DNA of 64,000 bases from Synechococcus sp. KORDI-100 (GTDB lineage Bacteria > Cyanobacteriota > Cyanobacteriia > PCC-6307 > Cyanobiaceae): the NCBI RefSeq assembly GCF_000737535.1, contig NZ_CP006269.1:1364001-1428000 (forward strand), written 5' to 3'. The first letter of the stretch is position 1. Every line of letters starts with the position of its first letter. The position numbers were made by a program, and so were the translations under genes. Below are positions 1 to 64,000 of this stretch, piece after piece. The notes beneath the pieces were generated by a model. It was not told the DNA's origin, made no database searches, and saw only the letters and a program-made list of their open reading frames with translations.

Positions 1-1766
1 TCAATGGCTGGACTTTCCACAAAATAAAATCCTGGAGTCGTAATCGCTCCCACAAACGAATTCGGAGTCATTTTGGTCGTGGCGAGGGGACTATCGCAGT
101 TATCGACCCCTATGAATTCGCGTCAAAAGCAGATGGGGTAACAACCCAGTCTGAAATGTCAACGCCGCGTATTGATATTTCTGATGCAGCAGCTGGCCAG
201 TTAAAACTTAGTTTTGATTCATCATGGCCGAAGCATACTGCTGATTATGCTTCAGTTTTTATTTCCTACGACGATGCTGATCCCGTCCCAGTATTTCCAG
301 GCAAAGCATCACCACAAAATAAGTGGGGAATTAATGCAAGAAAGACGGTTAACCTCAACAACCCTGAAGGAGCACAATCAGCTGTTGTCACATGGAGCTA
401 CGAAAACGATGCTAATTTTTGGGCTATCGATAACATCCTTGTCAGTGATGAGCAAGATAATGAATATTTTGGCGAAGACTTTGAGGGACTTGAGCTCAAG
501 CCTTATCAATCCAGTACTCTTCCAAAAGGAGATCAAGGATACTTTTCAAATGCGATTCAGGATGGCGACCTTTCAAGATGGCCAACAGGTCAATATTCCG
601 ATGGACCGCCATACGCGGTAGGAAGCCACGACAGTCCGTCGTATTACGGCACTTACGACCAAGCCGGAAGTTTGCGCGAATGGCTTGAGGCTGACAATTC
701 TTTCGAAGGCGCTAATACAAGAGCTCGTGGTGGGTTCTACTCAGCGAAAAGCAAAAGTTTTTTCACAGCATCCTCAAATGATAATGGAATAGGTATAAAA
801 CGCAAGAGTGATAATATTTATACTGGCTTCAGAGTTGTCAGTTTATACCCCATTACCTCGGAGCCCGATGGGTTAAAGAATCAACGACCATCTTGGATTG
901 CTGCGCAGTGGTCGTTGGGCGATGCAGTCGTAGGTAGTTTATTCTCCAGCCCCCTTTCTGAGGAAGTATTTGATGCAGATAATGATCTCAATGATCTGAC
1001 CTTTACTCTATTGAGTGGGCCGGCGTGGCTTTCGATTGATAGTGAAGGGAATATCAATGGTCGGCCTGCATCAACAGATCTTGGCTTAAATGAAGTCATG
1101 CTGCGTGTGACTGACCCTGATGGTGAATACAGCGATACAGAATTTCCAGTCAAGCTAAATGTAACCCTCTCGGGAGATGATACGGATCCTGTCACTGACC
1201 CGGTCGCGGATCCTGTCACCGATTTAGTTACGGATCCTGTCACTGACCCGGTCACGGACCCAGTCACCGATTTAGTTACGGATCCTGTCACTGACTCGGT
1301 CACGGACCCAGTCACCGATTTAGACACAGATTCAGTCACTGACCCGGTCACGGACCCAGTCACCGATTTAGTCACGGATCCTGTCACTGACCCGGTCGCG
1401 GATCCAGTCACCGGACCAGTTACGGACCCTGTCACTGATCCGATCATTGATACGATCAAGATGATCGGTAATGGTCTTTTTGGACCGAACAATGCCGATT
1501 TGATTACAGACTTTGATCCATCGTCACAACGTCTGGAAATCGATGTTCAATCCTTCGGGGCTGAGTCTGACGCGAGCTTTGCAATCAGTAGGGCTAAAAG
1601 ATGGAAGGCAGCAGCAAAGCTTGATGCTGATTTTGTCTACCGTCAACGTTTTGGTAAACTCTATTTCAATCCCAATGGTTCTAATAAAGGATGGGGCGCT
1701 GGCGGTTTGTTCGCTGTGCTTGAAGGAAATCCTGTTTTGACATCTGAGATTGTTGATATGACATAG
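1..1766 (+). CDS. Large secreted multidomain protein, 5' end outside window (FGE-like, Ig-like, VTDP repeats, C-terminal domain)
   Basis: The reading frame is open from base 3 of the window, so the N-terminus lies upstream; the Met at 156 is internal. In order one sees a beta-sandwich-like part (about 1-520), the C-terminal half of a formylglycine-generating-enzyme (FGE/SUMF1) fold with GTYDQAGSLREW and TGFRVV motifs (about 600-860), a putative Ig/cadherin-like domain (about 870-1170), a Val-Thr-Asp-Pro repeat linker, and a C-terminal domain beginning LITDFDPSSQRLEI. The FGE part shows no cysteine, so it is probably not catalytic. The same FGE, Ig-like and C-terminal domains recur in the next gene. 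The acidic, repeat-rich make-up suggests an exported or cell-surface protein, possibly with a C-terminal type I secretion signal. Function unknown. Confidence 0.75.
   Translation, partial: NGWTFHKIKSWSRNRSHKRIRSHFGRGEGTIAVIDPYEFASKADGVTTQSEMSTPRIDISDAAAGQLKLSFDSSWPKHTADYASVFISYDDADPVPVFPGKASPQNKWGINARKTVNLNNPEGAQSAVVTWSYENDANFWAIDNILVSDEQDNEYFGEDFEGLELKPYQSSTLPKGDQGYFSNAIQDGDLSRWPTGQYSDGPPYAVGSHDSPSYYGTYDQAGSLREWLEADNSFEGANTRARGGFYSAKSKSFFTASSNDNGIGIKRKSDNIYTGFRVVSLYPITSEPDGLKNQRPSWIAAQWSLGDAVVGSLFSSPLSEEVFDADNDLNDLTFTLLSGPAWLSIDSEGNINGRPASTDLGLNEVMLRVTDPDGEYSDTEFPVKLNVTLSGDDTDPVTDPVADPVTDLVTDPVTDPVTDPVTDLVTDPVTDSVTDPVTDLDTDSVTDPVTDPVTDLVTDPVTDPVADPVTGPVTDPVTDPIIDTIKMIGNGLFGPNNADLITDFDPSSQRLEIDVQSFGAESDASFAISRAKRWKAAAKLDADFVYRQRFGKLYFNPNGSNKGWGAGGLFAVLEGNPVLTSEIVDMT
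1185..1424 (+). repeat. Five tandem 48-bp units coding 16-residue VTDP repeats
   Basis: Five consecutive 48-bp units each encode a 16-residue block made of four DPVT-like tetrapeptides, for example DPVTDPVTDPVTDLVT. The fourth tetrapeptide is usually DLVT. A partial unit continues to about 1442. The units differ by a few bases, so the array is not freshly duplicated. It forms a flexible acidic linker between the Ig-like domain and the C-terminal domain. The antisense strand is also open here only because of the repeat. Confidence 0.9.
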
Positions 1767-1969
1767 GAATGAAATAGTTGAGATGATGATAATTCGACGT
1801 TGATGCGAAGCATCATGTTTAATGTTGATGATTGTTGTTTTTTTATGAATGATTTCTAAGGCCCTACGGCTTCTGCATCTTTTAATCCATAACGTCCTGA
1901 GGCGATGTGGACTGCATGACAATTCATTCTTTTTCTGCCAAAATTAGGTAACGATAAATCGATCGAGCA

Positions 1970-4900
1970 ATGCCATCCGGCGACAACAAAAGCGGTTCTG
2001 GACTTGATCAAAATGCTGACGGTTTTGTCGACAAACAAAAGCCCCTCGCCTTGGCGTCGGATGATGGAGGACTGCCATTATTTAATTCGAGTGGGCAACT
2101 GTATTCAGATCAATCAACGAAATCCCGTTCGCCAATTCATGCCATTTCTGTTTCGGACGGATTTAAGGTCCTGGTTGAGGGGAAGGAGCGCAGAAATGGC
2201 CTGTTTCGGGTTTTAAATGTTAATTCGGCGGGTCGTATCAATGGACGTACGAAATGGCGTCCTCTCAATTGGGCTCTGAAGAAGGGTTGGGAGGACCGTT
2301 TTGGAGATGTCATCCAAGCCGATGGCATTGTCGGTGTGGAGAAGGATGCGGATGGGGATGGGTTTCTCGATGGTGGAGTGGAATATCTGATGCCGTCTTC
2401 GGACGGACCCGTCACGTTGAAGAACGCGGCTGGCAAGGCGCTAAGCGATCAGAGTTCAAAACGATGGGATGCGATTCAGGCTGTTGATGTTGAGGAAGGG
2501 TTTCAGGTTCTGCTCCGCAAATCAGGCCGCAAAGGAAGCTTGTTTCAGCGTCTTGATGTGAATCCCGATGGGACGGTATTGAGTAAAACAGGTTGGAGGA
2601 ATTCAGCCAAAGCCCTGTTCGCCGGTTGGGATGCGCGTTTTCAGTCGGCAATTCTTGCGGACAGCAGCAGCGGTGGTGGCATCACGGCGGCTTCCGTTGA
2701 TGAACAGCCTCCCATCAGTCATCTGATCTACACGGCGACGGCGACGGATCTGTCGGAGGTTGTCTACAGCCTGGAGCCGTTTGATGGTTCCTCCCTGGAT
2801 GGCTTGTCGATCGACTCCGCTCTCGGAGAGGTTCGTCTGTCCACAGAGGCGTTGATCGCCATACCTGAGCGGCTGCAGTTCAAGGTTGTTGCGACAGATC
2901 TTGCAGGTAACAGCAGTTCCCTCGATGTTGTCGTGGCACTGACCGTTGAATCACCAGAGCCGGTTGACCTCCCAGATGACGGTGACGTTTCAGAGGACGG
3001 CCTTGTTCCAGATGGGGATGCTTCGGCGTCAGGGGATGGAGCGCAGTTGAGCATGTTAAGCCTTGATGTGCCATCGATGGATGGTTCCGGAAGCGAGGCG
3101 AGTGATGGGGCGTCGTCCAACGCCGATGAACAATCGGATGGCAACACCGTTGTCGATGAGGATTCGACCAATGACGATCCTGATGACTCCCCCATTAACG
3201 ACTCATCCACTTCAGTTGATCAGGAACAGCCAGAAACGGAGCCTGCGGACGAGGATCCAGAAGCGGATGGTCTGATTTCCGAGTCGGATCCGACGTCGAC
3301 TGATGGCGATGCGTTGCCCGTTGTCGATAAGGAGCCCGAGACACCGGAGATCCCGGCCCCGGAGCTGACGTCAGCGCTTCGCCTCGATGCGGCATCGGAC
3401 ACAGGCCGCTCGGATGGTGATGCTGTCACTTACGAACGAACCCCTCGATTTTTCGGTGTGGCGACTCCTGGCTCGAGAATTGAATTGTTCGCAGAGTCGT
3501 CTGAGGACTCCACTGCAGAGTCGACGTACCTCGGCGCCACACCCGTCGGTGACGACGTTGAATGGCAGTTGACGCTCTCTGATGAGACAGCATTGATTGA
3601 TGGCCGCTATTCCATCAGCGCCCAGGAGCTGAATGCCGATGGAGAGGAACGTTCGACGACAGGAACTCTTGATCTTGTGGTGGATACTCTGGCTCCTGAA
3701 TTCACCTCAGCCGCGTCCGCGTCAGCCACATTGACCCTGTCTGCTGATGCGTTCCCGCCGACAGACGGTGTTTTGTTTGTCTCCAATGATGGAAGTGATA
3801 CCAACCCCGGCAGCTTGCTGGCACCGTTCAGAACCATTCAACACGCGATCGATAATGCTGAAGCCGGTGATGTGATTTCAATCCGTGGCGGAACGTATCG
3901 AGAGCGTCTCAGAATTGAGAATTTGAATGGCCGGAAAGACGCGCCAATCACCTTTGAAAATTATCAGAACGAGGATGTTGTTCTGACCGGAGCTGAGCCG
4001 ATCACGACCGACTGGGAGCCGCATGACGACAACATCTGGAAGACGAACCTGAATTTTGATGTTTCTCAGCTTTATCTCGACGGCCAGATGTTAACGGCGG
4101 CCCGTTGGCCGAACATCACAAAGGAATGGGATCGGCTTGATGATTCCGATCGCCGAAATGCAACACCAGATAGTTACTGGGATATTGAAGGAACGCGAGC
4201 TCTCGCTCTGGTTGATTCTGAGTTGCCAGATGTGTATACCAATTATGAAAGTCAACAACGATTGGCTGATCTCGGCTTCAGTGTTGATGGGGCCATGCTG
4301 GTGCCTCACAAGAGCTTTGGACTGACTCATTCTGGCGAGATTATCAATCACAAGGCTGGTGAATCATCCTTTGACATTGACCCAAACTTTGAATTGTGGC
4401 TCCGCAGCCCTGGACAGAAGTCCCTGAAGAATTTCAATTGGACCAGTGGCAACGACGGGTCCGTGGAGACTGCTGATCTCTGGCCTCTCAAAAACGGACC
4501 TGTCCAGGGAACAAAACAGTTTCACTATCATCTCGAGGGCCACTTGGGATTGCTGGATCGCCCTCAGGAATGGCATTACGACAAGGCATCTGGAGATCTC
4601 TACGTCTGGCTGCCTGATGATCAGGATCCCAATCTCAGTGACTTGCAGGCACGTGCCTGGGATCGTTCAACCTCCTATATCGCTGATCCTGACCAATATC
4701 CAGATGCTGATTATCACTCGTTGCTGGAGATCAAGGATTCATCATTCCTAGATTTCAAAGGGATCACCTTACATACTGGAGTTTTTGAACTGAATGAAGC
4801 GACTCATTTAAATTTTGATCAGATGCGCTTTCTTTATCCAACCTATGACGGTCGGATGTTGAAGGATGGACAACGCCCTCTTTATAACAATCGAATTCAA

Positions 4901-7900
4901 CCAGTCAGCTTGAAAGGTCGTCCGGAATTGGAGAATGTTCCCGATTCCAATATCAGTTTCAGTAACTCTGAATTTGCCAACGGCATCAGTGGTCTCCTGC
5001 GTGCTGCGGGCCCTGGATTGGAATTGAAGAACAGTTATTTGCACAATGTTCGCGATCGAGGAGCCCTGAGGGTCGCGGCGGCACCAGGGATGAATGTTGA
5101 GAGAAATACTTTTCACACCTTTGGCTTTGGTGGTGGTGGAAAAATTGGTGATTCTTCTGTTTGGCGCTACAACCATATTTACGCCTTCCATGGTGATGGA
5201 GACATTTCAGGGATACAGGTTCCTGCCTCATCTCAAGAAGGATCTTTGGTCGCCTACAACTGGATTCACGATGCCCCAGGCCGGAATGGCATTCGATTTG
5301 ATGGGAGCCCCGCTGGTATTCGCGGTGCCGCACACCACAATGTTTCAAGGCAAACGCGCCGTGGAATGAGAATCAAAGGTGATCAGCACAAGATCATGAA
5401 TAATACTTTGGTTTCTAATTTTTCCTACGATATCAGTGCAGACCGTGGCAAATTTTATGGTTACTTGGACTCCACTCCTGGTTGTTTGGAGTGGGAGTGT
5501 CGATACATACCATCAAAATATGGGAAGGACCCGAATCGGCGTCTGGGCCATTTCAATTCAACGATTCATAACAACGCTTTTGATCGGATGCCTGATCCCT
5601 TTGGCGTTGGTTCACCGAATCATGCCATTGGTAATTCCTATGTAAGCGATCACGGACAAGATAATCGACGCACAACGTTGGTTAAGGAAGAGCTACGGGA
5701 CCCGGAAAATTTTGATTTCCGCCCAAGGGAAGGATCGCCTCTGATCGACATTGGCATGCATGTTCATGGTGTGACTGATGGATATCAGGGAGAGGCCCCC
5801 GACAGTGGCGCTTATGAATTTGGAGCTGATTCCTATTGGATTCCAGGACACCGTACAAACAAAGCCAGAACCCCAATTGCCCCAAATGGTTCAACGACTG
5901 TCAAGCCCGACGCTGATTTGATGTGGCTTGAAGGTAAGAATGTTGCGCTGAATCATGTCTACTTTGGTGAGGATTCAAGTAATCTCACATTAGCCAGTTC
6001 GCAAGCTAATAATATTTTTACGCCACCAGAAGAGCTGATTCCAAGCCGTACCTATTACTGGCGTGTTGATACAGAACAAACGGATGGCTCCATTGTTAAA
6101 GGCGATCTTTGGTCGTTTCAGGTGGCTGAAGCTCGCTCTGTGATGCCGAGCGTTCTGGTTCGTGCTCTGTCTGGGGATTCACTGCCGGTTGATCCTGTGT
6201 CTAAGTCGCCTTTGCCCGATTACGACTTTTACATGGGAACCTATGAAGTGACGAATGCACAATATGCGCAATTCCTCAATTCGGTGGCGTCCGTTGATGA
6301 TTACTATCTCTACGATAAAAAAATGGGTGCGACGGATCTTGATCAAGGCTTAGGTGGAATTACGCGAGACGGTGAATCAGGCGATTATTCCTATTCGGTT
6401 GTCCCTGAATTGGCTAATTACCCCGTTACGTATGTCAGTTTCTGGGATGCTGCTCGCTATGTGAACTGGCTGTCGACTGGCAGTACGGAGAAAGGTGTTT
6501 ACACGATGATGCCCAAGCAGGAAGACAATAAGAATGAGCCAATTCAACGCAATCAGGATGCGTTTGATGATGGTGCCTTTGCGCTTCCTTCCCATGCGGA
6601 ATGGCTCAAGGCTGGTTTGTATTCGTCTGCGTTGGATCCAACGCTGTATGCCTTCCCAACCCAGAGTGATTCCATCGACGTTGAACAGGCCAATATCGAA
6701 GGTTCTTCCTTTTCAGGCCTTGCTCCAGTCGGCAGCTTCGACCATCCCAGCCCCCATGGCACGTACGACCAGGCTGGTAATGCCTGGGAATGGCTTGATG
6801 ATCTTTCTGAGTTTGAACAAAGTAAATTACCAGCCCGCCTTCGCAAAGGCGGCAGTTTCCTCCATCCTGTGAATCGCAACTCCATGAGTTCGCTGTCCCC
6901 TGGTAAGCCCAGGGCAGCGTCTGATCAAGGCCCTGATTGGGGATTCCGCGTTGTTCGAAAGCGTACCGACAATCAGCCTCCTGTCTGGAAATCAATTGCT
7001 TGGGAACTGGATGATGCTTTCGTGCAGGAGCCCTATGCATCCTCGATTGCTGATCTTGCCTTTGATGCTGATGGAGACCCTCTCAGCTTTTCGATGCTGG
7101 ATGGTCCTGACTGGTTGAGTGTTTCGGAGAGTGGACTTCTGGAGGGCACTCCGAATGCCGATGCACTCGGTAAGCATTCCGTTGTTTTCCGTGTTGAAGA
7201 TTCCAAGGGTGATTCACAAACCCTTCCCGTTCCATACACCATCAAGGTGAAGCCAGACACGAATCCACCTGTTCAACCCGCGATTCCTGAACTGATGAGT
7301 CGTGATAATGCTGAAACACCGTCTTTCAAGCAATTAATCAATCATCCATCACCTGATTTCAAGGGCACGGCCGAAATCAACTCTACTGTTGATCTTTTTC
7401 TGGATGGCGATCAGATTGGGACTGTGCGTGCTGATTCTTCGGGGCAATGGAGTTTCAAGGACAACCCGCGAAAACTGGAGGATGGTGCGCATCAGCTGAC
7501 GGTTCGTGCGACTGATCAAGCTGGCAATCAGTCCATTGAGTCGGAAGCACTTGTGTTCACAGTGGATACGCGTGCACCTCGCTTCACCTCGCCCGATCTG
7601 GCACCGGCGTTGGATGAAAACAGTGGAGATAACCAGCTGATTTATACGGCCACGGCTGATGATGAAACGTCAGTGTCGTATTCGATTGATGACACTGAGA
7701 ATTTTTCCATCGATTCTCTTTCAGGCGATGTGAGATTCCTCTTGAATCCTGATTATGAGAATCCTGATCAAGAGCAGCCACGGTCTTTTGTGATCACGGC
7801 CCAGGATCAGGCTGGTAACACTTCTGAGCACAATGTTCGATTTGAAGTCAACAATGTCGATGATATTCCGCCGAAGTTTACGTCCGGTGGCAGGGTAAAA

Positions 7901-8620
7901 GTTAAGAGTCGATTAGAGAGCAGGCAAAGTATTTACAAGGCATCTGCCAATGATGATTCTGCAGTTACATTCTCTCTTGTTGATCAAAAAGCCGATTCCC
8001 AAAGCTTTGTTCTTTTGGATGAGACCACTGGCCTTATTGCCTTGAAAGATGGCGTCGCCTACGACAACAACTCTAAGTTGACATTTTATGTGCAAGCAGA
8101 GGATGTTTTTGGCAATGCATCTCAGAGGAAAGTTAATGTGACGTTTAAAAATGTTGGTGATAACAGCTCTTCCGAGGATGCTGAGTCTGCAGGCTCTTCC
8201 TCGGGTGGCGACGGCAGTGCTTCTGATGCATCAGATCCCGCAGATCAATCATCAGGATCTGATGTCGTGACTGGCCAGAGTATCCGTTTGGTGGCTCGTG
8301 AGACTTACAAAAAGAAAAGTGCTCAGATCATCAAGGATTTTGATCCAAGTTCCGATCGATTGGTGATTCGGGCCGAGGATTTTGGCCTTGTCGATGGGGC
8401 TGAGATAGGGATTTCCAAAAACAGGAAGATGTTCAGGGATCTCCAGAGACGTGATACAGACTTTATTTACAGAGCGAACAGAAAGGATGGTTACATTCTC
8501 TTTAACCAGAACGGTGACGAGCCTGGATTGGGCGATCTTGGAGGGGTGGTTGCTGCGATCAGGAATTCATCGCAGTTCAATGGCTCACAATTCACTACCG
8601 ATTTGGTTGAGATGATCTAG
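1970..8620 (+). CDS. Giant secreted protein (2216 aa) with EF-hand-like repeats, beta-helix, FGE-like and Ig/cadherin-like domains
   Basis: The frame has a stop at 1955, so ATG 1970 is the start; there is no N-terminal signal peptide. Domains: two copies of a module of about 110 residues (around 1-118 and 119-231) with Ca-binding-like DxNxDG/DxDGDG motifs and a GWxxRF signature; a cadherin-like segment; a very acidic linker; an Ig-like domain (about 464-585); a right-handed beta-helix of pectate-lyase/epimerase type (about 600-1280, opening [15 protein letters not shown]); an FGE-like domain (about 1416-1664, ending DWGFRVVRK, no cysteine seen); an Ig/PIG-like domain; another Ig-like domain; two cadherin-like domains; and a C-terminal domain with [10 protein letters not shown] that matches the previous gene. 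No signal peptide plus a conserved C-terminus fits type I secretion. It may be an adhesin, an S-layer-associated protein or a polysaccharide-active protein. Its stop codon overlaps the bioB stop on the other strand at a CTAG. Confidence 0.85.
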
Positions 8621-9609
8621 TTGGATGGTGCCGTGGCCAGCGCAGTCTTTTCGGTCCATGCCGCCTGCACACCGGCATCATTGAGAAGCTGGCGGTCAGC
8701 ATCCACATCAGGGTTGCCGGTGGTGAGCAAGGTATCGCCGTAGAAGATCGAGTCTGCTCCAGCCTGGAGACAAAGAATCTGTGCTTCCCGGTTCATCGAT
8801 TCCCGTCCTGCACTGAGCCGTACCCGGGAGCGGGGCATCAGGATCCTGGCGGTGGCCACCATCCGCACGAGGTCGAGGGGCTCGAAGGGCGCCTGACCTT
8901 CCAGCGGTGTGCCTTCCACCGCCACGAGTCCATTCACCGGCACGCTTTCGGGATGGGGATCCATCCCCGCCAGCACCTGCAGCATGGAGGCACGATCCCG
9001 CAGGGTTTCACCCATGCCGATGATGCCGCCGCAGCAGAGCGTCACCCCGGCCTGGCGCACCCGTTGCAACGTTTCCAACCGCTCTTGATACGTGCGCGTG
9101 CTGATGATCCGGTCGTAGTGCTCCGGGCTGGTGTCGAGGTTGTGGTTGTAAGCGGTGAGCCCGGCTGCGGCGAGCCGTTGCGCCTGGTGATCGCTCAGCA
9201 TTCCCGCCGTGACACAGGCCTCCATGCCCATGGCACGCACGCCACGCACCATCTCCAGCATCGCCTCAAAGGGAGCGCCATCGCGGATCTCGCGCCAGGC
9301 CCAGCCCATGCAGAAGCGATCGGCGCCGGCGTCTTTGGCTGCCTTTGCCCGCTGCAGGATGGGCTCCACCTGCATCTGGGCCTCAAAGGCCGACACATCG
9401 CTGCTGTTGTGAATCGACTGCGAGCAATAGGCGCAGTCCTCCTCACAGCCGCCGGTCTTGACGCTCAGCAGCGAGGCCAGCTGCACCCGGTAGCCGGGGT
9501 TGGCCTCTCGATGCACGTTCTGGGCCTGCCAGAGCAGCTCCATCAAGGGCAGTTCCAGCAGTCCCTGGATCTCCTCAATGCTCCAGTCGTGGCGAATGCT
9601 GAGGGTCAT
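8617..9609 (-). CDS. bioB: Biotin synthase
   Basis: Radical SAM enzyme that inserts sulfur into dethiobiotin, the last step of biotin synthesis. The 330-residue protein shows the CEEDCAYC cluster motif, [12 protein letters not shown], and GGIIGMGET. The start is taken at ATG 9609, which overlaps the uppS stop as ATGA; the frame is open further upstream but that part lies inside uppS. It is the last gene of a minus-strand run lysA-cdaA-uppS-bioB. Length and motifs are normal for the family. Confidence 0.96.
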
Positions 9610-10388
9610 GGCGTGATGGGCTCCAGCCCGCCGAAGCGACGCTGGCGGCTTTGGTAATCGAGCAAGGCCCGCTTCAGGGCATCGGCGTCGAAGTCCGGCC
9701 AGAACACGTCGGTGACGTGGATTTCCGCGTAGGCCAGCTGCCACAGCAGAAAATTGCTGATCCGGTGCTCACCACTGGTGCGGATCAGCAGATCTGGATC
9801 CTGTTCCCCACTGGTGAACAGCTCGGCGGCCAGGCTGTTTTCGTCGATGCTCTGGGGATCCAGCTCTCCAGTTGCCGCCCGCATCGCCAGGCGCTGGGCC
9901 GCCCGCACCAGCTCGCGGCGTCCGCCGTAGTTGGTGCACACGTTGAAGTGAATGCCGTTGTTGCCGGCGGTGCGTTCCATCGCATCGCCGATCAGGTCCT
10001 GAAGTTTCTGCGGCAGGGCTTCGAGGTCTCCGAGGAAGCGGATGCGCACCTTCTCATCCTCAAGGGTCTGCAGTTCCTTCTGCAGCACCCGTTCAAACAG
10101 GGTCATCAGAAAGTTCACCTCGTCCCCGGGCCGGGCCCAATTCTCCGTCGAGAAGGCGTAGGCGGTGAGGGCTTCGATGCCCCAGTCGTTGCACAGCCTC
10201 AGGGTGGATTTGAGCGCTTCCACACCAGCCCTGTGGCCCATCACCCTCGGGAAGCCGCGGGACTGAGCCCAGCGGCCGTTGCCATCCATGATCACCGCCA
10301 CATGGGCCGGCAGCCGCAACGGATCGAGCTCCGGCGGGCAGGCGGAACAGGGTTGGGCGTCGGTGCTGGTGGCCGGCGGTCGGCTCAA
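9606..10388 (-). CDS. uppS: Isoprenyl transferase (undecaprenyl diphosphate synthase)
   Basis: Cis-prenyltransferase that makes the C55 lipid carrier for cell wall synthesis. It has the MDGNGRWA motif with the catalytic Asp near residue 35, [11 protein letters not shown], and the C-terminal [19 protein letters not shown]. 260 residues, the usual size. The likely start is a TTG at 10388 that overlaps the cdaA stop (TTGA); no ATG or GTG is available upstream of the catalytic motif. Confidence 0.95.
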
Positions 10389-11215
10389 GACAGCGTTTCG
10401 GACGGTGAACTTCCCACGCTACGCCGCCCTGGTGGCGCAGGTTCGGCCTGGAGGAACAACTCCTTCAGCAATTCCTGCAGGCGGCTGCTGGTGATCGGCC
10501 GTTCCAGGCGCCCCTGGTTGGCCAGGGACAGGGTTCCGGTTTCCTCGGACACCACGATGCTGATGCAGCGATCGAAGCGCTCGGTGATGCCGAGGGCGGC
10601 GAGGTGGCGGGTGCCGTAGCGACTGACGCTGTGGCGGGACAGGGGCAGGATCACACCGGCAGCTTCGATGCGGTTGCCGCGCACCAGCACCGCACCGTCG
10701 TGCAACGGGGTGTCGACGGCGAACAGGTTGAGCAGCAGCTCACGGCTCAGCTGCGCGTCAATGGAGACGCCGGGGTTGAGGAAATCTTCCGGCCGCAGAT
10801 CGCTGCCGAGATCCACCACGATCAAGGCACCACGACGCAACTGCGACAGTCGACCGGCCGCTTCGGTGATCTGGCTGACGGTGCCGGCGGCGGCGCGAAA
10901 TTCGTTCTGGGGATTTCCCAGCAACACCGCCAGTCGGCCGGTGCCGAGCAGTTCCATCAGACGCCTCAGTTCTCCCTGCCAGAGGATGGCCAGCGACAGG
11001 GAGCAAGCCATCACCAGGGCATCCACCAGCTTGCTGGTGAGAGGCAGGTTGGCAAAACGCTGCACAAACCAGGCCATCGCCACGAGAAACAGATAGCCCC
11101 TCAGCAGCCAAAGGGTTCGGGCCTCATTGACCCGAGAAAACAACAGGAAGCCGATTGCGGAGGCAAACAGAACGTCGAGAACCAGGCGCGGGTCAACGCC
11201 CGCCAGCACGTTCAC
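10385..11215 (-). CDS. cdaA: Diadenylate cyclase, CdaA type
   Basis: Makes c-di-AMP from two ATP. Three hydrophobic segments fill residues 10-80, followed by the DAC domain with the DGA motif (about 173-175) in [12 protein letters not shown] and [12 protein letters not shown] (about 201-212). The usual RHR motif reads RHL here. GTG 11215 is chosen as the start because it falls just after the lysA stop and gives a normal length of 276 aa; the frame is open to 11290 inside lysA. Its place between lysA and uppS ties it to a cell envelope operon. Confidence 0.9.
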
Positions 11216-11237
11216 TCCGTCGGCTTCACCGCTGGTT

Positions 11238-12617
11238 TTAACGTACCGCCCGGAAGCGTTCTGGCAAAACGTCGTAGCGCAGCAGATCATCCGGCTGCTC
11301 CCGCCTTTGCACCAGTTCCGACTGGCCTCCCTGCACCAGCACGGCAGCAGGTCTCGGAATGCGGTTGTAGTTCGAGCTCATCGAGGCGTTGTAGGCGCCG
11401 GTGCCGAACACCACCACCACATCGCCGCTGCAGCTGCTGGGCATCGGCAGATCCTTCAGCAACACGTCCCCTGATTCGCAATGCTTGCCGACGAGATTCA
11501 CCGTTTCGTCATTGCTGGCCAGGGGGCGATCAGCCAAGCGCGCTGTGTAGAGCGATTGGTAGGTGATCGGCCGGGGGTTGTCGCTCATGCCGCCGTCAAT
11601 GGCGACGTAGGTGCGCACTCCGGGGATGGTTTTGCGGGATCCCACCGAGTACAGCGTCACTCCGGCGGTGGCGACCAGGGAGCGCCCCGGTTCGCACATC
11701 AGCCGCGGCAACTCCAGGTTCCGCTCGCGGCAGGCTGCCGTCACGGCCTCAGCGACGACCGTCACCCACTGCTCGATCGTCGGGGGATCATCCGACTCCA
11801 CATAACGAATCCCCAGGCCGCCGCCAACGTTCAGGTCGCTCACTGGATGGCCGAGGCCCAGGGCCAGTTGCAGCGCATCGGCCATCACTGCGGCGAGGTC
11901 CCGATGGGGCTCCAGTTCAAAGATCTGAGAGCCGATGTGGGCGTGAAGTCCGGTGACCCTGGCCCACGGTTGGTTGACCAGCTGCTTCAGTACCGGCTCC
12001 AGCTGAACGGGATCGAATCCGAATTTGCTGTCCAGGTGGCCGGTGCGGATGTATTCATGCGTGTGGCATTCAATGCCGGGTGTGAACCGCAGCATCAGCC
12101 GTGCCGGATCAGCGTCCGCTGGGATCAGCTCCGCCAGACGATCCAGGTCGTGCTGGTTGTCGACAACGATCGTGACGTTGTTTCTGTACGCGAGCAGCAG
12201 CTCATCATCGGATTTGTTGTTGCCGTGCAACACCATCCGTTCACCGGGCATGCCGCCTTGCAGGGCGGTGAGCAGCTCACAGGCCGACACGGCATCAAGG
12301 CCGAACTGCTCGGAGGCCACCAGGCTGCTCATCAACAGGGAACTGTTGGCTTTGGAGGCATAGATCGGTAACGACGGCCCGGCGTAGTGGCGTTCCAGGG
12401 CATCGCGGTAGGCGCGACAGGCGGCCCGCAGGGTTGCCTCATCCAGCACATACAACGGTGTGCCGTAGCGCTGGGCCAGCTCGCTCAGGCGGCAGCCACC
12501 CACCACCAGGCGGTCCTGATCGTCCAGTGTTGTGGTGAGTGGCGCCAGGTTGCGGTTGGGACTGATGGGATCCCGGCCGGCCTCGAACGGCCTCTGGCTC
12601 GTGATGGTCTGGGTCAA
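11238..12617 (-). CDS. lysA: Diaminopimelate decarboxylase
   Basis: PLP enzyme that converts meso-diaminopimelate to lysine. Visible motifs are the PLP-lysine region IYASKANSS, HIGSQIFE, NVGGGLGIRY, CEPGRSLVA, and ESGDVL followed by GAYNASMSSNYN near the C-terminus. No ATG is present at the 5' end. TTG 12617 gives the best length; another TTG at 12641 would add eight residues and overlap the divergent rimI-like start. It heads the minus-strand lysA-cdaA-uppS-bioB run. Confidence 0.95.
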   Translation of the reverse strand: MTQTITSQRPFEAGRDPISPNRNLAPLTTTLDDQDRLVVGGCRLSELAQRYGTPLYVLDEATLRAACRAYRDALERHYAGPSLPIYASKANSSLLMSSLVASEQFGLDAVSACELLTALQGGMPGERMVLHGNNKSDDELLLAYRNNVTIVVDNQHDLDRLAELIPADADPARLMLRFTPGIECHTHEYIRTGHLDSKFGFDPVQLEPVLKQLVNQPWARVTGLHAHIGSQIFELEPHRDLAAVMADALQLALGLGHPVSDLNVGGGLGIRYVESDDPPTIEQWVTVVAEAVTAACRERNLELPRLMCEPGRSLVATAGVTLYSVGSRKTIPGVRTYVAIDGGMSDNPRPITYQSLYTARLADRPLASNDETVNLVGKHCESGDVLLKDLPMPSSCSGDVVVVFGTGAYNASMSSNYNRIPRPAAVLVQGGQSELVQRREQPDDLLRYDVLPERFRAVR

Positions 12618-12635
12618 GACGGACCGGCGGACTTG

Positions 12636-13130
12636 ATGCAATCTAAGAATTCAGCCTTTGGATGCCCGGTCCCGGTCGTGAACGGCTCAAGCTTGCGGCT
12701 GTTGCGTCTTGATCCGTCCTGGCTGGCGGCCTGCATGGCCCTGGACCGGCGAGCCCTAGATGGCTTCTGGAGTGAAGCCCAATGGCAGCGGGAATTGACG
12801 GAACCGGGTCGGCTCTGTGTGGGTTTGGTGAATGGAGCCGAGCTGCTCGGGTTCGCCTGCGGCTGGTTGGTGATCGATGAATTGCACATCACAGCGTTGG
12901 CCGTGGATCCCCAGCATCGGCAGTTCGGTTGCGGTGGCAGGTTGTTGCGGGCGTTGCTGCAGCAGGCCCACCAGCAGGGAGCGCGTCAGGCCACCTTGGA
13001 GGTAGCAGCGGACAACGCCGCTGCTCTGGCCTTGTACGCCGCTGAAGGCTTCACGACCACTGGCCGCCGCAGCCGTTACTACAGCGACGGTCGTGATGCC
13101 CTGATCCAATGGTTGGAGCTGCCGTCCTAA
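12636..13130 (+). CDS. rimI: GNAT-family N-acetyltransferase, RimI-like
   Basis: About 164 residues with a GNAT fold. The acetyl-CoA loop reads HRQFGCGGRLLRALLQ (Q/RxxGxG/A type), preceded by ITALAVDPQ and followed by LEVAADNAAALALYAAEGF and RYYSDGRDALI, as in RimI. It probably acetylates the N-terminus of a ribosomal or other protein. ATG 12636 is the first good start; GTG 12678 is an alternative. It is divergent from lysA with almost no spacer, so the promoters must overlap the coding ends. Confidence 0.85.
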   Translation: MQSKNSAFGCPVPVVNGSSLRLLRLDPSWLAACMALDRRALDGFWSEAQWQRELTEPGRLCVGLVNGAELLGFACGWLVIDELHITALAVDPQHRQFGCGGRLLRALLQQAHQQGARQATLEVAADNAAALALYAAEGFTTTGRRSRYYSDGRDALIQWLELPS

Positions 13131-13327
13131 TAAGGGACGGTGTGGATGTTCAGGGGTTCGGTTTTCTCTCCACCGTCAATAGAAACGAGGTCACATTTTG
13201 GTGTGTTCGTTGTTAACTAAGGGCCGTTCCAGGCCAGACTGTCACTGGAAAGTGACCGAACCGACCGAACAGTCGCACGAGGCGCCAACCCCTGATAGCT
13301 TGGTTTGACTCCACATCGGCCTCAACG

Positions 13328-15916
13328 ATGTTCGAACGGTTTACCGAGAAGGCCATCAAGGTGATCATGCTTGCCCAGGAAGAGGCACGGCGTCTTGGTC
13401 ACAACTTCGTGGGAACCGAGCAGATCCTGCTCGGATTGATCGGTGAAGGCACAGGTGTTGCAGCCAAGGTGCTCAAGTCCATGGGGGTCAACCTCAAGGA
13501 CGCCCGTGTTGAGGTGGAAAAGATCATCGGCCGAGGTTCCGGCTTCGTGGCGGTTGAGATTCCGTTCACCCCACGGGCCAAGCGCGTGCTGGAGTTGTCC
13601 CTTGAAGAGGCTCGCCAGCTCGGCCACAACTACATCGGTACGGAGCATCTTCTCCTCGGTCTGATCCGTGAGGGTGAAGGAGTTGCCGCCCGTGTGCTCG
13701 AAAACCTCGGCGTCGACCTGGCCAAGGTGCGCACCCAGGTGATTCGCATGCTGGGTGAAACCGCGGAGGTGACCGCCGGTGGCGGCGGCGGCGGCGGCTC
13801 CAAGGGGTCCACCAAAACCCCCACACTCGATGAATTCGGCAGCAACCTCACCCAGCTGGCCAGCGAGGCCAAGCTGGATCCGGTCGTCGGTCGTCACAAC
13901 GAGATTGATCGCGTGATTCAGATCCTTGGTCGTCGTACCAAGAACAATCCGGTGTTGATCGGTGAGCCGGGCGTCGGCAAGACCGCCATCGCCGAGGGTC
14001 TGGCCCAGCGCATTCAGCAGGGTGAAATTCCAGACATCCTCGAGGACAAGCGTGTTCTCACCCTTGATATCGGTCTGCTTGTCGCCGGCACCAAATACCG
14101 GGGTGAATTCGAGGAACGCCTCAAGAAGATCATGGAGGAGATCAAGTCCGCCGGGAACGTGATCCTGGTCATCGACGAGGTGCACACCCTGATCGGAGCC
14201 GGTGCTGCCGAGGGGGCCATTGATGCTGCCAATATCCTCAAACCTGCCCTGGCCCGTGGTGAGCTCCAGTGCATCGGTGCCACGACCCTCGACGAATACC
14301 GCAAGCACATCGAGCGGGATGCGGCCCTCGAACGTCGCTTCCAGCCGGTGAACGTCGGTGAACCCTCCATCGACGACACCATTGAGATTCTCAAGGGACT
14401 GCGAGAGCGCTACGAGCAGCACCACCGCCTCAAGATCACGGACGATGCCCTCGTGGCAGCGGCCACCCTCGGCGATCGCTACATCTCCGACCGCTTCCTG
14501 CCTGATAAAGCCATCGACCTGATCGATGAGGCAGGTTCCCGGGTGCGCCTGCTCAACTCCAAGCTGCCCCCCGCTGCCAAGGAGGTGGACAGGGAGCTGC
14601 GGGCGGTGCAAAAGCAAAAGGAAACTGCGGTTCGCGATCAGGATTTCACCAAGGCCGGTGAACTCCGCGAGAAAGAAGTGGAATTGCGTGAGCAGATCCG
14701 CACCCTGTTGCAGAACAGCCGCAGTCAGACCCCTCTCGAGCCGGCAACGGACGTTTCCTCAGCGGAGGCCGATCTCTCAGCAGAGATGTCGTCGACAGCT
14801 GAGTCAACCCCGGCTGCACTGGCTGACGGCGGTGAATCCACACCGATGGTGAATGAGGAGGACATCGCCCAGATCGTCGCCTCCTGGACAGGGGTTCCCG
14901 TTCAGAAGCTCACCGAAAGCGAGTCGGTGAAGCTGCTCAACATGGAGGAAACCCTCCACCAGCGTTTGATCGGTCAGGACGAAGCGGTGAAGGCCGTCTC
15001 CAAGGCCCTGCGTCGTGCTCGCGTCGGTCTCAAGAATCCCAACCGTCCGATCGCCAGCTTCATCTTCTCCGGCCCGACCGGTGTCGGTAAGACCGAACTC
15101 ACCAAGGCGCTGGCGGCTTATTTCTTCGGCAGCGAAGAGGCAATGATCCGCCTCGACATGTCTGAATTCATGGAGCGCCACACGGTCAGCAAGCTGATCG
15201 GTTCACCTCCGGGGTATGTGGGATTCAACGAGGGTGGGCAGCTTACCGAAGCCGTGCGTCGTCGTCCTTACACCGTGGTCCTCTTCGACGAGATCGAGAA
15301 GGCCCATCCCGACGTCTTCAACCTGTTGCTGCAGTTGCTTGAAGATGGGCGCCTCACCGACTCCAAGGGCCGCACGGTCGACTTCAAGAACACCCTCGTG
15401 ATCATGACCTCGAACATCGGTTCGAAGGTGATCGAGAAAGGTGGTGGTGGTCTTGGCTTTGAGTTCTCAGGAGAGAGCGCTGAAGACTCTCAATACACTC
15501 GCATTCGCTCGCTGGTGAACGAGGAGCTCAAGCAGTATTTCCGTCCGGAATTCCTCAACCGTCTCGACGAAATCATCGTGTTCCGTCAGCTGAGCCGTGA
15601 TGAGGTTAAGGAGATTGCCGAGATCATGCTCAAGGAGGTGTTCAGCCGCATGGGCGACAAGGGCATCACCCTCACAGTGTCCAGCGCCTTCAAGGAACGT
15701 CTGGTCGAGGAGGGTTACAACCCCGCCTATGGAGCCCGTCCATTGCGTCGTGCTGTGATGCGTCTGCTCGAGGATTCCCTGGCCGAGGAAGTTCTCTCCG
15801 GTCGCGTCAAGGATGGCGATCATGCCGAAGTGGATGTAGACGAGAACAAGAAGGTTGTCGTGCGCCATAAAGGTCGCGCGGAGGCCACTCCCCAGCTCGC
15901 CGGCGCCAGCGTCTGA
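13328..15916 (+). CDS. clpC: ATP-dependent Clp protease ATP-binding subunit ClpC
   Basis: AAA+ unfoldase that feeds substrates to ClpP. Order: two Clp-N repeats (1-150), a Gly-rich hinge, D1 with Walker A GEPGVGKT (near 211) and [16 protein letters not shown], a UVR-like coiled coil (about 428-463), a Ser/Thr/Ala-rich insert (about 463-508), and D2 with GPTGVGKTE (near 582) and SPPGYVG. 862 residues is somewhat long; the excess is the insert before D2. A short hairpin (GTCACT-GGAA-AGTGAC, 13241-13256) and a GACCGAAC direct repeat lie in the 197-bp leader. The stop overlaps the next start (TGATG). Confidence 0.97.
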
Positions 15917-17031
15917 TGTCCGCACCCATCTCTGCCCACGCCATCGCGCCTACCGCGATGCTGAGGGGAGAGGGTGCTTGGGCGCAGGCCCTGCCGCAGA
16001 TTGCTGCCCTCAGCAACACGCCGTTGCTGCTCGGCCGCAGCAGCGCCACGGCTGCGATTCGTGGTCGACTGCTTGCCGACCTGCAGCATGCAGGCCTGTC
16101 TCCGCACCCTGCCCAGCTTCAGTTCGATTGCTGCGAGGACGATCTGCAGCGACTCGGGCGCGACCTGACCGCCCATGGCGATCACCCTTGTGATGCTGTG
16201 ATCGCCGCCGGCGGTGGCAAGGTTCTCGATGCAGGGAAACTGCTGGCCAGTCGCTTCAACCTCCCTTGCATCACGGTTCCCTTGAGTGCCGCCACCTGTG
16301 CCGGCTGGACGTCCCTGGCCAACCTTTATTCGCCGCAAGGTGCCTTCCAGTCGGATGTCGTGTTGCCGCGTTGTCCGGATCTGCTGGTGTTCGATCACGC
16401 CCTCATCCGGCAGGCACCCCCTCGAACCCTTGCCAGTGGGATCGCCGATGCCCTGGCCAAGTGGTACGAGTCGTCGGTGAGCAGTGCCTGCAGTGAGGAT
16501 GGGCTGGTGCAGCAAGCGGTGCAGATGGCCCGGGTGTTGCGGGATCAGCTCCTGATCGACAGCGTCGAGGCGATGCGCGATCCCTCAGGAGAGGCCTGGG
16601 TGCGTGTCGCCGAAGCCTGCGGGCTCACCGCCGGTGTGATGGGCGGCCTGGGTGGCGCCCGCTGTCGCACTGTGGCGGCCCATGCCGTGCACAACGGTCT
16701 CACCCAGCTTGCGGCGGCCCATGGTTCGCTCCACGGCGAGAAGGTCGGCTTCGGTGTCCTGGTGCAGCTGCGGCTTGAGGACCGTCTTGGTGAGAACCGT
16801 CTCGCAGCCCAGGCCCATCGTCAGCTGTTGCCCTTGCTTCAACAACTGGAACTGCCGGTGAGCCTGGCGGATCTCGGTCTGGCGGAGGCCAGCCTCAGCG
16901 ACCTCCAGGCGGTGTGTGATTTCGCCTGTCGCAAGGGCTCCGATCTGCATCATCTGCCCTTTCCCGTCACCCCTGGCGCCTTGCTCGAGGCGTTGGTCGG
17001 GGCGGCTGAACCGATCCCCGTGCCCTCTTGA
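15916..17031 (+). CDS. Iron-containing alcohol dehydrogenase family, glycerol-dehydrogenase-like
   Basis: 371 residues with the NAD-binding AAGGGKVLDAGK motif, TVPLSAATCAGWTS, the metal-ligand region SGIADALAKW, and two histidines in AHAVHNGLTQL and HGEKVGFGVL. This matches the GldA-like branch of group III dehydrogenases. The physiological substrate cannot be told from sequence. It overlaps clpC by one base and runs into a hydrolase gene, so it lies in a clpC-led transcription unit. Confidence 0.85.
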   Translation: MSAPISAHAIAPTAMLRGEGAWAQALPQIAALSNTPLLLGRSSATAAIRGRLLADLQHAGLSPHPAQLQFDCCEDDLQRLGRDLTAHGDHPCDAVIAAGGGKVLDAGKLLASRFNLPCITVPLSAATCAGWTSLANLYSPQGAFQSDVVLPRCPDLLVFDHALIRQAPPRTLASGIADALAKWYESSVSSACSEDGLVQQAVQMARVLRDQLLIDSVEAMRDPSGEAWVRVAEACGLTAGVMGGLGGARCRTVAAHAVHNGLTQLAAAHGSLHGEKVGFGVLVQLRLEDRLGENRLAAQAHRQLLPLLQQLELPVSLADLGLAEASLSDLQAVCDFACRKGSDLHHLPFPVTPGALLEALVGAAEPIPVPS

Positions 17032-17993
17032 CCACACTGCTGGAGCAGCTCGGCCCTGAGCTGCTGGATCCTCAGGCACGGGCTCTGGCGGATGCAGTGC
17101 AGTGGTGGGATCTCCCGGGCCTGGGAAGCTCCGATCCCTTTCCAGTGGCTGTGCTCGGGCAAGGACCGCCTTTGCTGTTGCTGCACGGCTTCGACAGCAG
17201 CTTTCTGGAGTTCCGTCGCATTGCGCCCCTGCTGGCGCCGCACGTTCAGCTGTTCATTCCCGATCTGTTTGGTTTTGGGTTCACGCCTCGCCCGAAGGGC
17301 GTTGCCTATGGCCCCGAATCGGTGCTGCGCCATCTCGATGCCCTGTTATCGCGTCTGAAGGCGGAACAAGGCTCCTCCGGTCAGGAGGGTTCTGGACAGG
17401 CCAGTTCTGACAAAGACAGTTCTGAGCAAGGCTGTTCTGACCGAGGCTCTTGCCAAGAGGACTCTGATCAAACCGTTGCAGTTGTCGGTGCCTCAATGGG
17501 CGGTGCGGTGGCGGTGGAACTGGCCCGGCGCCATCCCAACCATGTCGGCTCATTGTTGCTCCTGGCCCCCGCCGGTCTGACGGGCCGGCCGATGCCCTTG
17601 CCACCCCTGCTCGATCGCCTTGGCGTCTGGTTTCTCTCCAGGCCAGGCGTTCGTCGGGGGTTGTGCAAGCAGGCGTTCGCTGATCCAGCGGCGTCCGTCG
17701 GTCCGCCTGAGGAGCAGATCGCTTCGCTGCACCTGCAGGTTCCTGGCTGGGCCGATGCCCTGGCCGCCTTCGCTCGCAGCGGCGGTTTCGCCAGTTGCGG
17801 CTCACCCCTGCCAAGCCAGCCCTTGCATGTGATCTGGGGTGCGGAGGATCGTATTCTGCGGCCTCCGTTGAAACAGGCCGTGCTGGATCTCCTGGAGCAA
17901 CCGGTGGAGACCTTTGAAGCCTGCGGCCATCTGCCGCATCTCGACCATCCGCAGCAGGTGGTAGATCGCGCGCTCCGTCTGTTGCGCCCATGA
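17028..17993 (+). CDS. Alpha/beta hydrolase with a Ser/Asp-rich insert
   Basis: About 321 residues. The alpha/beta hydrolase fold shows LLLHGFDSSFLEFR (oxyanion region), the nucleophile elbow VGASMGGAVAVELARRHP with Ser in GASMGG, VIWGAEDRIL for the acid, and a C-terminal ACGHLPHLDHP for the His. The start is a TTG that overlaps the previous stop (TTGA); no ATG is nearby. A low-complexity stretch at 17370-17470 repeats GTTCTGA-like units and codes a Gly/Ser/Asp-rich loop with several cysteines, which looks like a lineage-specific expansion. Substrate unknown. Confidence 0.85.
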   Translation: MTTLLEQLGPELLDPQARALADAVQWWDLPGLGSSDPFPVAVLGQGPPLLLLHGFDSSFLEFRRIAPLLAPHVQLFIPDLFGFGFTPRPKGVAYGPESVLRHLDALLSRLKAEQGSSGQEGSGQASSDKDSSEQGCSDRGSCQEDSDQTVAVVGASMGGAVAVELARRHPNHVGSLLLLAPAGLTGRPMPLPPLLDRLGVWFLSRPGVRRGLCKQAFADPAASVGPPEEQIASLHLQVPGWADALAAFARSGGFASCGSPLPSQPLHVIWGAEDRILRPPLKQAVLDLLEQPVETFEACGHLPHLDHPQQVVDRALRLLRP

Positions 17994-18616
17994 GTGTTTT
18001 CCCCTCACCTCGCAGTGGACCGGTGCTGCAGCTGATCGCCAGTGGTTTGAAGCTGTGGATTCGCAGCTCCTGCGAGAGCATCGGCGATCTGCAGCTGGAG
18101 CTGCAGGGGTCAGGCCTTGGCCTGCTGCAGGGCAAGCTTGATGGCGTCACCCTCACCGCCCGCGACGTGTGTTTTCGCGGACTGCCGCTGCAGCTGGCGG
18201 ACCTGCGCAGTGGTCAGATTCAGGTGACTCTGACCACCGGGGGCGTGGTGCTGCAGCAGTTTTTTGATGTTCAAGGTGAGGTGACGATCACCGGTCGTGC
18301 CCTGAATGAGGCGTTGCTGTCAGAGCCCTGGCGATGGCTCGGCGACTGGTTGGCCGAGCAGTTGATGGGGCTGACTCCCCTTGGTGGTCTGTTGATCGAC
18401 AACGACCAGATGGAGCTCAAGGCTCCCGTGGCCGCGCACAAGGATCCGGCACGACGCCGGTTTAGGTTGCGTGCCGCTCAAGGCACCGTGGCGATCCAGC
18501 CCATTGACGACGACCGCACGACGCTCTTGCCGATGGATGAGGGCATCCAGATCGAGCAGGCTCAGCTGCAGGCTGGGATCCTGCACCTGCAGGGTCGCGC
18601 CCGCGTCACCCCTTAG
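17990..18616 (+). CDS. DUF2993 (LmeA-like) protein
   Basis: 208 residues, mostly alternating beta-strand pattern, with the DUF2993 layout: GLKLWIRSSCESIGDL, then LLQGKLDGVTLTARDV, then ITGRALNEALL. DUF2993/LmeA proteins are lipid-binding periplasmic or membrane-associated proteins. The start overlaps the hydrolase stop (ATGA), so it is cotranscribed with the clpC-led genes. It converges with cdsA, overlapping it by 11 bases. The exact role is unknown. Confidence 0.75.
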   Translation: MSVFPSPRSGPVLQLIASGLKLWIRSSCESIGDLQLELQGSGLGLLQGKLDGVTLTARDVCFRGLPLQLADLRSGQIQVTLTTGGVVLQQFFDVQGEVTITGRALNEALLSEPWRWLGDWLAEQLMGLTPLGGLLIDNDQMELKAPVAAHKDPARRRFRLRAAQGTVAIQPIDDDRTTLLPMDEGIQIEQAQLQAGILHLQGRARVTP

Positions 18617-19532
18617 GCAGCAACGGCAGGGCAAGGGTGATCGCGTAATAGATCACAGCGGGAGTGAACAGGTAGCTGTCGATGCGATCCAGGATGCCGC
18701 CATGGCCCGGCAGCACATCTCCGGAATCCTTCAGGCCGGCATCGCGTTTCATCATCGATTCCGTGAGATCCCCCACCAGGCTGATCAAGGCCACCAGCGC
18801 TCCCAGCAGCAAACCCGGCAACCCAGCCAGGGGCCAGCCCAGCATCCAACCGCTGATCAGTCCGACGGCCATGGCGCAGGCAAATCCGCCGATGGCCCCC
18901 TCCACGGTTTTCCCCGGCGAGATCGGCGAGAGCGGACGGCGGCCGCAGCACATGCCGAAGGCCCAGGAGCCGATATCACTGGCGACGATCATCAGGCAGG
19001 CCGACAGGGTGATCGCCAGGCCACTGTCGAGCCAGCCCCATGCCTCAGGCAGGGACGCCAGGCTCGGGGCCAGTTGCGGTGCACTCAGGTTGCGCAACTG
19101 CAACCAGTGGCTCGGCAGAAAACCCAGATAGAAGAGTCCAAAGATCGAGGCGGCGACATCTGCAATCGAACCGGTGACCGGCTGCAGCAGCAACCAGGCG
19201 CAGATGGTCGCCCCTGACAGGGGAAGAACCGCCTGGGGGATGACATCCGGCAGGCCCCCCTGGATGGCCCACTGGGTGCTGAGCAGCAGCAGCTGACAGA
19301 CCACCAGGGTGGTTTTGGTGGCTGGACGGATGCCCTTGAACTGGGCCATGCGGAAGAACTCCAGCAGGCCGAGGTGCACGATCACGCCCACGGCGATCGT
19401 GAACCACCAACCACCCAGGGCCACCACAATCAGGCCGAACCCCCCCGCTGCTGCACCACTGGTCAAGCGTTTGCGAAGAGAACCGGGTCTTGGTGTCAGG
19501 TTCGGCGTTGCGGCGGTGACCTCGCTGATCAC
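18606..19532 (-). CDS. cdsA: Phosphatidate cytidylyltransferase
   Basis: Integral membrane enzyme that makes CDP-diacylglycerol from phosphatidate and CTP. 308 residues with about eight hydrophobic segments and the family signature near the C-terminus: SLVGDLTESMMKRDAGLKDS followed by GHGGILDRIDS. SPGKTVEGAIGG is the preceding conserved block. The start is GTG 19532. Its 3' end overlaps the convergent DUF2993 gene. Confidence 0.95.
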   Translation of the reverse strand: MISEVTAATPNLTPRPGSLRKRLTSGAAAGGFGLIVVALGGWWFTIAVGVIVHLGLLEFFRMAQFKGIRPATKTTLVVCQLLLLSTQWAIQGGLPDVIPQAVLPLSGATICAWLLLQPVTGSIADVAASIFGLFYLGFLPSHWLQLRNLSAPQLAPSLASLPEAWGWLDSGLAITLSACLMIVASDIGSWAFGMCCGRRPLSPISPGKTVEGAIGGFACAMAVGLISGWMLGWPLAGLPGLLLGALVALISLVGDLTESMMKRDAGLKDSGDVLPGHGGILDRIDSYLFTPAVIYYAITLALPLLPKG

Positions 19533-19584
19533 AAGTTTCCGATGGGAGGTTCTGGGATCCCTCCCGAGCAGCGTACCAATCGCC

Positions 19585-20281
19585 TCAGGTGATCACGCTG
19601 AGATCAACGTCGGGAGCCGTGGTTTGAACACCATGGTGTGAGCAAATGGAAACGTGGTCATCGCGCGACACCACGCCTCCAAAGATCGAGCTGATGTCGA
19701 TGTAGGGGTCGATGCCGTAGTCGCTGGTGTCTCCACCACCACCTCCTCCGCAACCACCACCGCCACCGCCGGTACCGCGCACGCGTCCGCCGCCGCCGCC
19801 GCCGCCGCCGGGCGCCACATTGTTAACGGTTTCTTCGGTGTCTGGACCACTGGTTGCATAGTCCGCCTCAACACCGATCTCTTCAAGAGAGGCATCGTCT
19901 TCCTCAACTTCGGAGTCGGGATCATCCGTGAAAACCGATGTGATCTGCGGTATGAACCATTTGCTCAGGAAGTTATTGACTCCAGGAATCCGATCCGGAT
20001 GAGTTGTGATCTCCAGATCTGCTTCTAGTACATTTTTTTGATTTTTCCGGACTTATTTTTGGATTTAATGGTGACATTATTGCCTGATCCTTTGATCTTC
20101 AGATCAGACGAATAAACAACATTGGGGATTCCATCAGGCTACCGGGGGGAAAGACTTCCCACCACATAATTCGTTGCCGTGAAGCGTCCTTATTCACAGG
20201 ATCCCAGAAAGCTAGCCATGGCTTCTCGGGAGTCCTGATGCTTTCTTTCTGTTCCAGGTTTTCTGAAACCAGTGTGGACAA
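19585..20281 (-). pseudogene. Frameshifted Gly-rich gene downstream of the MNIO pair; candidate peptide precursor
   Basis: Three overlapping open segments on the minus strand read as one broken gene. Segment 1 (from about 20323; only TTG 20281 as start) holds PEKPWLAFWDP and MWWEVFPPGS. Segment 2 (20138-20034) holds GIPNVVYSSDLKIKGSGNN. Segment 3 (20052-19585) holds EADLEITTHPDRIPGVNNFL, an acidic stretch, two Gly runs (GGGGGGGG and GGGGGGCGGGGGGD) and a tail with SICSHHG. One lost C near 20137-20141 and one lost A in the A7 run at 20033-20039 would restore a single frame of roughly 230 codons. It follows the DUF2063 and MNIO genes in the same direction. The cysteines near the C-terminus and the many Gly-Gly pairs would suit a modified peptide cleaved by a C39 peptidase, but this is inference. 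No family recognised. Confidence 0.45.
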
Positions 20282-20306
20282 TGCAGTACCAGAGCGGATG
20301 TCGAAC

Positions 20307-20362
20307 AGCTCAGGCCACTTAGCTCAGACCACTTAGCTCAGACCACCTAGCTCAATCCATCC
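20307..20362. repeat. Four tandem 14-bp units at the 3' end of the MNIO-partner gene
   Basis: Units AGCTCAGGCCACTT, AGCTCAGACCACTT, AGCTCAGACCACCT and the more diverged AGCTCAATCCATCC follow each other without spacing. The stop codon of the DUF2063 gene lies at the junction of units 3 and 4, so copies 1-3 are downstream of the stop. It looks like slippage or local duplication of the gene's last codons. Confidence 0.85.
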
Positions 20363-21198
20363 TTGAGTGCTCGAATCACACCGTCGTTGATCAGGGCGCT
20401 GATCAGCTCCCGTGTCTGTTTGTGGCTGCGGCCGAAGTATTCAGCCTCGTGGCAGAGAGAGGCGATCGTGTGTGTTCCATCGCAGTGATTGACCAGGAGG
20501 GCTTCATCGGCATTCAACAAACGCACACGGGGTTTGTGATCCTGATCGGCATAGATCAGGAACGTGCTGGGACCGTCCGCGCAGAACGGCACCTCCTTCG
20601 GGTTAGTGCCGTCCTTGACCCGTTGGCTCAGGCTGACGAGGTCAACACCGCTGATGCACAACTTGGAGGTTGGATTGAGGGTCGGTCGCTGCCAGATCGA
20701 TGAACGGTGATGCAGCTTCTTCTGGAGAAGCTCCGTGGATTCATAGGAGCGGTGCGCGATCAGGGAGACCCAGTGGCAGCGCCAATCGAGCAGGGCGGCA
20801 GCCACCAGTGCCATCGATGCCGTGAAACCGCAGACGCTGTTGAGCTTCACGCGATCGGACATGCGAACCCAGTCCTCTTCTTCGAGGGATCCCAGGTAGC
20901 TCACGAATTCCATCGATAACGCCTCTGCGTTCAAGGGTTCGCCGAGGGAATCGGCGTAGAAGCGCTCGATCAGCTGTTCAAAGTGTTCGGCGCCCATCAT
21001 CCAGCGCACCGAACGGAACACCTGGTTGAGTGGATCCACCGTGCGCGCCATGGCCCGATCCAGATAGATCCTCAGCACTTCACGGCTGTCCTTGAAGGCT
21101 GGCGCGGGAATGATCTGATCCAGAAGCCACTGGCGCGGTTCGCTGTGCAGGCTTGCCAGGAACTGCTGTTGCAGCCGCACGATCTGTGGTGATCTCAT
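20347..21198 (-). CDS. DUF2063-like MNIO partner protein
   Basis: 283 residues. The N-terminal half matches the DUF2063 (HvfC/BufC N-terminal) pattern: LQQQFLASLHSEP, then EVLRIYLDRAMARTVDPLNQ, FRSVRWMMGAEHFEQLIERF, and MEFVSYLGS. The C-terminal half resembles a winged-helix-like peptide-binding part with LLVNHCDGTHTIASL and ELISALINDGVIRALK. Proteins of this kind act with MNIO enzymes to bind and present the precursor peptide. Its ATG overlaps the MNIO stop (ATGA), which supports a joint role. A tandem repeat follows the stop. Confidence 0.8.
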   Translation of the reverse strand: MRSPQIVRLQQQFLASLHSEPRQWLLDQIIPAPAFKDSREVLRIYLDRAMARTVDPLNQVFRSVRWMMGAEHFEQLIERFYADSLGEPLNAEALSMEFVSYLGSLEEEDWVRMSDRVKLNSVCGFTASMALVAAALLDWRCHWVSLIAHRSYESTELLQKKLHHRSSIWQRPTLNPTSKLCISGVDLVSLSQRVKDGTNPKEVPFCADGPSTFLIYADQDHKPRVRLLNADEALLVNHCDGTHTIASLCHEAEYFGRSHKQTRELISALINDGVIRALKDGLS

Positions 21199-22076
21199 TG
21201 GGCGTTCTCGAGGGCGTAAGGACGCAGGAACTGGTTGACGTGCTGAACCTGATTGAGAGCTCGCTCCAGTGATGGTTCGGCGCTGTCCAAGTCGACGATG
21301 GTGGGCCAGGCACCGAAGTGAGCCAGCGATTGCTGGTACAGGTCCCAGACGTCGTCTTGGATCGTCTCCTTGCGGTTGTCGATGTGGAGCACACCAGCTC
21401 CAGCGGCTTCCGTGGAGCTGCCCGTCAGGTGAAACCCCCGCACGCTGTTGACGTTGAGCTGTGACAGCGTTGTCCAGGGATCCTCCTGGAAATTCCTGGC
21501 ATTGATCAAGATGCTGTTGATGTTCAGGCGCACAGAACAGCCAGAGCGTTCCGTGATGGCATTGATGAACTCGATCTCCGACATGTCGGAATCCTTGAAA
21601 CGCATGTAGCTGCTGATGTTCTCCACCAGAATTGGGGAGCCGATCACGTCCTGCGCCTCCTCGATCCTGTCCGCCAGGTAATCCACGGTTTCTTCGTTCT
21701 GAATCAGGGGAAGCAGAATGTGGAAATGATGCTGGGACAGGGAACTCCAGGAGAGGTGATCGGAGAAGACGGCCTCCGGATGCTCCCGGAGCAGTTGACG
21801 CACGAGCAGCAGATACTGCTTGTCGAGGGGTCCGGAGGACCCCAGCGACAGTCCGTAGCCATGCAGGACAACGCTGTATTCCCGGCGCAGCTCATCGAGC
21901 TGGTCCCGGTAGGTGCCACCGGCCTCCTGCATCAGATGTTCCGGATTGATCTGGATGCAGTCCAGATCCGGGCGCTGCTGGAACAAGGTCACAGCGTTCT
22001 CGTGGCAGAGGTTCAGGCCGGCTGAGGCACGTTTCAGCCTCGTCGACAGAGGTTTGAGTCCTGCCGTCGCGCTCAT
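21195..22076 (-). CDS. MNIO-family (DUF692) putative peptide-modifying iron oxidase
   Basis: 293 residues with a TIM-barrel layout of multinuclear non-heme iron oxidases (the MbnB/TglH/BufB/ApyH superfamily). Seen: VVLHGYGLSLGSSGPLD (His72), SDHLSWS (Asp106, His107), PILVENISSYMRF (Glu152), DMSEIEFI, FHLTGSS (His216) and HIDN. Known members modify Cys or C-terminal residues of ribosomal peptides. Several usual ligand positions look changed: LNIN where DVNN is typical, HLTGS for HLAGH, HIDNRK for LIDTHD, and VDLDS for an E-W-D motif. It may be a divergent subgroup. Upstream lies an 88-bp spacer and rlpA. Confidence 0.85.
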   Translation of the reverse strand: MSATAGLKPLSTRLKRASAGLNLCHENAVTLFQQRPDLDCIQINPEHLMQEAGGTYRDQLDELRREYSVVLHGYGLSLGSSGPLDKQYLLLVRQLLREHPEAVFSDHLSWSSLSQHHFHILLPLIQNEETVDYLADRIEEAQDVIGSPILVENISSYMRFKDSDMSEIEFINAITERSGCSVRLNINSILINARNFQEDPWTTLSQLNVNSVRGFHLTGSSTEAAGAGVLHIDNRKETIQDDVWDLYQQSLAHFGAWPTIVDLDSAEPSLERALNQVQHVNQFLRPYALENAQ

Positions 22077-22164
22077 GGCAGAGCATCTCGATCACTGTTG
22101 TCAACGTAGTGACTCAACAGCGAATTGATATGTGATTTGATCCATGGCGCTCTGCCGGCGCCGG

Positions 22165-22533
22165 TTATTCAACGATCTCCAGGCGCACGGGAACCTCGCC
22201 GGCCTGCATCATCCGAAGTTCGCTGGCGGCGCCATGGGCGAGATCGATGATCCGGTGGCGACGATGCGGCCCGCGATCGTTGATCCGAACGACAACCGAA
22301 CGACCGTTGCTGAGATTGGTCACGCGCACAAGGGTTCCGAACGGCAGGGTGCGGTGGGCTGCGGTGAACGTGCCGCGTCGCAATGTTTCGCCACTGGCTG
22401 TGCGACGTCCATAGAAGCCAGGGCCGTACCAGCTCGCCTGGCCGTTCACAACCTGCATCAACCTGGACTGGGCGGCCAGCGGTGCCGTCGACAGCGACAT
22501 CAGCAGCAAAACACGAAGCAGCACCGCAGTCAT
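22165..22533 (-). CDS. rlpA: RlpA-like septal ring lytic transglycosylase / rare lipoprotein A family
   Basis: About 122 residues. The signal peptide (ATG 22533, LLRVLLLMSLSTAPLAAQS) is followed by the double-psi beta-barrel: GQASWYGPGFYGRRTASGE, HRTLPFGTLVRVTNL, and VVRINDRGPHRRHRIIDLA with the conserved Asp. RlpA cuts denuded peptidoglycan at the septum. The minimal size, with no SPOR domain, is common in cyanobacteria. The start lies 14 bases after the stop of the decarboxylase-like gene. Confidence 0.92.
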   Translation of the reverse strand: MTAVLLRVLLLMSLSTAPLAAQSRLMQVVNGQASWYGPGFYGRRTASGETLRRGTFTAAHRTLPFGTLVRVTNLSNGRSVVVRINDRGPHRRHRIIDLAHGAASELRMMQAGEVPVRLEIVE

Positions 22534-22547
22534 CGGTCTGAGCGCAT

Positions 22548-23972
22548 TCAAGCGATCCGATCTGGATTGCGCTCCCCATCCACAAGACGCACTGTCTGAG
22601 GGATCTGATCGCCCCAGCACTGCTGCTGCTCGAGCAGCCAGCGCCAACGCGGGCCATCCAACCGTTCCCCCGGAACCAGCAAGGGAATCCCTGGCGGGTA
22701 GGGACAGATCGGTTCGGCGGCGATGCCCCCTTCCGCTTCAGTCAATGGCACGCAGCGCGCTGCAGCTCGCCAGGCCTGGCCCAGGGGCATCGAGAGTGTC
22801 GAGACCAGGGGCAGAGGTGGGCGGCTGAAGGCTGCTTGCGGCTGGCGATCGGGGTGGGCCTTGAGCAGTTGTCTCCAATGGCGGGTGATCAGGGATGTCA
22901 GGCCCCGGCGTTTCGCCAGACCCAGGCAGAAGGTGAGTGTCGCCGGTTCCGGAAGTTCCGCCACCAGGCCCCGCGGCAGCAGCCAGGCATCGGCTTCAGG
23001 TCCACTGATGCCAACGGCCCCCGTGTGCAGAACCAGCCTCAGTGGGTCTTGATTGGGCAGCAACGGCAACCCATTGCCGCTGAGCCGTTCACGCAGTTGG
23101 CGTGCCTCCTGCAAACGTCGCATGAATTGTTGACGTCCTCCCTGATCACACCAGGCCATCACAGCCGTTTCACAAGAGGCCAGCAGCAGGGCGCTGGGAC
23201 TGGTGGTTTGCAACCAGCCGAGACTGCGCGCAACAGCCTCGGGGTCAACGCGTTGTCCCTGCAGCCAGAGCACCGCGGTCTGAGCCAGCCCGGACGATGA
23301 CTTCTGCAGGGAATGCACCACCAGATCCGCTCCCCCGTGAAGGGCGGACGGCGGCAGCTCAGCATCGTGCCCCAGCGCCAGGTGGCTGCCGTGGGCTTCA
23401 TCCACGAGCACGGGCCAACCCTGTTGCTGCAACAACTGGATCACGGCGGTTGGATCGTTGGCGTAGCCCTGATACGTGGGGTGCACCAGCACAGCGGCGG
23501 CAACCGGTGGGGCATCTCCCGGCAGTTCGGCCAGCACGCGCTGCATCCAGGCGTGATCGGCGGGGGCCGGTTGACCGCGATCACTCTGGAAGGGCAGATC
23601 GAACAGCAGAGGGGTGAGATCGCCCAGCAGACAGGCCTGCAGAAGACTGCGGTGGCTGTTGCGCGGCAGCAACACGGCTTGGCCGGGTGCGGCAAGGGCC
23701 AACAGCGCGGCCTGGAGCATGCCGGTGGCGCCGTTGACGCCATACCAGGCGCGCTGGACCCCGATGGCCGCGGCGGCTTGTCTCTGACTGTCGGCGACGG
23801 CTCCCTCGCTGATCAGTGGGCCGCCGATGCTGGGCAGTTCCGGCAGATCCCACAGGCCAGGCCGCTGGCGCAGCAGACGCTTGACGCTCGCCGGCAGGGC
23901 CAGACCACGGCCATGGGACGGCAGACAAAGGGCCGTACCCAGTCGACGCTGCAGCAGGGACGGCAGCGTCAT
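22548..23972 (-). CDS. Orn/Lys/Arg decarboxylase-like PLP enzyme
   Basis: About 474 residues, fold type I PLP enzyme of the Orn/Lys/Arg decarboxylase group. Seen: WYGVNGATGMLQAALLAL, LPRNSHRSLLQACLL, VHPTYQGYAND, VLVDEAHGSHLALGHDA, and the PLP lysine in VVHSLQKSSSGLAQTAVLW. PYPPGIPLLVPGE at the C-terminus is typical. ATG 23972 is preferred over a TTG at 23990. The substrate (arginine, lysine or other) is not decidable here. Confidence 0.88.
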   Translation of the reverse strand: MTLPSLLQRRLGTALCLPSHGRGLALPASVKRLLRQRPGLWDLPELPSIGGPLISEGAVADSQRQAAAAIGVQRAWYGVNGATGMLQAALLALAAPGQAVLLPRNSHRSLLQACLLGDLTPLLFDLPFQSDRGQPAPADHAWMQRVLAELPGDAPPVAAAVLVHPTYQGYANDPTAVIQLLQQQGWPVLVDEAHGSHLALGHDAELPPSALHGGADLVVHSLQKSSSGLAQTAVLWLQGQRVDPEAVARSLGWLQTTSPSALLLASCETAVMAWCDQGGRQQFMRRLQEARQLRERLSGNGLPLLPNQDPLRLVLHTGAVGISGPEADAWLLPRGLVAELPEPATLTFCLGLAKRRGLTSLITRHWRQLLKAHPDRQPQAAFSRPPLPLVSTLSMPLGQAWRAAARCVPLTEAEGGIAAEPICPYPPGIPLLVPGERLDGPRWRWLLEQQQCWGDQIPQTVRLVDGERNPDRIA

Positions 23973-23990
23973 CCCTTCAGTGGATCTCAA

Positions 23991-24939
23991 GCAACGCTAA
24001 AGGACAGACGTTGTTGAGTCCTGGGCGTGTTGTTCACGGTTCTTCAGTTGACAACCCACTCAGCCATCACTGTTGCCATTGCTGAAGGCATGGCTTTGCG
24101 AGGATTGAATGTAAGAAATTCAATGGAGATTGGCAGTGATTTTATATATGACTTGTCTGTATTTAGATGACGTTTTGACTGAAATTGTCGGTTCGCTGGG
24201 GTTGATCGCTCTGGTTGATCGGTCTAATCGATCACTCTGATTGTGCTGTCAGCAATTGTCGATTGGTTGCATTGGTATCGTTTGATCAACGCCGCCCGAT
24301 TATTGGATGGGTACGATGCGATCTGTTGAACGAGGCGTCAACGAACAGTCTCACCGGTGGTGAGCTGTATCCTTGTTTGAGTGCTCTTCTCAGGTCAATA
24401 ACCTGGTTTGCGTGGTGTTTCGACAGGTTGCTTCACGTGGCCTTGCAGTGGGTCCGATCATCGCAGGATCGAATCATGTTGATTGCAGGTCAATCATCGT
24501 TCCTGATCAAGCAGTCGCTTCGGCCGTGCTGCTCTTCTCGACCTGCGTCTTGGCTGACTTTTGTGGATGTCGAAAAAAGCCGGTTTTTTTCCGACAAGAA
24601 AGCTTTTTTCGTACCAAGATCATGTCGTCAGGTCGCTAACAGACCTGAAAGCCGGGTAGAGCGATGCCCGGCGGGTGAAGACCTGGCCGCATCCTCAGGG
24701 TGTGGTCAAGTTCGTTCCTAGCAAGAAATTCGGTGGTGTTTCGCTTCGTTGCTCTCGACTCGTCAGTCTCCAGATGTGGTCGAATCGCTCCGGCGGTGCA
24801 CCGCCGTCGGCCACACAACATTCACTATCACGACCTCTCGAACAACCACTGAAAGGTTGTGATGCTTCATGACCCTTCGACGTTGCTATTCAGTGGATCA
24901 CTAGACCCCAACGGTTCTTAAATAATAAAACGAGGTAAA
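23991..24939. other. 949-bp spacer without a convincing gene
   Basis: It lies between the decarboxylase-like gene and the 3' end of the export operon. Open frames on either strand (for example 24215-24721 plus) have no recognisable protein pattern. Several hairpins are present: the pair at 24569-24611, GCCGGG...CCCGGC near 24650-24672, and CGGCGGTGCACCGCCG near 24793-24808. A small RNA is possible but not shown. I looked here for a short peptide precursor gene and found none. Confidence 0.6.
24569..24611. other. Two overlapping A/T-rich hairpins
   Basis: A perfect 10-bp inverted repeat CGAAAAAAGC (24571-24580) and GCTTTTTTCG (24602-24611) encloses a second possible partner for its left arm, TTTTTTTCCGAC (24584-24595). 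The left arm can therefore pair with either right arm. This could be a bidirectional terminator or an attenuator-like switch. Confidence 0.5.
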
Positions 24940-27078
24940 CTAATTCAGACGAGTGATTTTGGACAAATATCCGCCAGCTTCGATGTGCTCGTCCCATGTT
25001 CCGATTTCAACGGGCTTCCCTTTTTGTAAAACAATGATCTGGTCTGCATGGCGTATCGTCGACAATCGGTGGGCAATCGCGATTCGCGTGATCTTCATCT
25101 GATCAATCATATCTGAAATGATTTTCTGGGATGCATTGTCAAGAGCACTTGTCGCTTCATCAAGGATCAAGACAGAAGGGTTATTCATCAGCGCTCTCGC
25201 GATGGATACTCTTTGCATCTGACCACCTGAAAGGCTCGTTCCAGAGTCCGTTAAAAGAGTCTCCAAGCCCATTGGTAATTGACGTATCTCATCATCGACA
25301 GCAGCTTTTCTGAGTGCCTCCCAGACATCATCTTCTGATCGATGCAAGCCTCCACAAACGATGTCGTAAATAGAACCAGGATTGAACGATGCAGATTGCA
25401 TCACAACACCAAATTGCTTTCTGTAGGATCGTATGGAAAGATTTTCAAGGGATTCACCATCAACAAAGATTTCTCCTGACGTTGGTTTTAAAAATCCTAA
25501 TATGAATTTTATCAGTGTAGATTTTCCACAACCGCTAGGTCCCGTAATGGCTGTGTATTTTCCAGCGGGTATTGAAAGACTCAATTGATCAAACAGCAGC
25601 GATTGACTCTCAGGAAATGCATAGGACAATTTTGACACTTCAAAGAAACCTGAAATTTCTTTGCGCACGGCTGAGTTTTTAAATCCTGTTTCAACATCAG
25701 TGACCAGGATCGGTTCCACCCGCCCCCAGAGGACGGAAACACGACCCGATACATCGGCGATGATATCCACCGCGCTGGCGAAGGAACCATTAAAACTTGC
25801 GTATGCAGAATTGAAAGCAATGAAAGAAGCAGTTGTTGCATCAAATTGAATATCTCCACCGCTGTTCAATAAGCGTGCTGTCAAAATAGCGAATATAACA
25901 ACGGAGGAAATGGGTATTGCTAAAACTGCATATTGTTGCTTCGCATCATTGTAAAAGTTGTTTTTCAGGCGCAATGATGCTTGCTGATTCACTGTTTTCA
26001 ACCATCTCATCAAGACATAGGGTTCTTTTCCTGAAGTTCTGATCTGAGGTAAACCCATAATGGCTTGCATCGAGAAGTTTGTAACTTCAGCGCTTTTTTC
26101 CAGAAGAGGTTTTTCTAAGAGAATTGATCTCCAGGTAAGTATTAAAATCAAGCTTGTTGAAAACACTGTTAAAATGACTGCGTAGATCGCTAATTCAGGG
26201 TCATATTGGAACATCAGCGCAAAGTATGTCAGCGAAAATAAGCTTGATATAAGAGTGGTGATGACTCCAGTTCCTAACGCTTGCCTGATCTGACTGATGG
26301 AGTTGACGCGTGATGCCAGATCTGCTGTTGTGAATTTAGAGATGAAGGTCATTGGCAATCTCACCAATCGGTCCATCACGGCAGTTTGCAAACGATGATC
26401 TGTCACGCTCTCCAAACGAAGCGTCATCAGTGTCTTGAGGTATTGAACAATTGAGGATCCAAGGATGATCAGCAAGACAACCGTCGTGGTTTCAATTAAA
26501 AGTTGACTGTCACTTTGAGGCAGGATGCTGCCAACCAGATAGTTGGTCAACATCGGTATCGATAGATTGAATAACATCGCCACTGCCGCGGCGATGAAAA
26601 GAAGTAATATGGATATAAGTTCCTCTGAAAACGCAAACTTTAAAATGGTAAAAATATTAAGGATTTTTTCAGGCAGCGATGCATAAATTTCAATGGACCG
26701 ATCTTCAAATTGATCAGACTGATTAACAGGTCTCTTCTCCTCTGTGTATGGATTAAACAGCCAATTGGATGATCCATGACGAAAAAGAACAGCTGGCAGA
26801 GTCGTGCTCAAATCAAAAACAATCAAAATCGAGTATGCGTTGTTGACCAGATCGCGAGGAGTATCAACAAGTCGGTAAGGAATATCGTTATGGTCGATCG
26901 TGTTGACCAATAACGAATTTGGCAAATATTCAAGATTTGGTTTTTTGACGCCCAGTTTCTTTAAACAAAAATCTATGAGACGCAATTCAGGCAGTTGATT
27001 GCTTTCAACATCCGTTGGTAGAAACAGCTGCGATTCCAGCTGATTGATATTGTCAAAGAGGTTCTGTTGACGACTCAT
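24940..27078 (-). CDS. NHLM-type peptide export ABC transporter, ATPase/permease without peptidase
   Basis: 712 residues. A unique N-terminal region of about 170 residues is followed by an ABC exporter membrane domain (about 155-440) and an ATPase with Walker A TGPSGCGKSTLIKF, LSGGQMQRVSIARAL, Walker B VLILDEATSALD and the H-loop AHRLST. The layout fits the second ABC subunit of NHLM bacteriocin export systems. Its ATG overlaps the stop of the peptidase-ABC gene (ATGA). Together with the next two genes it forms a complete inner-membrane export unit. An outer-membrane TolC-like partner is not in the window. Confidence 0.87.
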   Translation of the reverse strand: MSRQQNLFDNINQLESQLFLPTDVESNQLPELRLIDFCLKKLGVKKPNLEYLPNSLLVNTIDHNDIPYRLVDTPRDLVNNAYSILIVFDLSTTLPAVLFRHGSSNWLFNPYTEEKRPVNQSDQFEDRSIEIYASLPEKILNIFTILKFAFSEELISILLLFIAAAVAMLFNLSIPMLTNYLVGSILPQSDSQLLIETTTVVLLIILGSSIVQYLKTLMTLRLESVTDHRLQTAVMDRLVRLPMTFISKFTTADLASRVNSISQIRQALGTGVITTLISSLFSLTYFALMFQYDPELAIYAVILTVFSTSLILILTWRSILLEKPLLEKSAEVTNFSMQAIMGLPQIRTSGKEPYVLMRWLKTVNQQASLRLKNNFYNDAKQQYAVLAIPISSVVIFAILTARLLNSGGDIQFDATTASFIAFNSAYASFNGSFASAVDIIADVSGRVSVLWGRVEPILVTDVETGFKNSAVRKEISGFFEVSKLSYAFPESQSLLFDQLSLSIPAGKYTAITGPSGCGKSTLIKFILGFLKPTSGEIFVDGESLENLSIRSYRKQFGVVMQSASFNPGSIYDIVCGGLHRSEDDVWEALRKAAVDDEIRQLPMGLETLLTDSGTSLSGGQMQRVSIARALMNNPSVLILDEATSALDNASQKIISDMIDQMKITRIAIAHRLSTIRHADQIIVLQKGKPVEIGTWDEHIEAGGYLSKITRLN

Positions 27079-29276
27079 GATGAGGCCTCCTCATTCTTAG
27101 AGATGGCATGTAATTTCGAAAAATGTCCATCGCTTGATAACAAATCATTTGGTGCTCCTGATTCGACGATTGCACCTTGTTCCATGACCACCACAACATC
27201 ACTTGTAAGTGATGCCTCAAGGCGGTGATCAATCGAGATCACCGTAATCTCTCTTTGTCTAAGCGCTTTGAGAAACTTTGACTGGGTCATATTGTCGAGG
27301 GCGCTGGTTGCTTCATCAAGCAAAAGGATGTTCGGTTTTCGTATTAACGCTCGGCAAAGTTCCAGGCGTTGACGTTCTCCACCACTGAGGTCACTGCCAT
27401 TGTCTTTGAGAACCCTGTTGAATCCATCCTTGTGACTGAGTATGAGAGAGAGTATCTGGGCATCTTCTGCTGCTTTGAATATGTCTTCGTCTTCAATTGA
27501 GTCGTCCCACAGAACAAGATTTTCTCGGACGGTTCCGTTGAAAATAAATACTTTTTGTGGTACAAGAGACATGTTATTGCGGATAACCTGAACTCCTTGA
27601 TCAAACATTGATTGATTATCAAACAATATCTCTCCATCTGTTGGCCTGACCAAGCCACCAATGAGTTTCATTAAGGTACTTTTTCCCGATCCACTTCCTC
27701 CTACAAGGGAGATCTGTTGCCCTGGGGGGATATGAAGATCAAGATTTTTCATATAATACGTTTTGCCTGCGTCAAAACTGAAGCTTAGATTCTTGATTTG
27801 TACATCCCCTTTAAGTTTGATATACTTGGCTACTTCAAACCCCTGCTTGCCGGATTTAAAGCTCGCGACCAAGGGATCATCGTCATTGTTTTTGATGTCT
27901 TCGATCCTTCCGACGTCGCCAACTAAATTTTGGAACAACTTGGTAATGCCTGGCAACTGATCGATTGGACCGACAAGTTCAGACTGGAGAAATTGAAATG
28001 CGACGAGGGCGCCGAGGGTCATTTTCCCATCGATAATCAGTAATCCACCGATGGCAATCACTAAGATACTGATTAGAAACGAACTTGTTGACGCTGAAAC
28101 ATTGGACCATGCCATTTGTTGTCCCAGAGTTTGCCTTTGGACGACGACATTTCCAAAGCTGGCCTGCCACTGACTGAGATATTCCAGTTCCAGTCCAGAC
28201 GCCTTGAGCCCCTCCATATTGTTGATACCTGCCAGGCTTTTCCCAAACGACTTTCCGGTGTCAATTGATAATTTCCGGTTTGCGTCTGATCTCATTTCTG
28301 TTAGTGCCCAATTTAATAATGTGTTGCCGATTGCGATTGCCAGGAAAATAGCTGAAAGCTGAGGTGAAATGACAAAAGCAAATATCAAAACCAATATAGA
28401 AGCCCATGTTTGAATAACAAATCGGACAATCTGAGCGATAATCACTTGTGTTGTTTCCATTCCTAAGATCAGCCTGGATGCCAGTTCGCCCTGGAACCTG
28501 GATTCGAAAAAAGAGTATGGATTTTGGAATAGTTTCCTGAAAAGATTTGCTGTAATTCTTTTTGATAATGATAGTTCTATTCTTCGAAGCAGCAGAAACT
28601 GTATCGCCAGTAGCAATAGCCACGTCGTTGCACTGAGAAATAACAACCACACAGTTGGAACGCCAAAATAAAGCCTTTTATTCATTAAAAAGCTGTCAAT
28701 GTACGTTGACGACAGGCCCGCCACAAATAATGTGCAAAAGGCTTGGCCGCAGCCAAGTGCCATTAAGAGCAAAAAATGTTTTGTGTAGGGCAGTAGTTGT
28801 GGGATAAATGTAAAAAGTATTGGACCTTTCCTTTTGGAGCGATCTGGTTTAAATAACTCGTTTGGCTCTATTTGTAGGACAATGCCCGTGTAGTTCGTCG
28901 AAAATTCTTCAAAATCAACTTTGTAGCGCCCTTGGGCAGGGTCACTGAGGTATACCGTGTCTCCCTGAAACCCTTCAACGACAAGGAAATGATTGAATCC
29001 CCAAAAAACAATGCACGGGTATTTGCCGCCTTCCTTCAGATTTTTTGCATCCATTCGGAATCCCTTGGCGGACATTCCATAGGTTCTTGCCGCTTTAAGA
29101 ATCTGCCCTGCACTTGAACCATCCCGGTTGACGCCGCAGGCAGCTCTCAAATCGCTGAGGTCTTCATAGCGTCCGAAGTAATCGAGAATTGTTGCTAACG
29201 ATGCTGCCCCGCATTCCAGGGCCTCGTATTGCAGACGTGTTTTGGTTTTCGTCCTTCTGGACAATAACGTTCTCAT
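27075..29276 (-). CDS. NHLM-type ABC transporter with N-terminal C39 peptidase
   Basis: 733 residues. The C39 double-glycine peptidase occupies about 1-135 with catalytic Cys22 (ALECGAASLATIL), His96 (FWGFNHFLVVEGF) and Asp112 (YLSDPAQGRY), so it looks active. The membrane domain (about 165-450) has six hydrophobic segments. The ATPase has GGSGSGKSTLMKLIGG, LSGGERQRLELCRAL and ILLLDEATSALD. Such proteins remove a leader after Gly-Gly and export the peptide. It overlaps the adaptor gene by one base. The natural substrate is not identified; the Gly-rich gene at 19585-20281 is a candidate by inference. Confidence 0.9.
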   Translation of the reverse strand: MRTLLSRRTKTKTRLQYEALECGAASLATILDYFGRYEDLSDLRAACGVNRDGSSAGQILKAARTYGMSAKGFRMDAKNLKEGGKYPCIVFWGFNHFLVVEGFQGDTVYLSDPAQGRYKVDFEEFSTNYTGIVLQIEPNELFKPDRSKRKGPILFTFIPQLLPYTKHFLLLMALGCGQAFCTLFVAGLSSTYIDSFLMNKRLYFGVPTVWLLFLSATTWLLLLAIQFLLLRRIELSLSKRITANLFRKLFQNPYSFFESRFQGELASRLILGMETTQVIIAQIVRFVIQTWASILVLIFAFVISPQLSAIFLAIAIGNTLLNWALTEMRSDANRKLSIDTGKSFGKSLAGINNMEGLKASGLELEYLSQWQASFGNVVVQRQTLGQQMAWSNVSASTSSFLISILVIAIGGLLIIDGKMTLGALVAFQFLQSELVGPIDQLPGITKLFQNLVGDVGRIEDIKNNDDDPLVASFKSGKQGFEVAKYIKLKGDVQIKNLSFSFDAGKTYYMKNLDLHIPPGQQISLVGGSGSGKSTLMKLIGGLVRPTDGEILFDNQSMFDQGVQVIRNNMSLVPQKVFIFNGTVRENLVLWDDSIEDEDIFKAAEDAQILSLILSHKDGFNRVLKDNGSDLSGGERQRLELCRALIRKPNILLLDEATSALDNMTQSKFLKALRQREITVISIDHRLEASLTSDVVVVMEQGAIVESGAPNDLLSSDGHFSKLHAISKNEEASS

Positions 29277-30658
29277 CAGGGCTCTGTCGCTGTTGGTTCT
29301 GAGTTCAATGAGTCAGGTGGCGAGAATCCAAAAAACTTCTTCACTGTTGGCAAGACAAGTGATATCGGCGAAACATATCGTGTTGTTATTTCCACGTTGA
29401 TTTTGGACCCTTCTCGAGGTTGAAATGGCAAGTCCGTTGATGTACTCCATTGATAACCGCCACTGTTGACAACATCCTGGCCGTTGGATTTTTCAAGCTT
29501 GAGGATCACCAATGTTGGCGCAACCATCCTTGCTTCAATCGATCTGGCAATTGATGTAACACCGACCCTTGCTTCCATCCCATCGACTGTGCTCGGAACC
29601 GGAGCGACAGATGCGACTTCGCCTTTGATTCCACCATATTCCGTGCGATTGAATCCGACCGGCGTCACCAGAGCGGACATTCCTGCCGAGACTGATCCTT
29701 TGTCTGTGTTGTCAACAAAGACAGGGACGAGCGATGGTGATTTCACCAGATCTGGGCTCACTTTCAGGACGATTTCTCCAGCTGATACTTCTTCAGAGTC
29801 GTTGGGGATGACCTGATAGAGATATAAGGGCTCTTCTGCAAAGATCAACTCACCATCCACGACATCGGAGAGGATATTCTTCAAGTTCAGGTATCCATTC
29901 GTTTTTTCTTGATCCAAGGCGAGTATTTGACTTTCGACATTAAGGATCTGTGCCTTCAGGCTGTCAACATTGGATTGTTCATCCAGGAGTGTATCGGCTG
30001 AAAAAACATCTGTTCCTACCCCTCGCATTTTTGCGAGCATCTGATTCCTGGAGACCAATTCAGTTTTCAGGGTCTTGATTTCTGTTTTGAGATTATCTGT
30101 TTTCTTTGTGGTGGAATCCTGCAGGGATCTCCACTGCATCAGCGCGACGGTCAGGCGTTGTTCGATTGAATTTGACTGAATCCAGAGAATCAGGCGCCCT
30201 TTTGGTAGTTGCGTGCCAAGCAACGACTTTTGTTTTTCGACGAATTCCGTTGAGTTGTTTTGTGCGTCGATGCCTTCGCCCGACGGTGTGACGTCTGAAT
30301 CGTTGAGCAGGTCTTCGGCAAGCTTGACAACTTGTTCGGCGTTGAACTCTTCTGGTCTTAAGGAAAATCTAAAGGCCGATTGATGCCACTCTCTGGACGC
30401 TTGTTTGAACGTCCAGATGGCTTTGCCTTCGGCTCTGCTCGGAATCGTATTGATTGTGCTGACTGGTAGAAGTGCCCCAACGGCGTTCACTGTGATCGGG
30501 ATTCGGGCCATGGCAGACCACCCAACCCCAGCGGCGACCAGCACAAAACCCATCGCGATTGTTGCCCTGAGTGGGGGCGTTAACAGAGTGATGGGGCCTG
30601 CCAGGTCTCCTGGAATTCGTCGCTTTCTGAGGGCCTCCTGGCTGAATATCGACGACAT
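29276..30658 (-). CDS. NHLM-type secretion protein, HlyD-like adaptor
   Basis: 460 residues, first gene of the export operon. One membrane segment (about 32-50, IAMGFVLVAAGVGWSAMARI) is followed by a lipoyl-like half motif, a long coiled coil (about 175-250) and beta-barrel parts near the C-terminus. This is the order of membrane-fusion proteins that bridge an ABC exporter to an outer-membrane channel. The start is ATG 30658. It overlaps the peptidase-ABC gene by one base, so the three proteins are made together. Confidence 0.87.
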   Translation of the reverse strand: MSSIFSQEALRKRRIPGDLAGPITLLTPPLRATIAMGFVLVAAGVGWSAMARIPITVNAVGALLPVSTINTIPSRAEGKAIWTFKQASREWHQSAFRFSLRPEEFNAEQVVKLAEDLLNDSDVTPSGEGIDAQNNSTEFVEKQKSLLGTQLPKGRLILWIQSNSIEQRLTVALMQWRSLQDSTTKKTDNLKTEIKTLKTELVSRNQMLAKMRGVGTDVFSADTLLDEQSNVDSLKAQILNVESQILALDQEKTNGYLNLKNILSDVVDGELIFAEEPLYLYQVIPNDSEEVSAGEIVLKVSPDLVKSPSLVPVFVDNTDKGSVSAGMSALVTPVGFNRTEYGGIKGEVASVAPVPSTVDGMEARVGVTSIARSIEARMVAPTLVILKLEKSNGQDVVNSGGYQWSTSTDLPFQPREGSKINVEITTRYVSPISLVLPTVKKFFGFSPPDSLNSEPTATEP

Positions 30659-31030
30659 GAACGAGCTTCAATATCCGCATCGTATGGACTGAAAACCGGT
30701 CGGCAATCTAATTTTTTGTATGTCAGTGTTTCCTGCGCTAGGCGCCAAGATTTTGTAGTGATGAATACATTTCGGCGTCCCTGCTGTTTCGGCCTGCGCG
30801 GATGGTCAGGGCCATTCTGTCGTCGCCTCATGCCCTGGCGCCAGGGCCGGGTCTCAACGCTGCTCCTTCGGCTCAAGTGAGTAGGCGTTGATCCTGCATC
30901 GTCGATGGCATAGTCGACGATGTGAATGGCATGGGGTGGATGGAACGGGGTGAATGGAATGGTCGGTTGGCAGGCCTTGGACGTTGCACCCTGATTTTGC
31001 TAATAATACAGGCGTACTATTTTGTTTGGC
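30659..31030. other. 372-bp divergent spacer upstream of the export operon
   Basis: This region separates the adaptor gene (minus) from the DUF1651 gene (plus) and must hold both promoters. It contains an A/T-rich stretch near 30710 and a GGCGCCA palindrome near 30750. No coding pattern, clear operator or precursor peptide was seen. Confidence 0.5.
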
Positions 31031-31279
31031 ATGGCAGAGGGTTGGCTCACCGATCGTGAGCGCTATTGGGTCGCCCGGTTTCACAGAGATGAGCGGTCCT
31101 GGCAACGCGACCCCAGGGTCTTCGTCGACTACGGCAGAGAGATGCCGGCCGGTGAACCTGCTCTGCTCAAGAGCAGGCGCTATCTGAGGCAGTCGGATGC
31201 CACCGCGCTCTGGAAGGCGCTTCGCTCAAGCGGCTGGGTGCAGACCTCGCCTGCCTGGGGTGATGACTCCGTGGCGTAG
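31031..31279 (+). CDS. DUF1651 family protein
   Basis: 82 residues with the pattern of the DUF1651 family of marine picocyanobacteria: WLTDRERYWVARFHRDERSW, DPRVFVDYGREMPAGEP, LLKSRRYLR, and LWKALRSSGWVQT. ATG 31031 is chosen over a TTG nine bases upstream. Function unknown; members are often multicopy and accessory. A strong hairpin follows the stop. Confidence 0.75.
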   Translation: MAEGWLTDRERYWVARFHRDERSWQRDPRVFVDYGREMPAGEPALLKSRRYLRQSDATALWKALRSSGWVQTSPAWGDDSVA

Positions 31280-31286
31280 TGAGCAA

Positions 31287-31315
31287 GGGTGGACCATCTC
31301 CCTCAAGGTCCACCC
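31287..31315 (+). terminator. Hairpin after the DUF1651 gene
   Basis: A perfect 9-bp stem, GGGTGGACC and GGTCCACCC, with an 11-base loop begins eight bases after the stop. There is no T-run, so it may end transcription weakly or protect the mRNA 3' end. Confidence 0.6.
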
Positions 31316-31531
31316 ACGCCCGTCGCCGCAGGTATCAGCGTTTACCCGCTCTTTCAGTGTGCCCTCGGCTCACGTGAGCGACATGCGCTGATGTGCTCAG
31401 TTCGCTTTGTTGGCTCATTCGCGATTGATCAGATTGTTTGCTGCTCAATCGCCCACAAATTCTGTGCGTTGCTCGGCACTTGTGAGCGGAGCTGATGACG
31501 TGGTCATCTGGTGGCGCAGTACGGTTGCTGC

Positions 31532-31792
31532 TCAGGCTTCTGCAGAGGCCTGCTCATGGATCCTGTTCATCGTGGATGACAGCTGGGCGACGTCCTGAAG
31601 ACCCTCGACGCTGAACCAGGGTGCAGTCTCCCAGCTGAAGCCTTCCCCGAAGGTGGTGTCGGGTGCCACGACATACCAATGGCAATCAACGTCCGGCGTC
31701 TCCACTGAACATCGGGACCAATCAGGCTGCCATTGGGGAACCTGGACCCACATCACAGCTGCAAGAACCACTGAAAGAATCGTTTGCAGCAT
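31532..31792 (-). CDS. Small exported hypothetical protein
   Basis: 86 residues from ATG 31792. The first 20 residues (LQTILSVVLAAVMWVQVP) form a signal peptide or membrane anchor. The mature part holds two cysteines (SRCSVETPDVDCHWYVVAP) that may form a disulfide, and a short helix at the end. No family recognised. It stands alone between plus-strand genes. Confidence 0.55.
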   Translation of the reverse strand: MLQTILSVVLAAVMWVQVPQWQPDWSRCSVETPDVDCHWYVVAPDTTFGEGFSWETAPWFSVEGLQDVAQLSSTMNRIHEQASAEA

Positions 31793-31929
31793 GCGCTTCG
31801 TGAGACTGGTTTGAGACCATAGGCAGTTTTCCCTGCTGGTTGCGCCCGGTTCGAGCCATCCCCTCAGGCCTTTCCGGGTTCCAACATTGCCCAGGCCGCT
31901 GCCGCACCATTCATGGCAACCAGCTCGTG

Positions 31930-31976
31930 GAAATCAGTCTTTTGAAATCAGTTCTTTGAAATCAGTCCGTTGAAAC
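31930..31976. repeat. Tandem 14-bp repeat upstream of the ABC1 kinase gene
   Basis: GAAATCAGTCTTTT, GAAATCAGTTCTTT and GAAATCAGTCCGTT follow each other, then a partial GAAACCA. They lie about 90-135 bases before the ABC1 kinase start and could be regulator-binding direct repeats or slippage products. Half-site spacing of 14 bp is not a whole helical turn. Confidence 0.8.
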
Positions 31977-32063
31977 CAACGTCGCAAGTAAGCCACTGGC
32001 CTGATCCACCCTTGGGATGAAGATTTTTCCACTTAAATAAGTAAGACGTACCGTCCTCGCTTG

Positions 32064-33713
32064 ATGGCTTACGACCCCGGACGGGATCTTCTCTGGTTGT
32101 TGCTTAGGCCCTGGGTGGCTGTGCCGCGACTGATTCAGGTGCTCTGGTCGTTCACCGGCTTGGTTCTGGTGTTGCTTGTACGAGGGAGCAGCGCAGACGC
32201 CAAGGTTCAGCAGGGGGTTGCACGCAGCATCCTCAACACCCTCACCGGCCTTGGTCCCTGTTTCATCAAGGTGGGGCAGGCCCTGTCAACGCGCCCCGAT
32301 CTCGTGCGTCGCGACTGGTTGGAGGAACTGACCAGGCTGCAGGACGATCTTCCCGCCTTCCCCCATGCCATCGCCCTGAAGCGGATCGAGGAGGAGCTCG
32401 GTGCTCCTGCCGATGAGTTGTTCGAGGAGTTTCCCGATCATCCGATTGCGGCTGCCAGTCTCGGTCAGGTGTACAAAGCCAGGCTCCAGGGCGATGCCTG
32501 GGTGGCGGTGAAGGTTCAGCGGCCGGGATTGCAGTTCATCCTCCGCCGCGACCTCGTCTTGATCCGCCTGCTGGGTGTCATCACCGCGCCGTTGTTGCCC
32601 CTCAACCTCGGTTTTGGCCTTGGCGACATCATCGATGAATTCGGCCGCAGCCTCTTTGAAGAGATTGACTACGAGCAGGAAGCCGCCAATGCCGAGCGCT
32701 TCGCTGCCATGTTTGCCGACAACCCGGCTGTGTATGTCCCGAGGGTTGAACGGATGCTCAGTTCCCGTCGTGTGCTGACGACGGCGTGGGTGGATGGCGC
32801 CAAGATGCGCGACAGCAGAGAACTGCTGGATCTGCGCATGGATCCAACCGCCCTGATCCGGACAGGGGTGATCAGCGGCCTGCAGCAGCTTCTCGAGTTC
32901 GGCTACTTCCACGCGGATCCCCACCCTGGCAACCTGTTCGCCCGTCATGGACGCAGTGGTGATCTGGGCCACATCGGCTACGTGGATTTCGGGATGATGG
33001 ATTCGATTAGCAACAGCGATCGCCTCACCCTGACGGGCGCCGTGGTTCACCTGATCAACAAGGATTTCGAGGCTCTGGCGAAGGATTTTCAGACCCTGGG
33101 TTTTCTGAGCCCCACAGCCGACCTGCAGCCGATCATTCCTGCTCTGGAAGAAGTGCTCGGAGGCAGTCTCGGTGATTCGGTCGGATCCTTCAATTTCAAG
33201 GCGATCACCGATCGTTTCTCAGAGTTGATGTTCGATTACCCCTTCCGGGTGCCAGCGCGTTTCGCCCTGATCATCCGGGCTGTGGTGAGCCAGGAGGGCC
33301 TGGCCCTGCGCCTGGATCCCCAGTTTCGGATCATTGCGGTGGCCTACCCCTACGTTGCCCGTCGCCTTCTCGCTGGCGACACCAGTGAGATGCGCGACAA
33401 GTTGCTTGAGGTGATCTTCGACACGGAAGGCCGTCTTCGTCTCGATCGTCTCGAAAGCCTCCTGGCCGTGGTGGGACAGGATGCGCCAGCTCCAGGCAAG
33501 GAGTTGATCCCTGTGGCCGGAGCCGGTCTGCGTCTGTTGTTCAGTCGGGATGGTGCTGATCTGCGCAAACGTCTGCTGCTCAACCTGATCCGCGACGATC
33601 GGATTCATACCGATGATGTCCGAGCCCTGGCCGGACTGATCGGGCGGACCTTCGGACCTGGACGCATCGCCGGAGGGCTGCTGCAGCAGCTCAACCCCCT
33701 GGCGGCAGTGTGA
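32064..33713 (+). CDS. ABC1/AarF/UbiB-family atypical protein kinase
   Basis: About 549 residues. Family motifs are in order: GLGPCFIKVGQALSTRPDL (KxGQ), AAASLGQVYKA (Ala-rich loop), VAVKVQRPG, FEEIDYEQEAANAERF, HADPHPGNLF and GYVDFGMMD. Cyanobacteria carry several paralogues linked to quinone or prenyl-lipid metabolism in thylakoids. ATG 32064 is preferred over a TTG three bases upstream. Its 3' end overlaps the convergent channel gene by 23 bases. Confidence 0.92.
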   Translation: MAYDPGRDLLWLLLRPWVAVPRLIQVLWSFTGLVLVLLVRGSSADAKVQQGVARSILNTLTGLGPCFIKVGQALSTRPDLVRRDWLEELTRLQDDLPAFPHAIALKRIEEELGAPADELFEEFPDHPIAAASLGQVYKARLQGDAWVAVKVQRPGLQFILRRDLVLIRLLGVITAPLLPLNLGFGLGDIIDEFGRSLFEEIDYEQEAANAERFAAMFADNPAVYVPRVERMLSSRRVLTTAWVDGAKMRDSRELLDLRMDPTALIRTGVISGLQQLLEFGYFHADPHPGNLFARHGRSGDLGHIGYVDFGMMDSISNSDRLTLTGAVVHLINKDFEALAKDFQTLGFLSPTADLQPIIPALEEVLGGSLGDSVGSFNFKAITDRFSELMFDYPFRVPARFALIIRAVVSQEGLALRLDPQFRIIAVAYPYVARRLLAGDTSEMRDKLLEVIFDTEGRLRLDRLESLLAVVGQDAPAPGKELIPVAGAGLRLLFSRDGADLRKRLLLNLIRDDRIHTDDVRALAGLIGRTFGPGRIAGGLLQQLNPLAAV

Positions 33714-34920
33714 ACCAGCAGAGAACAATGCTGACGGAGCTGAAGATCACCACCGTCAGCGGCCAGATCTCATCGAGTCGATGCAGACGCTGCTCCATCT
33801 GCTCCCGTTTCGGTCCCTCCGGCATGTGTTCCATCTCCCCGTAACGACGGCCGATGTAGATCACCAGCACAAAGGCCAGCAACGTCACCACATAGGCAAC
33901 GACATACACCTGGTCGAGAAAGGTGAGAAACGGCAGATCGGGAAGTTCATCCCGGTAGGTCTGCTGCAGAAACACAAGGGTGAGCAGCACGGTGACGGGG
34001 ATCCCGGCGCGGGCATCCTGTTCGTCCGCTCTCACCTTGAACACCAGCAGCACCATCGCCATCACCACCAGCAGCGGCAGCATCAGGCGCCAGAAGGCCG
34101 ACCAGGCCGAGGTTCCAAACGAGATGTCGTAAACAATCAGGCTGTAGTCGTCGGCGCTGCCTCCCAGCCCGAAGTTGGTGGCGTAGTTGTGCCGGTATTC
34201 AGCAATCGACCAGCCGCGGTTGAGCCAGCCGATGATGCCGGCGAACAGTCCCATGCCGCTGTTCTGAACATCCGCCTCAAACCTGAGATTGGAGTAATCG
34301 AAGCTTCCTTCGACGTCCTCCATCTCCAAGACAAGGGGCAGGCTCACGGTGACAAAGGGGAAGTGACGGAAGCTCGCCTTGTCGATGTAGAAGCGACCCA
34401 GGTAGGTGAACAACTGGTAATAACTGCCATCGGCCTGTTGCACCGGCTGTGGGCCCAAGGGTGTCAACACCGGCTCCGCATCGGAGAGCAGGCCGTTCAC
34501 CAACGTGATCCGTTCGTTGATCGACTGGTTTTGCTCTTCGAGGTACTGCTGCAGTGCGTCATCCCAATGCAGCCAGACGTAACCGTTGGCCGAGTAGCTC
34601 GGAATACTCAGATCGAGGTCATAGGTGCTGGTGGCATAGACGCCGGCCTGGATGTGGAACCTGGCGTTCTCCAGCGCCTCCTGGTCCGTTGTGGTTTCCC
34701 GATCCGACATCAGCTGCCCTCGCAGGGAGGTCCAGCCATCCGCTGGCAGACGGCGGGTATCGGTCGTCAGAGCCCGGGATGACGAGGCCAGACGCAGGGC
34801 GTCCCGGCTCGGCACACGACCGACATCGAGCTCGCTGATTCCTGAGACCGCCAGAACGGCAGCAAGCAGAATTGAGATCGCGGCGAGGATGTTCCAGTGC
34901 TTCTGTTTCCTCGGGGCCAT
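33691..34920 (-). CDS. Pentameric ligand-gated ion channel (pLGIC) homologue
   Basis: 409 residues from ATG 34920. After an N-terminal signal/anchor (about 10-28) comes a periplasmic ligand-binding-type beta domain with YVWLHWDD (about 114-121) and the loop SFRHFPFVTVSLPLVLEMED (about 183-202), the cysteine-free form of the Cys-loop. Four membrane segments follow: M1 about 275-296, M2 about 304-320, M3 about 330-357 and M4 about 385-405. This is the layout of bacterial channels such as GLIC. It is divergent from a periplasmic binding protein gene and the two coding starts overlap. A cation- or anion-selective channel gated by a periplasmic ligand is inferred; the ligand is unknown. Confidence 0.82.
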   Translation of the reverse strand: MAPRKQKHWNILAAISILLAAVLAVSGISELDVGRVPSRDALRLASSSRALTTDTRRLPADGWTSLRGQLMSDRETTTDQEALENARFHIQAGVYATSTYDLDLSIPSYSANGYVWLHWDDALQQYLEEQNQSINERITLVNGLLSDAEPVLTPLGPQPVQQADGSYYQLFTYLGRFYIDKASFRHFPFVTVSLPLVLEMEDVEGSFDYSNLRFEADVQNSGMGLFAGIIGWLNRGWSIAEYRHNYATNFGLGGSADDYSLIVYDISFGTSAWSAFWRLMLPLLVVMAMVLLVFKVRADEQDARAGIPVTVLLTLVFLQQTYRDELPDLPFLTFLDQVYVVAYVVTLLAFVLVIYIGRRYGEMEHMPEGPKREQMEQRLHRLDEIWPLTVVIFSSVSIVLCWFTLPPGG

Positions 34921-36096
34921 CAGCGGCTCGCCTCTGTTCGCACTCTGGCCTGTGGGCTGCTGCTGGGTGGCCTGGCACTGGTTCCCCTGCAGCGTCTGTT
35001 TGCAGACTCCCGCCCGCCCGCGGGAGATTCGCCGGCCAGCAGCGACGCAGTCGTGCTGGGTCAGTCCCTGCCCCTGACGGGACCATCGGCCCAGCTCGGT
35101 CTCGACTACCAACGCGGGGCCATGGCCTGGTTCGAGGAGGTGAACCGCCGCGGCGGCATCCACGGACGTCCGATTCGCCTCGTCAGCCTGGATGACCAAT
35201 ACGAGCCCAGCAAAACGCTGGAGAACACCCGCCAACTGTTGCAGCGCCAGGATCTGCTGGCGCTGTTTGGCTACGTCGGAACGCCCACCACTAAGGTTGC
35301 CCTGCCGTTGATTGAGCAGGCCTCGGTGCCGTTGGTCGCGCCGATGACCGGGGCCAGTCTGCTGCGACGCCCTGAGCTGAGGATGGTGTTCAATCTGCGC
35401 TCGAGCTATCGCCTGGAGATCGAGGCGATGGTGGATGAACTGGTGCGCGATGCCAATCACCGAATCGCTGTGGTGTATCAGGACGATGCCTTTGGACAGA
35501 ACGGTCTCAAGGCAGCGATTGAGGCTCTCGCGCGTCACGACCTGACACCGGTGGCCACCGCCACCGTGCAGCGCAACTCCGCCAAGGTCGGTCAGGCGCT
35601 TCGGGAGCTGTTGGCGGTGAATCCCAACGGCGTGATCGTGGTGTCCGCCTACGTGAGTTCAGCCTCCCTGGCCGCCCAGTTGAGGGATCGGGGAAGTTGG
35701 GCCCAGATCATGAACGTGTCCTTCGTCGGCACCAAGGCGTTGCAACAGGCCATGCCGGTGGGTGAAGCGAACGGCATCGGTGTCGCCCAGGTTGTTCCCT
35801 TCCCTTGGAACCGCTGGATCCCAATCGTGGCCGAGTACCAGACACTGATGCGTGCGAGCAGCGACGATCCTGATTTCGGCTTCACGAGCCTCGAGGGATT
35901 TCTGGCTGCGCGTCTGATCACCACGGCCCTGGACCGAGCCGGCAAGGATCCCTCGCGCCAGGATCTCGTTTCGGCGCTCGAGTCGATCAAGGATGTCGAT
36001 CTCGGTGGCTTTTCCCTAGACATGGGCCGGGAGGATCACCAGGCCAGTGATTTCGTTGAACTGACCTTCCTGGGCTCCCAGAACTGGGAACCTTGA
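34897..36096 (+). CDS. Periplasmic binding protein, branched-chain amino acid/amide type (PBP type 1)
   Basis: 399 residues from GTG 34897. A signal peptide (LACGLLLGGLALVPLQRLFA) precedes a type 1 periplasmic binding fold: VVLGQSLPLTGPSAQLGLDY, GGIHGRPIRLVSLDD, ALFGYVGTPTTKVALPLIE, RIAVVYQDDAFGQNGL, and SLEGFLAARLITTAL. No ABC permease or ATPase for it is adjacent. Instead it faces the pLGIC gene, with 24 bases of overlap of the two 5' ends. It could deliver a ligand to the channel or serve a transporter elsewhere. Confidence 0.85.
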   Translation: MLLFPRGHQRLASVRTLACGLLLGGLALVPLQRLFADSRPPAGDSPASSDAVVLGQSLPLTGPSAQLGLDYQRGAMAWFEEVNRRGGIHGRPIRLVSLDDQYEPSKTLENTRQLLQRQDLLALFGYVGTPTTKVALPLIEQASVPLVAPMTGASLLRRPELRMVFNLRSSYRLEIEAMVDELVRDANHRIAVVYQDDAFGQNGLKAAIEALARHDLTPVATATVQRNSAKVGQALRELLAVNPNGVIVVSAYVSSASLAAQLRDRGSWAQIMNVSFVGTKALQQAMPVGEANGIGVAQVVPFPWNRWIPIVAEYQTLMRASSDDPDFGFTSLEGFLAARLITTALDRAGKDPSRQDLVSALESIKDVDLGGFSLDMGREDHQASDFVELTFLGSQNWEP

Positions 36097-36137
36097 TGCG
36101 AGATCGCTAAGGTCGCCGCTTCACCGCCGAGGTCGAC

Positions 36138-36557
36138 ATGACCGATGAGTTGACCGCCGAACAGCTGGAGCAGCTGCTTCAGATGGTGATGCTGCCCCAG
36201 CCTCCCTATCTCATGGCCGGTGTCGGCCTGATGATCGGCGTGCTCTGCGGCCTGACCTTTGGCCGCCAGGTGCAGGACAAACTCGATGGCTGGAAGCAGG
36301 ATCGTCTGCCCCTGCTGCCTCTGGCCACTGCTGAGATCACGATCAGCTTTGCCGGCACCCTGATCGGCACCACGTTGTTCATCGGTTGCTGCCTGCAGAT
36401 CTTCGGGTTCTCCGCCGGGGCTGCCCTGCTGGTGGCCTTCGTTCTGTCGCTCCTGACGGGGGGCGCTTTGTTCGCTCAGCTTGAGCGCCTAATGCAACAG
36501 GTGGAGCGTGGCAACTTCAAGGCCGTCGATTTCGATAATTTCGACGAATTCTTTTGA
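36138..36557 (+). CDS. Hypothetical membrane protein
   Basis: 139 residues with one hydrophobic segment near 25-42 (MAGVGLMIGVLCGLTFG), two further ones (about 68-85 and 89-108), and an acidic tail ending DFDNFDEFF. It lies between the binding protein gene and phoB on the same strand. No family recognised; conserved-looking cyanobacterial protein. Confidence 0.65.
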   Translation: MTDELTAEQLEQLLQMVMLPQPPYLMAGVGLMIGVLCGLTFGRQVQDKLDGWKQDRLPLLPLATAEITISFAGTLIGTTLFIGCCLQIFGFSAGAALLVAFVLSLLTGGALFAQLERLMQQVERGNFKAVDFDNFDEFF

Positions 36558-36608
36558 TCAAAAAATGTTGTTTTAAGGCTCGCAGAGCGGTCCCAGGGCA
36601 AACTGACG

Positions 36609-37349
36609 ATGTCGGTTGGACATGTGGTGGTGACAACCCTGCCCGTTGGTGCCGTCGCCACAGGACGGCTTCTGATCGTTGAGGACGATGACAGCATCCG
36701 CGACACCGTCGGAGAAGCCCTGAAGGCCGAGGGTTACGAGGTGCTGTCGTCCGCGAACGGCAAGGAGGCACTCTCCCTTCTGACGGATGCGTCGGCTCAG
36801 CCCGTCGACCTGCTGGTTCTGGATCTGATGCTTCCAGGCCTCTGTGGTCTGGATCTCTGTCGGGAGCTGCGACGCTTCAACAACAACACACCAATCCTTG
36901 TGATCAGTGCGCGAGACAGTGAGACCGACCGGGTGCTCGGTTTGGAGGTGGGGGCCGACGACTACCTGGTGAAACCGTTTGGATTACGGGAACTTGTGGC
37001 ACGCTGCCGCGCTCTGCTTAGGCGCTCCCGCCAGCTGCCGAACGCGCCCGCGGAAATCCATCGGCACGCCAATCTCTGCCTGTATGTGAGTGAGTGCAGA
37101 GTCACCCGGGATGGTGAGGACCTGAACCTGTCGCCAAAGGAATACAAGATTCTCGAGTTGTTGATCCGGAATCCCAAACGGGTCTGGAGCCGTGATCAGT
37201 TGCTCGAGAAGATCTGGGGATTGGACTTTGTCGGCGACACCAAAACGGTGGACGTCCACATCCGCTGGCTGCGGGAAAAGATCGAGGACAATCCCTCGGC
37301 TCCTGAACTGATCCGCACCGTTCGCGGTTTCGGCTACCGCTTCGGCTGA
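36609..37349 (+). CDS. phoB: OmpR/PhoB-family response regulator, probably PhoB
   Basis: 246 residues. Receiver domain: acidic pocket EDDD (25-28), phospho-acceptor Asp72 in VLDLMLPG, conserved Lys in VKPF. The winged-helix DNA-binding domain ends with TVDVHIRWLREKIED and TVRGFGYRFG. The sensor kinase gene follows after seven bases. Gene order and kinase type fit the phosphate-starvation regulator pair of marine Synechococcus, but the phosphate link is inferred from context. Confidence 0.85.
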   Translation: MSVGHVVVTTLPVGAVATGRLLIVEDDDSIRDTVGEALKAEGYEVLSSANGKEALSLLTDASAQPVDLLVLDLMLPGLCGLDLCRELRRFNNNTPILVISARDSETDRVLGLEVGADDYLVKPFGLRELVARCRALLRRSRQLPNAPAEIHRHANLCLYVSECRVTRDGEDLNLSPKEYKILELLIRNPKRVWSRDQLLEKIWGLDFVGDTKTVDVHIRWLREKIEDNPSAPELIRTVRGFGYRFG

Positions 37350-37356
37350 ACGTTCT

Positions 37357-38505
37357 GTGGTTCTGTCTGCCATCTGCGGCCTGCTGATCGGTGTGGCGGC
37401 AACCCTGGCTGTCCAACGCCGTCGTGGTCGTCTTCGACGCGAGCCGGTCGCAGACGACGGTTGCCCGGGGTTTCCACCCGGCTCGGTCAACACGCCCCAG
37501 CTGTTGGCCTGGATCGATGCCGCCACCCAGGGATGGATGATCCTGGCGCCCGATCTCACGATCGCGTACATCAACGCGCGTGCCGAGCGTTTTCTCCACA
37601 TCTCCCGCAATCTGCTGGTTCGCGGTCTGCATCTCGATGAGGTGCTGTCGATTCCCCAGCTCGATGAGGCGATCACCAGCACACGCCATCAGCAACGGCC
37701 GCAACGCAGTGAATGGGAGCAGCTGGGGGAGCCTCTCGAAGCACTGGTGCTTCCAGGCTCCGATGAATGGCTGCTGGTTCTGATTCAGAGTCGACAGTCG
37801 CTTGAGGCCCAGCAGCAGCAACAGGAACGCTGGGTGAGTGACGTGGCCCATGAGCTCAAAACTCCGCTCACAGCTCTGATGCTGGTGAGCGATCGTCTCG
37901 AGATGGCGGTCGACGGGGACGACACCGTGCTGGTGCAGCGCCTTCAGCGAGAGCTGCAGCGGCTGCAGTTGATGGTTGAGGATCTGCTGGAGCTCTCCAG
38001 GCTGGAGAATTGCCTGCCTCAGGACAGTGCCGGTTACAGCGCCATCACGCTGGAGGATCTTGTCGACAGCGCCTGGAGCAGCGTCAGACCTCTGGCGGAG
38101 CAACGTGAGGTGCAACTCACGCTGGACCGCTCCGAACCCGGCCCGTTGATGGGGGATCAGCGGCGCCTGCATCGTGCGGTGCTCAATCTTCTCGACAACG
38201 CCCTGCGCTACAGCCCTGACGGTTCCAGCGTCGAGGTGGCGGTGGTCTCAAGCGGTGGCTGGTGGATGCTGATGATCCGGGATCACGGGCCCGGTCTGAG
38301 CGAATCGGACCTGGGCAGCATGTTCCAGCGTTTCTACCGGGGCGATCCCTCCCGGGCGCGCTCGGCGCGGAGCGGCAGCGGCCTGGGGCTGGCAATCGTG
38401 CAACAGATCGCCGTGAACCATGGCGGCCGGGTTGACGCGCGCAACCATCCCGCCGGCGGCACCTGCATGGAACTGCTGCTACCCAAGAGCATGCCTGCCC
38501 CATGA
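37357..38505 (+). CDS. phoR: Sensor histidine kinase, probably PhoR
   Basis: 382 residues from GTG 37357. One N-terminal membrane segment is followed by a PAS-like domain (about 45-130), an H-box DVAHELKTPLTALML, the N-box LLDNALRYSPDG, and G-boxes RDHGPGLSE and SGSGLGLAIV. The short N-terminus with one membrane span and a PAS domain is the PhoR layout. Its stop overlaps the next start (ATGA). Confidence 0.85.
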   Translation: MVLSAICGLLIGVAATLAVQRRRGRLRREPVADDGCPGFPPGSVNTPQLLAWIDAATQGWMILAPDLTIAYINARAERFLHISRNLLVRGLHLDEVLSIPQLDEAITSTRHQQRPQRSEWEQLGEPLEALVLPGSDEWLLVLIQSRQSLEAQQQQQERWVSDVAHELKTPLTALMLVSDRLEMAVDGDDTVLVQRLQRELQRLQLMVEDLLELSRLENCLPQDSAGYSAITLEDLVDSAWSSVRPLAEQREVQLTLDRSEPGPLMGDQRRLHRAVLNLLDNALRYSPDGSSVEVAVVSSGGWWMLMIRDHGPGLSESDLGSMFQRFYRGDPSRARSARSGSGLGLAIVQQIAVNHGGRVDARNHPAGGTCMELLLPKSMPAP

Positions 38506-39245
38506 CCCGGCAGCGCCTGCAGAAACTGATCGCAGCTGCCGGTCTCTGCTCCCGGCGCAAGGCGGAGGTCTGGCTGCAACAGGGTCGGGTCACCGTTGAT
38601 CAGCAGCAAGCTGGTCTGGGCGATCAGGCCGATCCCGAGCATCAGCTCATCTGCGTGGATGGCCAGCCTCTGCCGACCCGCCTGCGCAGGCGGGTGCTGT
38701 TGATCAACAAACCCGTCGGGGTGATCAGCAGCTGCCGCGATCCCCAGGGGCGTCCCACGGTTCTGGACCTGGTGCCATCCGAGCAGCGCAGGGGTCTGTA
38801 TCCGATTGGACGCCTCGATGCGGACAGTCGCGGTGCGTTGCTGCTCTCGGATGTCGGAGAGCTGACGCTGCGGCTGACCCATCCCCGCTACGACCACCAC
38901 AAGACCTACCGCGTCTGGGTGGAGGGCCAACCCAGTGGGTCGACGCTGCAACGCTGGCGCAGTGGGGTTCCCCTGGATGGACGCACCACCCGTCCGGCTT
39001 GGGTCCGCGTGCTGCGTTGTGAACGGCAGGAAACCCTGCTTGAGGTGGTGTTGCAAGAGGGTCGCAACCGTCAGGTCCGGCGTGTGGCCGATGGTTTGGG
39101 CCATCCTGTTGTTGATCTGCAGCGCACGGCGATCGCCCACATTCAGCTCGGGGATCTGTCTGAAGGCAGCTGGCGTGAACTTTGCGAGGGAGAATGGCAG
39201 GGCCTGCTGAAAGGGGGAGCGCTGCGGCCAGGTTCATGCGACTGA
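38502..39245 (+). CDS. RNA pseudouridine synthase, RsuA/RluB/E/F family
   Basis: 247 residues. An S4 RNA-binding domain at the N-terminus (RLQKLIAAAGLCSRRKAE) is followed by VLLINKPVGVISSCRDPQGR, the catalytic Asp in YPIGRLDADSRGALLLS, and LQEGRNRQVRRVADGLGHPV. It isomerises a uridine in rRNA. It overlaps both neighbours and seems cotranscribed with phoB-phoR. Confidence 0.93.
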   Translation: MTRQRLQKLIAAAGLCSRRKAEVWLQQGRVTVDQQQAGLGDQADPEHQLICVDGQPLPTRLRRRVLLINKPVGVISSCRDPQGRPTVLDLVPSEQRRGLYPIGRLDADSRGALLLSDVGELTLRLTHPRYDHHKTYRVWVEGQPSGSTLQRWRSGVPLDGRTTRPAWVRVLRCERQETLLEVVLQEGRNRQVRRVADGLGHPVVDLQRTAIAHIQLGDLSEGSWRELCEGEWQGLLKGGALRPGSCD

Positions 39246-40165
39246 AGCTCCCCCGTCCTTCCTGGTGGAAGACCGTCACCGACGAGACCGGTGCACCAAC
39301 CACTCCTGCGGAGGGTCTTCAGCCACAGGCTGAGATCGGAGCGATGCTGCGGCGGCGACGGGAGGAGCTGGGCCTCAGCCTGCGGGATCTTGCCAATGAA
39401 ACCCGGATCACCACGCCGGTGATCGAGGCCCTTGAGCGCGGTTGGAAGGATCGTCTGCCGGAGCGCGCTTATCTGGCCTCCATGCTGCCGCAGCTGGAAC
39501 GCCGCCTCGATCTGCCTGCGGGGTGCCTGGAACCGGTGCTGCCTCCCCGTGCCGCTGTGCGTCAGATGCGTTCCGGTGGTCTCAGGCGTTTCACGCCTGG
39601 AAGCATCGACGTTTTCACAACCTGGCAGGGCAGTGTCGTCTACGCCGTCGTCATCGTCCTGAGCCTGCTGGCCCTCAACCGTCAGCAGCAGGATCTGGCG
39701 CGGCGCAACACCGAGTCGTTCGAACCGGTCAGGGCCGATCTTCGCGACCTTGCCAAGGGCGGCGGCCCGAACCGTGACGACCCGGATGTGGCCTCCCTGC
39801 GTCCGCTTGAGCAGGCTGAACGTCGCGAGCTTCTTGACTGGCTCGCTTCTAATGCCGGAGCGGCCAACCGCTCCAGTGGGGTTCTGCAGGTGATCCTCAC
39901 GACACCACGACAGCTGCAGATCTCCAGTGATGGTGGGGATCGTCTCAACCTCAAGGGCGGTTCCGGCACGCTCACGCTGCAGTTGCTGCCGCCCGTGGAA
40001 CTGGTGATCGAGCCGCCACCGTCCGAGCAGGACAAAGTGCTCTGGAATGGCACACCGCAACAGCCGGATGCCAAGCGGAAGGGGCTTTACCGGGTTGAGG
40101 TTCCGCCGAGCAGTGCGGAGGCACCGGCCAGTGAGCGTCCCCAGACGGCACCGCGCTCTCCGTAA
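39236..40165 (+). CDS. RodZ-like helix-turn-helix membrane protein
   Basis: 309 residues from ATG 39236, which overlaps the preceding stop. A Cro/C1-type HTH (about 30-95; IGAMLRRRREELGLSLRDLA, ERAYLASMLPQLERRLDL) is followed by a single membrane segment (about 132-150) and a periplasmic part with a beta-rich DUF4115-like domain. This is the RodZ layout, linked to cell shape. The last 79 bases overlap the convergent malQ. Confidence 0.75.
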   Translation: MRLKLPRPSWWKTVTDETGAPTTPAEGLQPQAEIGAMLRRRREELGLSLRDLANETRITTPVIEALERGWKDRLPERAYLASMLPQLERRLDLPAGCLEPVLPPRAAVRQMRSGGLRRFTPGSIDVFTTWQGSVVYAVVIVLSLLALNRQQQDLARRNTESFEPVRADLRDLAKGGGPNRDDPDVASLRPLEQAERRELLDWLASNAGAANRSSGVLQVILTTPRQLQISSDGGDRLNLKGGSGTLTLQLLPPVELVIEPPPSEQDKVLWNGTPQQPDAKRKGLYRVEVPPSSAEAPASERPQTAPRSP

Positions 40166-41649
40166 CCCTTGAGGGCGCCATCCAGGGCGTGATCAAAGCA
40201 GGGCAGCCGCCAGCTCCAGTTGCCGTCACTTGTCCCGGGGGTGTTGAAACGGGCCTGATCGTCGAGATGCATCAGATCCTGCAGAGGTGCCACCACGAGC
40301 CGTGCCGTCGTGGCGAAGGCCATGTCGAACAGCGCCCAGGCCGGCGCTTCAACGGCGCCGGGGGCGCGGCGTGTGATCCGATGGCGACCCTCCCCATCGA
40401 GTTGCTGCCACCAACCGAGTGTGGTGGCGTTGTCGTGGGTACCGGTGTAAACCACCCAGCGATCTCCGCAGATGTTTTCCGGCAGGTATGGGTTGTCGAC
40501 CTCGCCGTCAAAGGCGAACTGCAGCACTTTCATGCCCGGCAGCTCGAAATCATCCCGGAGCGATTCCACATCCGGCGTGATCACGCCGAGGTCCTCGGCG
40601 ATCAACGGCAGCACGCCACCGCAGTCGTGCTGCAACTTGGCCAGCAGCGACCGACCCGGCGACTGCTCCCAGCGGCCGTTCTCAGCGGTGCTGTCAGCAC
40701 CGGGAACGGCCCAGAATCCGGCCAGGGCCCGGAAGTGATCCAGGCGCAGAAGATCCACCAGCTGCAGCTGCCGACCGATCCGCAATCTCCACCAACGGAA
40801 GCGGCTGAGGCGATGGCGGGCCCAGCGGTACACCGGTGATCCCCAGAGCTGGCCGGTTTCGGAGAAATAGTCGGGCGGAACGCCGCTCTGGGTGGTGAGG
40901 CGTCCATCGGCCTCGATGGTGAACAGATGGCGATGGCTCCAGACATCGGCGCTGTCGGAACTCACGTAGAAGGGCACATCCCCAAACAGCTGGATGCCCA
41001 GCTCCTTCGCGAGGGCATGGATCGCCTGCCACTGTCGATCGAGGTGCCATTGCAGCAGCTGCTCGCGCAGCAGGGCATCGCCTTGCTGGCTCCCCCAGTC
41101 CTGCAGCGCCTTGGACTGGTGGCGGGCCAGGTCCGCTGGCCAGCTCCACCAGGGGCCGTGATGCTGTTGATGCAACACCATGAAGTGAACATGATCCGCG
41201 AGCCAGGCCTGGCTCGCGCACCAGCTCTGGAAGGCGTCTTTGCGGCTGTTGTCCTGGCCTGGCCAGTGTTCGACCAGTGCATCCGCTAGCGCTTCGCTGC
41301 GTTGCCTTGCCAACGCGAAATCCAAAGGGCCAACGCCGTCGAGCGGAGCTTCCGCTCCCGGCAAGGCTGCCATCGCCTCCGCACTGATGTATCCCTCGCT
41401 GCTCAGATCAGCAGCATCGAGAAACCAGGGATTGATCGCGAAGCAGGAGGGAGAGCTGTACGGCGAGCCGGTGGGATCCGGTGGCGCCAGGGGCAGGAGC
41501 TGCCAGACCCCGATCCCACTGGCCGCCAGTTGATGCAGCCAGCGGCGACAGGGTTCCCCGAACGTGCCGCAGACGGGACTGCCGGGCAAGGCTGTGGGGT
41601 GCAGGAGAACCCCGGTTGTGCGTGCCCTTGGCGGCGTCTGCTGATCCAT
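40087..41649 (-). CDS. malQ: 4-alpha-glucanotransferase (amylomaltase, GH77)
   Basis: About 520 residues from ATG 41649. GH77 features: GVLLHPTALPGSPVCGTFG, WQLLPLAPPDPTGSPYSSPS, FGDVPFYVSSDSADVW, LLRLDHFRALAGFW (nucleophile Asp), IAEDLGVITPDV (acid/base Glu) and YTGTHDNATTLGWW. It rearranges alpha-1,4-glucans during glycogen turnover. Its 3' end overlaps the RodZ-like gene. Confidence 0.95.
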   Translation of the reverse strand: MDQQTPPRARTTGVLLHPTALPGSPVCGTFGEPCRRWLHQLAASGIGVWQLLPLAPPDPTGSPYSSPSCFAINPWFLDAADLSSEGYISAEAMAALPGAEAPLDGVGPLDFALARQRSEALADALVEHWPGQDNSRKDAFQSWCASQAWLADHVHFMVLHQQHHGPWWSWPADLARHQSKALQDWGSQQGDALLREQLLQWHLDRQWQAIHALAKELGIQLFGDVPFYVSSDSADVWSHRHLFTIEADGRLTTQSGVPPDYFSETGQLWGSPVYRWARHRLSRFRWWRLRIGRQLQLVDLLRLDHFRALAGFWAVPGADSTAENGRWEQSPGRSLLAKLQHDCGGVLPLIAEDLGVITPDVESLRDDFELPGMKVLQFAFDGEVDNPYLPENICGDRWVVYTGTHDNATTLGWWQQLDGEGRHRITRRAPGAVEAPAWALFDMAFATTARLVVAPLQDLMHLDDQARFNTPGTSDGNWSWRLPCFDHALDGALKGYGERGAVWGRSLAGASALLGGTSTR

Positions 41650-41685
41650 GGAGCACTCCACTTCAATCTCAGGATGGCTTTTTTT

Positions 41686-42714
41686 TCAGAACAGGGCCGC
41701 ATCCCCCAGTTCCTGGCCGGCCAGTCCCTCCCGCACCACTCGCTCGAAGAACTGTTCCAGGGTGTCCTCCCCTGTGGATGGGGTGGCGTCGGCGTCGTAG
41801 CAACCGTGCTCCGAATCCCACACCAGCATCGATTCGCTGGCGTAGTAGCGGCCGATCTTTCCGAATTCCGCCGTGTCCTGAAGCGTCGGGAAGAGCTGGG
41901 ACAGCCCCTCAAGCAGTGCGATCGGGCCGTCCATCAAGGCAATCGGCACCGAGAGCAGGCGAGGCTTGCGCTTGAGGGCGCGAAACAGGAGCTCCCCCTG
42001 CTCGCGGGCGCTCATGGCCGGCCCCGGACCGCCGATCGGCAACACCCGATTGATCTTGTCCTCATCCGTGAGGCAATCCGCCATGAACCGGGCGAGGTCG
42101 GCTTCGCTGATCGGTTTGCAGCTCGCCAGTCTGCCGCCGCCGAACATCACATAGGGCCCCCCTTTGCGGCAGCTTTCCACCTGGCCGGCAAGGCTTTTGA
42201 AGAAGGCGGTGGGGCGCACGATCGAGTGGGTCATGTCGCTGTCCTGCTGCAGCACCGACTCAAAGGCGAGCTTGGCTTTCTGGAATTCCAGCAGCGGTTT
42301 CTGGACGCAGATGGCGGAGAGCAGCACGAAATGGGCGGCCCCGGCCCGACGACCTTCCCGGTAAGTGTTGAGGGTGGCGTCGTGGTCGATGGCCCAGGAA
42401 TCCCGGCGGCCGCCGCTGCGTGAGGCCAGGCAGGACACCACCACATCCGCGGGTTGATCAAACGCGTTGTCTGCAATAGATGCGGCATCGGTGACGTCGC
42501 CGAAGCGGACGTCAGCCCCAGCGAGATCCGCAACGACCTGCTCGCGCCGATTGCGTCCGCCGACGCCGCTGCGATCGCGGCTGAAGGCCACCACCTGATA
42601 GCCGCGTTGGATCAGCTCCCGGGTCACGAAGCGGCCGATGTACCCCGTTGCTCCGAACACCACCACACGCACCTGCTCCGGAGGGCGGCTGCGGAAGTCG
42701 TGTCGCAGGGGCAT
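41686..42714 (-). CDS. bciA: Divinyl chlorophyllide a 8-vinyl reductase, BciA type
   Basis: 342 residues, NmrA-like Rossmann fold with [18 protein letters not shown] at the N-terminus. The C-terminal block ([19 protein letters not shown]-like, [20 protein letters not shown]) is typical of the NADPH-dependent 8-vinyl reductase used by plants and marine Synechococcus. It reduces the 8-vinyl group in chlorophyll synthesis. It follows malQ divergently from the LCP-family gene. Confidence 0.87.
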
Positions 42715-42792
42715 CGCGGCGGTGAATCAATCTCCCCAAAACTACGGACCGGGGACTTGGGCGAAACTGATCAGCGCCTGCATTCGGGAGTG

Positions 42793-43752
42793 ATGGCAGC
42801 ATCTGAGCAACAGCGGCAGAAGCGGTGGCTCGGTCGTCGCCCGCTGAGGACCATGCTGCGCATCCTTGCAGCCTTTTTTGGGGTTGGTCTTTCCGGCTGG
42901 CTGATCTCGATTCTGTGGCCCGAGCCGGATCGGGTTGCCGGGGGGGCACCACCAAGCGTTGCCGATCCCACCAGCCTGGCCATCTTTCCCGCGATGCCGA
43001 TCACAGTGCTGGTGATCGGTGTCGATACGGACAACCTCGCCGATCCCACCAATCAGGCCTCGCCGAAGGGTCCGGCCAATGCGGATGCCCTGTTGCTGGT
43101 GCGCATCGATGCCAAGACACCACTCCAGGTGCTGCAGGTGCCAACGGAGCTGGCGGTGCAGCTTCCCGGCAGCGATCAGCCCATGGCCCTCGGCGGCCTC
43201 TGGCGCTCCGGAGGGGCCTCACTGATGGCCGATGCCGTCCGTGAAATCATTGGCATGCCTGAGTCGGAACTGCAGCGCTATGTGGTGGTCCCCCGTCAGA
43301 CCCTGCGCAACCTTGTGGATGGTCTGGGTGAAGTGGATGTGATCCTCAGCCAGTCCTACAAGCGAACCGACAAAACTCTGGGTTACGAGGTTGATCTGCA
43401 GGCCGGTCGCCAGAGCCTGAACGGAGCTCAGGCGGAACAGCTGGCCCGATTGCGTCAGGGAGACCGTGATTATGAGAACCGTCGCCTGAGGCAGCAGATG
43501 CTGATGCGATCGGTGGTCGATCAGTTGCAGGCTCCCAGCGGCATCGTCGCCATCCGCGCACTGCTGGATGAGGTGGGTGGTCAGCTGGACACCAACCTCA
43601 GCAACAGTGAAATGCTCAGCCTGGCGGCCGCCTTGATCGCCAGTCCGCCGCCGATGGAGTTCAGCAAGCTTCCCCTGGCACCGCCCGTGGGTGAACAGAC
43701 GCTGCGCCAGCTCAAGCCAGGGCTTCAGCTGCCGCTCTGGACGACGCCCTGA
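42793..43752 (+). CDS. LytR-CpsA-Psr (LCP) family protein
   Basis: 319 residues from ATG 42793. One N-terminal membrane segment is followed by the LCP domain: VLVIGVDTD, ADALLLVRIDAKTPLQVLQV, LVDGLGEVDVIL, and LARLRQGDRDYENRRLRQQ with the Arg/Asp residues of the active site. LCP proteins attach glycopolymers to peptidoglycan or outer structures. The open frame further upstream overlaps bciA and is not used. Confidence 0.85.
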   Translation: MAASEQQRQKRWLGRRPLRTMLRILAAFFGVGLSGWLISILWPEPDRVAGGAPPSVADPTSLAIFPAMPITVLVIGVDTDNLADPTNQASPKGPANADALLLVRIDAKTPLQVLQVPTELAVQLPGSDQPMALGGLWRSGGASLMADAVREIIGMPESELQRYVVVPRQTLRNLVDGLGEVDVILSQSYKRTDKTLGYEVDLQAGRQSLNGAQAEQLARLRQGDRDYENRRLRQQMLMRSVVDQLQAPSGIVAIRALLDEVGGQLDTNLSNSEMLSLAAALIASPPPMEFSKLPLAPPVGEQTLRQLKPGLQLPLWTTP

Positions 43753-44242
43753 GCTGGCCGTTAAGGATTCGACTGGCCAGTGCCGTCACACCGTCCTGAT
43801 GCTCAGGGTGCTGGGCCTCTGGAATCCAGCCGCACCAGGGGAGTCCATCGCGACGTCGCGCCTGCCGGTGCCAGGACCCACCCAGCTGGGTGATGCCAAG
43901 CAGGGGCACGCCAAGCTGATGGCAGAGGGCCACCCAGGCGGCCGCAGCCCCCTGTACCCCGCCATCGGATTCACCAGGTGTGAGCAACAACACCGGAAGG
44001 CGCCAGTCAGCCAGTGCTGACAACCAGCTGCCACCGCAGGGATGGAAGCGTGCTGCATCGCCGTTGAGTCGCAGCAGGCTGGCTGCTTCAGCACAGTTGA
44101 TGAGGACAGCATCCGGCGATTCGCCAATGGCGTGGCTGATCAGCGGACGACCCGTCGCCTGGGAGAGCGCCGAGGCCACCTGATGCATGCGGAGGTCTGG
44201 CAAGGGGCCGGTGCCGACCAACACCAGACAACCTTTGGACAT
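43712..44242 (-). CDS. Conserved hypothetical protein
   Basis: About 176 residues from ATG 44242. It starts SKGCLVLVGTGPLPDL and has a Rossmann-like alternation with VLINCAEAASLLRLNG and LPVLLLTPGESDGG, and a motif LCHQLGVPLLGITQLGG. It may be a cyanobacterial protein of a nucleotide-binding-like fold, but no named family was recognised. It converges on the LCP gene with a 41-base overlap and is divergent from prs. Confidence 0.6.
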   Translation of the reverse strand: MSKGCLVLVGTGPLPDLRMHQVASALSQATGRPLISHAIGESPDAVLINCAEAASLLRLNGDAARFHPCGGSWLSALADWRLPVLLLTPGESDGGVQGAAAAWVALCHQLGVPLLGITQLGGSWHRQARRRDGLPWCGWIPEAQHPEHQDGVTALASRILNGQLRASSRAAAEALA

Positions 44243-44298
44243 GAATCGCCAACACAGCACTACCATCGGATTACAGCAGAATCTGTCCCGCGGGCGCC

Positions 44299-45294
44299 GT
44301 GACCAGTTTCCTGACCGCAGTCCGCGCCGAACAGGAGCATCTGATCCCCGACAGCCGTCGGTTGCGACTGTTCAGCGGAACGTCCAATCCAGGACTGGCC
44401 AGGGAGATCGCGGCTTATCTCGGCGTCCCAGACGGTCCGCGGGTGTGCAAGCGCTTCGCCGATGGCGAGCTTTATGTGCAGATTCAGGAATCGATCCGCG
44501 GCTGTGATGTCTTTCTGATCCAGCCCACCTGCGCTCCGGTGAATGACCACCTGATGGAGCTGCTGATCATGGTGGATGCCTGCCGCCGGGCCTCAGCTCG
44601 CCAGGTCACCGCCGTTGTGCCTTATTACGGCTATGCCCGCGCCGACCGCAAGACCGCAGGTCGCGAATCGATCACGGCCAAGCTCACCGCCAATCTGCTG
44701 GTGAAGTCCGGTGTCGACCGGGTGCTGGCCATGGATCTCCACTCCGCACAGATCCAGGGGTATTTCGATATCCCCTGCGATCACATCTATGGCTCGCCGG
44801 TTCTGGTGGATTACCTCTCGACGCAGAACCTCGGGGACGTCGTGGTGGTGTCTCCGGATGTGGGTGGCGTGGCCAGGGCCAGGGCCTTTGCCAAACAGAT
44901 GAATGACGCGCCACTGGCGATCATCGACAAGCGGCGGACGGGCCACAACATGGCCGAAAGTCTCACCGTGATCGGTGATGTGTCCGGCCGGACGGCGGTG
45001 CTGATCGACGACATGATCGATACCGGCGGCACGATCTGCGCCGGCGCCCGCCTGCTGCGGGAGCAGGGCGCCCAACGGGTGATCGCCTGTGCCACCCATG
45101 CGGTGTTTTCTCCGCCTGCCGCTGAGCGTCTGTCCGCCGAAGGCCTGTTTGAGCAGGTTGTTGTCACCAACAGCATTCCGATTCCGCAGGACCGCACCTT
45201 CCCCCAGCTCAAGGTGCTTTCGGTGGCGAACATGCTGGGCGAAGCGATCTGGCGCATTCACGAGGAAAGTTCCGTCAGTTCGATGTTCCGCTGA
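44299..45294 (+). CDS. prs: Ribose-phosphate pyrophosphokinase
   Basis: 331 residues from GTG 44299. It has LFSGTSNPGLAREIAAYLG, RFADGELYVQIQESIRG, YYGYARADRK, AMDLHSAQIQGYFDIP, and the PRPP loop VLIDDMIDTGGTI. It makes PRPP from ribose 5-phosphate and ATP for nucleotide, His and Trp synthesis. Standard length. Confidence 0.97.
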   Translation: MTSFLTAVRAEQEHLIPDSRRLRLFSGTSNPGLAREIAAYLGVPDGPRVCKRFADGELYVQIQESIRGCDVFLIQPTCAPVNDHLMELLIMVDACRRASARQVTAVVPYYGYARADRKTAGRESITAKLTANLLVKSGVDRVLAMDLHSAQIQGYFDIPCDHIYGSPVLVDYLSTQNLGDVVVVSPDVGGVARARAFAKQMNDAPLAIIDKRRTGHNMAESLTVIGDVSGRTAVLIDDMIDTGGTICAGARLLREQGAQRVIACATHAVFSPPAAERLSAEGLFEQVVVTNSIPIPQDRTFPQLKVLSVANMLGEAIWRIHEESSVSSMFR

Positions 45295-45418
45295 ATCAGC
45301 GCTGTTGAGACTCCGACTTCAAACCGTGCCCCTTAGCATAGACTCTTTATGGAGCGGGCCGGTCGTTAAGGCAGGGGGGCATCACCCGAGCGAACCTGTT
45401 CGCAGAGAGTGGTCCAGC

Positions 45419-46570
45419 GTGTTGACGGCGTCCTGGTTGAAGTCTTCCCTCGGTCTGCTGTCTGTTCTGGTTCTGGCATCCCCGGTGCAGGCTCAGTCCC
45501 GCCTGGATCGTTTGCTGGCGCCACGTCGCCCCATGGGGGTTTGGCTGACGAACAGTCCAAGTCCGCTGTACTACGACCGGCAGCGGATCCGCCTGGCCAT
45601 GGAGCAGTTGCAGGAGGCCGGGTTCGATCGCGTGGTGCCGAATGTTTGGAGTCGCGGCACGACCTTCCACAGGAGTGCTTTCGCGCCTGTGGAGCCTCCG
45701 CTGAAGAAAGCCGGTGTGGCCCTTGATCCGATCTGCACCCTGGCCGAGGAGGGACGCAAGCGAGGCATCAAGGTGATGCCCTGGTTTGAATACGGCCTGA
45801 TGGAGCCGGCGAACGCCGAGGTGGTGAAACGTCACCCGGAGTGGGTGCTGGCCAAGGCGAACGGGCAGACGTTCATGACCATGCACGGCAGCCATCGCAT
45901 GGCCTGGTTGAATCCAGCCCACCCCGAGGTCCGGAAGCGTTTCATCGGGCTGGTGGTTGAAACACTCAAACGCTGTCCGATGCATGGTTTGCAGCTGGAC
46001 GACCATTTCGCCTGGCCGGTGCAGTTCGGCTACGACCGCTTCACCACGGCGCTCTATGAACAGCAGACGGGAACACCCCCGCCAAGAGATCACACCAATC
46101 GCACCTGGATGACCTGGCGGAGGAAGCAGCTCACCAGCTTGTTGCGGGAGCTTCGCAGCACGTTGGAGCAGGAGGGTTTGCCGAGCCGGATCAGTCTCTC
46201 TCCCGGACCGTTTCGGCAGGCCTACAACCTCTGGCTCCAGGACTGGGAACTCTGGGCGATGGGAGAAATGATCGATGAGCTGGTGGTTCAGAATTACGCT
46301 TACTCCGTCAAGGGCTTTGCCCGCGATCTTGACCAGCCCGCCCTGCGTAAAGCGCGGGATTGGGGCATTCCCACCCAGATCGGGATTCTCGCCGGGTTCG
46401 GCAAACGCACCACGATGATGCGGGATCTCAATGAGAAGGTCCGTCTTGCGCGCCAACGGGGCCACGGAGTGATCTTTTTCTACTGGGAAGGGTTATGGGG
46501 CAAACATGTCCCACAGAGGTATCGAGAGATTCGCCGAGATGCCTTTGCAAAACTGGGTTCTCAAGATTAG
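45419..46570 (+). CDS. GHL10-like family 10 glycosyl hydrolase-like protein (integration target of the island)
   Basis: 383 residues from GTG 45419. The signal peptide (LGLLSVLVLASPVQAQS) is followed by a TIM-barrel domain of the GHL10/DUF187 type: MGVWLTNSPSPLYY, LQEAGFDRVVPNVWSRG, KVMPWFEYGLM, MHGLQLDDHFAWP and GHGVIFFYWEGLWG. It may act on cell-wall or capsular glycans. The last 19 codons after the att core come from the island, which restores the reading frame; the original tail now sits at 53743-53832. Confidence 0.85.
   Translation: MLTASWLKSSLGLLSVLVLASPVQAQSRLDRLLAPRRPMGVWLTNSPSPLYYDRQRIRLAMEQLQEAGFDRVVPNVWSRGTTFHRSAFAPVEPPLKKAGVALDPICTLAEEGRKRGIKVMPWFEYGLMEPANAEVVKRHPEWVLAKANGQTFMTMHGSHRMAWLNPAHPEVRKRFIGLVVETLKRCPMHGLQLDDHFAWPVQFGYDRFTTALYEQQTGTPPPRDHTNRTWMTWRRKQLTSLLRELRSTLEQEGLPSRISLSPGPFRQAYNLWLQDWELWAMGEMIDELVVQNYAYSVKGFARDLDQPALRKARDWGIPTQIGILAGFGKRTTMMRDLNEKVRLARQRGHGVIFFYWEGLWGKHVPQRYREIRRDAFAKLGSQD
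46481..46512 (+). other. attL: left attachment site within the GHL10-like gene
   Basis: A 32-bp stretch, TACTGGGAAGG to AAACATGTCCC, matches 53743-53774 at 29 of 32 bases. The last 11 bases (AAACATGTCCC, 46502-46512), with the ACATGT palindrome inside, are identical and are the best guess for the crossover core. It codes YWEGLWGKHVP in both copies. Confidence 0.85.
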
Positions 46571-46649
46571 TTCTTGTCAATCTAACAACAACTGATCCTG
46601 CGTGTCTTGCCAGTGTCTCGCAGAATAAGGGATGGCAGAGGAGGTTCAG

Positions 46650-46745
46650 ATGAACTCTGAAACCATAACCAGAGAGGGGATTCGGAGGAACCTGGACTGG
46701 GTTCTGGTTTGGTGGTTCTGGTTCTTCGGTTCAGGTTCGTGGTAG
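46650..46745 (+). CDS. Possible 31-residue membrane peptide
   Basis: The ORF has a near-perfect Shine-Dalgarno AGGAGG six bases before ATG 46650. The product starts MNSETITREGIRRN, then a Trp-rich hydrophobic stretch DWVLVWWFWFFGSGSW. This looks like a small single-span membrane peptide of the kind phages encode. It is the first ORF inside the left end of the island. Support is only the ribosome site and composition. Confidence 0.4.
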   Translation: MNSETITREGIRRNLDWVLVWWFWFFGSGSW

Positions 46746-46977
46746 ATGAACTGAAACTGGGTTTGAGTTTGTGAAAACTTATGTGGCAACTTCTTGACTC
46801 ACGATAAGAAGTATGCCAGGACTGCTGAACACCTAGACATAAACATCTATTCCCACTCTTTATCACGCACAACAACCAATAAATGAGTTTATTTCGTCGT
46901 TATAAAGTCTCTTATTTCTAAATACTCCCAGGTGGGATGATACATACCCACATAAGATTGTTTATACGGTTATACAA

Positions 46978-47196
46978 ATGGCATACCGTTCGCTAAGCAG
47001 AGACGCCGTTCGCAAAGGTGATAAACCTTTGGAGTGGTTGGAGCGTGAATCACCAAGAAACAATGTGATGGTGAAGATGGATGCAGAGTTCCATCAGCAT
47101 CTCAAGAGTGTCGCCAAGGACAGACAGATCAGTCTCGCCCAGATGATTCGTTATGAGATGGCAAAGAACACTGGATACAAGGCACCCAAGAAATGA
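46978..47196 (+). CDS. Small ribbon-helix-helix-like protein
   Basis: 72 residues. The part NNVMVKMDAEFHQHLKSVAK followed by ISLAQMIRYEMAK has the strand-helix-helix pattern of CopG/Arc-type repressors. It has no ribosome site, and the stretch TTGTTTATACGGTTATACAA just before the ATG is a partly symmetric A/T-rich element that could be its operator or promoter. A regulator of island genes is inferred. Confidence 0.6.
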   Translation: MAYRSLSRDAVRKGDKPLEWLERESPRNNVMVKMDAEFHQHLKSVAKDRQISLAQMIRYEMAKNTGYKAPKK

Positions 47197-47626
47197 GGTG
47201 GATGTCTCCAAGGTAGGTCATTGGTGTTCCTGAAGTCCTCGCTCTGTGTGGGTTCTCCTTTCCTCTGTGGGGTTGGATGGTGTTGTTCCTGTTGTGAGGT
47301 GAAGAGAGCACTCTCCTGACACTCACATGAACCACACAAAGGTGAGATTTGGTGATACAAACAGAGAGGGAAACTTCTTATCATTGTGGTGTTCGGATTG
47401 TCCTTGACAACTGGTACTGGTATGGAAGTAATAATCTATTTCTTATTGTTTGCTATCTGTTATCTTATTTGGTATAGAAGAAAGAACAGATACTAGTTCT
47501 GTTTATTTGTATTGAAGGAAGGTTTAGTAACCCAATAATTATGGAAGGAAAAAGGAGGGAAACTCTAAACACTCCTGCTACAAGATGACAATGGAGAATA
47601 GTACGACTCCATTCACAGTATTTAGA
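47197..47626. other. 430-bp island spacer
   Basis: No long ORF. It holds a TTGACA box (47404-47409) and a 24-codon ORF at 47422-47496. The rest has GTGT/CCTC-rich sequence with no clear signal. Confidence 0.45.
47422..47496 (+). CDS. Very short hydrophobic ORF (24 aa), doubtful
   Basis: ATG 47422 opens a frame for MEVIIYFLLFAICYLIWYRR plus a short basic tail, a typical single-span peptide with basic end, as in type I toxins or phage small proteins. There is no ribosome site, and a TTGACA box 13 bases upstream would place a promoter over the ORF, which argues against it. Confidence 0.2.
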   Translation: MEVIIYFLLFAICYLIWYRRKNRY

Positions 47627-47986
47627 TTAGGCGCGAAGAGGGACAAACACTCTGTCGTTCTTATCCAAATACACTCCAAGTCCTTTGCCTTCTGGCACCA
47701 CATAAGAAGCAGACGCTCTTCTTCCCTTCTTGGACATCATTTTCACCTCTCCGTCATCCCATTTCAGCAACGGACGGATGAAGTCTCCCTTCTCTTCAAT
47801 GTCCAGTGAATACACAGTGACACTCTCGTCTTCGTGTGTCTCTGCCACCAACCCAGACAGCACACCATCCAGATGTTCCTGAATATCAGCAGACACCTTC
47901 TTCAACAGCAGTCCTTTGAGATGAAAGTCATCTAAAACCTCTCTGCTTGCCCTGGAGAGGGAGTAATTAAGTTCTCTTGGTTCCAT
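47627..47986 (-). CDS. Island hypothetical protein, 119 aa
   Basis: Starts MEPRELNYSLSRASREVLDD. It has a helical N-terminal half and a beta-rich C-terminal half (VTVYSLDIEEKGDFIRPLLK; KGLGVYLDKNDRVFVPL). Mildly acidic, no cysteine, no family recognised. Opposite in direction to its left neighbour. Confidence 0.55.
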   Translation of the reverse strand: MEPRELNYSLSRASREVLDDFHLKGLLLKKVSADIQEHLDGVLSGLVAETHEDESVTVYSLDIEEKGDFIRPLLKWDDGEVKMMSKKGRRASASYVVPEGKGLGVYLDKNDRVFVPLRA

Positions 47987-48041
47987 TTCTTATTCTTAAT
48001 GATGAGTTTTACCCTTTTTGGGTGTATTCATTATACACAAC

Positions 48042-48251
48042 TCAAAGGAGGATTTCAGTCCCCCAACGGAGGCGTTTGGCGTTCATAATCACTCCAGCAG
48101 TGGTGGGACGGTACGATTTCTCTACTGATTCCGTCCATTTATCTACCATTGACTCACATTCATCGCAGAACACACCATTCACAGAGCAATACTCTGCCAG
48201 AAGGTGAGAAAACGAAGATAAGCGATGTTGTTGGAGGTTCATTGGATGCAT
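48042..48251 (-). CDS. Island small protein with a CxxC motif, 69 aa
   Basis: From ATG 48251 (or 48242). FCDECESMVDKWTES carries a CxxC and the C-terminal part is basic (NAKRLRWGTEILL). It could bind zinc or iron. No family recognised and the start is uncertain. Confidence 0.4.
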   Translation of the reverse strand: MHPMNLQQHRLSSFSHLLAEYCSVNGVFCDECESMVDKWTESVEKSYRPTTAGVIMNAKRLRWGTEILL

Positions 48252-48368
48252 TCAATGAATAACCACGATTATTTATAAGGTATTAGTTAGATACTCCTGT
48301 TTAGTCACTGTTTCTAGTGGGAAGGTTTAGTGAATGTCTAAATAAAGGCAGCAACACACCTTATCTTT

Positions 48369-49154
48369 ATGGATTCCTACTTCTCTGAAGAATACGAAAT
48401 TGAATGGCAGATTTATTGTTGGTTAGACGAGAACTCTGAACCCTACTATGTCTCCAAGTGTCGTATGGGTTCCAATTCTCCCTACGCCAAGCGTCCTGCA
48501 TCTAGAGTTCAACCTCCAAGCGACAGAAGTCGCATCAAAACTCTGTTTATCAGCAAAGATGAGAGAGAAATCTTGGAGAAACTGGACAGACTCACCTACG
48601 AACTGGGTTTGAAAGACGCCACGGAGGGACATGGCACTCTTCGCAACTCCATCAAGCACTCACCCAAGTCATTGCGAGAGAGAAGTCACTCCAAAAAGGT
48701 TCCAGTTGATGTTTATAAGGTGAATAAGGAGAAAGTTGGGCGTTTCAAGTCCATTGGTGATGCTGTTCACTGCCTTGGACTGAACAAAGGCAACGCAATT
48801 GGTGCTCTTCACGGTCGTTTCTACCAAACACAGGGTTATTGCATCCTTTATGCGAACGAGAAGTGGAGAAAGCGTCCTAAAACCAACAGAAGTCGCTACT
48901 GGAGCAAGAGGAAACTCAAGGCATACGACTTGAAAGGAGCGATTCACTCCTTTGATTGTGTTGCTGATGCAGCAGAGATGGTTTATGGGAACAGAAAGAG
49001 GACAAACGGCATCCAGAAGTCACTTTCATCCACCAAAGAGTGGAAAAGCAAAGCAAACGGACTGATGTTCTTTGAAGAAAGCACCCTCCCTGACTTCAAA
49101 GACATCACCATCGCCCAGGTGGGACGACCCACTGCGAGCAATGAACAACGGTAG
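48369..49154 (+). CDS. GIY-YIG nuclease-like protein with NUMOD-type DNA-binding repeats
   Basis: 261 residues. The N-terminus IYCWLDENSEPYYVSKCRMG resembles the GIY-YIG core of phage enzymes (YVYLDE..PYYVGKG type), with Ser where the conserved Gly usually stands. The following part KTLFISKDEREILEKLDRL, then LGLKDATEGHGTLRNSI, fits the rest of that domain. Two repeats follow that look like NUMOD1/IENR DNA-binding modules (KVGRFKSIGDAVHCLGLN and HSFDCVADAAEMVYGN). Possible homing endonuclease or island defence/transfer gene; the Gly to Ser change could mean weak or lost cleavage. It overlaps the next gene by 14 bases. Confidence 0.65.
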   Translation: MDSYFSEEYEIEWQIYCWLDENSEPYYVSKCRMGSNSPYAKRPASRVQPPSDRSRIKTLFISKDEREILEKLDRLTYELGLKDATEGHGTLRNSIKHSPKSLRERSHSKKVPVDVYKVNKEKVGRFKSIGDAVHCLGLNKGNAIGALHGRFYQTQGYCILYANEKWRKRPKTNRSRYWSKRKLKAYDLKGAIHSFDCVADAAEMVYGNRKRTNGIQKSLSSTKEWKSKANGLMFFEESTLPDFKDITIAQVGRPTASNEQR

Positions 49155-49569
49155 TCAGAAGAAGCACATCCTGGATGTAAGAACAGGACCGAGCACAGAA
49201 CATCCTCTCTTTGAAACTTGGAGAGGAATGGTAAGGCGATGCACTGACCCTAAAAGCGACCCAAACAAGATTTATTATCACCGTGGAATCAGGGTTTATC
49301 CACTTTGGACAGAACGATGGGAGAGAGGTTCGCCTGAAGCGTGCCGTGGGATGTGGAGTCCAGGATTCAGGCAGTTCCTCAACTGCGTGGAGGACTTATG
49401 TGGTGAGCGTCCAGATGGATACACCCTGGACAGAATCAATCCAGATGGACACTACGAACCAAGAAACATTCGTTGGGCATCACCTTCTACCCAGCAGAAG
49501 AACAAACGCCCATTCCTTCAACCCAACAAGAACAAGAGTGGATATAAGTGGGTTCTGTATCGAAGATGA
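49141..49569 (+). CDS. HNH-type phage-like endonuclease/DNA-binding protein
   Basis: 142 residues from ATG 49141. The layout HPLFETWRGMVRRCTDP, YYHRGIRVYPLW, FRQFLNCVEDLCG and PDGYTLDRINPDGHYEPRNI then RWASPSTQQKNKR is that of small phage HNH-type proteins. A His in YYHRG and an Asn and Asp in the LDRINPDGHYEPRN block are in place. It follows the GIY-YIG-like gene with overlap, so the two are likely co-expressed. Confidence 0.7.
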   Translation: MNNGSQKKHILDVRTGPSTEHPLFETWRGMVRRCTDPKSDPNKIYYHRGIRVYPLWTERWERGSPEACRGMWSPGFRQFLNCVEDLCGERPDGYTLDRINPDGHYEPRNIRWASPSTQQKNKRPFLQPNKNKSGYKWVLYRR

Positions 49570-49682
49570 CATTGGGAAGGCAGTTTCTGTATAAAAGGAA
49601 AGAGAGTTTGGTGTGGTTGCGGACAAGACAAAGTAAAGGTTTATGAGATGGTGATAGCGAAAAGAATGAAGATGGGATTGCC

Positions 49683-49750
49683 CATACCCAAGGGATGAGC
49701 GAAGGACTGAACCCTTTGCTCATACCCAAGGGATGAGCAAAGGACTGAAC
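49683..49750. repeat. Two 30-bp direct repeats, period 38
   Basis: The unit starting CATACCCAAGGGATGAGC and ending GGACTGAAC occurs at 49683-49712 and 49721-49750 with one mismatch. It lies in the spacer before the gene at 49822. A short palindrome (ATCCTTTGGGAGGAT) follows. It could be a regulator-binding site. Confidence 0.85.
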
Positions 49751-49821
49751 AATCATCCTTTGGGAGGATTCGGAATCAGGAAGGCAGAGACATATTGAAT
49801 ACATCCAAAGGAAACCAACTC

Positions 49822-50385
49822 ATGACCGCCACTGCTCCTGTCACCGAAGACCTCCTGACACAGGAATCAATAGAGCACATGTGCCTCATCCTTCAAAGGA
49901 CAACATTCCTGAATCAAACTCCAGAAGGCGATCCAGTAGGAATCCCCTATCTCAACACCAACGGAATCATCAGGGCACATACCGTCTGGGCATTTCTGGC
50001 AATTCGTCTCTACCACTTCCTCAACGAATACGAGGGGTTTGAAGAAGAAGCAAAAACCATGCACGGAATGTGGAACCTTATTGCAAACGAAATCTATGAA
50101 AACCCCATTGATGTTGCAGGTGCAGAAGGAAAGTATGAGGCAACTCACGGAGTGTTGGGATACATTTGCGAATGTTTAAGACAGGAAGAGAATGACATCG
50201 TGAAAATCTACTGGATGACTCATCTGCTTGATGCCGTAATGGAAACTACAACTGATTATGCAATTGAGATGTATAAGGATAGAGGTGAAGAGCGCTGGGA
50301 ACAAGCAATGAATATCTGTAAGTCATTGACAGTTGGATGCTGGGAACATACCAAGCGAGTAAGGAAGACATTGCTGAAATATTGA
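49822..50385 (+). CDS. Island hypothetical protein, 187 aa
   Basis: ATG 49822 has an AAAGGA ribosome site nine bases before it. An all-helical acidic protein (LTQESIEHMCLILQRTTFLN, LRQEENDIVKIYWMTHLLD, EERWEQAMNICKSL). No membrane segment and no family recognised. The helical repeat-like pattern could be an adaptor or an anti-defence type protein, but nothing in it shows this. Confidence 0.6.
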   Translation: MTATAPVTEDLLTQESIEHMCLILQRTTFLNQTPEGDPVGIPYLNTNGIIRAHTVWAFLAIRLYHFLNEYEGFEEEAKTMHGMWNLIANEIYENPIDVAGAEGKYEATHGVLGYICECLRQEENDIVKIYWMTHLLDAVMETTTDYAIEMYKDRGEERWEQAMNICKSLTVGCWEHTKRVRKTLLKY

Positions 50386-50423
50386 GCTAATAATCGTTAT
50401 AATAACTGAGTTATTTCAAGCAA

Positions 50424-50430
50424 ATAAATA
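50424..50430 (+). promoter_or_regulatory. ATAAATA motif before small island genes, T4-late-promoter-like
   Basis: AATAAATA sits 30 bases before ATG 50461. T4-like cyanophages use a late promoter element of the form NATAAATA. A related but imperfect CTAAATAAAG stands at 48338-48347, also about 30 bases before the GIY-YIG-like gene. A/T-rich DNA gives such motifs by chance, so support is weak. Confidence 0.3.
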
Positions 50431-50460
50431 CTAATACCCTACTATTTTGATAGGAGAAAC

Positions 50461-50640
50461 ATGGACAAAGAAACAGTAGAGTTAGCGGATTTGCTAGCAA
50501 CAGACACAGTCAATTACATAACGAACTGGGCGGAAGAGCACAACTTCACCTATGACGAAGCGTTATACGACATCGTTTGTACTCATCGCCTGAACAGGAG
50601 ACTAAAAGAATCATCTCGTTCTCTCATGGAGTTTGAGTGA
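50461..50640 (+). CDS. Small island protein, 59 aa
   Basis: ATG 50461 follows a strong ribosome site (TAGGAGAAAC). The product is acidic and helical, starting MDKETVELADLLATDTVNYI and ending SRSLMEFE, with one Cys. The next ORF starts one base after its stop. No family recognised. Confidence 0.55.
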   Translation: MDKETVELADLLATDTVNYITNWAEEHNFTYDEALYDIVCTHRLNRRLKESSRSLMEFE

Positions 50641-50641
50641 G

Positions 50642-50758
50642 ATGGATACCAATAGACTTAAAAGAATACTCAATCTCACAGAACACAAGGAACGCAGGAA
50701 ACCTTTATTTGGTGAGAGGAAAGAGAAAGCAAAACCTGAACCAGGCGGAGGGTTGTAG
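50642..50758 (+). CDS. Very small basic island protein, 38 aa
   Basis: ATG 50642 is one base after the previous stop, as in a two-gene operon. The product is basic (starts MDTNRLKRILNLTEHKERRK, ends PEPGGGL). It may be translated by coupling. No family recognised. It ends exactly where the convergent ORF at 50759 ends. Confidence 0.35.
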   Translation: MDTNRLKRILNLTEHKERRKPLFGERKEKAKPEPGGGL

Positions 50759-50950
50759 TTAGTGTCTGGCATTGAGGACATCACTCATATAAAGCATCTG
50801 GTGTTCGTTCTCCTCTACCTTCAACCAGTTCCACTCCTGAAGCATCGCCCTCTGGTTCGCTGCCCAGGTGCCTTTCTCTGTATGAGGTTTGGTGGCGTTG
50901 AAGTTTGTGAAAACAGAACGCATCACCTTCTTGAATTCGTTGCGCTTCAT
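50759..50950 (-). CDS. Small island protein, 63 aa
   Basis: ATG 50950 gives MKRNEFKKVMRSVFTNF, then HTEKGTWAANQRAMLQEWNW and a helical tail; the frame is open to 51007. Mixed charge, no cysteine, no recognised family. It is convergent with the small genes to its left. Confidence 0.4.
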   Translation of the reverse strand: MKRNEFKKVMRSVFTNFNATKPHTEKGTWAANQRAMLQEWNWLKVEENEHQMLYMSDVLNARH

Positions 50951-51080
50951 TTGTAACTTCGTATGGCATTTATAATCTATTCGATATAACTTATTATAGC
51001 AGTTCAAGGTTGATAAATTAAGTCGCTTTCACGACTTGAGTGTAATCAAACTCTTGACAAAGGGTGGGTGTGAGTTGAAC

Positions 51081-51998
51081 TTATTTCACCTGATAAAGGG
51101 TGACTCTTGTTCCCTTCACTCTCTTCCTTACCTTCTCCAACTTCATTCCTTCTGGGTTCAGAAGGTTGTTTAGTTGTCTGGTTCGTCCGTCTCCAGAGTC
51201 CAGACAGAAGTTCAAGAAGTCCAGTTCTTGGTGAAGTTCCTCTGATGTATAAACCTCACCAACTCTTTGGGAGAAGTGAGAGATAACATTCTCTTCAGTG
51301 GAAGGAATCAATGTGTATTCCAACTGAACCATCTGGATTTTAGTTCTCCAAATGGAGTCTCGGAACTTTTGTTTCACCTCAACGGGAGTGGGAAGAGGGA
51401 TGACATAACTCCCATCAATAAAGTGAAGACGATGAAGGAAGTGTTCGATGTCCATCTTGGAGATGGAGATGGGAAAGATATTCCCGTGAGAACCGTCCAA
51501 CCATTCAGTGTTGAACACCTTTCCAAGGACTGACTCTGGGTCGGGGTTCAGGATGTTCTTCACTCTCCATAACTGGTCATTGATGAAGGATGTGACTTCA
51601 GGGATGGTGAGTTCCCTGTATTTCATAGTTCCCTTCTTGATGGATGGAACATGAAGTTGTTTGATCACTCCACCATCGTTATAGATGAAGAAGAAGTGAG
51701 GGATAAACCTTCCAACCAACTTTCCATAGTCATAAGGACTCCAGGTTCCTGGTGAGTTCCATCTCTCCTGGTTGATGGAGGGAGACACCCACTGATAAAA
51801 GTCTGGATAATTAGTCTGACAACAAAGGTCGTGGAGGGTAAGGTCTCCTCTCTTCTTGGTGAAGAAACCTTCATTGGTATAACCATTGTCTTCCAAATTC
51901 CAACCAAAGTGAGTGGAAGGTTTATTGGGAGATGTGTTATAAATAACTGTATCAGATTTCATTCTATCTTCTCTGGATAGTGTGAGATACACATTCAT
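51081..51998 (-). CDS. Island hypothetical protein, 305 aa
   Basis: Starts MNVYLTLSREDRMKSD. It is globular with many aromatic residues: FGWNLEDNGYTNEGFFTKKR, DFYQWVSPSINQERWNSPG, then HFFFIYNDGGVIKQLHVPSI, with LEKVRKRVKGTRVTLYQV at the C-terminus. No signal peptide, no membrane segment and no catalytic motif was recognised. It lies downstream of the integrase in the same direction, separated by the 19-bp inverted repeat region. Confidence 0.6.
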   Translation of the reverse strand: MNVYLTLSREDRMKSDTVIYNTSPNKPSTHFGWNLEDNGYTNEGFFTKKRGDLTLHDLCCQTNYPDFYQWVSPSINQERWNSPGTWSPYDYGKLVGRFIPHFFFIYNDGGVIKQLHVPSIKKGTMKYRELTIPEVTSFINDQLWRVKNILNPDPESVLGKVFNTEWLDGSHGNIFPISISKMDIEHFLHRLHFIDGSYVIPLPTPVEVKQKFRDSIWRTKIQMVQLEYTLIPSTEENVISHFSQRVGEVYTSEELHQELDFLNFCLDSGDGRTRQLNNLLNPEGMKLEKVRKRVKGTRVTLYQVK

Positions 51999-52056
51999 GA
52001 CTTTATCGGGGGTCGTGGATTAAAAGTGAGAGGGTGGTATCTCTCATTCAGGTAAT

Positions 52057-52094
52057 AAAGGAACCCCTTTCAGGAAACTGGGAGGAGTTCCTTT
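52057..52094 (+). terminator. Hairpin with T-run
   Basis: AAAGGAAC (52057-52064) and GTTCCTTT (52087-52094) form an 8-bp perfect stem followed by T residues to 52096 on the plus strand. It resembles a Rho-independent terminator for plus-strand transcripts. Confidence 0.55.
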
Positions 52095-52155
52095 TTGTAC
52101 CCTTCACTCTTATTTAGACGACTTATAAACCCTTATTATTATTACTTTACACAGG

Positions 52156-52257
52156 GGTGTCCCAGTTGTCCCAGAAACGAGGAGACTATAATATTCTATA
52201 TGATTTATCCAATATTAACCATTATAGTTAAGTCATAACTGGGACAACTGGGACACC
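52156..52257. repeat. 19-bp perfect inverted repeat flanking an A/T-rich core
   Basis: GGTGTCCCAGTTGTCCCAG (52156-52174) and CTGGGACAACTGGGACACC (52239-52257) are exact reverse complements, 64 bases apart. Each arm has two TGTCCCAG-like units in direct repeat, so there are four units in all. The core is very A/T-rich. Such arrays can be origin iterons, arm-type integrase or excisionase sites. Confidence 0.85.
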
Positions 52258-52363
52258 TTATCTACCAGTTTAGATACCCTCTAAATAACTACAGTTAAGG
52301 AGTTCCTCCTTCACTGACATAAGGTTTACTGATTTCTCCTTGTGTCCTTATCCTCGGCGAATA

Positions 52364-52395
52364 CCCTTGTCACACTGCCATTGTTGTGACAGGGG
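52364..52395. terminator. Hairpin just after the integrase stop
   Basis: CCCTTGTCACA (52364-52374) and TGTGACAGGGG (52385-52395) form a stem with one G-T pair, within 50 bases of the integrase stop. No T-run follows on the minus strand. Confidence 0.4.
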
Positions 52396-52410
52396 GTTTC
52401 GTTTGTCTTA

Positions 52411-53643
52411 TTACACTAAAGGTACAAAGACCACCTTCTCACTCTTCTTCAGCACCACATCCATCTTCTTATCAGTCATTCCTAGCAGTACTCGGTTCTC
52501 GTTCTCGATTATCACATCCTCATAATGCTTGTGAATCATCATTTCGATCGTTCCAAGGTTCTTCGCCAGCAAATAGGTGGATACGCCCTTGTGAATCCTT
52601 CTGGTTATGTGAGTTGCCCTACAGCAATACATTCGATACTCCAGTCCCAGTCCTACCGCAGTCAATATTTCTCTAAACCGTCGCGAAAAGAACTGACTAG
52701 ACCACTGTTTCCTCGTTCCGAAGTCCATCCATAGTGAGGTTGTGGATTTTGGATCAACCTTTTTGCTCTTGAAGAGGGCAATAACCTTTGGAACAGTCTG
52801 GGATAAGAATATTGTGTTCCTTCTACCAGTCTTACTCACTCGCACATCAACTAAAGTCTCTCCATTGCTCTTGTATTTGATGTCGCCGAACTGAATATTG
52901 AATAACTCATCAGTTCTGAACCCACCCTCCAGTTGAAGTTCAAAGAAATACAGCATCTGCTTCCACTTCCATACCTCCACACCTTCTGATTCTTCTATCC
53001 GTCTCTCCAACTCACCTCTTATTGCCTTCACTTGCTCCTCTGTGAATGCTTTCTCACCTTGTTCTTCTTCTCGTGCCTCGTGTGTCTGACGAGGGATGGG
53101 GATATTACATGTTGCATCCTTTATCAATCCATTCTTGAACAACCAGTTGGCGAACTCCTTGATGATTTTCACCTCTGCCTTCACGGTCGAGTGCTTATAA
53201 CCCAGTCCTTTTCGCCAGGAACAGTAGTCCTTGAAGTGTCTCTTGAAGTTCAACTCTTTCACTCTGAAGAATCCAAACTCCAGGAGATACTTCAACATCC
53301 CTGAACGAAGGGAACACTGCTTCACTTCAAAGGTGCTCTGCTTGATTTCCTTTCTCTTCACCCTTTGCTCGTGAAAGGCAAGGAACGCATCAATCATTTC
53401 TGACACTGTCGCGTTCTCTGTCTTGCTGTTGGCGTCTGGGTTCTTCAGGAACTCCTGATAAATCTCTGGCAGCAGTGCCATCGCCCTTGCCTGATCCACC
53501 GTCTCTGTGGATCTGAAGAACGACTGACGCCTCTCCTTCTTCCAGAAACGAATCCACCAGTAGGGACTGTTTTCAAACTGGACAAGATGGACGCTTGGGA
53601 AGGGCGTCTCCACTTTCTGGGTTTGCTTGCCTCGTCCCGCCAT
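52411..53643 (-). CDS. int: Tyrosine site-specific integrase
   Basis: 410 residues. The N-terminal part (about 80-190) is a SAM-like core-binding domain, HSTVKAEVKIIKEFANWLFK. The catalytic domain has Arg in LEGGFRTDELFN, Lys in VSKTGRRN, Arg in YCCRATHITRRIHKG, His in MIHKHYEDV and the Tyr nucleophile in that HKHY motif. The box II His is less clear (Y-C-C-R). The gene starts about 100 bases from the right att site. It is the likely agent of island integration in the GHL10-like gene. Confidence 0.9.
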   Translation of the reverse strand: MAGRGKQTQKVETPFPSVHLVQFENSPYWWIRFWKKERRQSFFRSTETVDQARAMALLPEIYQEFLKNPDANSKTENATVSEMIDAFLAFHEQRVKRKEIKQSTFEVKQCSLRSGMLKYLLEFGFFRVKELNFKRHFKDYCSWRKGLGYKHSTVKAEVKIIKEFANWLFKNGLIKDATCNIPIPRQTHEAREEEQGEKAFTEEQVKAIRGELERRIEESEGVEVWKWKQMLYFFELQLEGGFRTDELFNIQFGDIKYKSNGETLVDVRVSKTGRRNTIFLSQTVPKVIALFKSKKVDPKSTTSLWMDFGTRKQWSSQFFSRRFREILTAVGLGLEYRMYCCRATHITRRIHKGVSTYLLAKNLGTIEMMIHKHYEDVIIENENRVLLGMTDKKMDVVLKKSEKVVFVPLV

Positions 53644-53742
53644 TGCCTGGTGAGGGTCCTCTTGGCATTATAACGCCTCTTGCTTGAGTGTCCCGCATCT
53701 CATTACTATCAGAAACCATGCTGTGACTGAAATAACTTTTGC

Positions 53743-53774
53743 TACTGGGAGGGCTTATGGGGGAAACATGTCCC
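53743..53774 (+). other. attR: right attachment site
   Basis: It matches 46481-46512 at 29 of 32 bases and shares the identical AAACATGTCCC core at 53764-53774. It marks the end of the island, with the native 3' end of the target gene just beyond. Confidence 0.85.
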
Positions 53775-53832
53775 CGTTGCCTCGAGACGCGCCCGGTACA
53801 ACGCGTTCAGGAAACTGGGCACCACAGATTGA
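53743..53832 (+). pseudogene. Displaced native 3' end of the GHL10-like gene
   Basis: Read in frame it codes YWEGLWGKHVP, then VASRRARYNAFRKLGTTD and a stop. It aligns with the current C-terminus of the hydrolase (YWEGLWGKHVP, then QRYREIRRDAFAKLGSQD). The fragment has no start or promoter of its own and is the tail left behind when the island inserted. Confidence 0.85.
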
Positions 53833-53947
53833 GTGACGATCTGATTTGCCCAGCCTGCTGACGTCCGACTGCGCAGTGCGCACCGGGCGCGACAGACCCG
53901 GCCATCGGGTCTGGGGGATTGGGCAGAGAAGGTCAGGCCCTGTGCGA

Positions 53948-54742
53948 TTAACGGTTTCGACGACCTACGAGTTGCTTCAGGCTGAGCACCACCATGCAAA
54001 GCACTCCGATGATCGGTCCCGGTGGCAGGTCAGCCCAGATCGCCACGACCATGCCGCCGCTGCAGAGCAGCAAGCCCGTGACCGCCGAACGCACCATCAA
54101 CTGACGCAGGCTGAGACTATGCTCCAAATGCACCAGCACTGGTGCGCAGAGAAGACCGATCACCAGCACGATGCCGACGGCTGTAATCGCGCTGATCACC
54201 ACCAGAGCGGTGGCGACGATGGTGATGAAGCGGATTCGGGTGACGGGTCGCTTTGCGGCAATGGCTCCTTCGGGATCAACGCCGAGGAACACCAGATCGC
54301 TGTAGAAATTGATCAGAAGCAGAACCAAGGCCCCGGCGGCGATCCCGGTGCGGATCAGATCGGTACCACTTGCCGCCAGGGGATCGCCGAACAGAACCGT
54401 CTCAAGATCAACGCGCGCCTGAAGCAATGGCACGAGCAGAACACCGAGGGCTGTGAATCCCGCCAGAACCGTGTTCATGGCTCCTTCTTCGCGTCCTTGA
54501 AAGCCCTGATTGAGCCGTTCAGCCAGCAAGGCTCCCAGCAGGCCGCTGATCAGACCGCCGATGGTGGGATCCAGCTCCAGGGCGAGGGCGAGGACCAGCC
54601 CGGGCAGAACAGAGTGCGCCATCAGATTGGCCAGCAGAATCCGCCGTTGGGTGATCAGCAGCGATCCGGTTGCGGGGCAGATCAGGCCGATGATCAAGGC
54701 CAGGATTCCTGGAGCCAGCCACCAGAGCTCGGTTTCAATCAC
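53948..54742 (-). CDS. znuB: Zinc/manganese-type ABC transporter permease (ZnuB-like)
   Basis: 264 residues with about eight hydrophobic segments (LLWWLAPGILAL-type start). It has LLANLMAHSVLPGLVLALAL, LVFLGVDPEGAIAA and LCAPVLVHLEHSLSLRQLM, as in metal ABC permeases of the ABC-3 family. Its start overlaps the stop of the ATPase gene. Zinc is the probable metal, judged by the Zur-like box and the His-rich neighbour. Confidence 0.88.
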   Translation of the reverse strand: MIETELWWLAPGILALIIGLICPATGSLLITQRRILLANLMAHSVLPGLVLALALELDPTIGGLISGLLGALLAERLNQGFQGREEGAMNTVLAGFTALGVLLVPLLQARVDLETVLFGDPLAASGTDLIRTGIAAGALVLLLINFYSDLVFLGVDPEGAIAAKRPVTRIRFITIVATALVVISAITAVGIVLVIGLLCAPVLVHLEHSLSLRQLMVRSAVTGLLLCSGGMVVAIWADLPPGPIIGVLCMVVLSLKQLVGRRNR

Positions 54743-55436
54743 AACACTGGCTCCCCATCATGCAAGTGATGTCGCTGAGGCGTTCCCTCACTTCAGCGGG
54801 TGTGCCGCAGGCGAGCACTTTGCCGTCGAGAACGACAACCCTGTCGTAGCTGTTCAGAGCGCTTCCCCAGTCATGGCTGCTCACCAGCAGCGTCTGTCCG
54901 GAATCCGCCTGCTGACGCATCACATTCAGCAGATGTTCACGGGTGGGTGGGTCGATGGCGCTGCAGGGCTCATCCAGCAGCAGAACTCCGCTTTGCTGCA
55001 TCAGTGCCCGTGCCAGAAGCACCCGTTGCTGCTGGCCACCGGAGAGCCGGCTGAGGCGGCGGTTGCGCATGGAGGTCATGCCGACGCGCTCCAAAAGCTG
55101 ATCGACGTCCTCGGTCCCACGCATCCGTTGTCTGAAGGGGCGGCCCAGTTTCACCATCTCCAGCACCGTGATCGGAAAGCTCCAGTCGATGGCGGCACGC
55201 TGGGGCATCAGGGCGATGCTGGTGAGGCAATGCACAGCGCCGCTGCTGGCTTTCAGTCGACCCTGTAGCAGATGGAGCAGGGTCGACTTGCCAGCGCCAT
55301 TGGGTCCGACCAGCGCCGTAAGCGTTCCCGGTTGAAGCTCCAGGCTGACGCTGTCGATCACTGCGCGGCCCTGATAGCCGAAACAGAGATCCTGCGCTTG
55401 CAGTCCCGTGCTGGTGGTCGAAGTTGTTGCTGTCAC
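54735..55436 (-). CDS. znuC: Zinc/manganese-type ABC transporter ATPase (ZnuC-like)
   Basis: 233 residues. It has Walker A VGPNGAGKSTLLHLLQG, Q-loop ALMPQRAAIDWSFPITV, signature LSGGQQQRVLLARAL, Walker B VLLLDEPCSAID and the H-loop SSHDWG. The AAIDWxFPITV wording is common in metal-uptake ATPases. A CMMGSQCCD tail is rich in Cys. It is divergent from znuA across a 94-bp regulatory spacer. Confidence 0.9.
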   Translation of the reverse strand: MTATTSTTSTGLQAQDLCFGYQGRAVIDSVSLELQPGTLTALVGPNGAGKSTLLHLLQGRLKASSGAVHCLTSIALMPQRAAIDWSFPITVLEMVKLGRPFRQRMRGTEDVDQLLERVGMTSMRNRRLSRLSGGQQQRVLLARALMQQSGVLLLDEPCSAIDPPTREHLLNVMRQQADSGQTLLVSSHDWGSALNSYDRVVVLDGKVLACGTPAEVRERLSDITCMMGSQCCD

Positions 55437-55504
55437 AGGGGCCGATGGTTCAATTCATCTTGCGGTCAAAAAGGGGTTGATGCAGCCCCATTGTTAGGGA
55501 GAAT

Positions 55505-55519
55505 TGATAATGATTCTCA
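55505..55519. promoter_or_regulatory. Zur/Fur-family box between znuC and znuA
   Basis: TGATAATGATTCTCA is an imperfect 7-1-7 palindrome (TGATAAT and ATTCTCA) like Zur sites of the form TGATAATNATTATCA. It lies 12 bases before the znuA ATG in the divergent spacer, where repression could control both znuCB and znuA. Fur itself cannot be excluded. Confidence 0.7.
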
Positions 55520-55530
55520 CTGTGTAGTCC

Positions 55531-56451
55531 ATGTCATTTTCGGGATGGTTCCGGTTCGCTGGGCTGGCCTCGATAGTCGTGATCGGTGTTGGTGCCGTTC
55601 CTCCCGTGCTTGCCGCTCCCCCCACGGTGGTAGCTGTTGATGGCACCCTTTGCGATATCACCCGCACCCTGGCTGGCTCTTCAGCCCGGGTCACCTGCCT
55701 GATCCCTCCGGGTGGCGATCCCCATGGCTATCGCCTCAAGCCCAGTGATCGCAAGGCTTTGTCCAATGCTTCGTTGGTGGTGCACATCGGCTTCGGCCTC
55801 ACGCCGGCGGCGAAAAAAATCTCCAGTCCCGGAAAAGTGGTGGCTGTCGGTGAAGTCGCTCTCCCCTCCTATCGAGGCAACGATCCTCACGTTTGGCACG
55901 ATCCGGCCAACACCGCTGCGATCGTGACGGTGGTGGCCAACAATCTCGCCCCGCTTCTGCCTGCCGGAGAACGGGCGGCTCTGGGGGTGCGGGCCTCCAA
56001 GGCCAAGGCCGTCATGAACGCCCTTGGCAGCTGGGGATCCGCCCAGTTCTCAACATTGCCGAAGGCTCGGCGTGTTCTGGTCACCGACCATCAGACCTAC
56101 AGCCATCTGGCCAAGCGTTACGGCATCAATGAGATTTCCATGCTGGACAGCTACACCACCGGAGGTGTGTTGCGGCCGTCAAGTCTCAACCGTATTTCCA
56201 ACGCCGTGAAGGCATCCGGGGCCATGATCATTTTCACCCCCTCGTTGCCTCCGAACAAGACTCTCCGACGAATCAGCAAAAGCACGGGGCTGCCCATTTC
56301 AAAAACCCCGATTTACGGAGAAGGCGTCTCGCCAGGTGGAACTGCCGTCTCGACGGCGACAGCCAACATCTGCACGATGGTGACCGGACAGGGTGGGCGG
56401 TGTGACAAGGCCGCCGCCGCAAAGCTCGCCGCTCGTTGGAAAGCGATTTAA
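55531..56451 (+). CDS. znuA: Zinc ABC transporter substrate-binding protein (ZnuA-like)
   Basis: 306 residues. A signal peptide (residues 1-28) precedes a cluster A-I fold: GGDPHGYRLKPSDRKAL (His), NDPHVWHDPANTAAIV (His), VTDHQTYSHLAKRYGI (His) and TPIYGEGVSPGG at the end. It lacks the His-rich loop found in many ZnuA proteins. The next gene carries a large His/Asp tract instead. The two are 19 bases apart and likely cotranscribed. Confidence 0.88.
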   Translation: MSFSGWFRFAGLASIVVIGVGAVPPVLAAPPTVVAVDGTLCDITRTLAGSSARVTCLIPPGGDPHGYRLKPSDRKALSNASLVVHIGFGLTPAAKKISSPGKVVAVGEVALPSYRGNDPHVWHDPANTAAIVTVVANNLAPLLPAGERAALGVRASKAKAVMNALGSWGSAQFSTLPKARRVLVTDHQTYSHLAKRYGINEISMLDSYTTGGVLRPSSLNRISNAVKASGAMIIFTPSLPPNKTLRRISKSTGLPISKTPIYGEGVSPGGTAVSTATANICTMVTGQGGRCDKAAAAKLAARWKAI

Positions 56452-56470
56452 GTCGTCATTGATCCGGCGC

Positions 56471-57640
56471 ATGTCTCTTTTTTCGTTCCGTTCCGTGTTT
56501 CGTCCCATGTTCCGTTCCCGAAGCCTGCTTCTGGCTTTGTTTTTGCTCCCTCTGGTCCATGCCCCGGCTGCCTTTGCCCATGGCAGCCATGGCGGAGGTG
56601 GATCAGAAACTCTTGAAGAAGGTGAATTCGATTTCACACCGATTGTCACAGTCGAGTGGCATGGCGGATTTGATAACAATCTCGAGGACAAACCGAGACA
56701 TGACGCCCTGGATGGACTGCTTGGCGGGGCGTTCGAGTGGGGCCTGAGCAATGGCGGCAGTCTCACGATCGAGGCGGCCGTCGGTCCAGCTCTGGTGTGG
56801 GGCGAGGCGGAGCACTTCTACGGCAAGGTCCATGCTCATGGCGACCACGATGAGCATGGCCATGACGAGCATGCTCACGAGGATGACCATGAGGATCATG
56901 GCGACGAGGAGCATGACGACCATGACGACCATGATCATGATCACGACCATGACCATGACCATGACCATGATCACGACGATCACGGTCATGAAGATGATCA
57001 CGACGACCACGACGACCACGATGATCACGACGACCACGATGATCACGACGATCATGACGACCACGGCCATGAGGACCATGGACACGGTCCGGCTGAATTC
57101 AAACGAACGGACGTACGCGGATACCTGAGCGTTCGTTATGCCCCCAATGATCGGCTCAGTTTCACCGTCGATTGGGCTCCCTATTACGTCACCCGTGATC
57201 AGGGTGAAGACATCGAGGGCTTAAAGAACGAAGTAGGTGGCGAAGTCCTCTGGGCTCTCGGTGATGGAGATGTTGACTTCGCTCTCGGTGACGGGCTGGA
57301 GGATGTCGTTGATGGATTGTTCCTGCTCGTCAGACACCGTCAGGGCTGGGAGTCGGATGGGGTCTACATCGGTAACTACACTGATCCCCGCATTGGCCTT
57401 GGCTTCAACATCAATGAGTTGAACGTCACCATGGACGCCGGTCCTCGTTTCTACGTTCCCGGGAGTTACTCCGGATTGGATCAGCGAACTGACTTTGCGG
57501 GCGAAGTTGAATTGTCAGTCCCCATCGGCGACGTGACGTTGTTTGTGCACTGGCAGCCGACCTACTCCGGCACGGATGCTCCGGGTTGGGGTGTGGGCTG
57601 GCAACACCACGTGGGTACGGGGATGACCTTCAGTTTCTGA
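56471..57640 (+). CDS. Outer-membrane-type protein with a long Asp/His-rich tract
   Basis: 389 residues from ATG 56471. A signal peptide (LLLALFLLPLVHAPAAFAHG) precedes a beta-rich part and, at about residues 118-207, a tract of HD/DDH repeats with over 40 histidines. The rest is beta-strand with Gly/aromatic alternation ending GTGMTFSF, a terminal Phe as in outer-membrane barrels. The DNA of the tract is built from short GACGACCAC-like units. As it follows znuA, it may capture zinc at the cell surface or feed it inward. Function is inferred; repeat length may vary among strains. Confidence 0.75.
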   Translation: MSLFSFRSVFRPMFRSRSLLLALFLLPLVHAPAAFAHGSHGGGGSETLEEGEFDFTPIVTVEWHGGFDNNLEDKPRHDALDGLLGGAFEWGLSNGGSLTIEAAVGPALVWGEAEHFYGKVHAHGDHDEHGHDEHAHEDDHEDHGDEEHDDHDDHDHDHDHDHDHDHDHDDHGHEDDHDDHDDHDDHDDHDDHDDHDDHGHEDHGHGPAEFKRTDVRGYLSVRYAPNDRLSFTVDWAPYYVTRDQGEDIEGLKNEVGGEVLWALGDGDVDFALGDGLEDVVDGLFLLVRHRQGWESDGVYIGNYTDPRIGLGFNINELNVTMDAGPRFYVPGSYSGLDQRTDFAGEVELSVPIGDVTLFVHWQPTYSGTDAPGWGVGWQHHVGTGMTFSF

Positions 57641-57650
57641 TCGACATCCG

Positions 57651-57684
57651 TTTCAGATCGGCAGCAGTTTCAGATCGGCAGCAG
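57651..57684. repeat. Perfect 17-bp tandem duplication
   Basis: TTTCAGATCGGCAGCAG occurs twice in a row in the spacer between convergent genes, right after the zinc-protein stop. Recent slippage or duplication is likely; no function is evident. Confidence 0.9.
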
Positions 57685-57701
57685 TTGCGGGGTGACGAAC
57701 G

Positions 57702-59024
57702 TCATCCCGCCATCAGCCACTGCGCTTCCTGGACGGCAATCGGGTGGACCTGGTTCAAATCGAGCGTTTCCGCGTTGAGCAGTCCAACCCGGCCATCGTT
57801 CATGGCTGGATGGGTCAAGGTGACCAACAGTTGATGACTCACGGGATCGAACTGCATCGGTGTGCCCGACTTCAACGTCCAGGGCGTCAGCGGTTTTCGC
57901 TTGAGAATGTTGCCATCACCATCAAGCAGCACGATTTCGTGCTCTCCCTTGTCCCCCTGCCAGCGTCCCAGCACGGCCCAGACGCGCTTTCCGCTGCCGT
58001 TGCACGCCACCGCCAGCACCGCCTGCTCACCCAGCAATAACTCCTGTGGCGCAAGACCGGGAATCACCAGTTCGATCGAGCGCCGATAGTCGGGCCAGTG
58101 ACGAATCAGAACAGCGCGTCCTGAGGCGGCGCAGAACGCTCCCAGTTCGCGGCTGCCAGGCAGCATCTGAGCAGGCTGCCCCGTATCCACAAGGGGCTGC
58201 AGAGCCAGGCCGTCGTAAGCCGGCACCACCACGCCGCCTCCTGCCGGCAGTAGTCGAAGGGGACCGGACGCCAGGATGTCCAGATCCCGGCGGCTGCCAT
58301 CCGAGCGGATCAGTTCAATCCGTTCGCTGCCAGGTGTGAAGCCACCAGTCTGAACGAGAAGGTCACCAACCAGATTGCTGCTGAGGTGTGCGAACAGCAG
58401 ATCCTTGTCCAGCAGCGGTTGAGGCTCCTTGGCCCGCGGAGCGAGCAAGCCGTTCTGCTGCTTTGCAACTGAGGACGTGATGAGCCGTTGCAACCAGATC
58501 CGCTCCTGCCCTTCGTTCGTCCTGGTGACCATGGCGATGCCCTCGCCGTCACCCAGAGGAACAAGGCTCTGAATTCCCTCCCACACCGGGCTGATGGGTC
58601 GCCATTGCTCACTGCGGTCTAACAGCTGCAGTTGTTCGCCTCCCTCAACGATGCGGTTGACGAGCAGCCATGGTCTCGGCTCCCACCACAGCTGGCGGGG
58701 TGGCAGCAACTGTCCGCGCTGATCCTCCCCGCTGATCTGCAGCTCAAGCGGCGTGGTGATCGGCGTGTCTGGGTCCACGACCAGACGCAGTGGATTCGTT
58801 TCTCCCAGCCAGCGGTGATTCAGCGGCGGAAGCAGACGACTGGTAAGACGCACGCTTTTCCGCTCCATCGGTCGGCTGAAGCTGAGGTCCAGCGCAGCAC
58901 TGCCGGAATGGATCGGCTGGGGACGATGCTGGATCAATCGCGGTGGTCGCCGCAACATCAGCTGTTGCTGACCCACGACGATGGCGACGGCAGACGTCAG
59001 CAGGATCCAGAGCAAACGGGTCAT
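57702..59024 (-). CDS. Hypothetical protein with N-terminal anchor and propeller-like C-terminus
   Basis: 440 residues. A signal/anchor (LLWILLTSAVAIVVGQQQL) is followed by a beta-rich domain of Ig-like type (about 40-130) and repeated blade-like strands (VPLGDGEGIAMVTRTN, LLPAGGGVVVPAYDG, VLAVACNGSGKRVWAVLGRW). No named family recognised. It overlaps the TIGR03943 gene (ATGA), so it belongs to that operon and probably acts in the periplasm. Confidence 0.65.
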   Translation of the reverse strand: MTRLLWILLTSAVAIVVGQQQLMLRRPPRLIQHRPQPIHSGSAALDLSFSRPMERKSVRLTSRLLPPLNHRWLGETNPLRLVVDPDTPITTPLELQISGEDQRGQLLPPRQLWWEPRPWLLVNRIVEGGEQLQLLDRSEQWRPISPVWEGIQSLVPLGDGEGIAMVTRTNEGQERIWLQRLITSSVAKQQNGLLAPRAKEPQPLLDKDLLFAHLSSNLVGDLLVQTGGFTPGSERIELIRSDGSRRDLDILASGPLRLLPAGGGVVVPAYDGLALQPLVDTGQPAQMLPGSRELGAFCAASGRAVLIRHWPDYRRSIELVIPGLAPQELLLGEQAVLAVACNGSGKRVWAVLGRWQGDKGEHEIVLLDGDGNILKRKPLTPWTLKSGTPMQFDPVSHQLLVTLTHPAMNDGRVGLLNAETLDLNQVHPIAVQEAQWLMAG

Positions 59025-59680
59025 GGCTCCAGCGGTCGTTCGGGCCGTGGGATGTCCGTGATCGTCGTTGGTACGACCACCGCCCTGCGAATGCCCTGGC
59101 GCGTCTCCACGGCCATGTGCCCCTGGATGGAAAGCCAGGCATTGGTCGTCGGGTTGGCGTCATCAGGCCAGGCCACTGGCAGGCCTGCCGGTGTGGCATC
59201 GGCGAGGCAACAACGCACGGTGAGCCGGGCGATCTGAGGGGGTTGCCCTTCACGCTTCAGGACAAAGCCACTGATGTTCACGGGATTGCCCTCCACCAGA
59301 TCCGGATCTGGTTGAGCGCGCAACAGGCGCACCCATTCGGTGAGAGTGCGTTGCTCCGGGGGGAGCACGAAGGCGAGATCCGGTGGTTCCGGCAACCCCT
59401 CCGGTCGGGTTGATGCCAGGTCGCTGAAGGATGGGTTCGGCGGGATCGCCAGCACCAGCAGGGCCATGACAGCCCCTGCAAACCAGGTCCATGGTGTGCG
59501 TTCCCGGCGCCCGATGCTGCGGTGGAACATGACGATTCCAGCGAGGATCAGCGCCACCCCCGACGCCCCGACAAGGCTGTGAAAGGCGCCGCGCAGCAGC
59601 AGATCCAGTCGTCCGGAGTAAATGCTCCAGATCACGATCCAGCCCCAGAGCAGCAGCAGCACGCCGCGATTCATCCCCAT
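59021..59680 (-). CDS. TIGR03943-family membrane protein
   Basis: 219 residues with N-terminal membrane segments (about 8-22, 35-50 and 62-78), then a soluble part with VNISGFVLKREGQ, ARLTVRCCLADATPAGLPV and DNAWLSIQG-like motifs. This is the TIGR03943 layout. Such genes commonly pair with a DUF318/UPF0718-type permease, as here. Its zinc link comes from neighbouring zinc genes. A second possible start is six bases downstream. Confidence 0.8.
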   Translation of the reverse strand: MGMNRGVLLLLWGWIVIWSIYSGRLDLLLRGAFHSLVGASGVALILAGIVMFHRSIGRRERTPWTWFAGAVMALLVLAIPPNPSFSDLASTRPEGLPEPPDLAFVLPPEQRTLTEWVRLLRAQPDPDLVEGNPVNISGFVLKREGQPPQIARLTVRCCLADATPAGLPVAWPDDANPTTNAWLSIQGHMAVETRQGIRRAVVVPTTITDIPRPERPLEP

Positions 59681-59687
59681 CTCCCGT

Positions 59688-60650
59688 TTACAGCTGCCAC
59701 AGATTCACCCACTGGCCAATCAACAAGACCCCCAGGCTGGCTGCGGTGGCGGTGATTGCGATCGCTTTTGGGGTGAGCAACACAGTGAACAGACCGGCCA
59801 GTTTCAGATCCACAACGGGGCCCAGCAGCAGAAAGGCCAGCAGCGCCCCTGGAGTGACCTGGGCAGCAAATCCAAGAGCCAGGAAGGCGTCCACGCTGGA
59901 GCAGACCGACACCACAATGGCCAGCACCATCAGCGCCAGGATCGAGAGCGTCGGCGCACTGCCCACCGCCAGCAACCAGCTGCGGGGAAGCCAGGTCTGC
60001 ACAAGGGCCGCGATCACACAACCCAGCACCAGGAGGGCCAGCAGATCCAGAAATTCCCGACTGCTCTGATCCAGAACCATGCCAAGGGAGACCCGTTTGG
60101 GTGTTGCCGGGGCTTTGGTGTCGAGGGGTGCTCCGATCAGGCCACTCGATCGTTCCAGCAGGCCCAGATTGCTGAGCGGCTGGCTCATCCGCCGTTCACT
60201 GAGCAAGGCTCGTTCCAGCAGCTGGGTTTCCGAAAGCCGGGTCAGGAGCAAGCTCAGCAGCACGGCCAGCAGAAAGGCACCGAGAGGTCTGGCGATCAAC
60301 AGCCAGCGCTGATCGGGAAAGGCTGCCCAGGTACTGGCCAACACAATCGGATTGAGAACAGGGGCTGCGAACAGAAAGCCGAAGGCGGTCCCCAGAGGCG
60401 CTCCACTGGCCAGGAGACGCCGTGCGACGGGGACGTTGCCACATTCACAGGCCGGCAAAGCAAACCCCATCAGCGCCCCGGTGATCGGAGCCAACACCGG
60501 GTTCTTCGGTAATCGCTCGATCCAGGTTCCCTGAGGCACCAACCAGCGGGCCAGTCCGGCGATCAAAACCCCAAGCAGCAGGAATGGCAAGGATTCCAGC
60601 AGCAAGCCCTGAAAGATGGCCCAGGCTGTGGCCATTCGCTCGCTGATCAC
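59688..60650 (-). CDS. Permease of the DUF318/UPF0718 family
   Basis: 320 residues with about eight membrane segments. LPACECGNVPVARRLLASGAP carries a CxC near the start and SVCSSVDAFLALGFA a further Cys; both are family hallmarks. FLLLGPVVDLKL lies near the end. Start GTG 60650 or ATG 60635. It is the first gene of a three-gene operon with the TIGR03943 and propeller-like genes. Metal or metallo-ligand transport is plausible but not shown. Confidence 0.82.
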   Translation of the reverse strand: MISERMATAWAIFQGLLLESLPFLLLGVLIAGLARWLVPQGTWIERLPKNPVLAPITGALMGFALPACECGNVPVARRLLASGAPLGTAFGFLFAAPVLNPIVLASTWAAFPDQRWLLIARPLGAFLLAVLLSLLLTRLSETQLLERALLSERRMSQPLSNLGLLERSSGLIGAPLDTKAPATPKRVSLGMVLDQSSREFLDLLALLVLGCVIAALVQTWLPRSWLLAVGSAPTLSILALMVLAIVVSVCSSVDAFLALGFAAQVTPGALLAFLLLGPVVDLKLAGLFTVLLTPKAIAITATAASLGVLLIGQWVNLWQL

Positions 60651-60747
60651 GATCTAGAGGCGTCAGGACTCGACGGCGCGATCAGCATTAAGGCTGATTG
60701 ATTCGGTCTCGACAGATCTCCATTCTGAAAATAGACGCCATGTGGGG

Positions 60748-61086
60748 ATGACGCTACCGGAGACGATCCAGACCACGGTGCTCAACTACCAATCTGCTGC
60801 GAGCCGTGAACAGGACAGTTATTTCTCAGCGGCCCGCAGCCTGGCGGAGGCCCACTTCTGCTTGGCCGACGAGCAGCTCTGCGACCGCCTCTGGCAGGAC
60901 GTGGCGGAACGTCATCTCGATCTCGATCGGGTGATGAACCTGATGTACGGCTGCTGGTTCCACGACGACCGAACCGTGATGCGGGAGGCTGATGGGCGTT
61001 ATCTGGCGGAACTTCGTCGTGGTCGCCACAGGGCTATTCCTGAGGCGATCAGCAGGCAGGAGAGGATGCCGAGAAGGATGGAATAG
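60748..61086 (+). CDS. Small conserved-looking hypothetical protein
   Basis: About 112 residues from ATG 60748, mostly helical: REQDSYFSAARSLAEAHFC, LWQDVAERHLDLDRVMNLMY, CWFHDDRTVM. It has three Cys and several His. The last 88 bases overlap the convergent PepSY-like gene. No family recognised. Confidence 0.5.
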   Translation: MTLPETIQTTVLNYQSAASREQDSYFSAARSLAEAHFCLADEQLCDRLWQDVAERHLDLDRVMNLMYGCWFHDDRTVMREADGRYLAELRRGRHRAIPEAISRQERMPRRME

Positions 61087-61256
61087 ATCGGCTGCAGGTT
61101 GATGGGGCCGAAACGACCGGTGTGAATCTTCAGCAGCCAGAACGCATCAATGTCCAACTCGAGAAGCAGGCTGTACAGCGAACCCGTCAGGGCTGTCAGC
61201 AGCAGTGGTGCCGCCGCGACTGGAACAATCAGTCGATGCACTTGTCGTGCCTTCAT
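60999..61256 (-). CDS. Small two-span membrane protein, PepSY-TM-like
   Basis: 85 residues with two hydrophobic segments (VHRLIVPVAAAPLLLTALTG and IYSILLGILSCLLIASGIAL). HRLIVPVAAAPLLLTALTG and LLKIHTGRFGP recall the N-terminal motif of PepSY-associated TM proteins (H..G and WLL..H.G). It is shorter than full members, so it may be a minimal or trimmed version. Confidence 0.55.
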   Translation of the reverse strand: MKARQVHRLIVPVAAAPLLLTALTGSLYSLLLELDIDAFWLLKIHTGRFGPINLQPIYSILLGILSCLLIASGIALWRPRRSSAR

Positions 61257-61319
61257 GAACGTCTCCAGGCGCCATGGACATCACCAGAGTTCTGGCGGTG
61301 ACACCTCAATATTTCAATT

Positions 61320-61880
61320 TTAACGAGCTGAGGCCTTCTGCAGATTGGGCCCTTGATAGGAGTCGTAGATCGTTTGACGACCCAGGTCTTGCAGTGCGAT
61401 CACCTGATAGCGATCCCCAGTCCTGCCGGCAACCTCCATCCCTGGAGACCCGATGGGCATGCCGGGTACGGCAAGGCCTGTGATCTCCGGCATCTCGCGC
61501 AGGAGGCGTTGAATCGACGGCACAGGGACATGACCCTCAAGGACGTATCCCTCCACGAAGGCGGTGTGGCAGGAGGCCAGGTCCGCTGGCACCCCTTCGT
61601 CGCGTTTCATTGCCTCCAGATCATTTGAGATGTGATCAATCACGTTGAACCCCTCGGTTGCCAGAGCATTGCCCCACTTGGTGCAGCAACGGCAGCTCGC
61701 GTCTCGATACAGATGAACATCAGGCCCCGAACCCTTCAGTGCTGGGTCGAGCGACGACGAGCCACCATGGTGGTTGCCATGGGACCAGGCGTTGGTTGCA
61801 ACGATCAACACACCCAGACAGGCCAATAACAATGATCTGATCACCCCAGATTTGAACATCGGTGCTTGAGAAGGAGACAT
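61320..61880 (-). CDS. DUF411 metal-binding-like exported protein
   Basis: About 186 residues from ATG 61880 (ATG 61859 also possible). A signal peptide (LLLACLGVLIVATNAWSHG) precedes HGNHHGG, then VHLYRDASCRCCTKWGNAL (CxCC), ASCHTAFVEGYVLEGHVP, and AVPGMPIGSPGME. This is the DUF411 pattern of proteins found near copper/metal genes. It probably binds a metal in the periplasm. Confidence 0.85.
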   Translation of the reverse strand: MSPSQAPMFKSGVIRSLLLACLGVLIVATNAWSHGNHHGGSSSLDPALKGSGPDVHLYRDASCRCCTKWGNALATEGFNVIDHISNDLEAMKRDEGVPADLASCHTAFVEGYVLEGHVPVPSIQRLLREMPEITGLAVPGMPIGSPGMEVAGRTGDRYQVIALQDLGRQTIYDSYQGPNLQKASAR

Positions 61881-61911
61881 CGCCCGGCTGTGATCAGGGT
61901 TTGGTTGTGAA

Positions 61912-62586
61912 TCAAGCTGCAAAACGCTTGAGGGTCTTCAGATCGGCCAGCTCATCACGCCATTCCTGCACCCACTGGTCCTGGCTTCGTTGGTATAGGT
62001 CCTGGAGTGCGTTGACGGCTTTCTCCTGGTAGTCGATGCGGAGATCAAGCAGCGGAAACGCCGAGGTACCGCTCACCTGGACCGCTGCGGAGGTGGCTTG
62101 CTCGGAGCGGTGATCACCACCTGCATCCTCACCCGCTTGCAGAGCATGGATCAAGCGACGGCCGAGCTTCCAATCGGGGTCGCAGTTGAGAAAGGCCTGC
62201 TTCATGCAAAGAAGGATGTCGCTGTTCACCAGACAATTCCCGGCAATGGAGAGATCCTGCTCGCAGAGGTGAGCTGCAGCGCCCATGCAGCGTTCACCGG
62301 TCCAGCCCGACGTGGCGCCTGCGGCATCAATCACATGGAACTGACGAAGATCACGGTCAGGGTCGTCGATCAACAAGCTTTCGAGAACGGATTGAGCATC
62401 CTCACCCTGCTCCAGGCGCTCAAGACCACAAATGCCGAGATAGGGGTTGGTGTGTGCCTGGGTCGCTACAGCTCCGATTCCGGAACGGATGTGAGGGACA
62501 GTCGAGCCGACGGCAAGGTGAACACTCGCCACCGCCACACCGAAGCGGCCGTTGCTTGGGTCTCTGGCGATGATCGAAAAGGTCAC
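61912..62586 (-). CDS. DUF1028-family protein (Ntn-hydrolase-like)
   Basis: 224 residues from GTG 62586. The N-terminus TFSIIARDPSNGRFGVAVAS followed by GAVATQAHTNPYLGICGLERL and FHVIDAAGATSGWTGERCMG is the DUF1028 pattern, with GNCLVNSDILLCM later. Its start overlaps the stop of the hydrolase gene (GTGA). It may process an amide released by that enzyme, but this is inference. Confidence 0.88.
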   Translation of the reverse strand: MTFSIIARDPSNGRFGVAVASVHLAVGSTVPHIRSGIGAVATQAHTNPYLGICGLERLEQGEDAQSVLESLLIDDPDRDLRQFHVIDAAGATSGWTGERCMGAAAHLCEQDLSIAGNCLVNSDILLCMKQAFLNCDPDWKLGRRLIHALQAGEDAGGDHRSEQATSAAVQVSGTSAFPLLDLRIDYQEKAVNALQDLYQRSQDQWVQEWRDELADLKTLKRFAA

Positions 62587-63866
62587 AGACTTCGATCGAG
62601 CCGAAGAAGAGTGTCCAGCAGAACCTGCGTGCCCGCCTCGCAGTGAGATGGTTCAGTGAACTCGCCCGCTGAATGGCTCAAGCCATAACGACTAGGGACA
62701 AAGATCATTCCCATCGGCCAACGGCGACCGATTTCCTGAGCGTCGTGGCTGGCGCGACTGGGCAAGGAGGAGGTCTTAAGCCCCAATGTTGCGGCGGACG
62801 CAGCGATGGCCTGTTTGACAGTTTGATCGGCCGGTGTTGGAGCAACCTCGAACTGGGGGTCAAGACGGATCGCACAGCCGCTGCGTTCGCCGATCCGCTC
62901 CAGCGCGTTCATCAATGCGTTGGAGAGCTGGTCAAGAACGGAAGGATCAAGATCTCTGAGATCCACGGTGAGCTGAACCGAACCAGGGACGACATTGGCG
63001 GCATTGGGCCACACCTCGAGTCGCCCGACGGTTGCCACAGGATCGCCGGGATGCTCCACGGCCATTTGTTCCACGGCCAGAACCACATGGGCAGCGGTGG
63101 CGAGAGCATCTCGCCGCTGGTTCATCGGCGTTGTGCCCGCATGATTGGCCTGTCCGTCGATCACAACCGTGAACCGCTTTTGGCCTACGACACCATCGAC
63201 CGTACCGATCACGTCACCCCGTTGTTCCAGGACACCGCCCTGTTCAACGTGCAGTTCGACGAAGGCCGCGATCGCGTCGTCAGAACGACGGGCAGAGGCA
63301 AGGTTGTTCCAGTCGCCTCCGATCGCCAGAAGGTTGTCCTCGATCGGCTTGCCGTTGCTGGTCACGAAGCTGTCGGGATTGTCCGAAGCCGTCCCACTCA
63401 TTCCCTTGCAGCCCACCATCGTGGACTCCTCATCGGCAAAGGCGATCACCTCTAGGGGGTGCTGGAGTGAACGGCCGCTGCTCTGGAGGGTGCGGGCGAT
63501 TTCAAGTCCGGCCAGGACACCGAGAACGCCGTCGTATCGGCCACCCGTCGGGACCGTATCGATGTGGGATCCGGTCACCAGGGCGGGCAAACCAGCGACG
63601 GAGCCTTCAAGTCGACCGATCAGGTTGCCGGCGCTGTCGATCCGGACGTCAAGACCGGCATCCTTCATCCAGCCGGAGAGGAGAATTCTCGCTTCAACAT
63701 CCTGCTCCGAGAAGCCTCTGCGGCAGACGCTTCCATCGCTGTTGGTGCCGATCGCAGCCATGCGATCAAGACCTGCATTGAGGCGGTCTGCATCGATCCG
63801 CAGCAGCTCTGTTTCAAGGGACTGACGCAGGTCAGCTGGGCGGGAAACAGAAAGCTGAGGCGACAA
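62583..63866 (-). CDS. Zn-dependent amidohydrolase, AllC/HyuC (carbamoylase/hydantoinase) family
   Basis: 427 residues from TTG 63866. M20-like metal ligands are seen in TGSHIDTVPTGGRYDGVLG (His, Asp), FADEESTMVGCKG (Glu) and ELHVEQGGVLEQ (His, Glu). The dimerisation domain has GQANHAGTTPMNQRRDAL. SRASHDAQEI is near the end. These enzymes hydrolyse N-carbamoyl amino acids or ureido compounds, so a role in nitrogen salvage is likely. It is transcribed with the DUF1028 gene. Confidence 0.9.
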   Translation of the reverse strand: MSPQLSVSRPADLRQSLETELLRIDADRLNAGLDRMAAIGTNSDGSVCRRGFSEQDVEARILLSGWMKDAGLDVRIDSAGNLIGRLEGSVAGLPALVTGSHIDTVPTGGRYDGVLGVLAGLEIARTLQSSGRSLQHPLEVIAFADEESTMVGCKGMSGTASDNPDSFVTSNGKPIEDNLLAIGGDWNNLASARRSDDAIAAFVELHVEQGGVLEQRGDVIGTVDGVVGQKRFTVVIDGQANHAGTTPMNQRRDALATAAHVVLAVEQMAVEHPGDPVATVGRLEVWPNAANVVPGSVQLTVDLRDLDPSVLDQLSNALMNALERIGERSGCAIRLDPQFEVAPTPADQTVKQAIAASAATLGLKTSSLPSRASHDAQEIGRRWPMGMIFVPSRYGLSHSAGEFTEPSHCEAGTQVLLDTLLRLDRSL

Positions 63867-63886
63867 TGAAGTACTTCAAAGAAGTC

Positions 63887-63898
63887 ACTCTTAAGAGT
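63887..63898. promoter_or_regulatory. Palindrome upstream of the amidohydrolase gene
   Basis: ACTCTTAAGAGT is a perfect 12-bp palindrome about 20 bases upstream of the TTG start. It could be an operator or part of the promoter. Nothing else supports it. Confidence 0.3.
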
Positions 63899-64000
63899 CG
63901 CTGTAAAACCAAATCCTCCCTGTAGCAGGAGTGACGGTTTTCGCTTCGACAGATGATTTATCCCTTAGGGAACCCTGAAGACTGCTGAAAGGGACCGCAG

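Follow-up and report, generated by a model that had tools for sequence, protein, structure and literature searches.

A small integrase-bearing island at the 3' end of a GHL10 gene, very probably inserted site-specifically with exchange of the gene's tail, marks a recurrently used integration site

Protein-coding genes serve many genomic islands as integration targets, and the attP of such islands usually carries a replacement for the coding end that is displaced (as described in PMC12884075 and PMC10111431); integration of this kind is already known from other bacteria, and the original prediction, which held a protein-gene target to be unusual, overstated the case given the many islands that these sources describe. 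The icd-type islands and prophages, as described in the same two sources, encode an integrase, bring a replacement coding end in attP, keep the target gene in frame and strand its native end at the far junction. The PICMI satellites of Vibrionaceae are, according to the account in PMC10803314, marine elements of ~6 kb with few genes, direct repeats and a single protein-gene end as target: int, alpA and prim (DUF3987/DUF5906) lie next to fis. Two further groups are tied to tRNA genes. Tycheposons, as citing papers describe them (PMC10872708, PMC10187409), are tyrosine-recombinase cargo islands of marine picocyanobacteria and other marine bacteria with tRNA genes at their borders, while a family of integrase islands in Synechococcus and Prochlorococcus is described as lying typically upstream of tRNA-Phe or tRNA-Cys, its integrases being missed by PHROGs profiles (PMC10187409).

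Here we describe a 7,262-bp (7.3 kb) island that lies between two copies of the core AAACATGTCCC in the window, i.e. the whole 64,000-nucleotide stretch of DNA that was analysed. The features that define the locus are the following:

45419..46570, plus strand: GHL10 gene, 383 aa, a hybrid with the native body through the core and the last 18 codons and stop from the island (Pfam GHL10 E 1e-59)
46481..46512, plus strand: left direct repeat (attL side), 29/32 identical to 53743-53774, with the core AAACATGTCCC at 46502-46512
46513..46570, plus strand: replacement tail from the island (..QRYREIRRDAFAKLGSQD stop), from tail comparison
52411..53643, minus strand: tyrosine integrase, 410 aa, adjoining the right junction (phrog_1 E 6e-27, PF00589 E 9e-8)
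53743..53774, plus strand: right direct repeat (attR side), core at 53764-53774
53775..53832, plus strand: stranded native GHL10 tail (..VASRRARYNAFRKLGTTD stop, TGA ending at 53832), from tail comparison and flank joining
53948..54742, minus strand: znuB-like permease gene (named by eye), the adjacent chromosomal gene by which the empty site is recognised (89% in the sister genome G005)

The original prediction had placed a 29-of-32 repeat with an 11-bp identical core at these positions, and blastn and the position of the core bear out both the repeat and the island coordinates. The repeat (90.6% identical) has a blastn E of 4.8e-6 in a search within the 7.3-kb element, extends leftward by ~7 more similar bases with one mismatch, and contains a core that has no further copy on either strand of the window. 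The island has a GC content of 44.3%, its flanks 63.9% and 61.1%. When the flanks are joined, a GHL10 frame of 383 codons with a native-type tail reappears; joining the island ends gives the in-frame reading YWEGLWGKHVPQRYREIRRDAFAKLGSQD-stop, with ..TGGGGGAAACATGTCCCACAGAGG.. as the predicted circular junction of the excised island. Together with the repeat and the comparison of the tails, flank joining confirms that the island occupies the 3' end of the GHL10 gene, with its left junction in frame, a new tail supplied by the island and the native tail left behind on the far side.

The core spans codons 362-365 (K-H-V-P) of the gene, which close the last strongly conserved part of GHL10: conservation falls at this point from 0.93 to 0.57, and the tails are variable in the genus. 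The window's GHL10 protein is 91% identical to that of G005. Its attached tail has a best DNA match of 0.64, to G022 of another clade, and reaches just 0.54 with the sister G005, whereas among the tails compared the stranded one is closest to G005 (DNA 0.70, aa 0.64). The two tails have 51% of their bases in common. The end of the replacement tail and the DNA beyond it share 81% over 36 bp with a degraded island in G018. No donor could be identified for the attP tail, the best match among the compared tails being the 64% just mentioned, and our searches found no phage or viral contig with a GHL10 tail as attP.

We are highly confident that a small island, using the tyrosine integrase that it encodes, recombined site-specifically with the chromosomal GHL10 gene at its 3' end and exchanged the tail. 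A GHL10 3' end of 29 in-frame codons, probably derived from another lineage, would have formed part of the island's attP, and a crossover in or near AAACATGTCCC would then have left the gene in frame with the foreign tail and displaced the native tail to the island's opposite end. Both the foreign in-frame tail and the displaced native one would arise because attP carries GHL10 3' end codons. The hybrid GHL10 protein is predicted to work.

Apart from the integrase, the island carries the following features:

46978..47196, plus strand: ribbon-helix-helix (RHH)-like protein, 72 aa, at the left end of the island (weak RHH_10 match, E 0.047)
47627..47986, minus strand: 119-aa protein with no assigned function, its C-terminal 35 aa similar to sequence in the G018 island (37% over 35 aa, E 2e-6)
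48369..49154, plus strand: 261-aa protein, weakly NUMOD/homing-endonuclease-like by matches below cut-off (NUMOD1 E 0.0025, TIGR01453 E 1.5e-4); PADLOC HEase E 4e-4
49144..49569, plus strand: HNH endonuclease (phrog_374 E 3e-25; ATG at 49144, ORF open from TTG 49072)
49795..50385, plus strand: 196-aa protein (ORF), cargo with no assigned function; alternative ATG at 49822
50461..50640, plus strand: 59-aa small protein (ORF) with no assigned function, AGGAG upstream
51081..51998, minus strand: 305-aa protein (ORF) with no assigned function
52156..52257, no strand: long palindrome (inverted repeat) with an outer 19-bp stem of GTCCCA repeats

Homologues of the RHH-like protein occur in the G018 island (54%) and in G324 (39% and 32%). 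The HNH endonuclease is matched in 904 phage records, each below 60% identity. For the 196-aa protein, Pfam, PHROGs, IMG/VR, phages, PADLOC and NCBIfam all gave nothing; searches with the 305-aa protein gave no relatives, and its single-sequence AlphaFold model (pLDDT 33) is uninformative. The palindrome (DNA fold z = -5.9 against 200 shuffles) is a candidate origin or regulator site. As to defence cargo, PADLOC returned just the weak homing-endonuclease match and a weak match to the integrase. No structural phrog or Pfam match to capsid, terminase or tail genes was obtained (10 ORFs scanned per database), and no related phage DNA was found for the island, which is thus not classed as a prophage.

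The integrase frame is intact and keeps the catalytic residues R243, K271, R342 and Y374 (R/K/R/Y). We infer that this enzyme carried out the integration, and the element may still be able to excise. A different outcome, compatible with our explanation of the past event, is that the island integrated as described and has since become an immobile, fixed remnant kept for its cargo. None of the ORFs scanned could be recognised as a gene for replication, packaging or conjugation, and the relative in G018 is visibly degraded, both of which fit such a remnant; the intact integrase frame, its catalytic residues and the intactness of both junctions speak against it, and we consider it somewhat unlikely.

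Among the 34 genomes of the genus, no other holds a homologue of the integrase above 33% identity, no relatives came from GTDB contigs, IMG/VR, phages or plasmids, and in the collections searched the complete element did not turn up a second time. The closest relative, in G324, sits at the 3' end of rpoD, where one contig carries the rpoD target end, an RHH gene and low-GC DNA, and another carries the inward-pointing integrase and the repeated rpoD end. RHH islands also lie between rpoD and a 150-aa gene in G235 and G270; their 10-bp repeats (E 0.97 and 0.17) are at chance level, and so G324 alone is counted as an rpoD insertion. Among 20 regions around more distant integrase relatives, gene-end repeats were kept in three (at rpsD, a corrinoid adenosyltransferase gene and a GST gene) and in none of the other 17. 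An exact-repeat scan gave three matches (L165, L168, L176) as against one in reversed controls, and in L161 the repeat that marks the corrinoid adenosyltransferase gene is imperfect and was detected by blastn only. Dropped before the count of three were L166 (G235), whose repeats of 32 and 22 bp lie away from any gene end, and L176, whose 16-bp exact repeat is at noise level.

The GHL10 site is empty in G005, where a single copy of the gene ends ~40 bp from znuB. It is occupied by a 4-kb island in G023, by a 1.9-kb island in G235, which belongs to another genus, and in G018 by an island that is related to the one in the window but degraded, the two sharing left-end DNA and an RHH gene. The tail stranded in G023 is the native one, with 97% DNA and 100% protein identity to the native tail of G012. 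The GHL10 3' end is thus a new, recurrently used integration hotspot in a protein gene, with junctions confined to ~ten codons in three lineages. Contrary to one objection raised with the original prediction, the island is not a fixture of all relatives: blastn against 29 other GHL10 loci of the genus found DNA similarity in G018 alone (89 bp, 74%). The fetched regions around the G023, G235 and G018 sites contain no integrase homologue (31 integrase queries), so the link between the integrase and the GHL10 site rests on one locus.

Exchange of the 3' end by homologous replacement, with another strain's DNA recombining through GHL10 homology and bringing genes along in the absence of a site-specific enzyme, finds some support in G001, G011, G013 and G022, where GHL10 and znuB are separated by 6-7 kb with flexible genes of glycan type (glycosyltransferase- and sulfotransferase-like ORFs, named by eye). 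These four intervals have no separate second tail and were rejected as islands of the same type; second tail matches were likewise set aside in G013, where the match overlaps the first and the frame is shifted, and in G035, where it is a contig-end fragment. At our locus, however, a flanking direct repeat and a stranded end, the mark of site-specific integration, adjoin a full integrase, the junctions of three lineages fall in the same ~ten codons, and the related G324 element has its repeat at the end of an unrelated gene, which makes homologous replacement very unlikely. Least probable of all, to the point of being nearly negligible, is an ancient duplication of the tail in tandem, or of the whole gene with later decay, between whose copies the island genes gathered: two homologous tails are present and tails vary in the genus, but the stranded copy is tail-only with no further GHL10 body in its own genome, the two tails, alike in about half of their bases, are nearest to different lineages, G005 has one GHL10 copy with a native-type tail, and in G023 the native tail is the stranded and not the attached one.

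With site-specific integration as the preferred reading, we tentatively suggest, as a possibility that falls short of an even chance, that an integrase lineage of marine picocyanobacteria habitually targets the ends of conserved protein genes (GHL10, rpoD, rpsD and the corrinoid adenosyltransferase gene) rather than tRNA genes, and that islands which repeatedly arrived at GHL10 and were lost again, some of them lacking an integrase and perhaps mobilised in trans, are the reason why conservation in the mature protein is lowest in the C-terminal tail. If so, a core enzyme would have its tail exchanged by mobile elements, which raises the testable idea that 3' end swapping by islands is a source of C-terminal diversity in a conserved enzyme. 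The exact att coordinates can be used for PCR tests or for chromosomal insertion in strains of this probably marine Synechococcus lineage.

Set beside the described systems, the locus differs from tycheposons in that no tRNA gene was found in the window, so that the tRNA border described for those islands is absent. The tRNA-Phe/tRNA-Cys family, as described, differs in its typical place upstream of those tRNA genes and in integrases that PHROGs profiles miss, whereas the present integrase matches phrog_1. It adds a recurrent protein-gene hotspot to a lineage, probably of marine Synechococcus, whose comparable island systems are, as the cited papers describe them, tied to tRNA genes. PICMI resembles it in size, small number of genes, integrase, direct repeats and choice of one protein-gene end; here, however, the target is GHL10 and the integrase stands by itself, the ORFs scanned having given neither an AlpA match nor one to a primase of the DUF3987 or DUF5906 type, and no helper phage is known. 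The closest parallel is with the icd-type islands (PMC10111431, PMC12884075), given the recombinase gene inside the element, the end repeats with a core, the uninterrupted site in G005 and the in-frame attP end; from these, as the sources describe them, the present island differs in its GHL10 target, its integrase, cargo and host lineage, and in tails that are only 51% alike.

The host of the window is probably a marine Synechococcus. The island in the window lies between two copies of an 11-bp core at the 3' end of a GHL10 gene, and the locus is laid out as follows:

45419-46570, + strand: GHL10 gene (Pfam GHL10), 383 aa, from GTG to TAG.
GHL10 codons 362-365 (K-H-V-P): left 11-bp core AAACATGTCCC, with the last 18 codons beyond it.
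52156-52257: 102-bp palindrome with an outer 19-bp stem of GTCCCA repeats, ~160 bp upstream of the gene for a 305-aa protein (DNA fold z -5.9).
52411-53643: tyrosine integrase gene at the right end of the island, pointing inward (phrog_1, E 6e-27; PF00589, E 9e-8).
53764-53774: right 11-bp core, a second copy of AAACATGTCCC.

Each core lies in one copy of a 32-bp repeat with 29 matches; the cores are 7,262 bp apart, and GC content is 44.3% between them versus 61-64% in the outside DNA. To the right of the integrase, the core leads into a GHL10 tail that lacks a gene body (the stranded tail, which stops with TGA at 53832), and a znuB-like gene lies behind it. When the left and right flanks are joined at the core, a GHL10 gene of 383 codons ending ..GKHVPVASRRARYNAFRKLGTTD is recovered, and joining the island's own two ends yields an in-frame YWEGLWGKHVPQRYREIRRDAFAKLGSQD-stop. 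In the sister genome G005, whose GHL10 is 91% identical to that of the window, the sole GHL10 match is followed by znuB ~40 bp on. The stranded tail is nearest to the G005 tail (DNA 0.70, amino acids 0.64), and the attached tail, i.e. the one in use, scores 0.54 to G005 and 0.64 to G022, a genome of a different clade. The native GHL10 tail was thus displaced, and the tail now in use came from the island.

The position of the core coincides with a drop in conservation. Among 26 GHL10 proteins of the genus (a set without the two occupied cases, the window and G023, and without G013 and G018, which did not pass the motif filter), residues 349-364, a stretch ending in the core, have a mean conservation of 0.93, and residues 365-383 one of 0.57. 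The attB thus coincides with the final codons of strong conservation, so that only a variable tail has to come from the element.

GHL10 was matched in 30 of the 34 genus genomes searched, own genome counted, and we fetched its region from the 29 others, some regions ending early at contig ends. znuB is found downstream in 26 of the 29, at a distance of <1.2 kb in 20 of these and of 4-7 kb in six. By eye, a giant glycosyltransferase-like ORF (~1,540-1,610 aa), accompanied by a sulfotransferase-like ORF, lies between GHL10 and znuB at four of the same-genus loci (L051, L061, L067 and L072). A separate second GHL10 tail is present at one of the 29 loci, that of G023, with WGSHVPEYARKNRRESFARMGSLK as the attached tail and WGKHVAERYRDPRRAAFTRLGSD stranded 4 kb further on; the latter matches the native tail of the genome G012 with an identity of 97% at the DNA level and 100% at the protein level. 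Between the two G023 tails are broken gmd- and fcl-like frames and a YdcF-like ORF (names by eye). When the window island was compared with the 29 loci (blastn, E 1e-5), the single match was in G018, where GHL10 is a pseudogene with several breaks, similarity stops near the same place and a 4.1-kb low-GC stretch follows. The shared DNA is 74% identical over 89 bp, and two further, weaker segments match at 81% (36 bp) and 67% (124 bp). The G018 stretch also has counterparts of the island's ribbon-helix-helix-like (RHH) gene (54%) and of part of its 119-aa protein, and neither an integrase nor a stranded tail was found in it.

A search of 400 genomes of the same family with the 53 C-terminal residues of GHL10 gave matches in 202. 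We searched again the 61 genomes with at least two tail matches, picked by eye from the 400-genome table, and a separate second tail within 10 kb on one contig was found in three (the window's genome, G023 and G235); other second matches were on different contigs, far off or, in G013, overlapping the first. G235 belongs to another genus, in which the tail is present in 30 of 31 genomes and the second tail in G235 only. Its 1.9-kb insert encodes an AbrB-like and a TPR protein and is flanked by a 27-bp, 92.6% repeat. Since its stranded tail is nearest to that of G169 and its attached tail to those of G332, G296 and G316 (DNA 0.79 and 0.71), the origin of the tails is less clear than in G023.

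When the window integrase was used as a single-sequence query, three genomes out of 400, its own among them, gave matches at E <= 1e-12. The best relative (30%) is in G324, with an RHH relative 0.7 kb away. On G324 contig L086, rpoD ends ..GAATACATCAAGTAA and is followed by low-GC DNA that contains a further RHH gene and runs to the end of the contig; contig L084 carries, in this order, the integrase, a second GAATACATCAAGTAA and a 150-aa gene, which in G286 directly adjoins rpoD with no island between. We infer that the two contigs join into one element, and their layout then gives the order target end, RHH, cargo, integrase, repeated end, as in the window; G324 differs in the extra RHH gene next to its integrase. 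Three short ORFs with GG-type leaders at L084 2007-4681 look Nif11/prochlorosin-like by eye.

With a profile built from three integrases (that of the window and both from G324), matches at E <= 1e-20 were obtained in 43 genomes out of 400. When 31 integrases were aligned, all 31 had the first Arg and the Tyr, and 30 had the Lys and the second Arg; in 25, the window's among them, Tyr takes the place of the box-II histidine. No tRNA gene was found in the 30 integrase loci scanned (L131-L159 with flanks of <=1.5 kb, and L085 with 15 kb). Twenty of these were fetched with ~10 kb per side (L167 shorter), and three of the wider regions contain a tRNA gene, each >2 kb from the integrase. Gene-end repeats were accepted in three of the 20: at the 3' end of a corrinoid adenosyltransferase gene in G024 (stranded ..AYAEQGVDLKRGVDY-stop), at the 3' end of rpsD in G014 (..DYSRKV-stop) and, unlike the others, at the 5' end of a glutathione S-transferase gene in G195, where a 57-bp, 94.7% repeat (L165 2298-2354 and 10782-10838) flanks an 8.5-kb integrase island. 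The G002 integrase also adjoins rpsD, and a repeat looked for there was not found. Because 17 of the 20 wider regions gave no accepted gene-end repeat, the use of protein-gene ends as a general habit of these integrases is suggested rather than shown.

The cargo of the window island comprises the RHH-like gene, a weak NUMOD/homing-endonuclease-like gene, an HNH endonuclease gene and genes for several proteins of no assigned function; none of the ORFs scanned was recognised as a gene for replication, conjugation, packaging or defence. The palindrome at 52156-52257 is a candidate operator or origin of replication. A 38-bp unit is repeated in tandem 1.9 times (49678-49750, 94% match) in the interval that separates the HNH gene from the gene for a 196-aa protein. 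Outside the island, near znu-type zinc transport genes (named by eye), the protein encoded at 56393-57640 has an Asp/His-rich stretch (56876-57092) and looks like a metal-binding protein.

In PMC10187409 and PMC10872708, picocyanobacterial integrases and tycheposons are tied to tRNA genes, and PMC12884075 describes protein-coding genes as targets of many islands. Our literature search, with most subscription papers outside its scope, returned no paper recognised as reporting that GHL10, rpoD or rpsD serves these cyanobacteria as an attB, no paper pairing GHL10 with an integrase and none linking rpsD to Synechococcus, integrase and genomic island; rpoD does appear alongside Prochlorococcus, Synechococcus, integrase and genomic island in PMC4734447. 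According to PMC10111431, attP usually brings replacement sequence when the target is a tRNA or protein gene, and the mechanism of the window island corresponds to the icd type described there. Since this mechanism has already been described and GHL10 was not met as attB in the literature searched, the window island represents a new case of a known mechanism.
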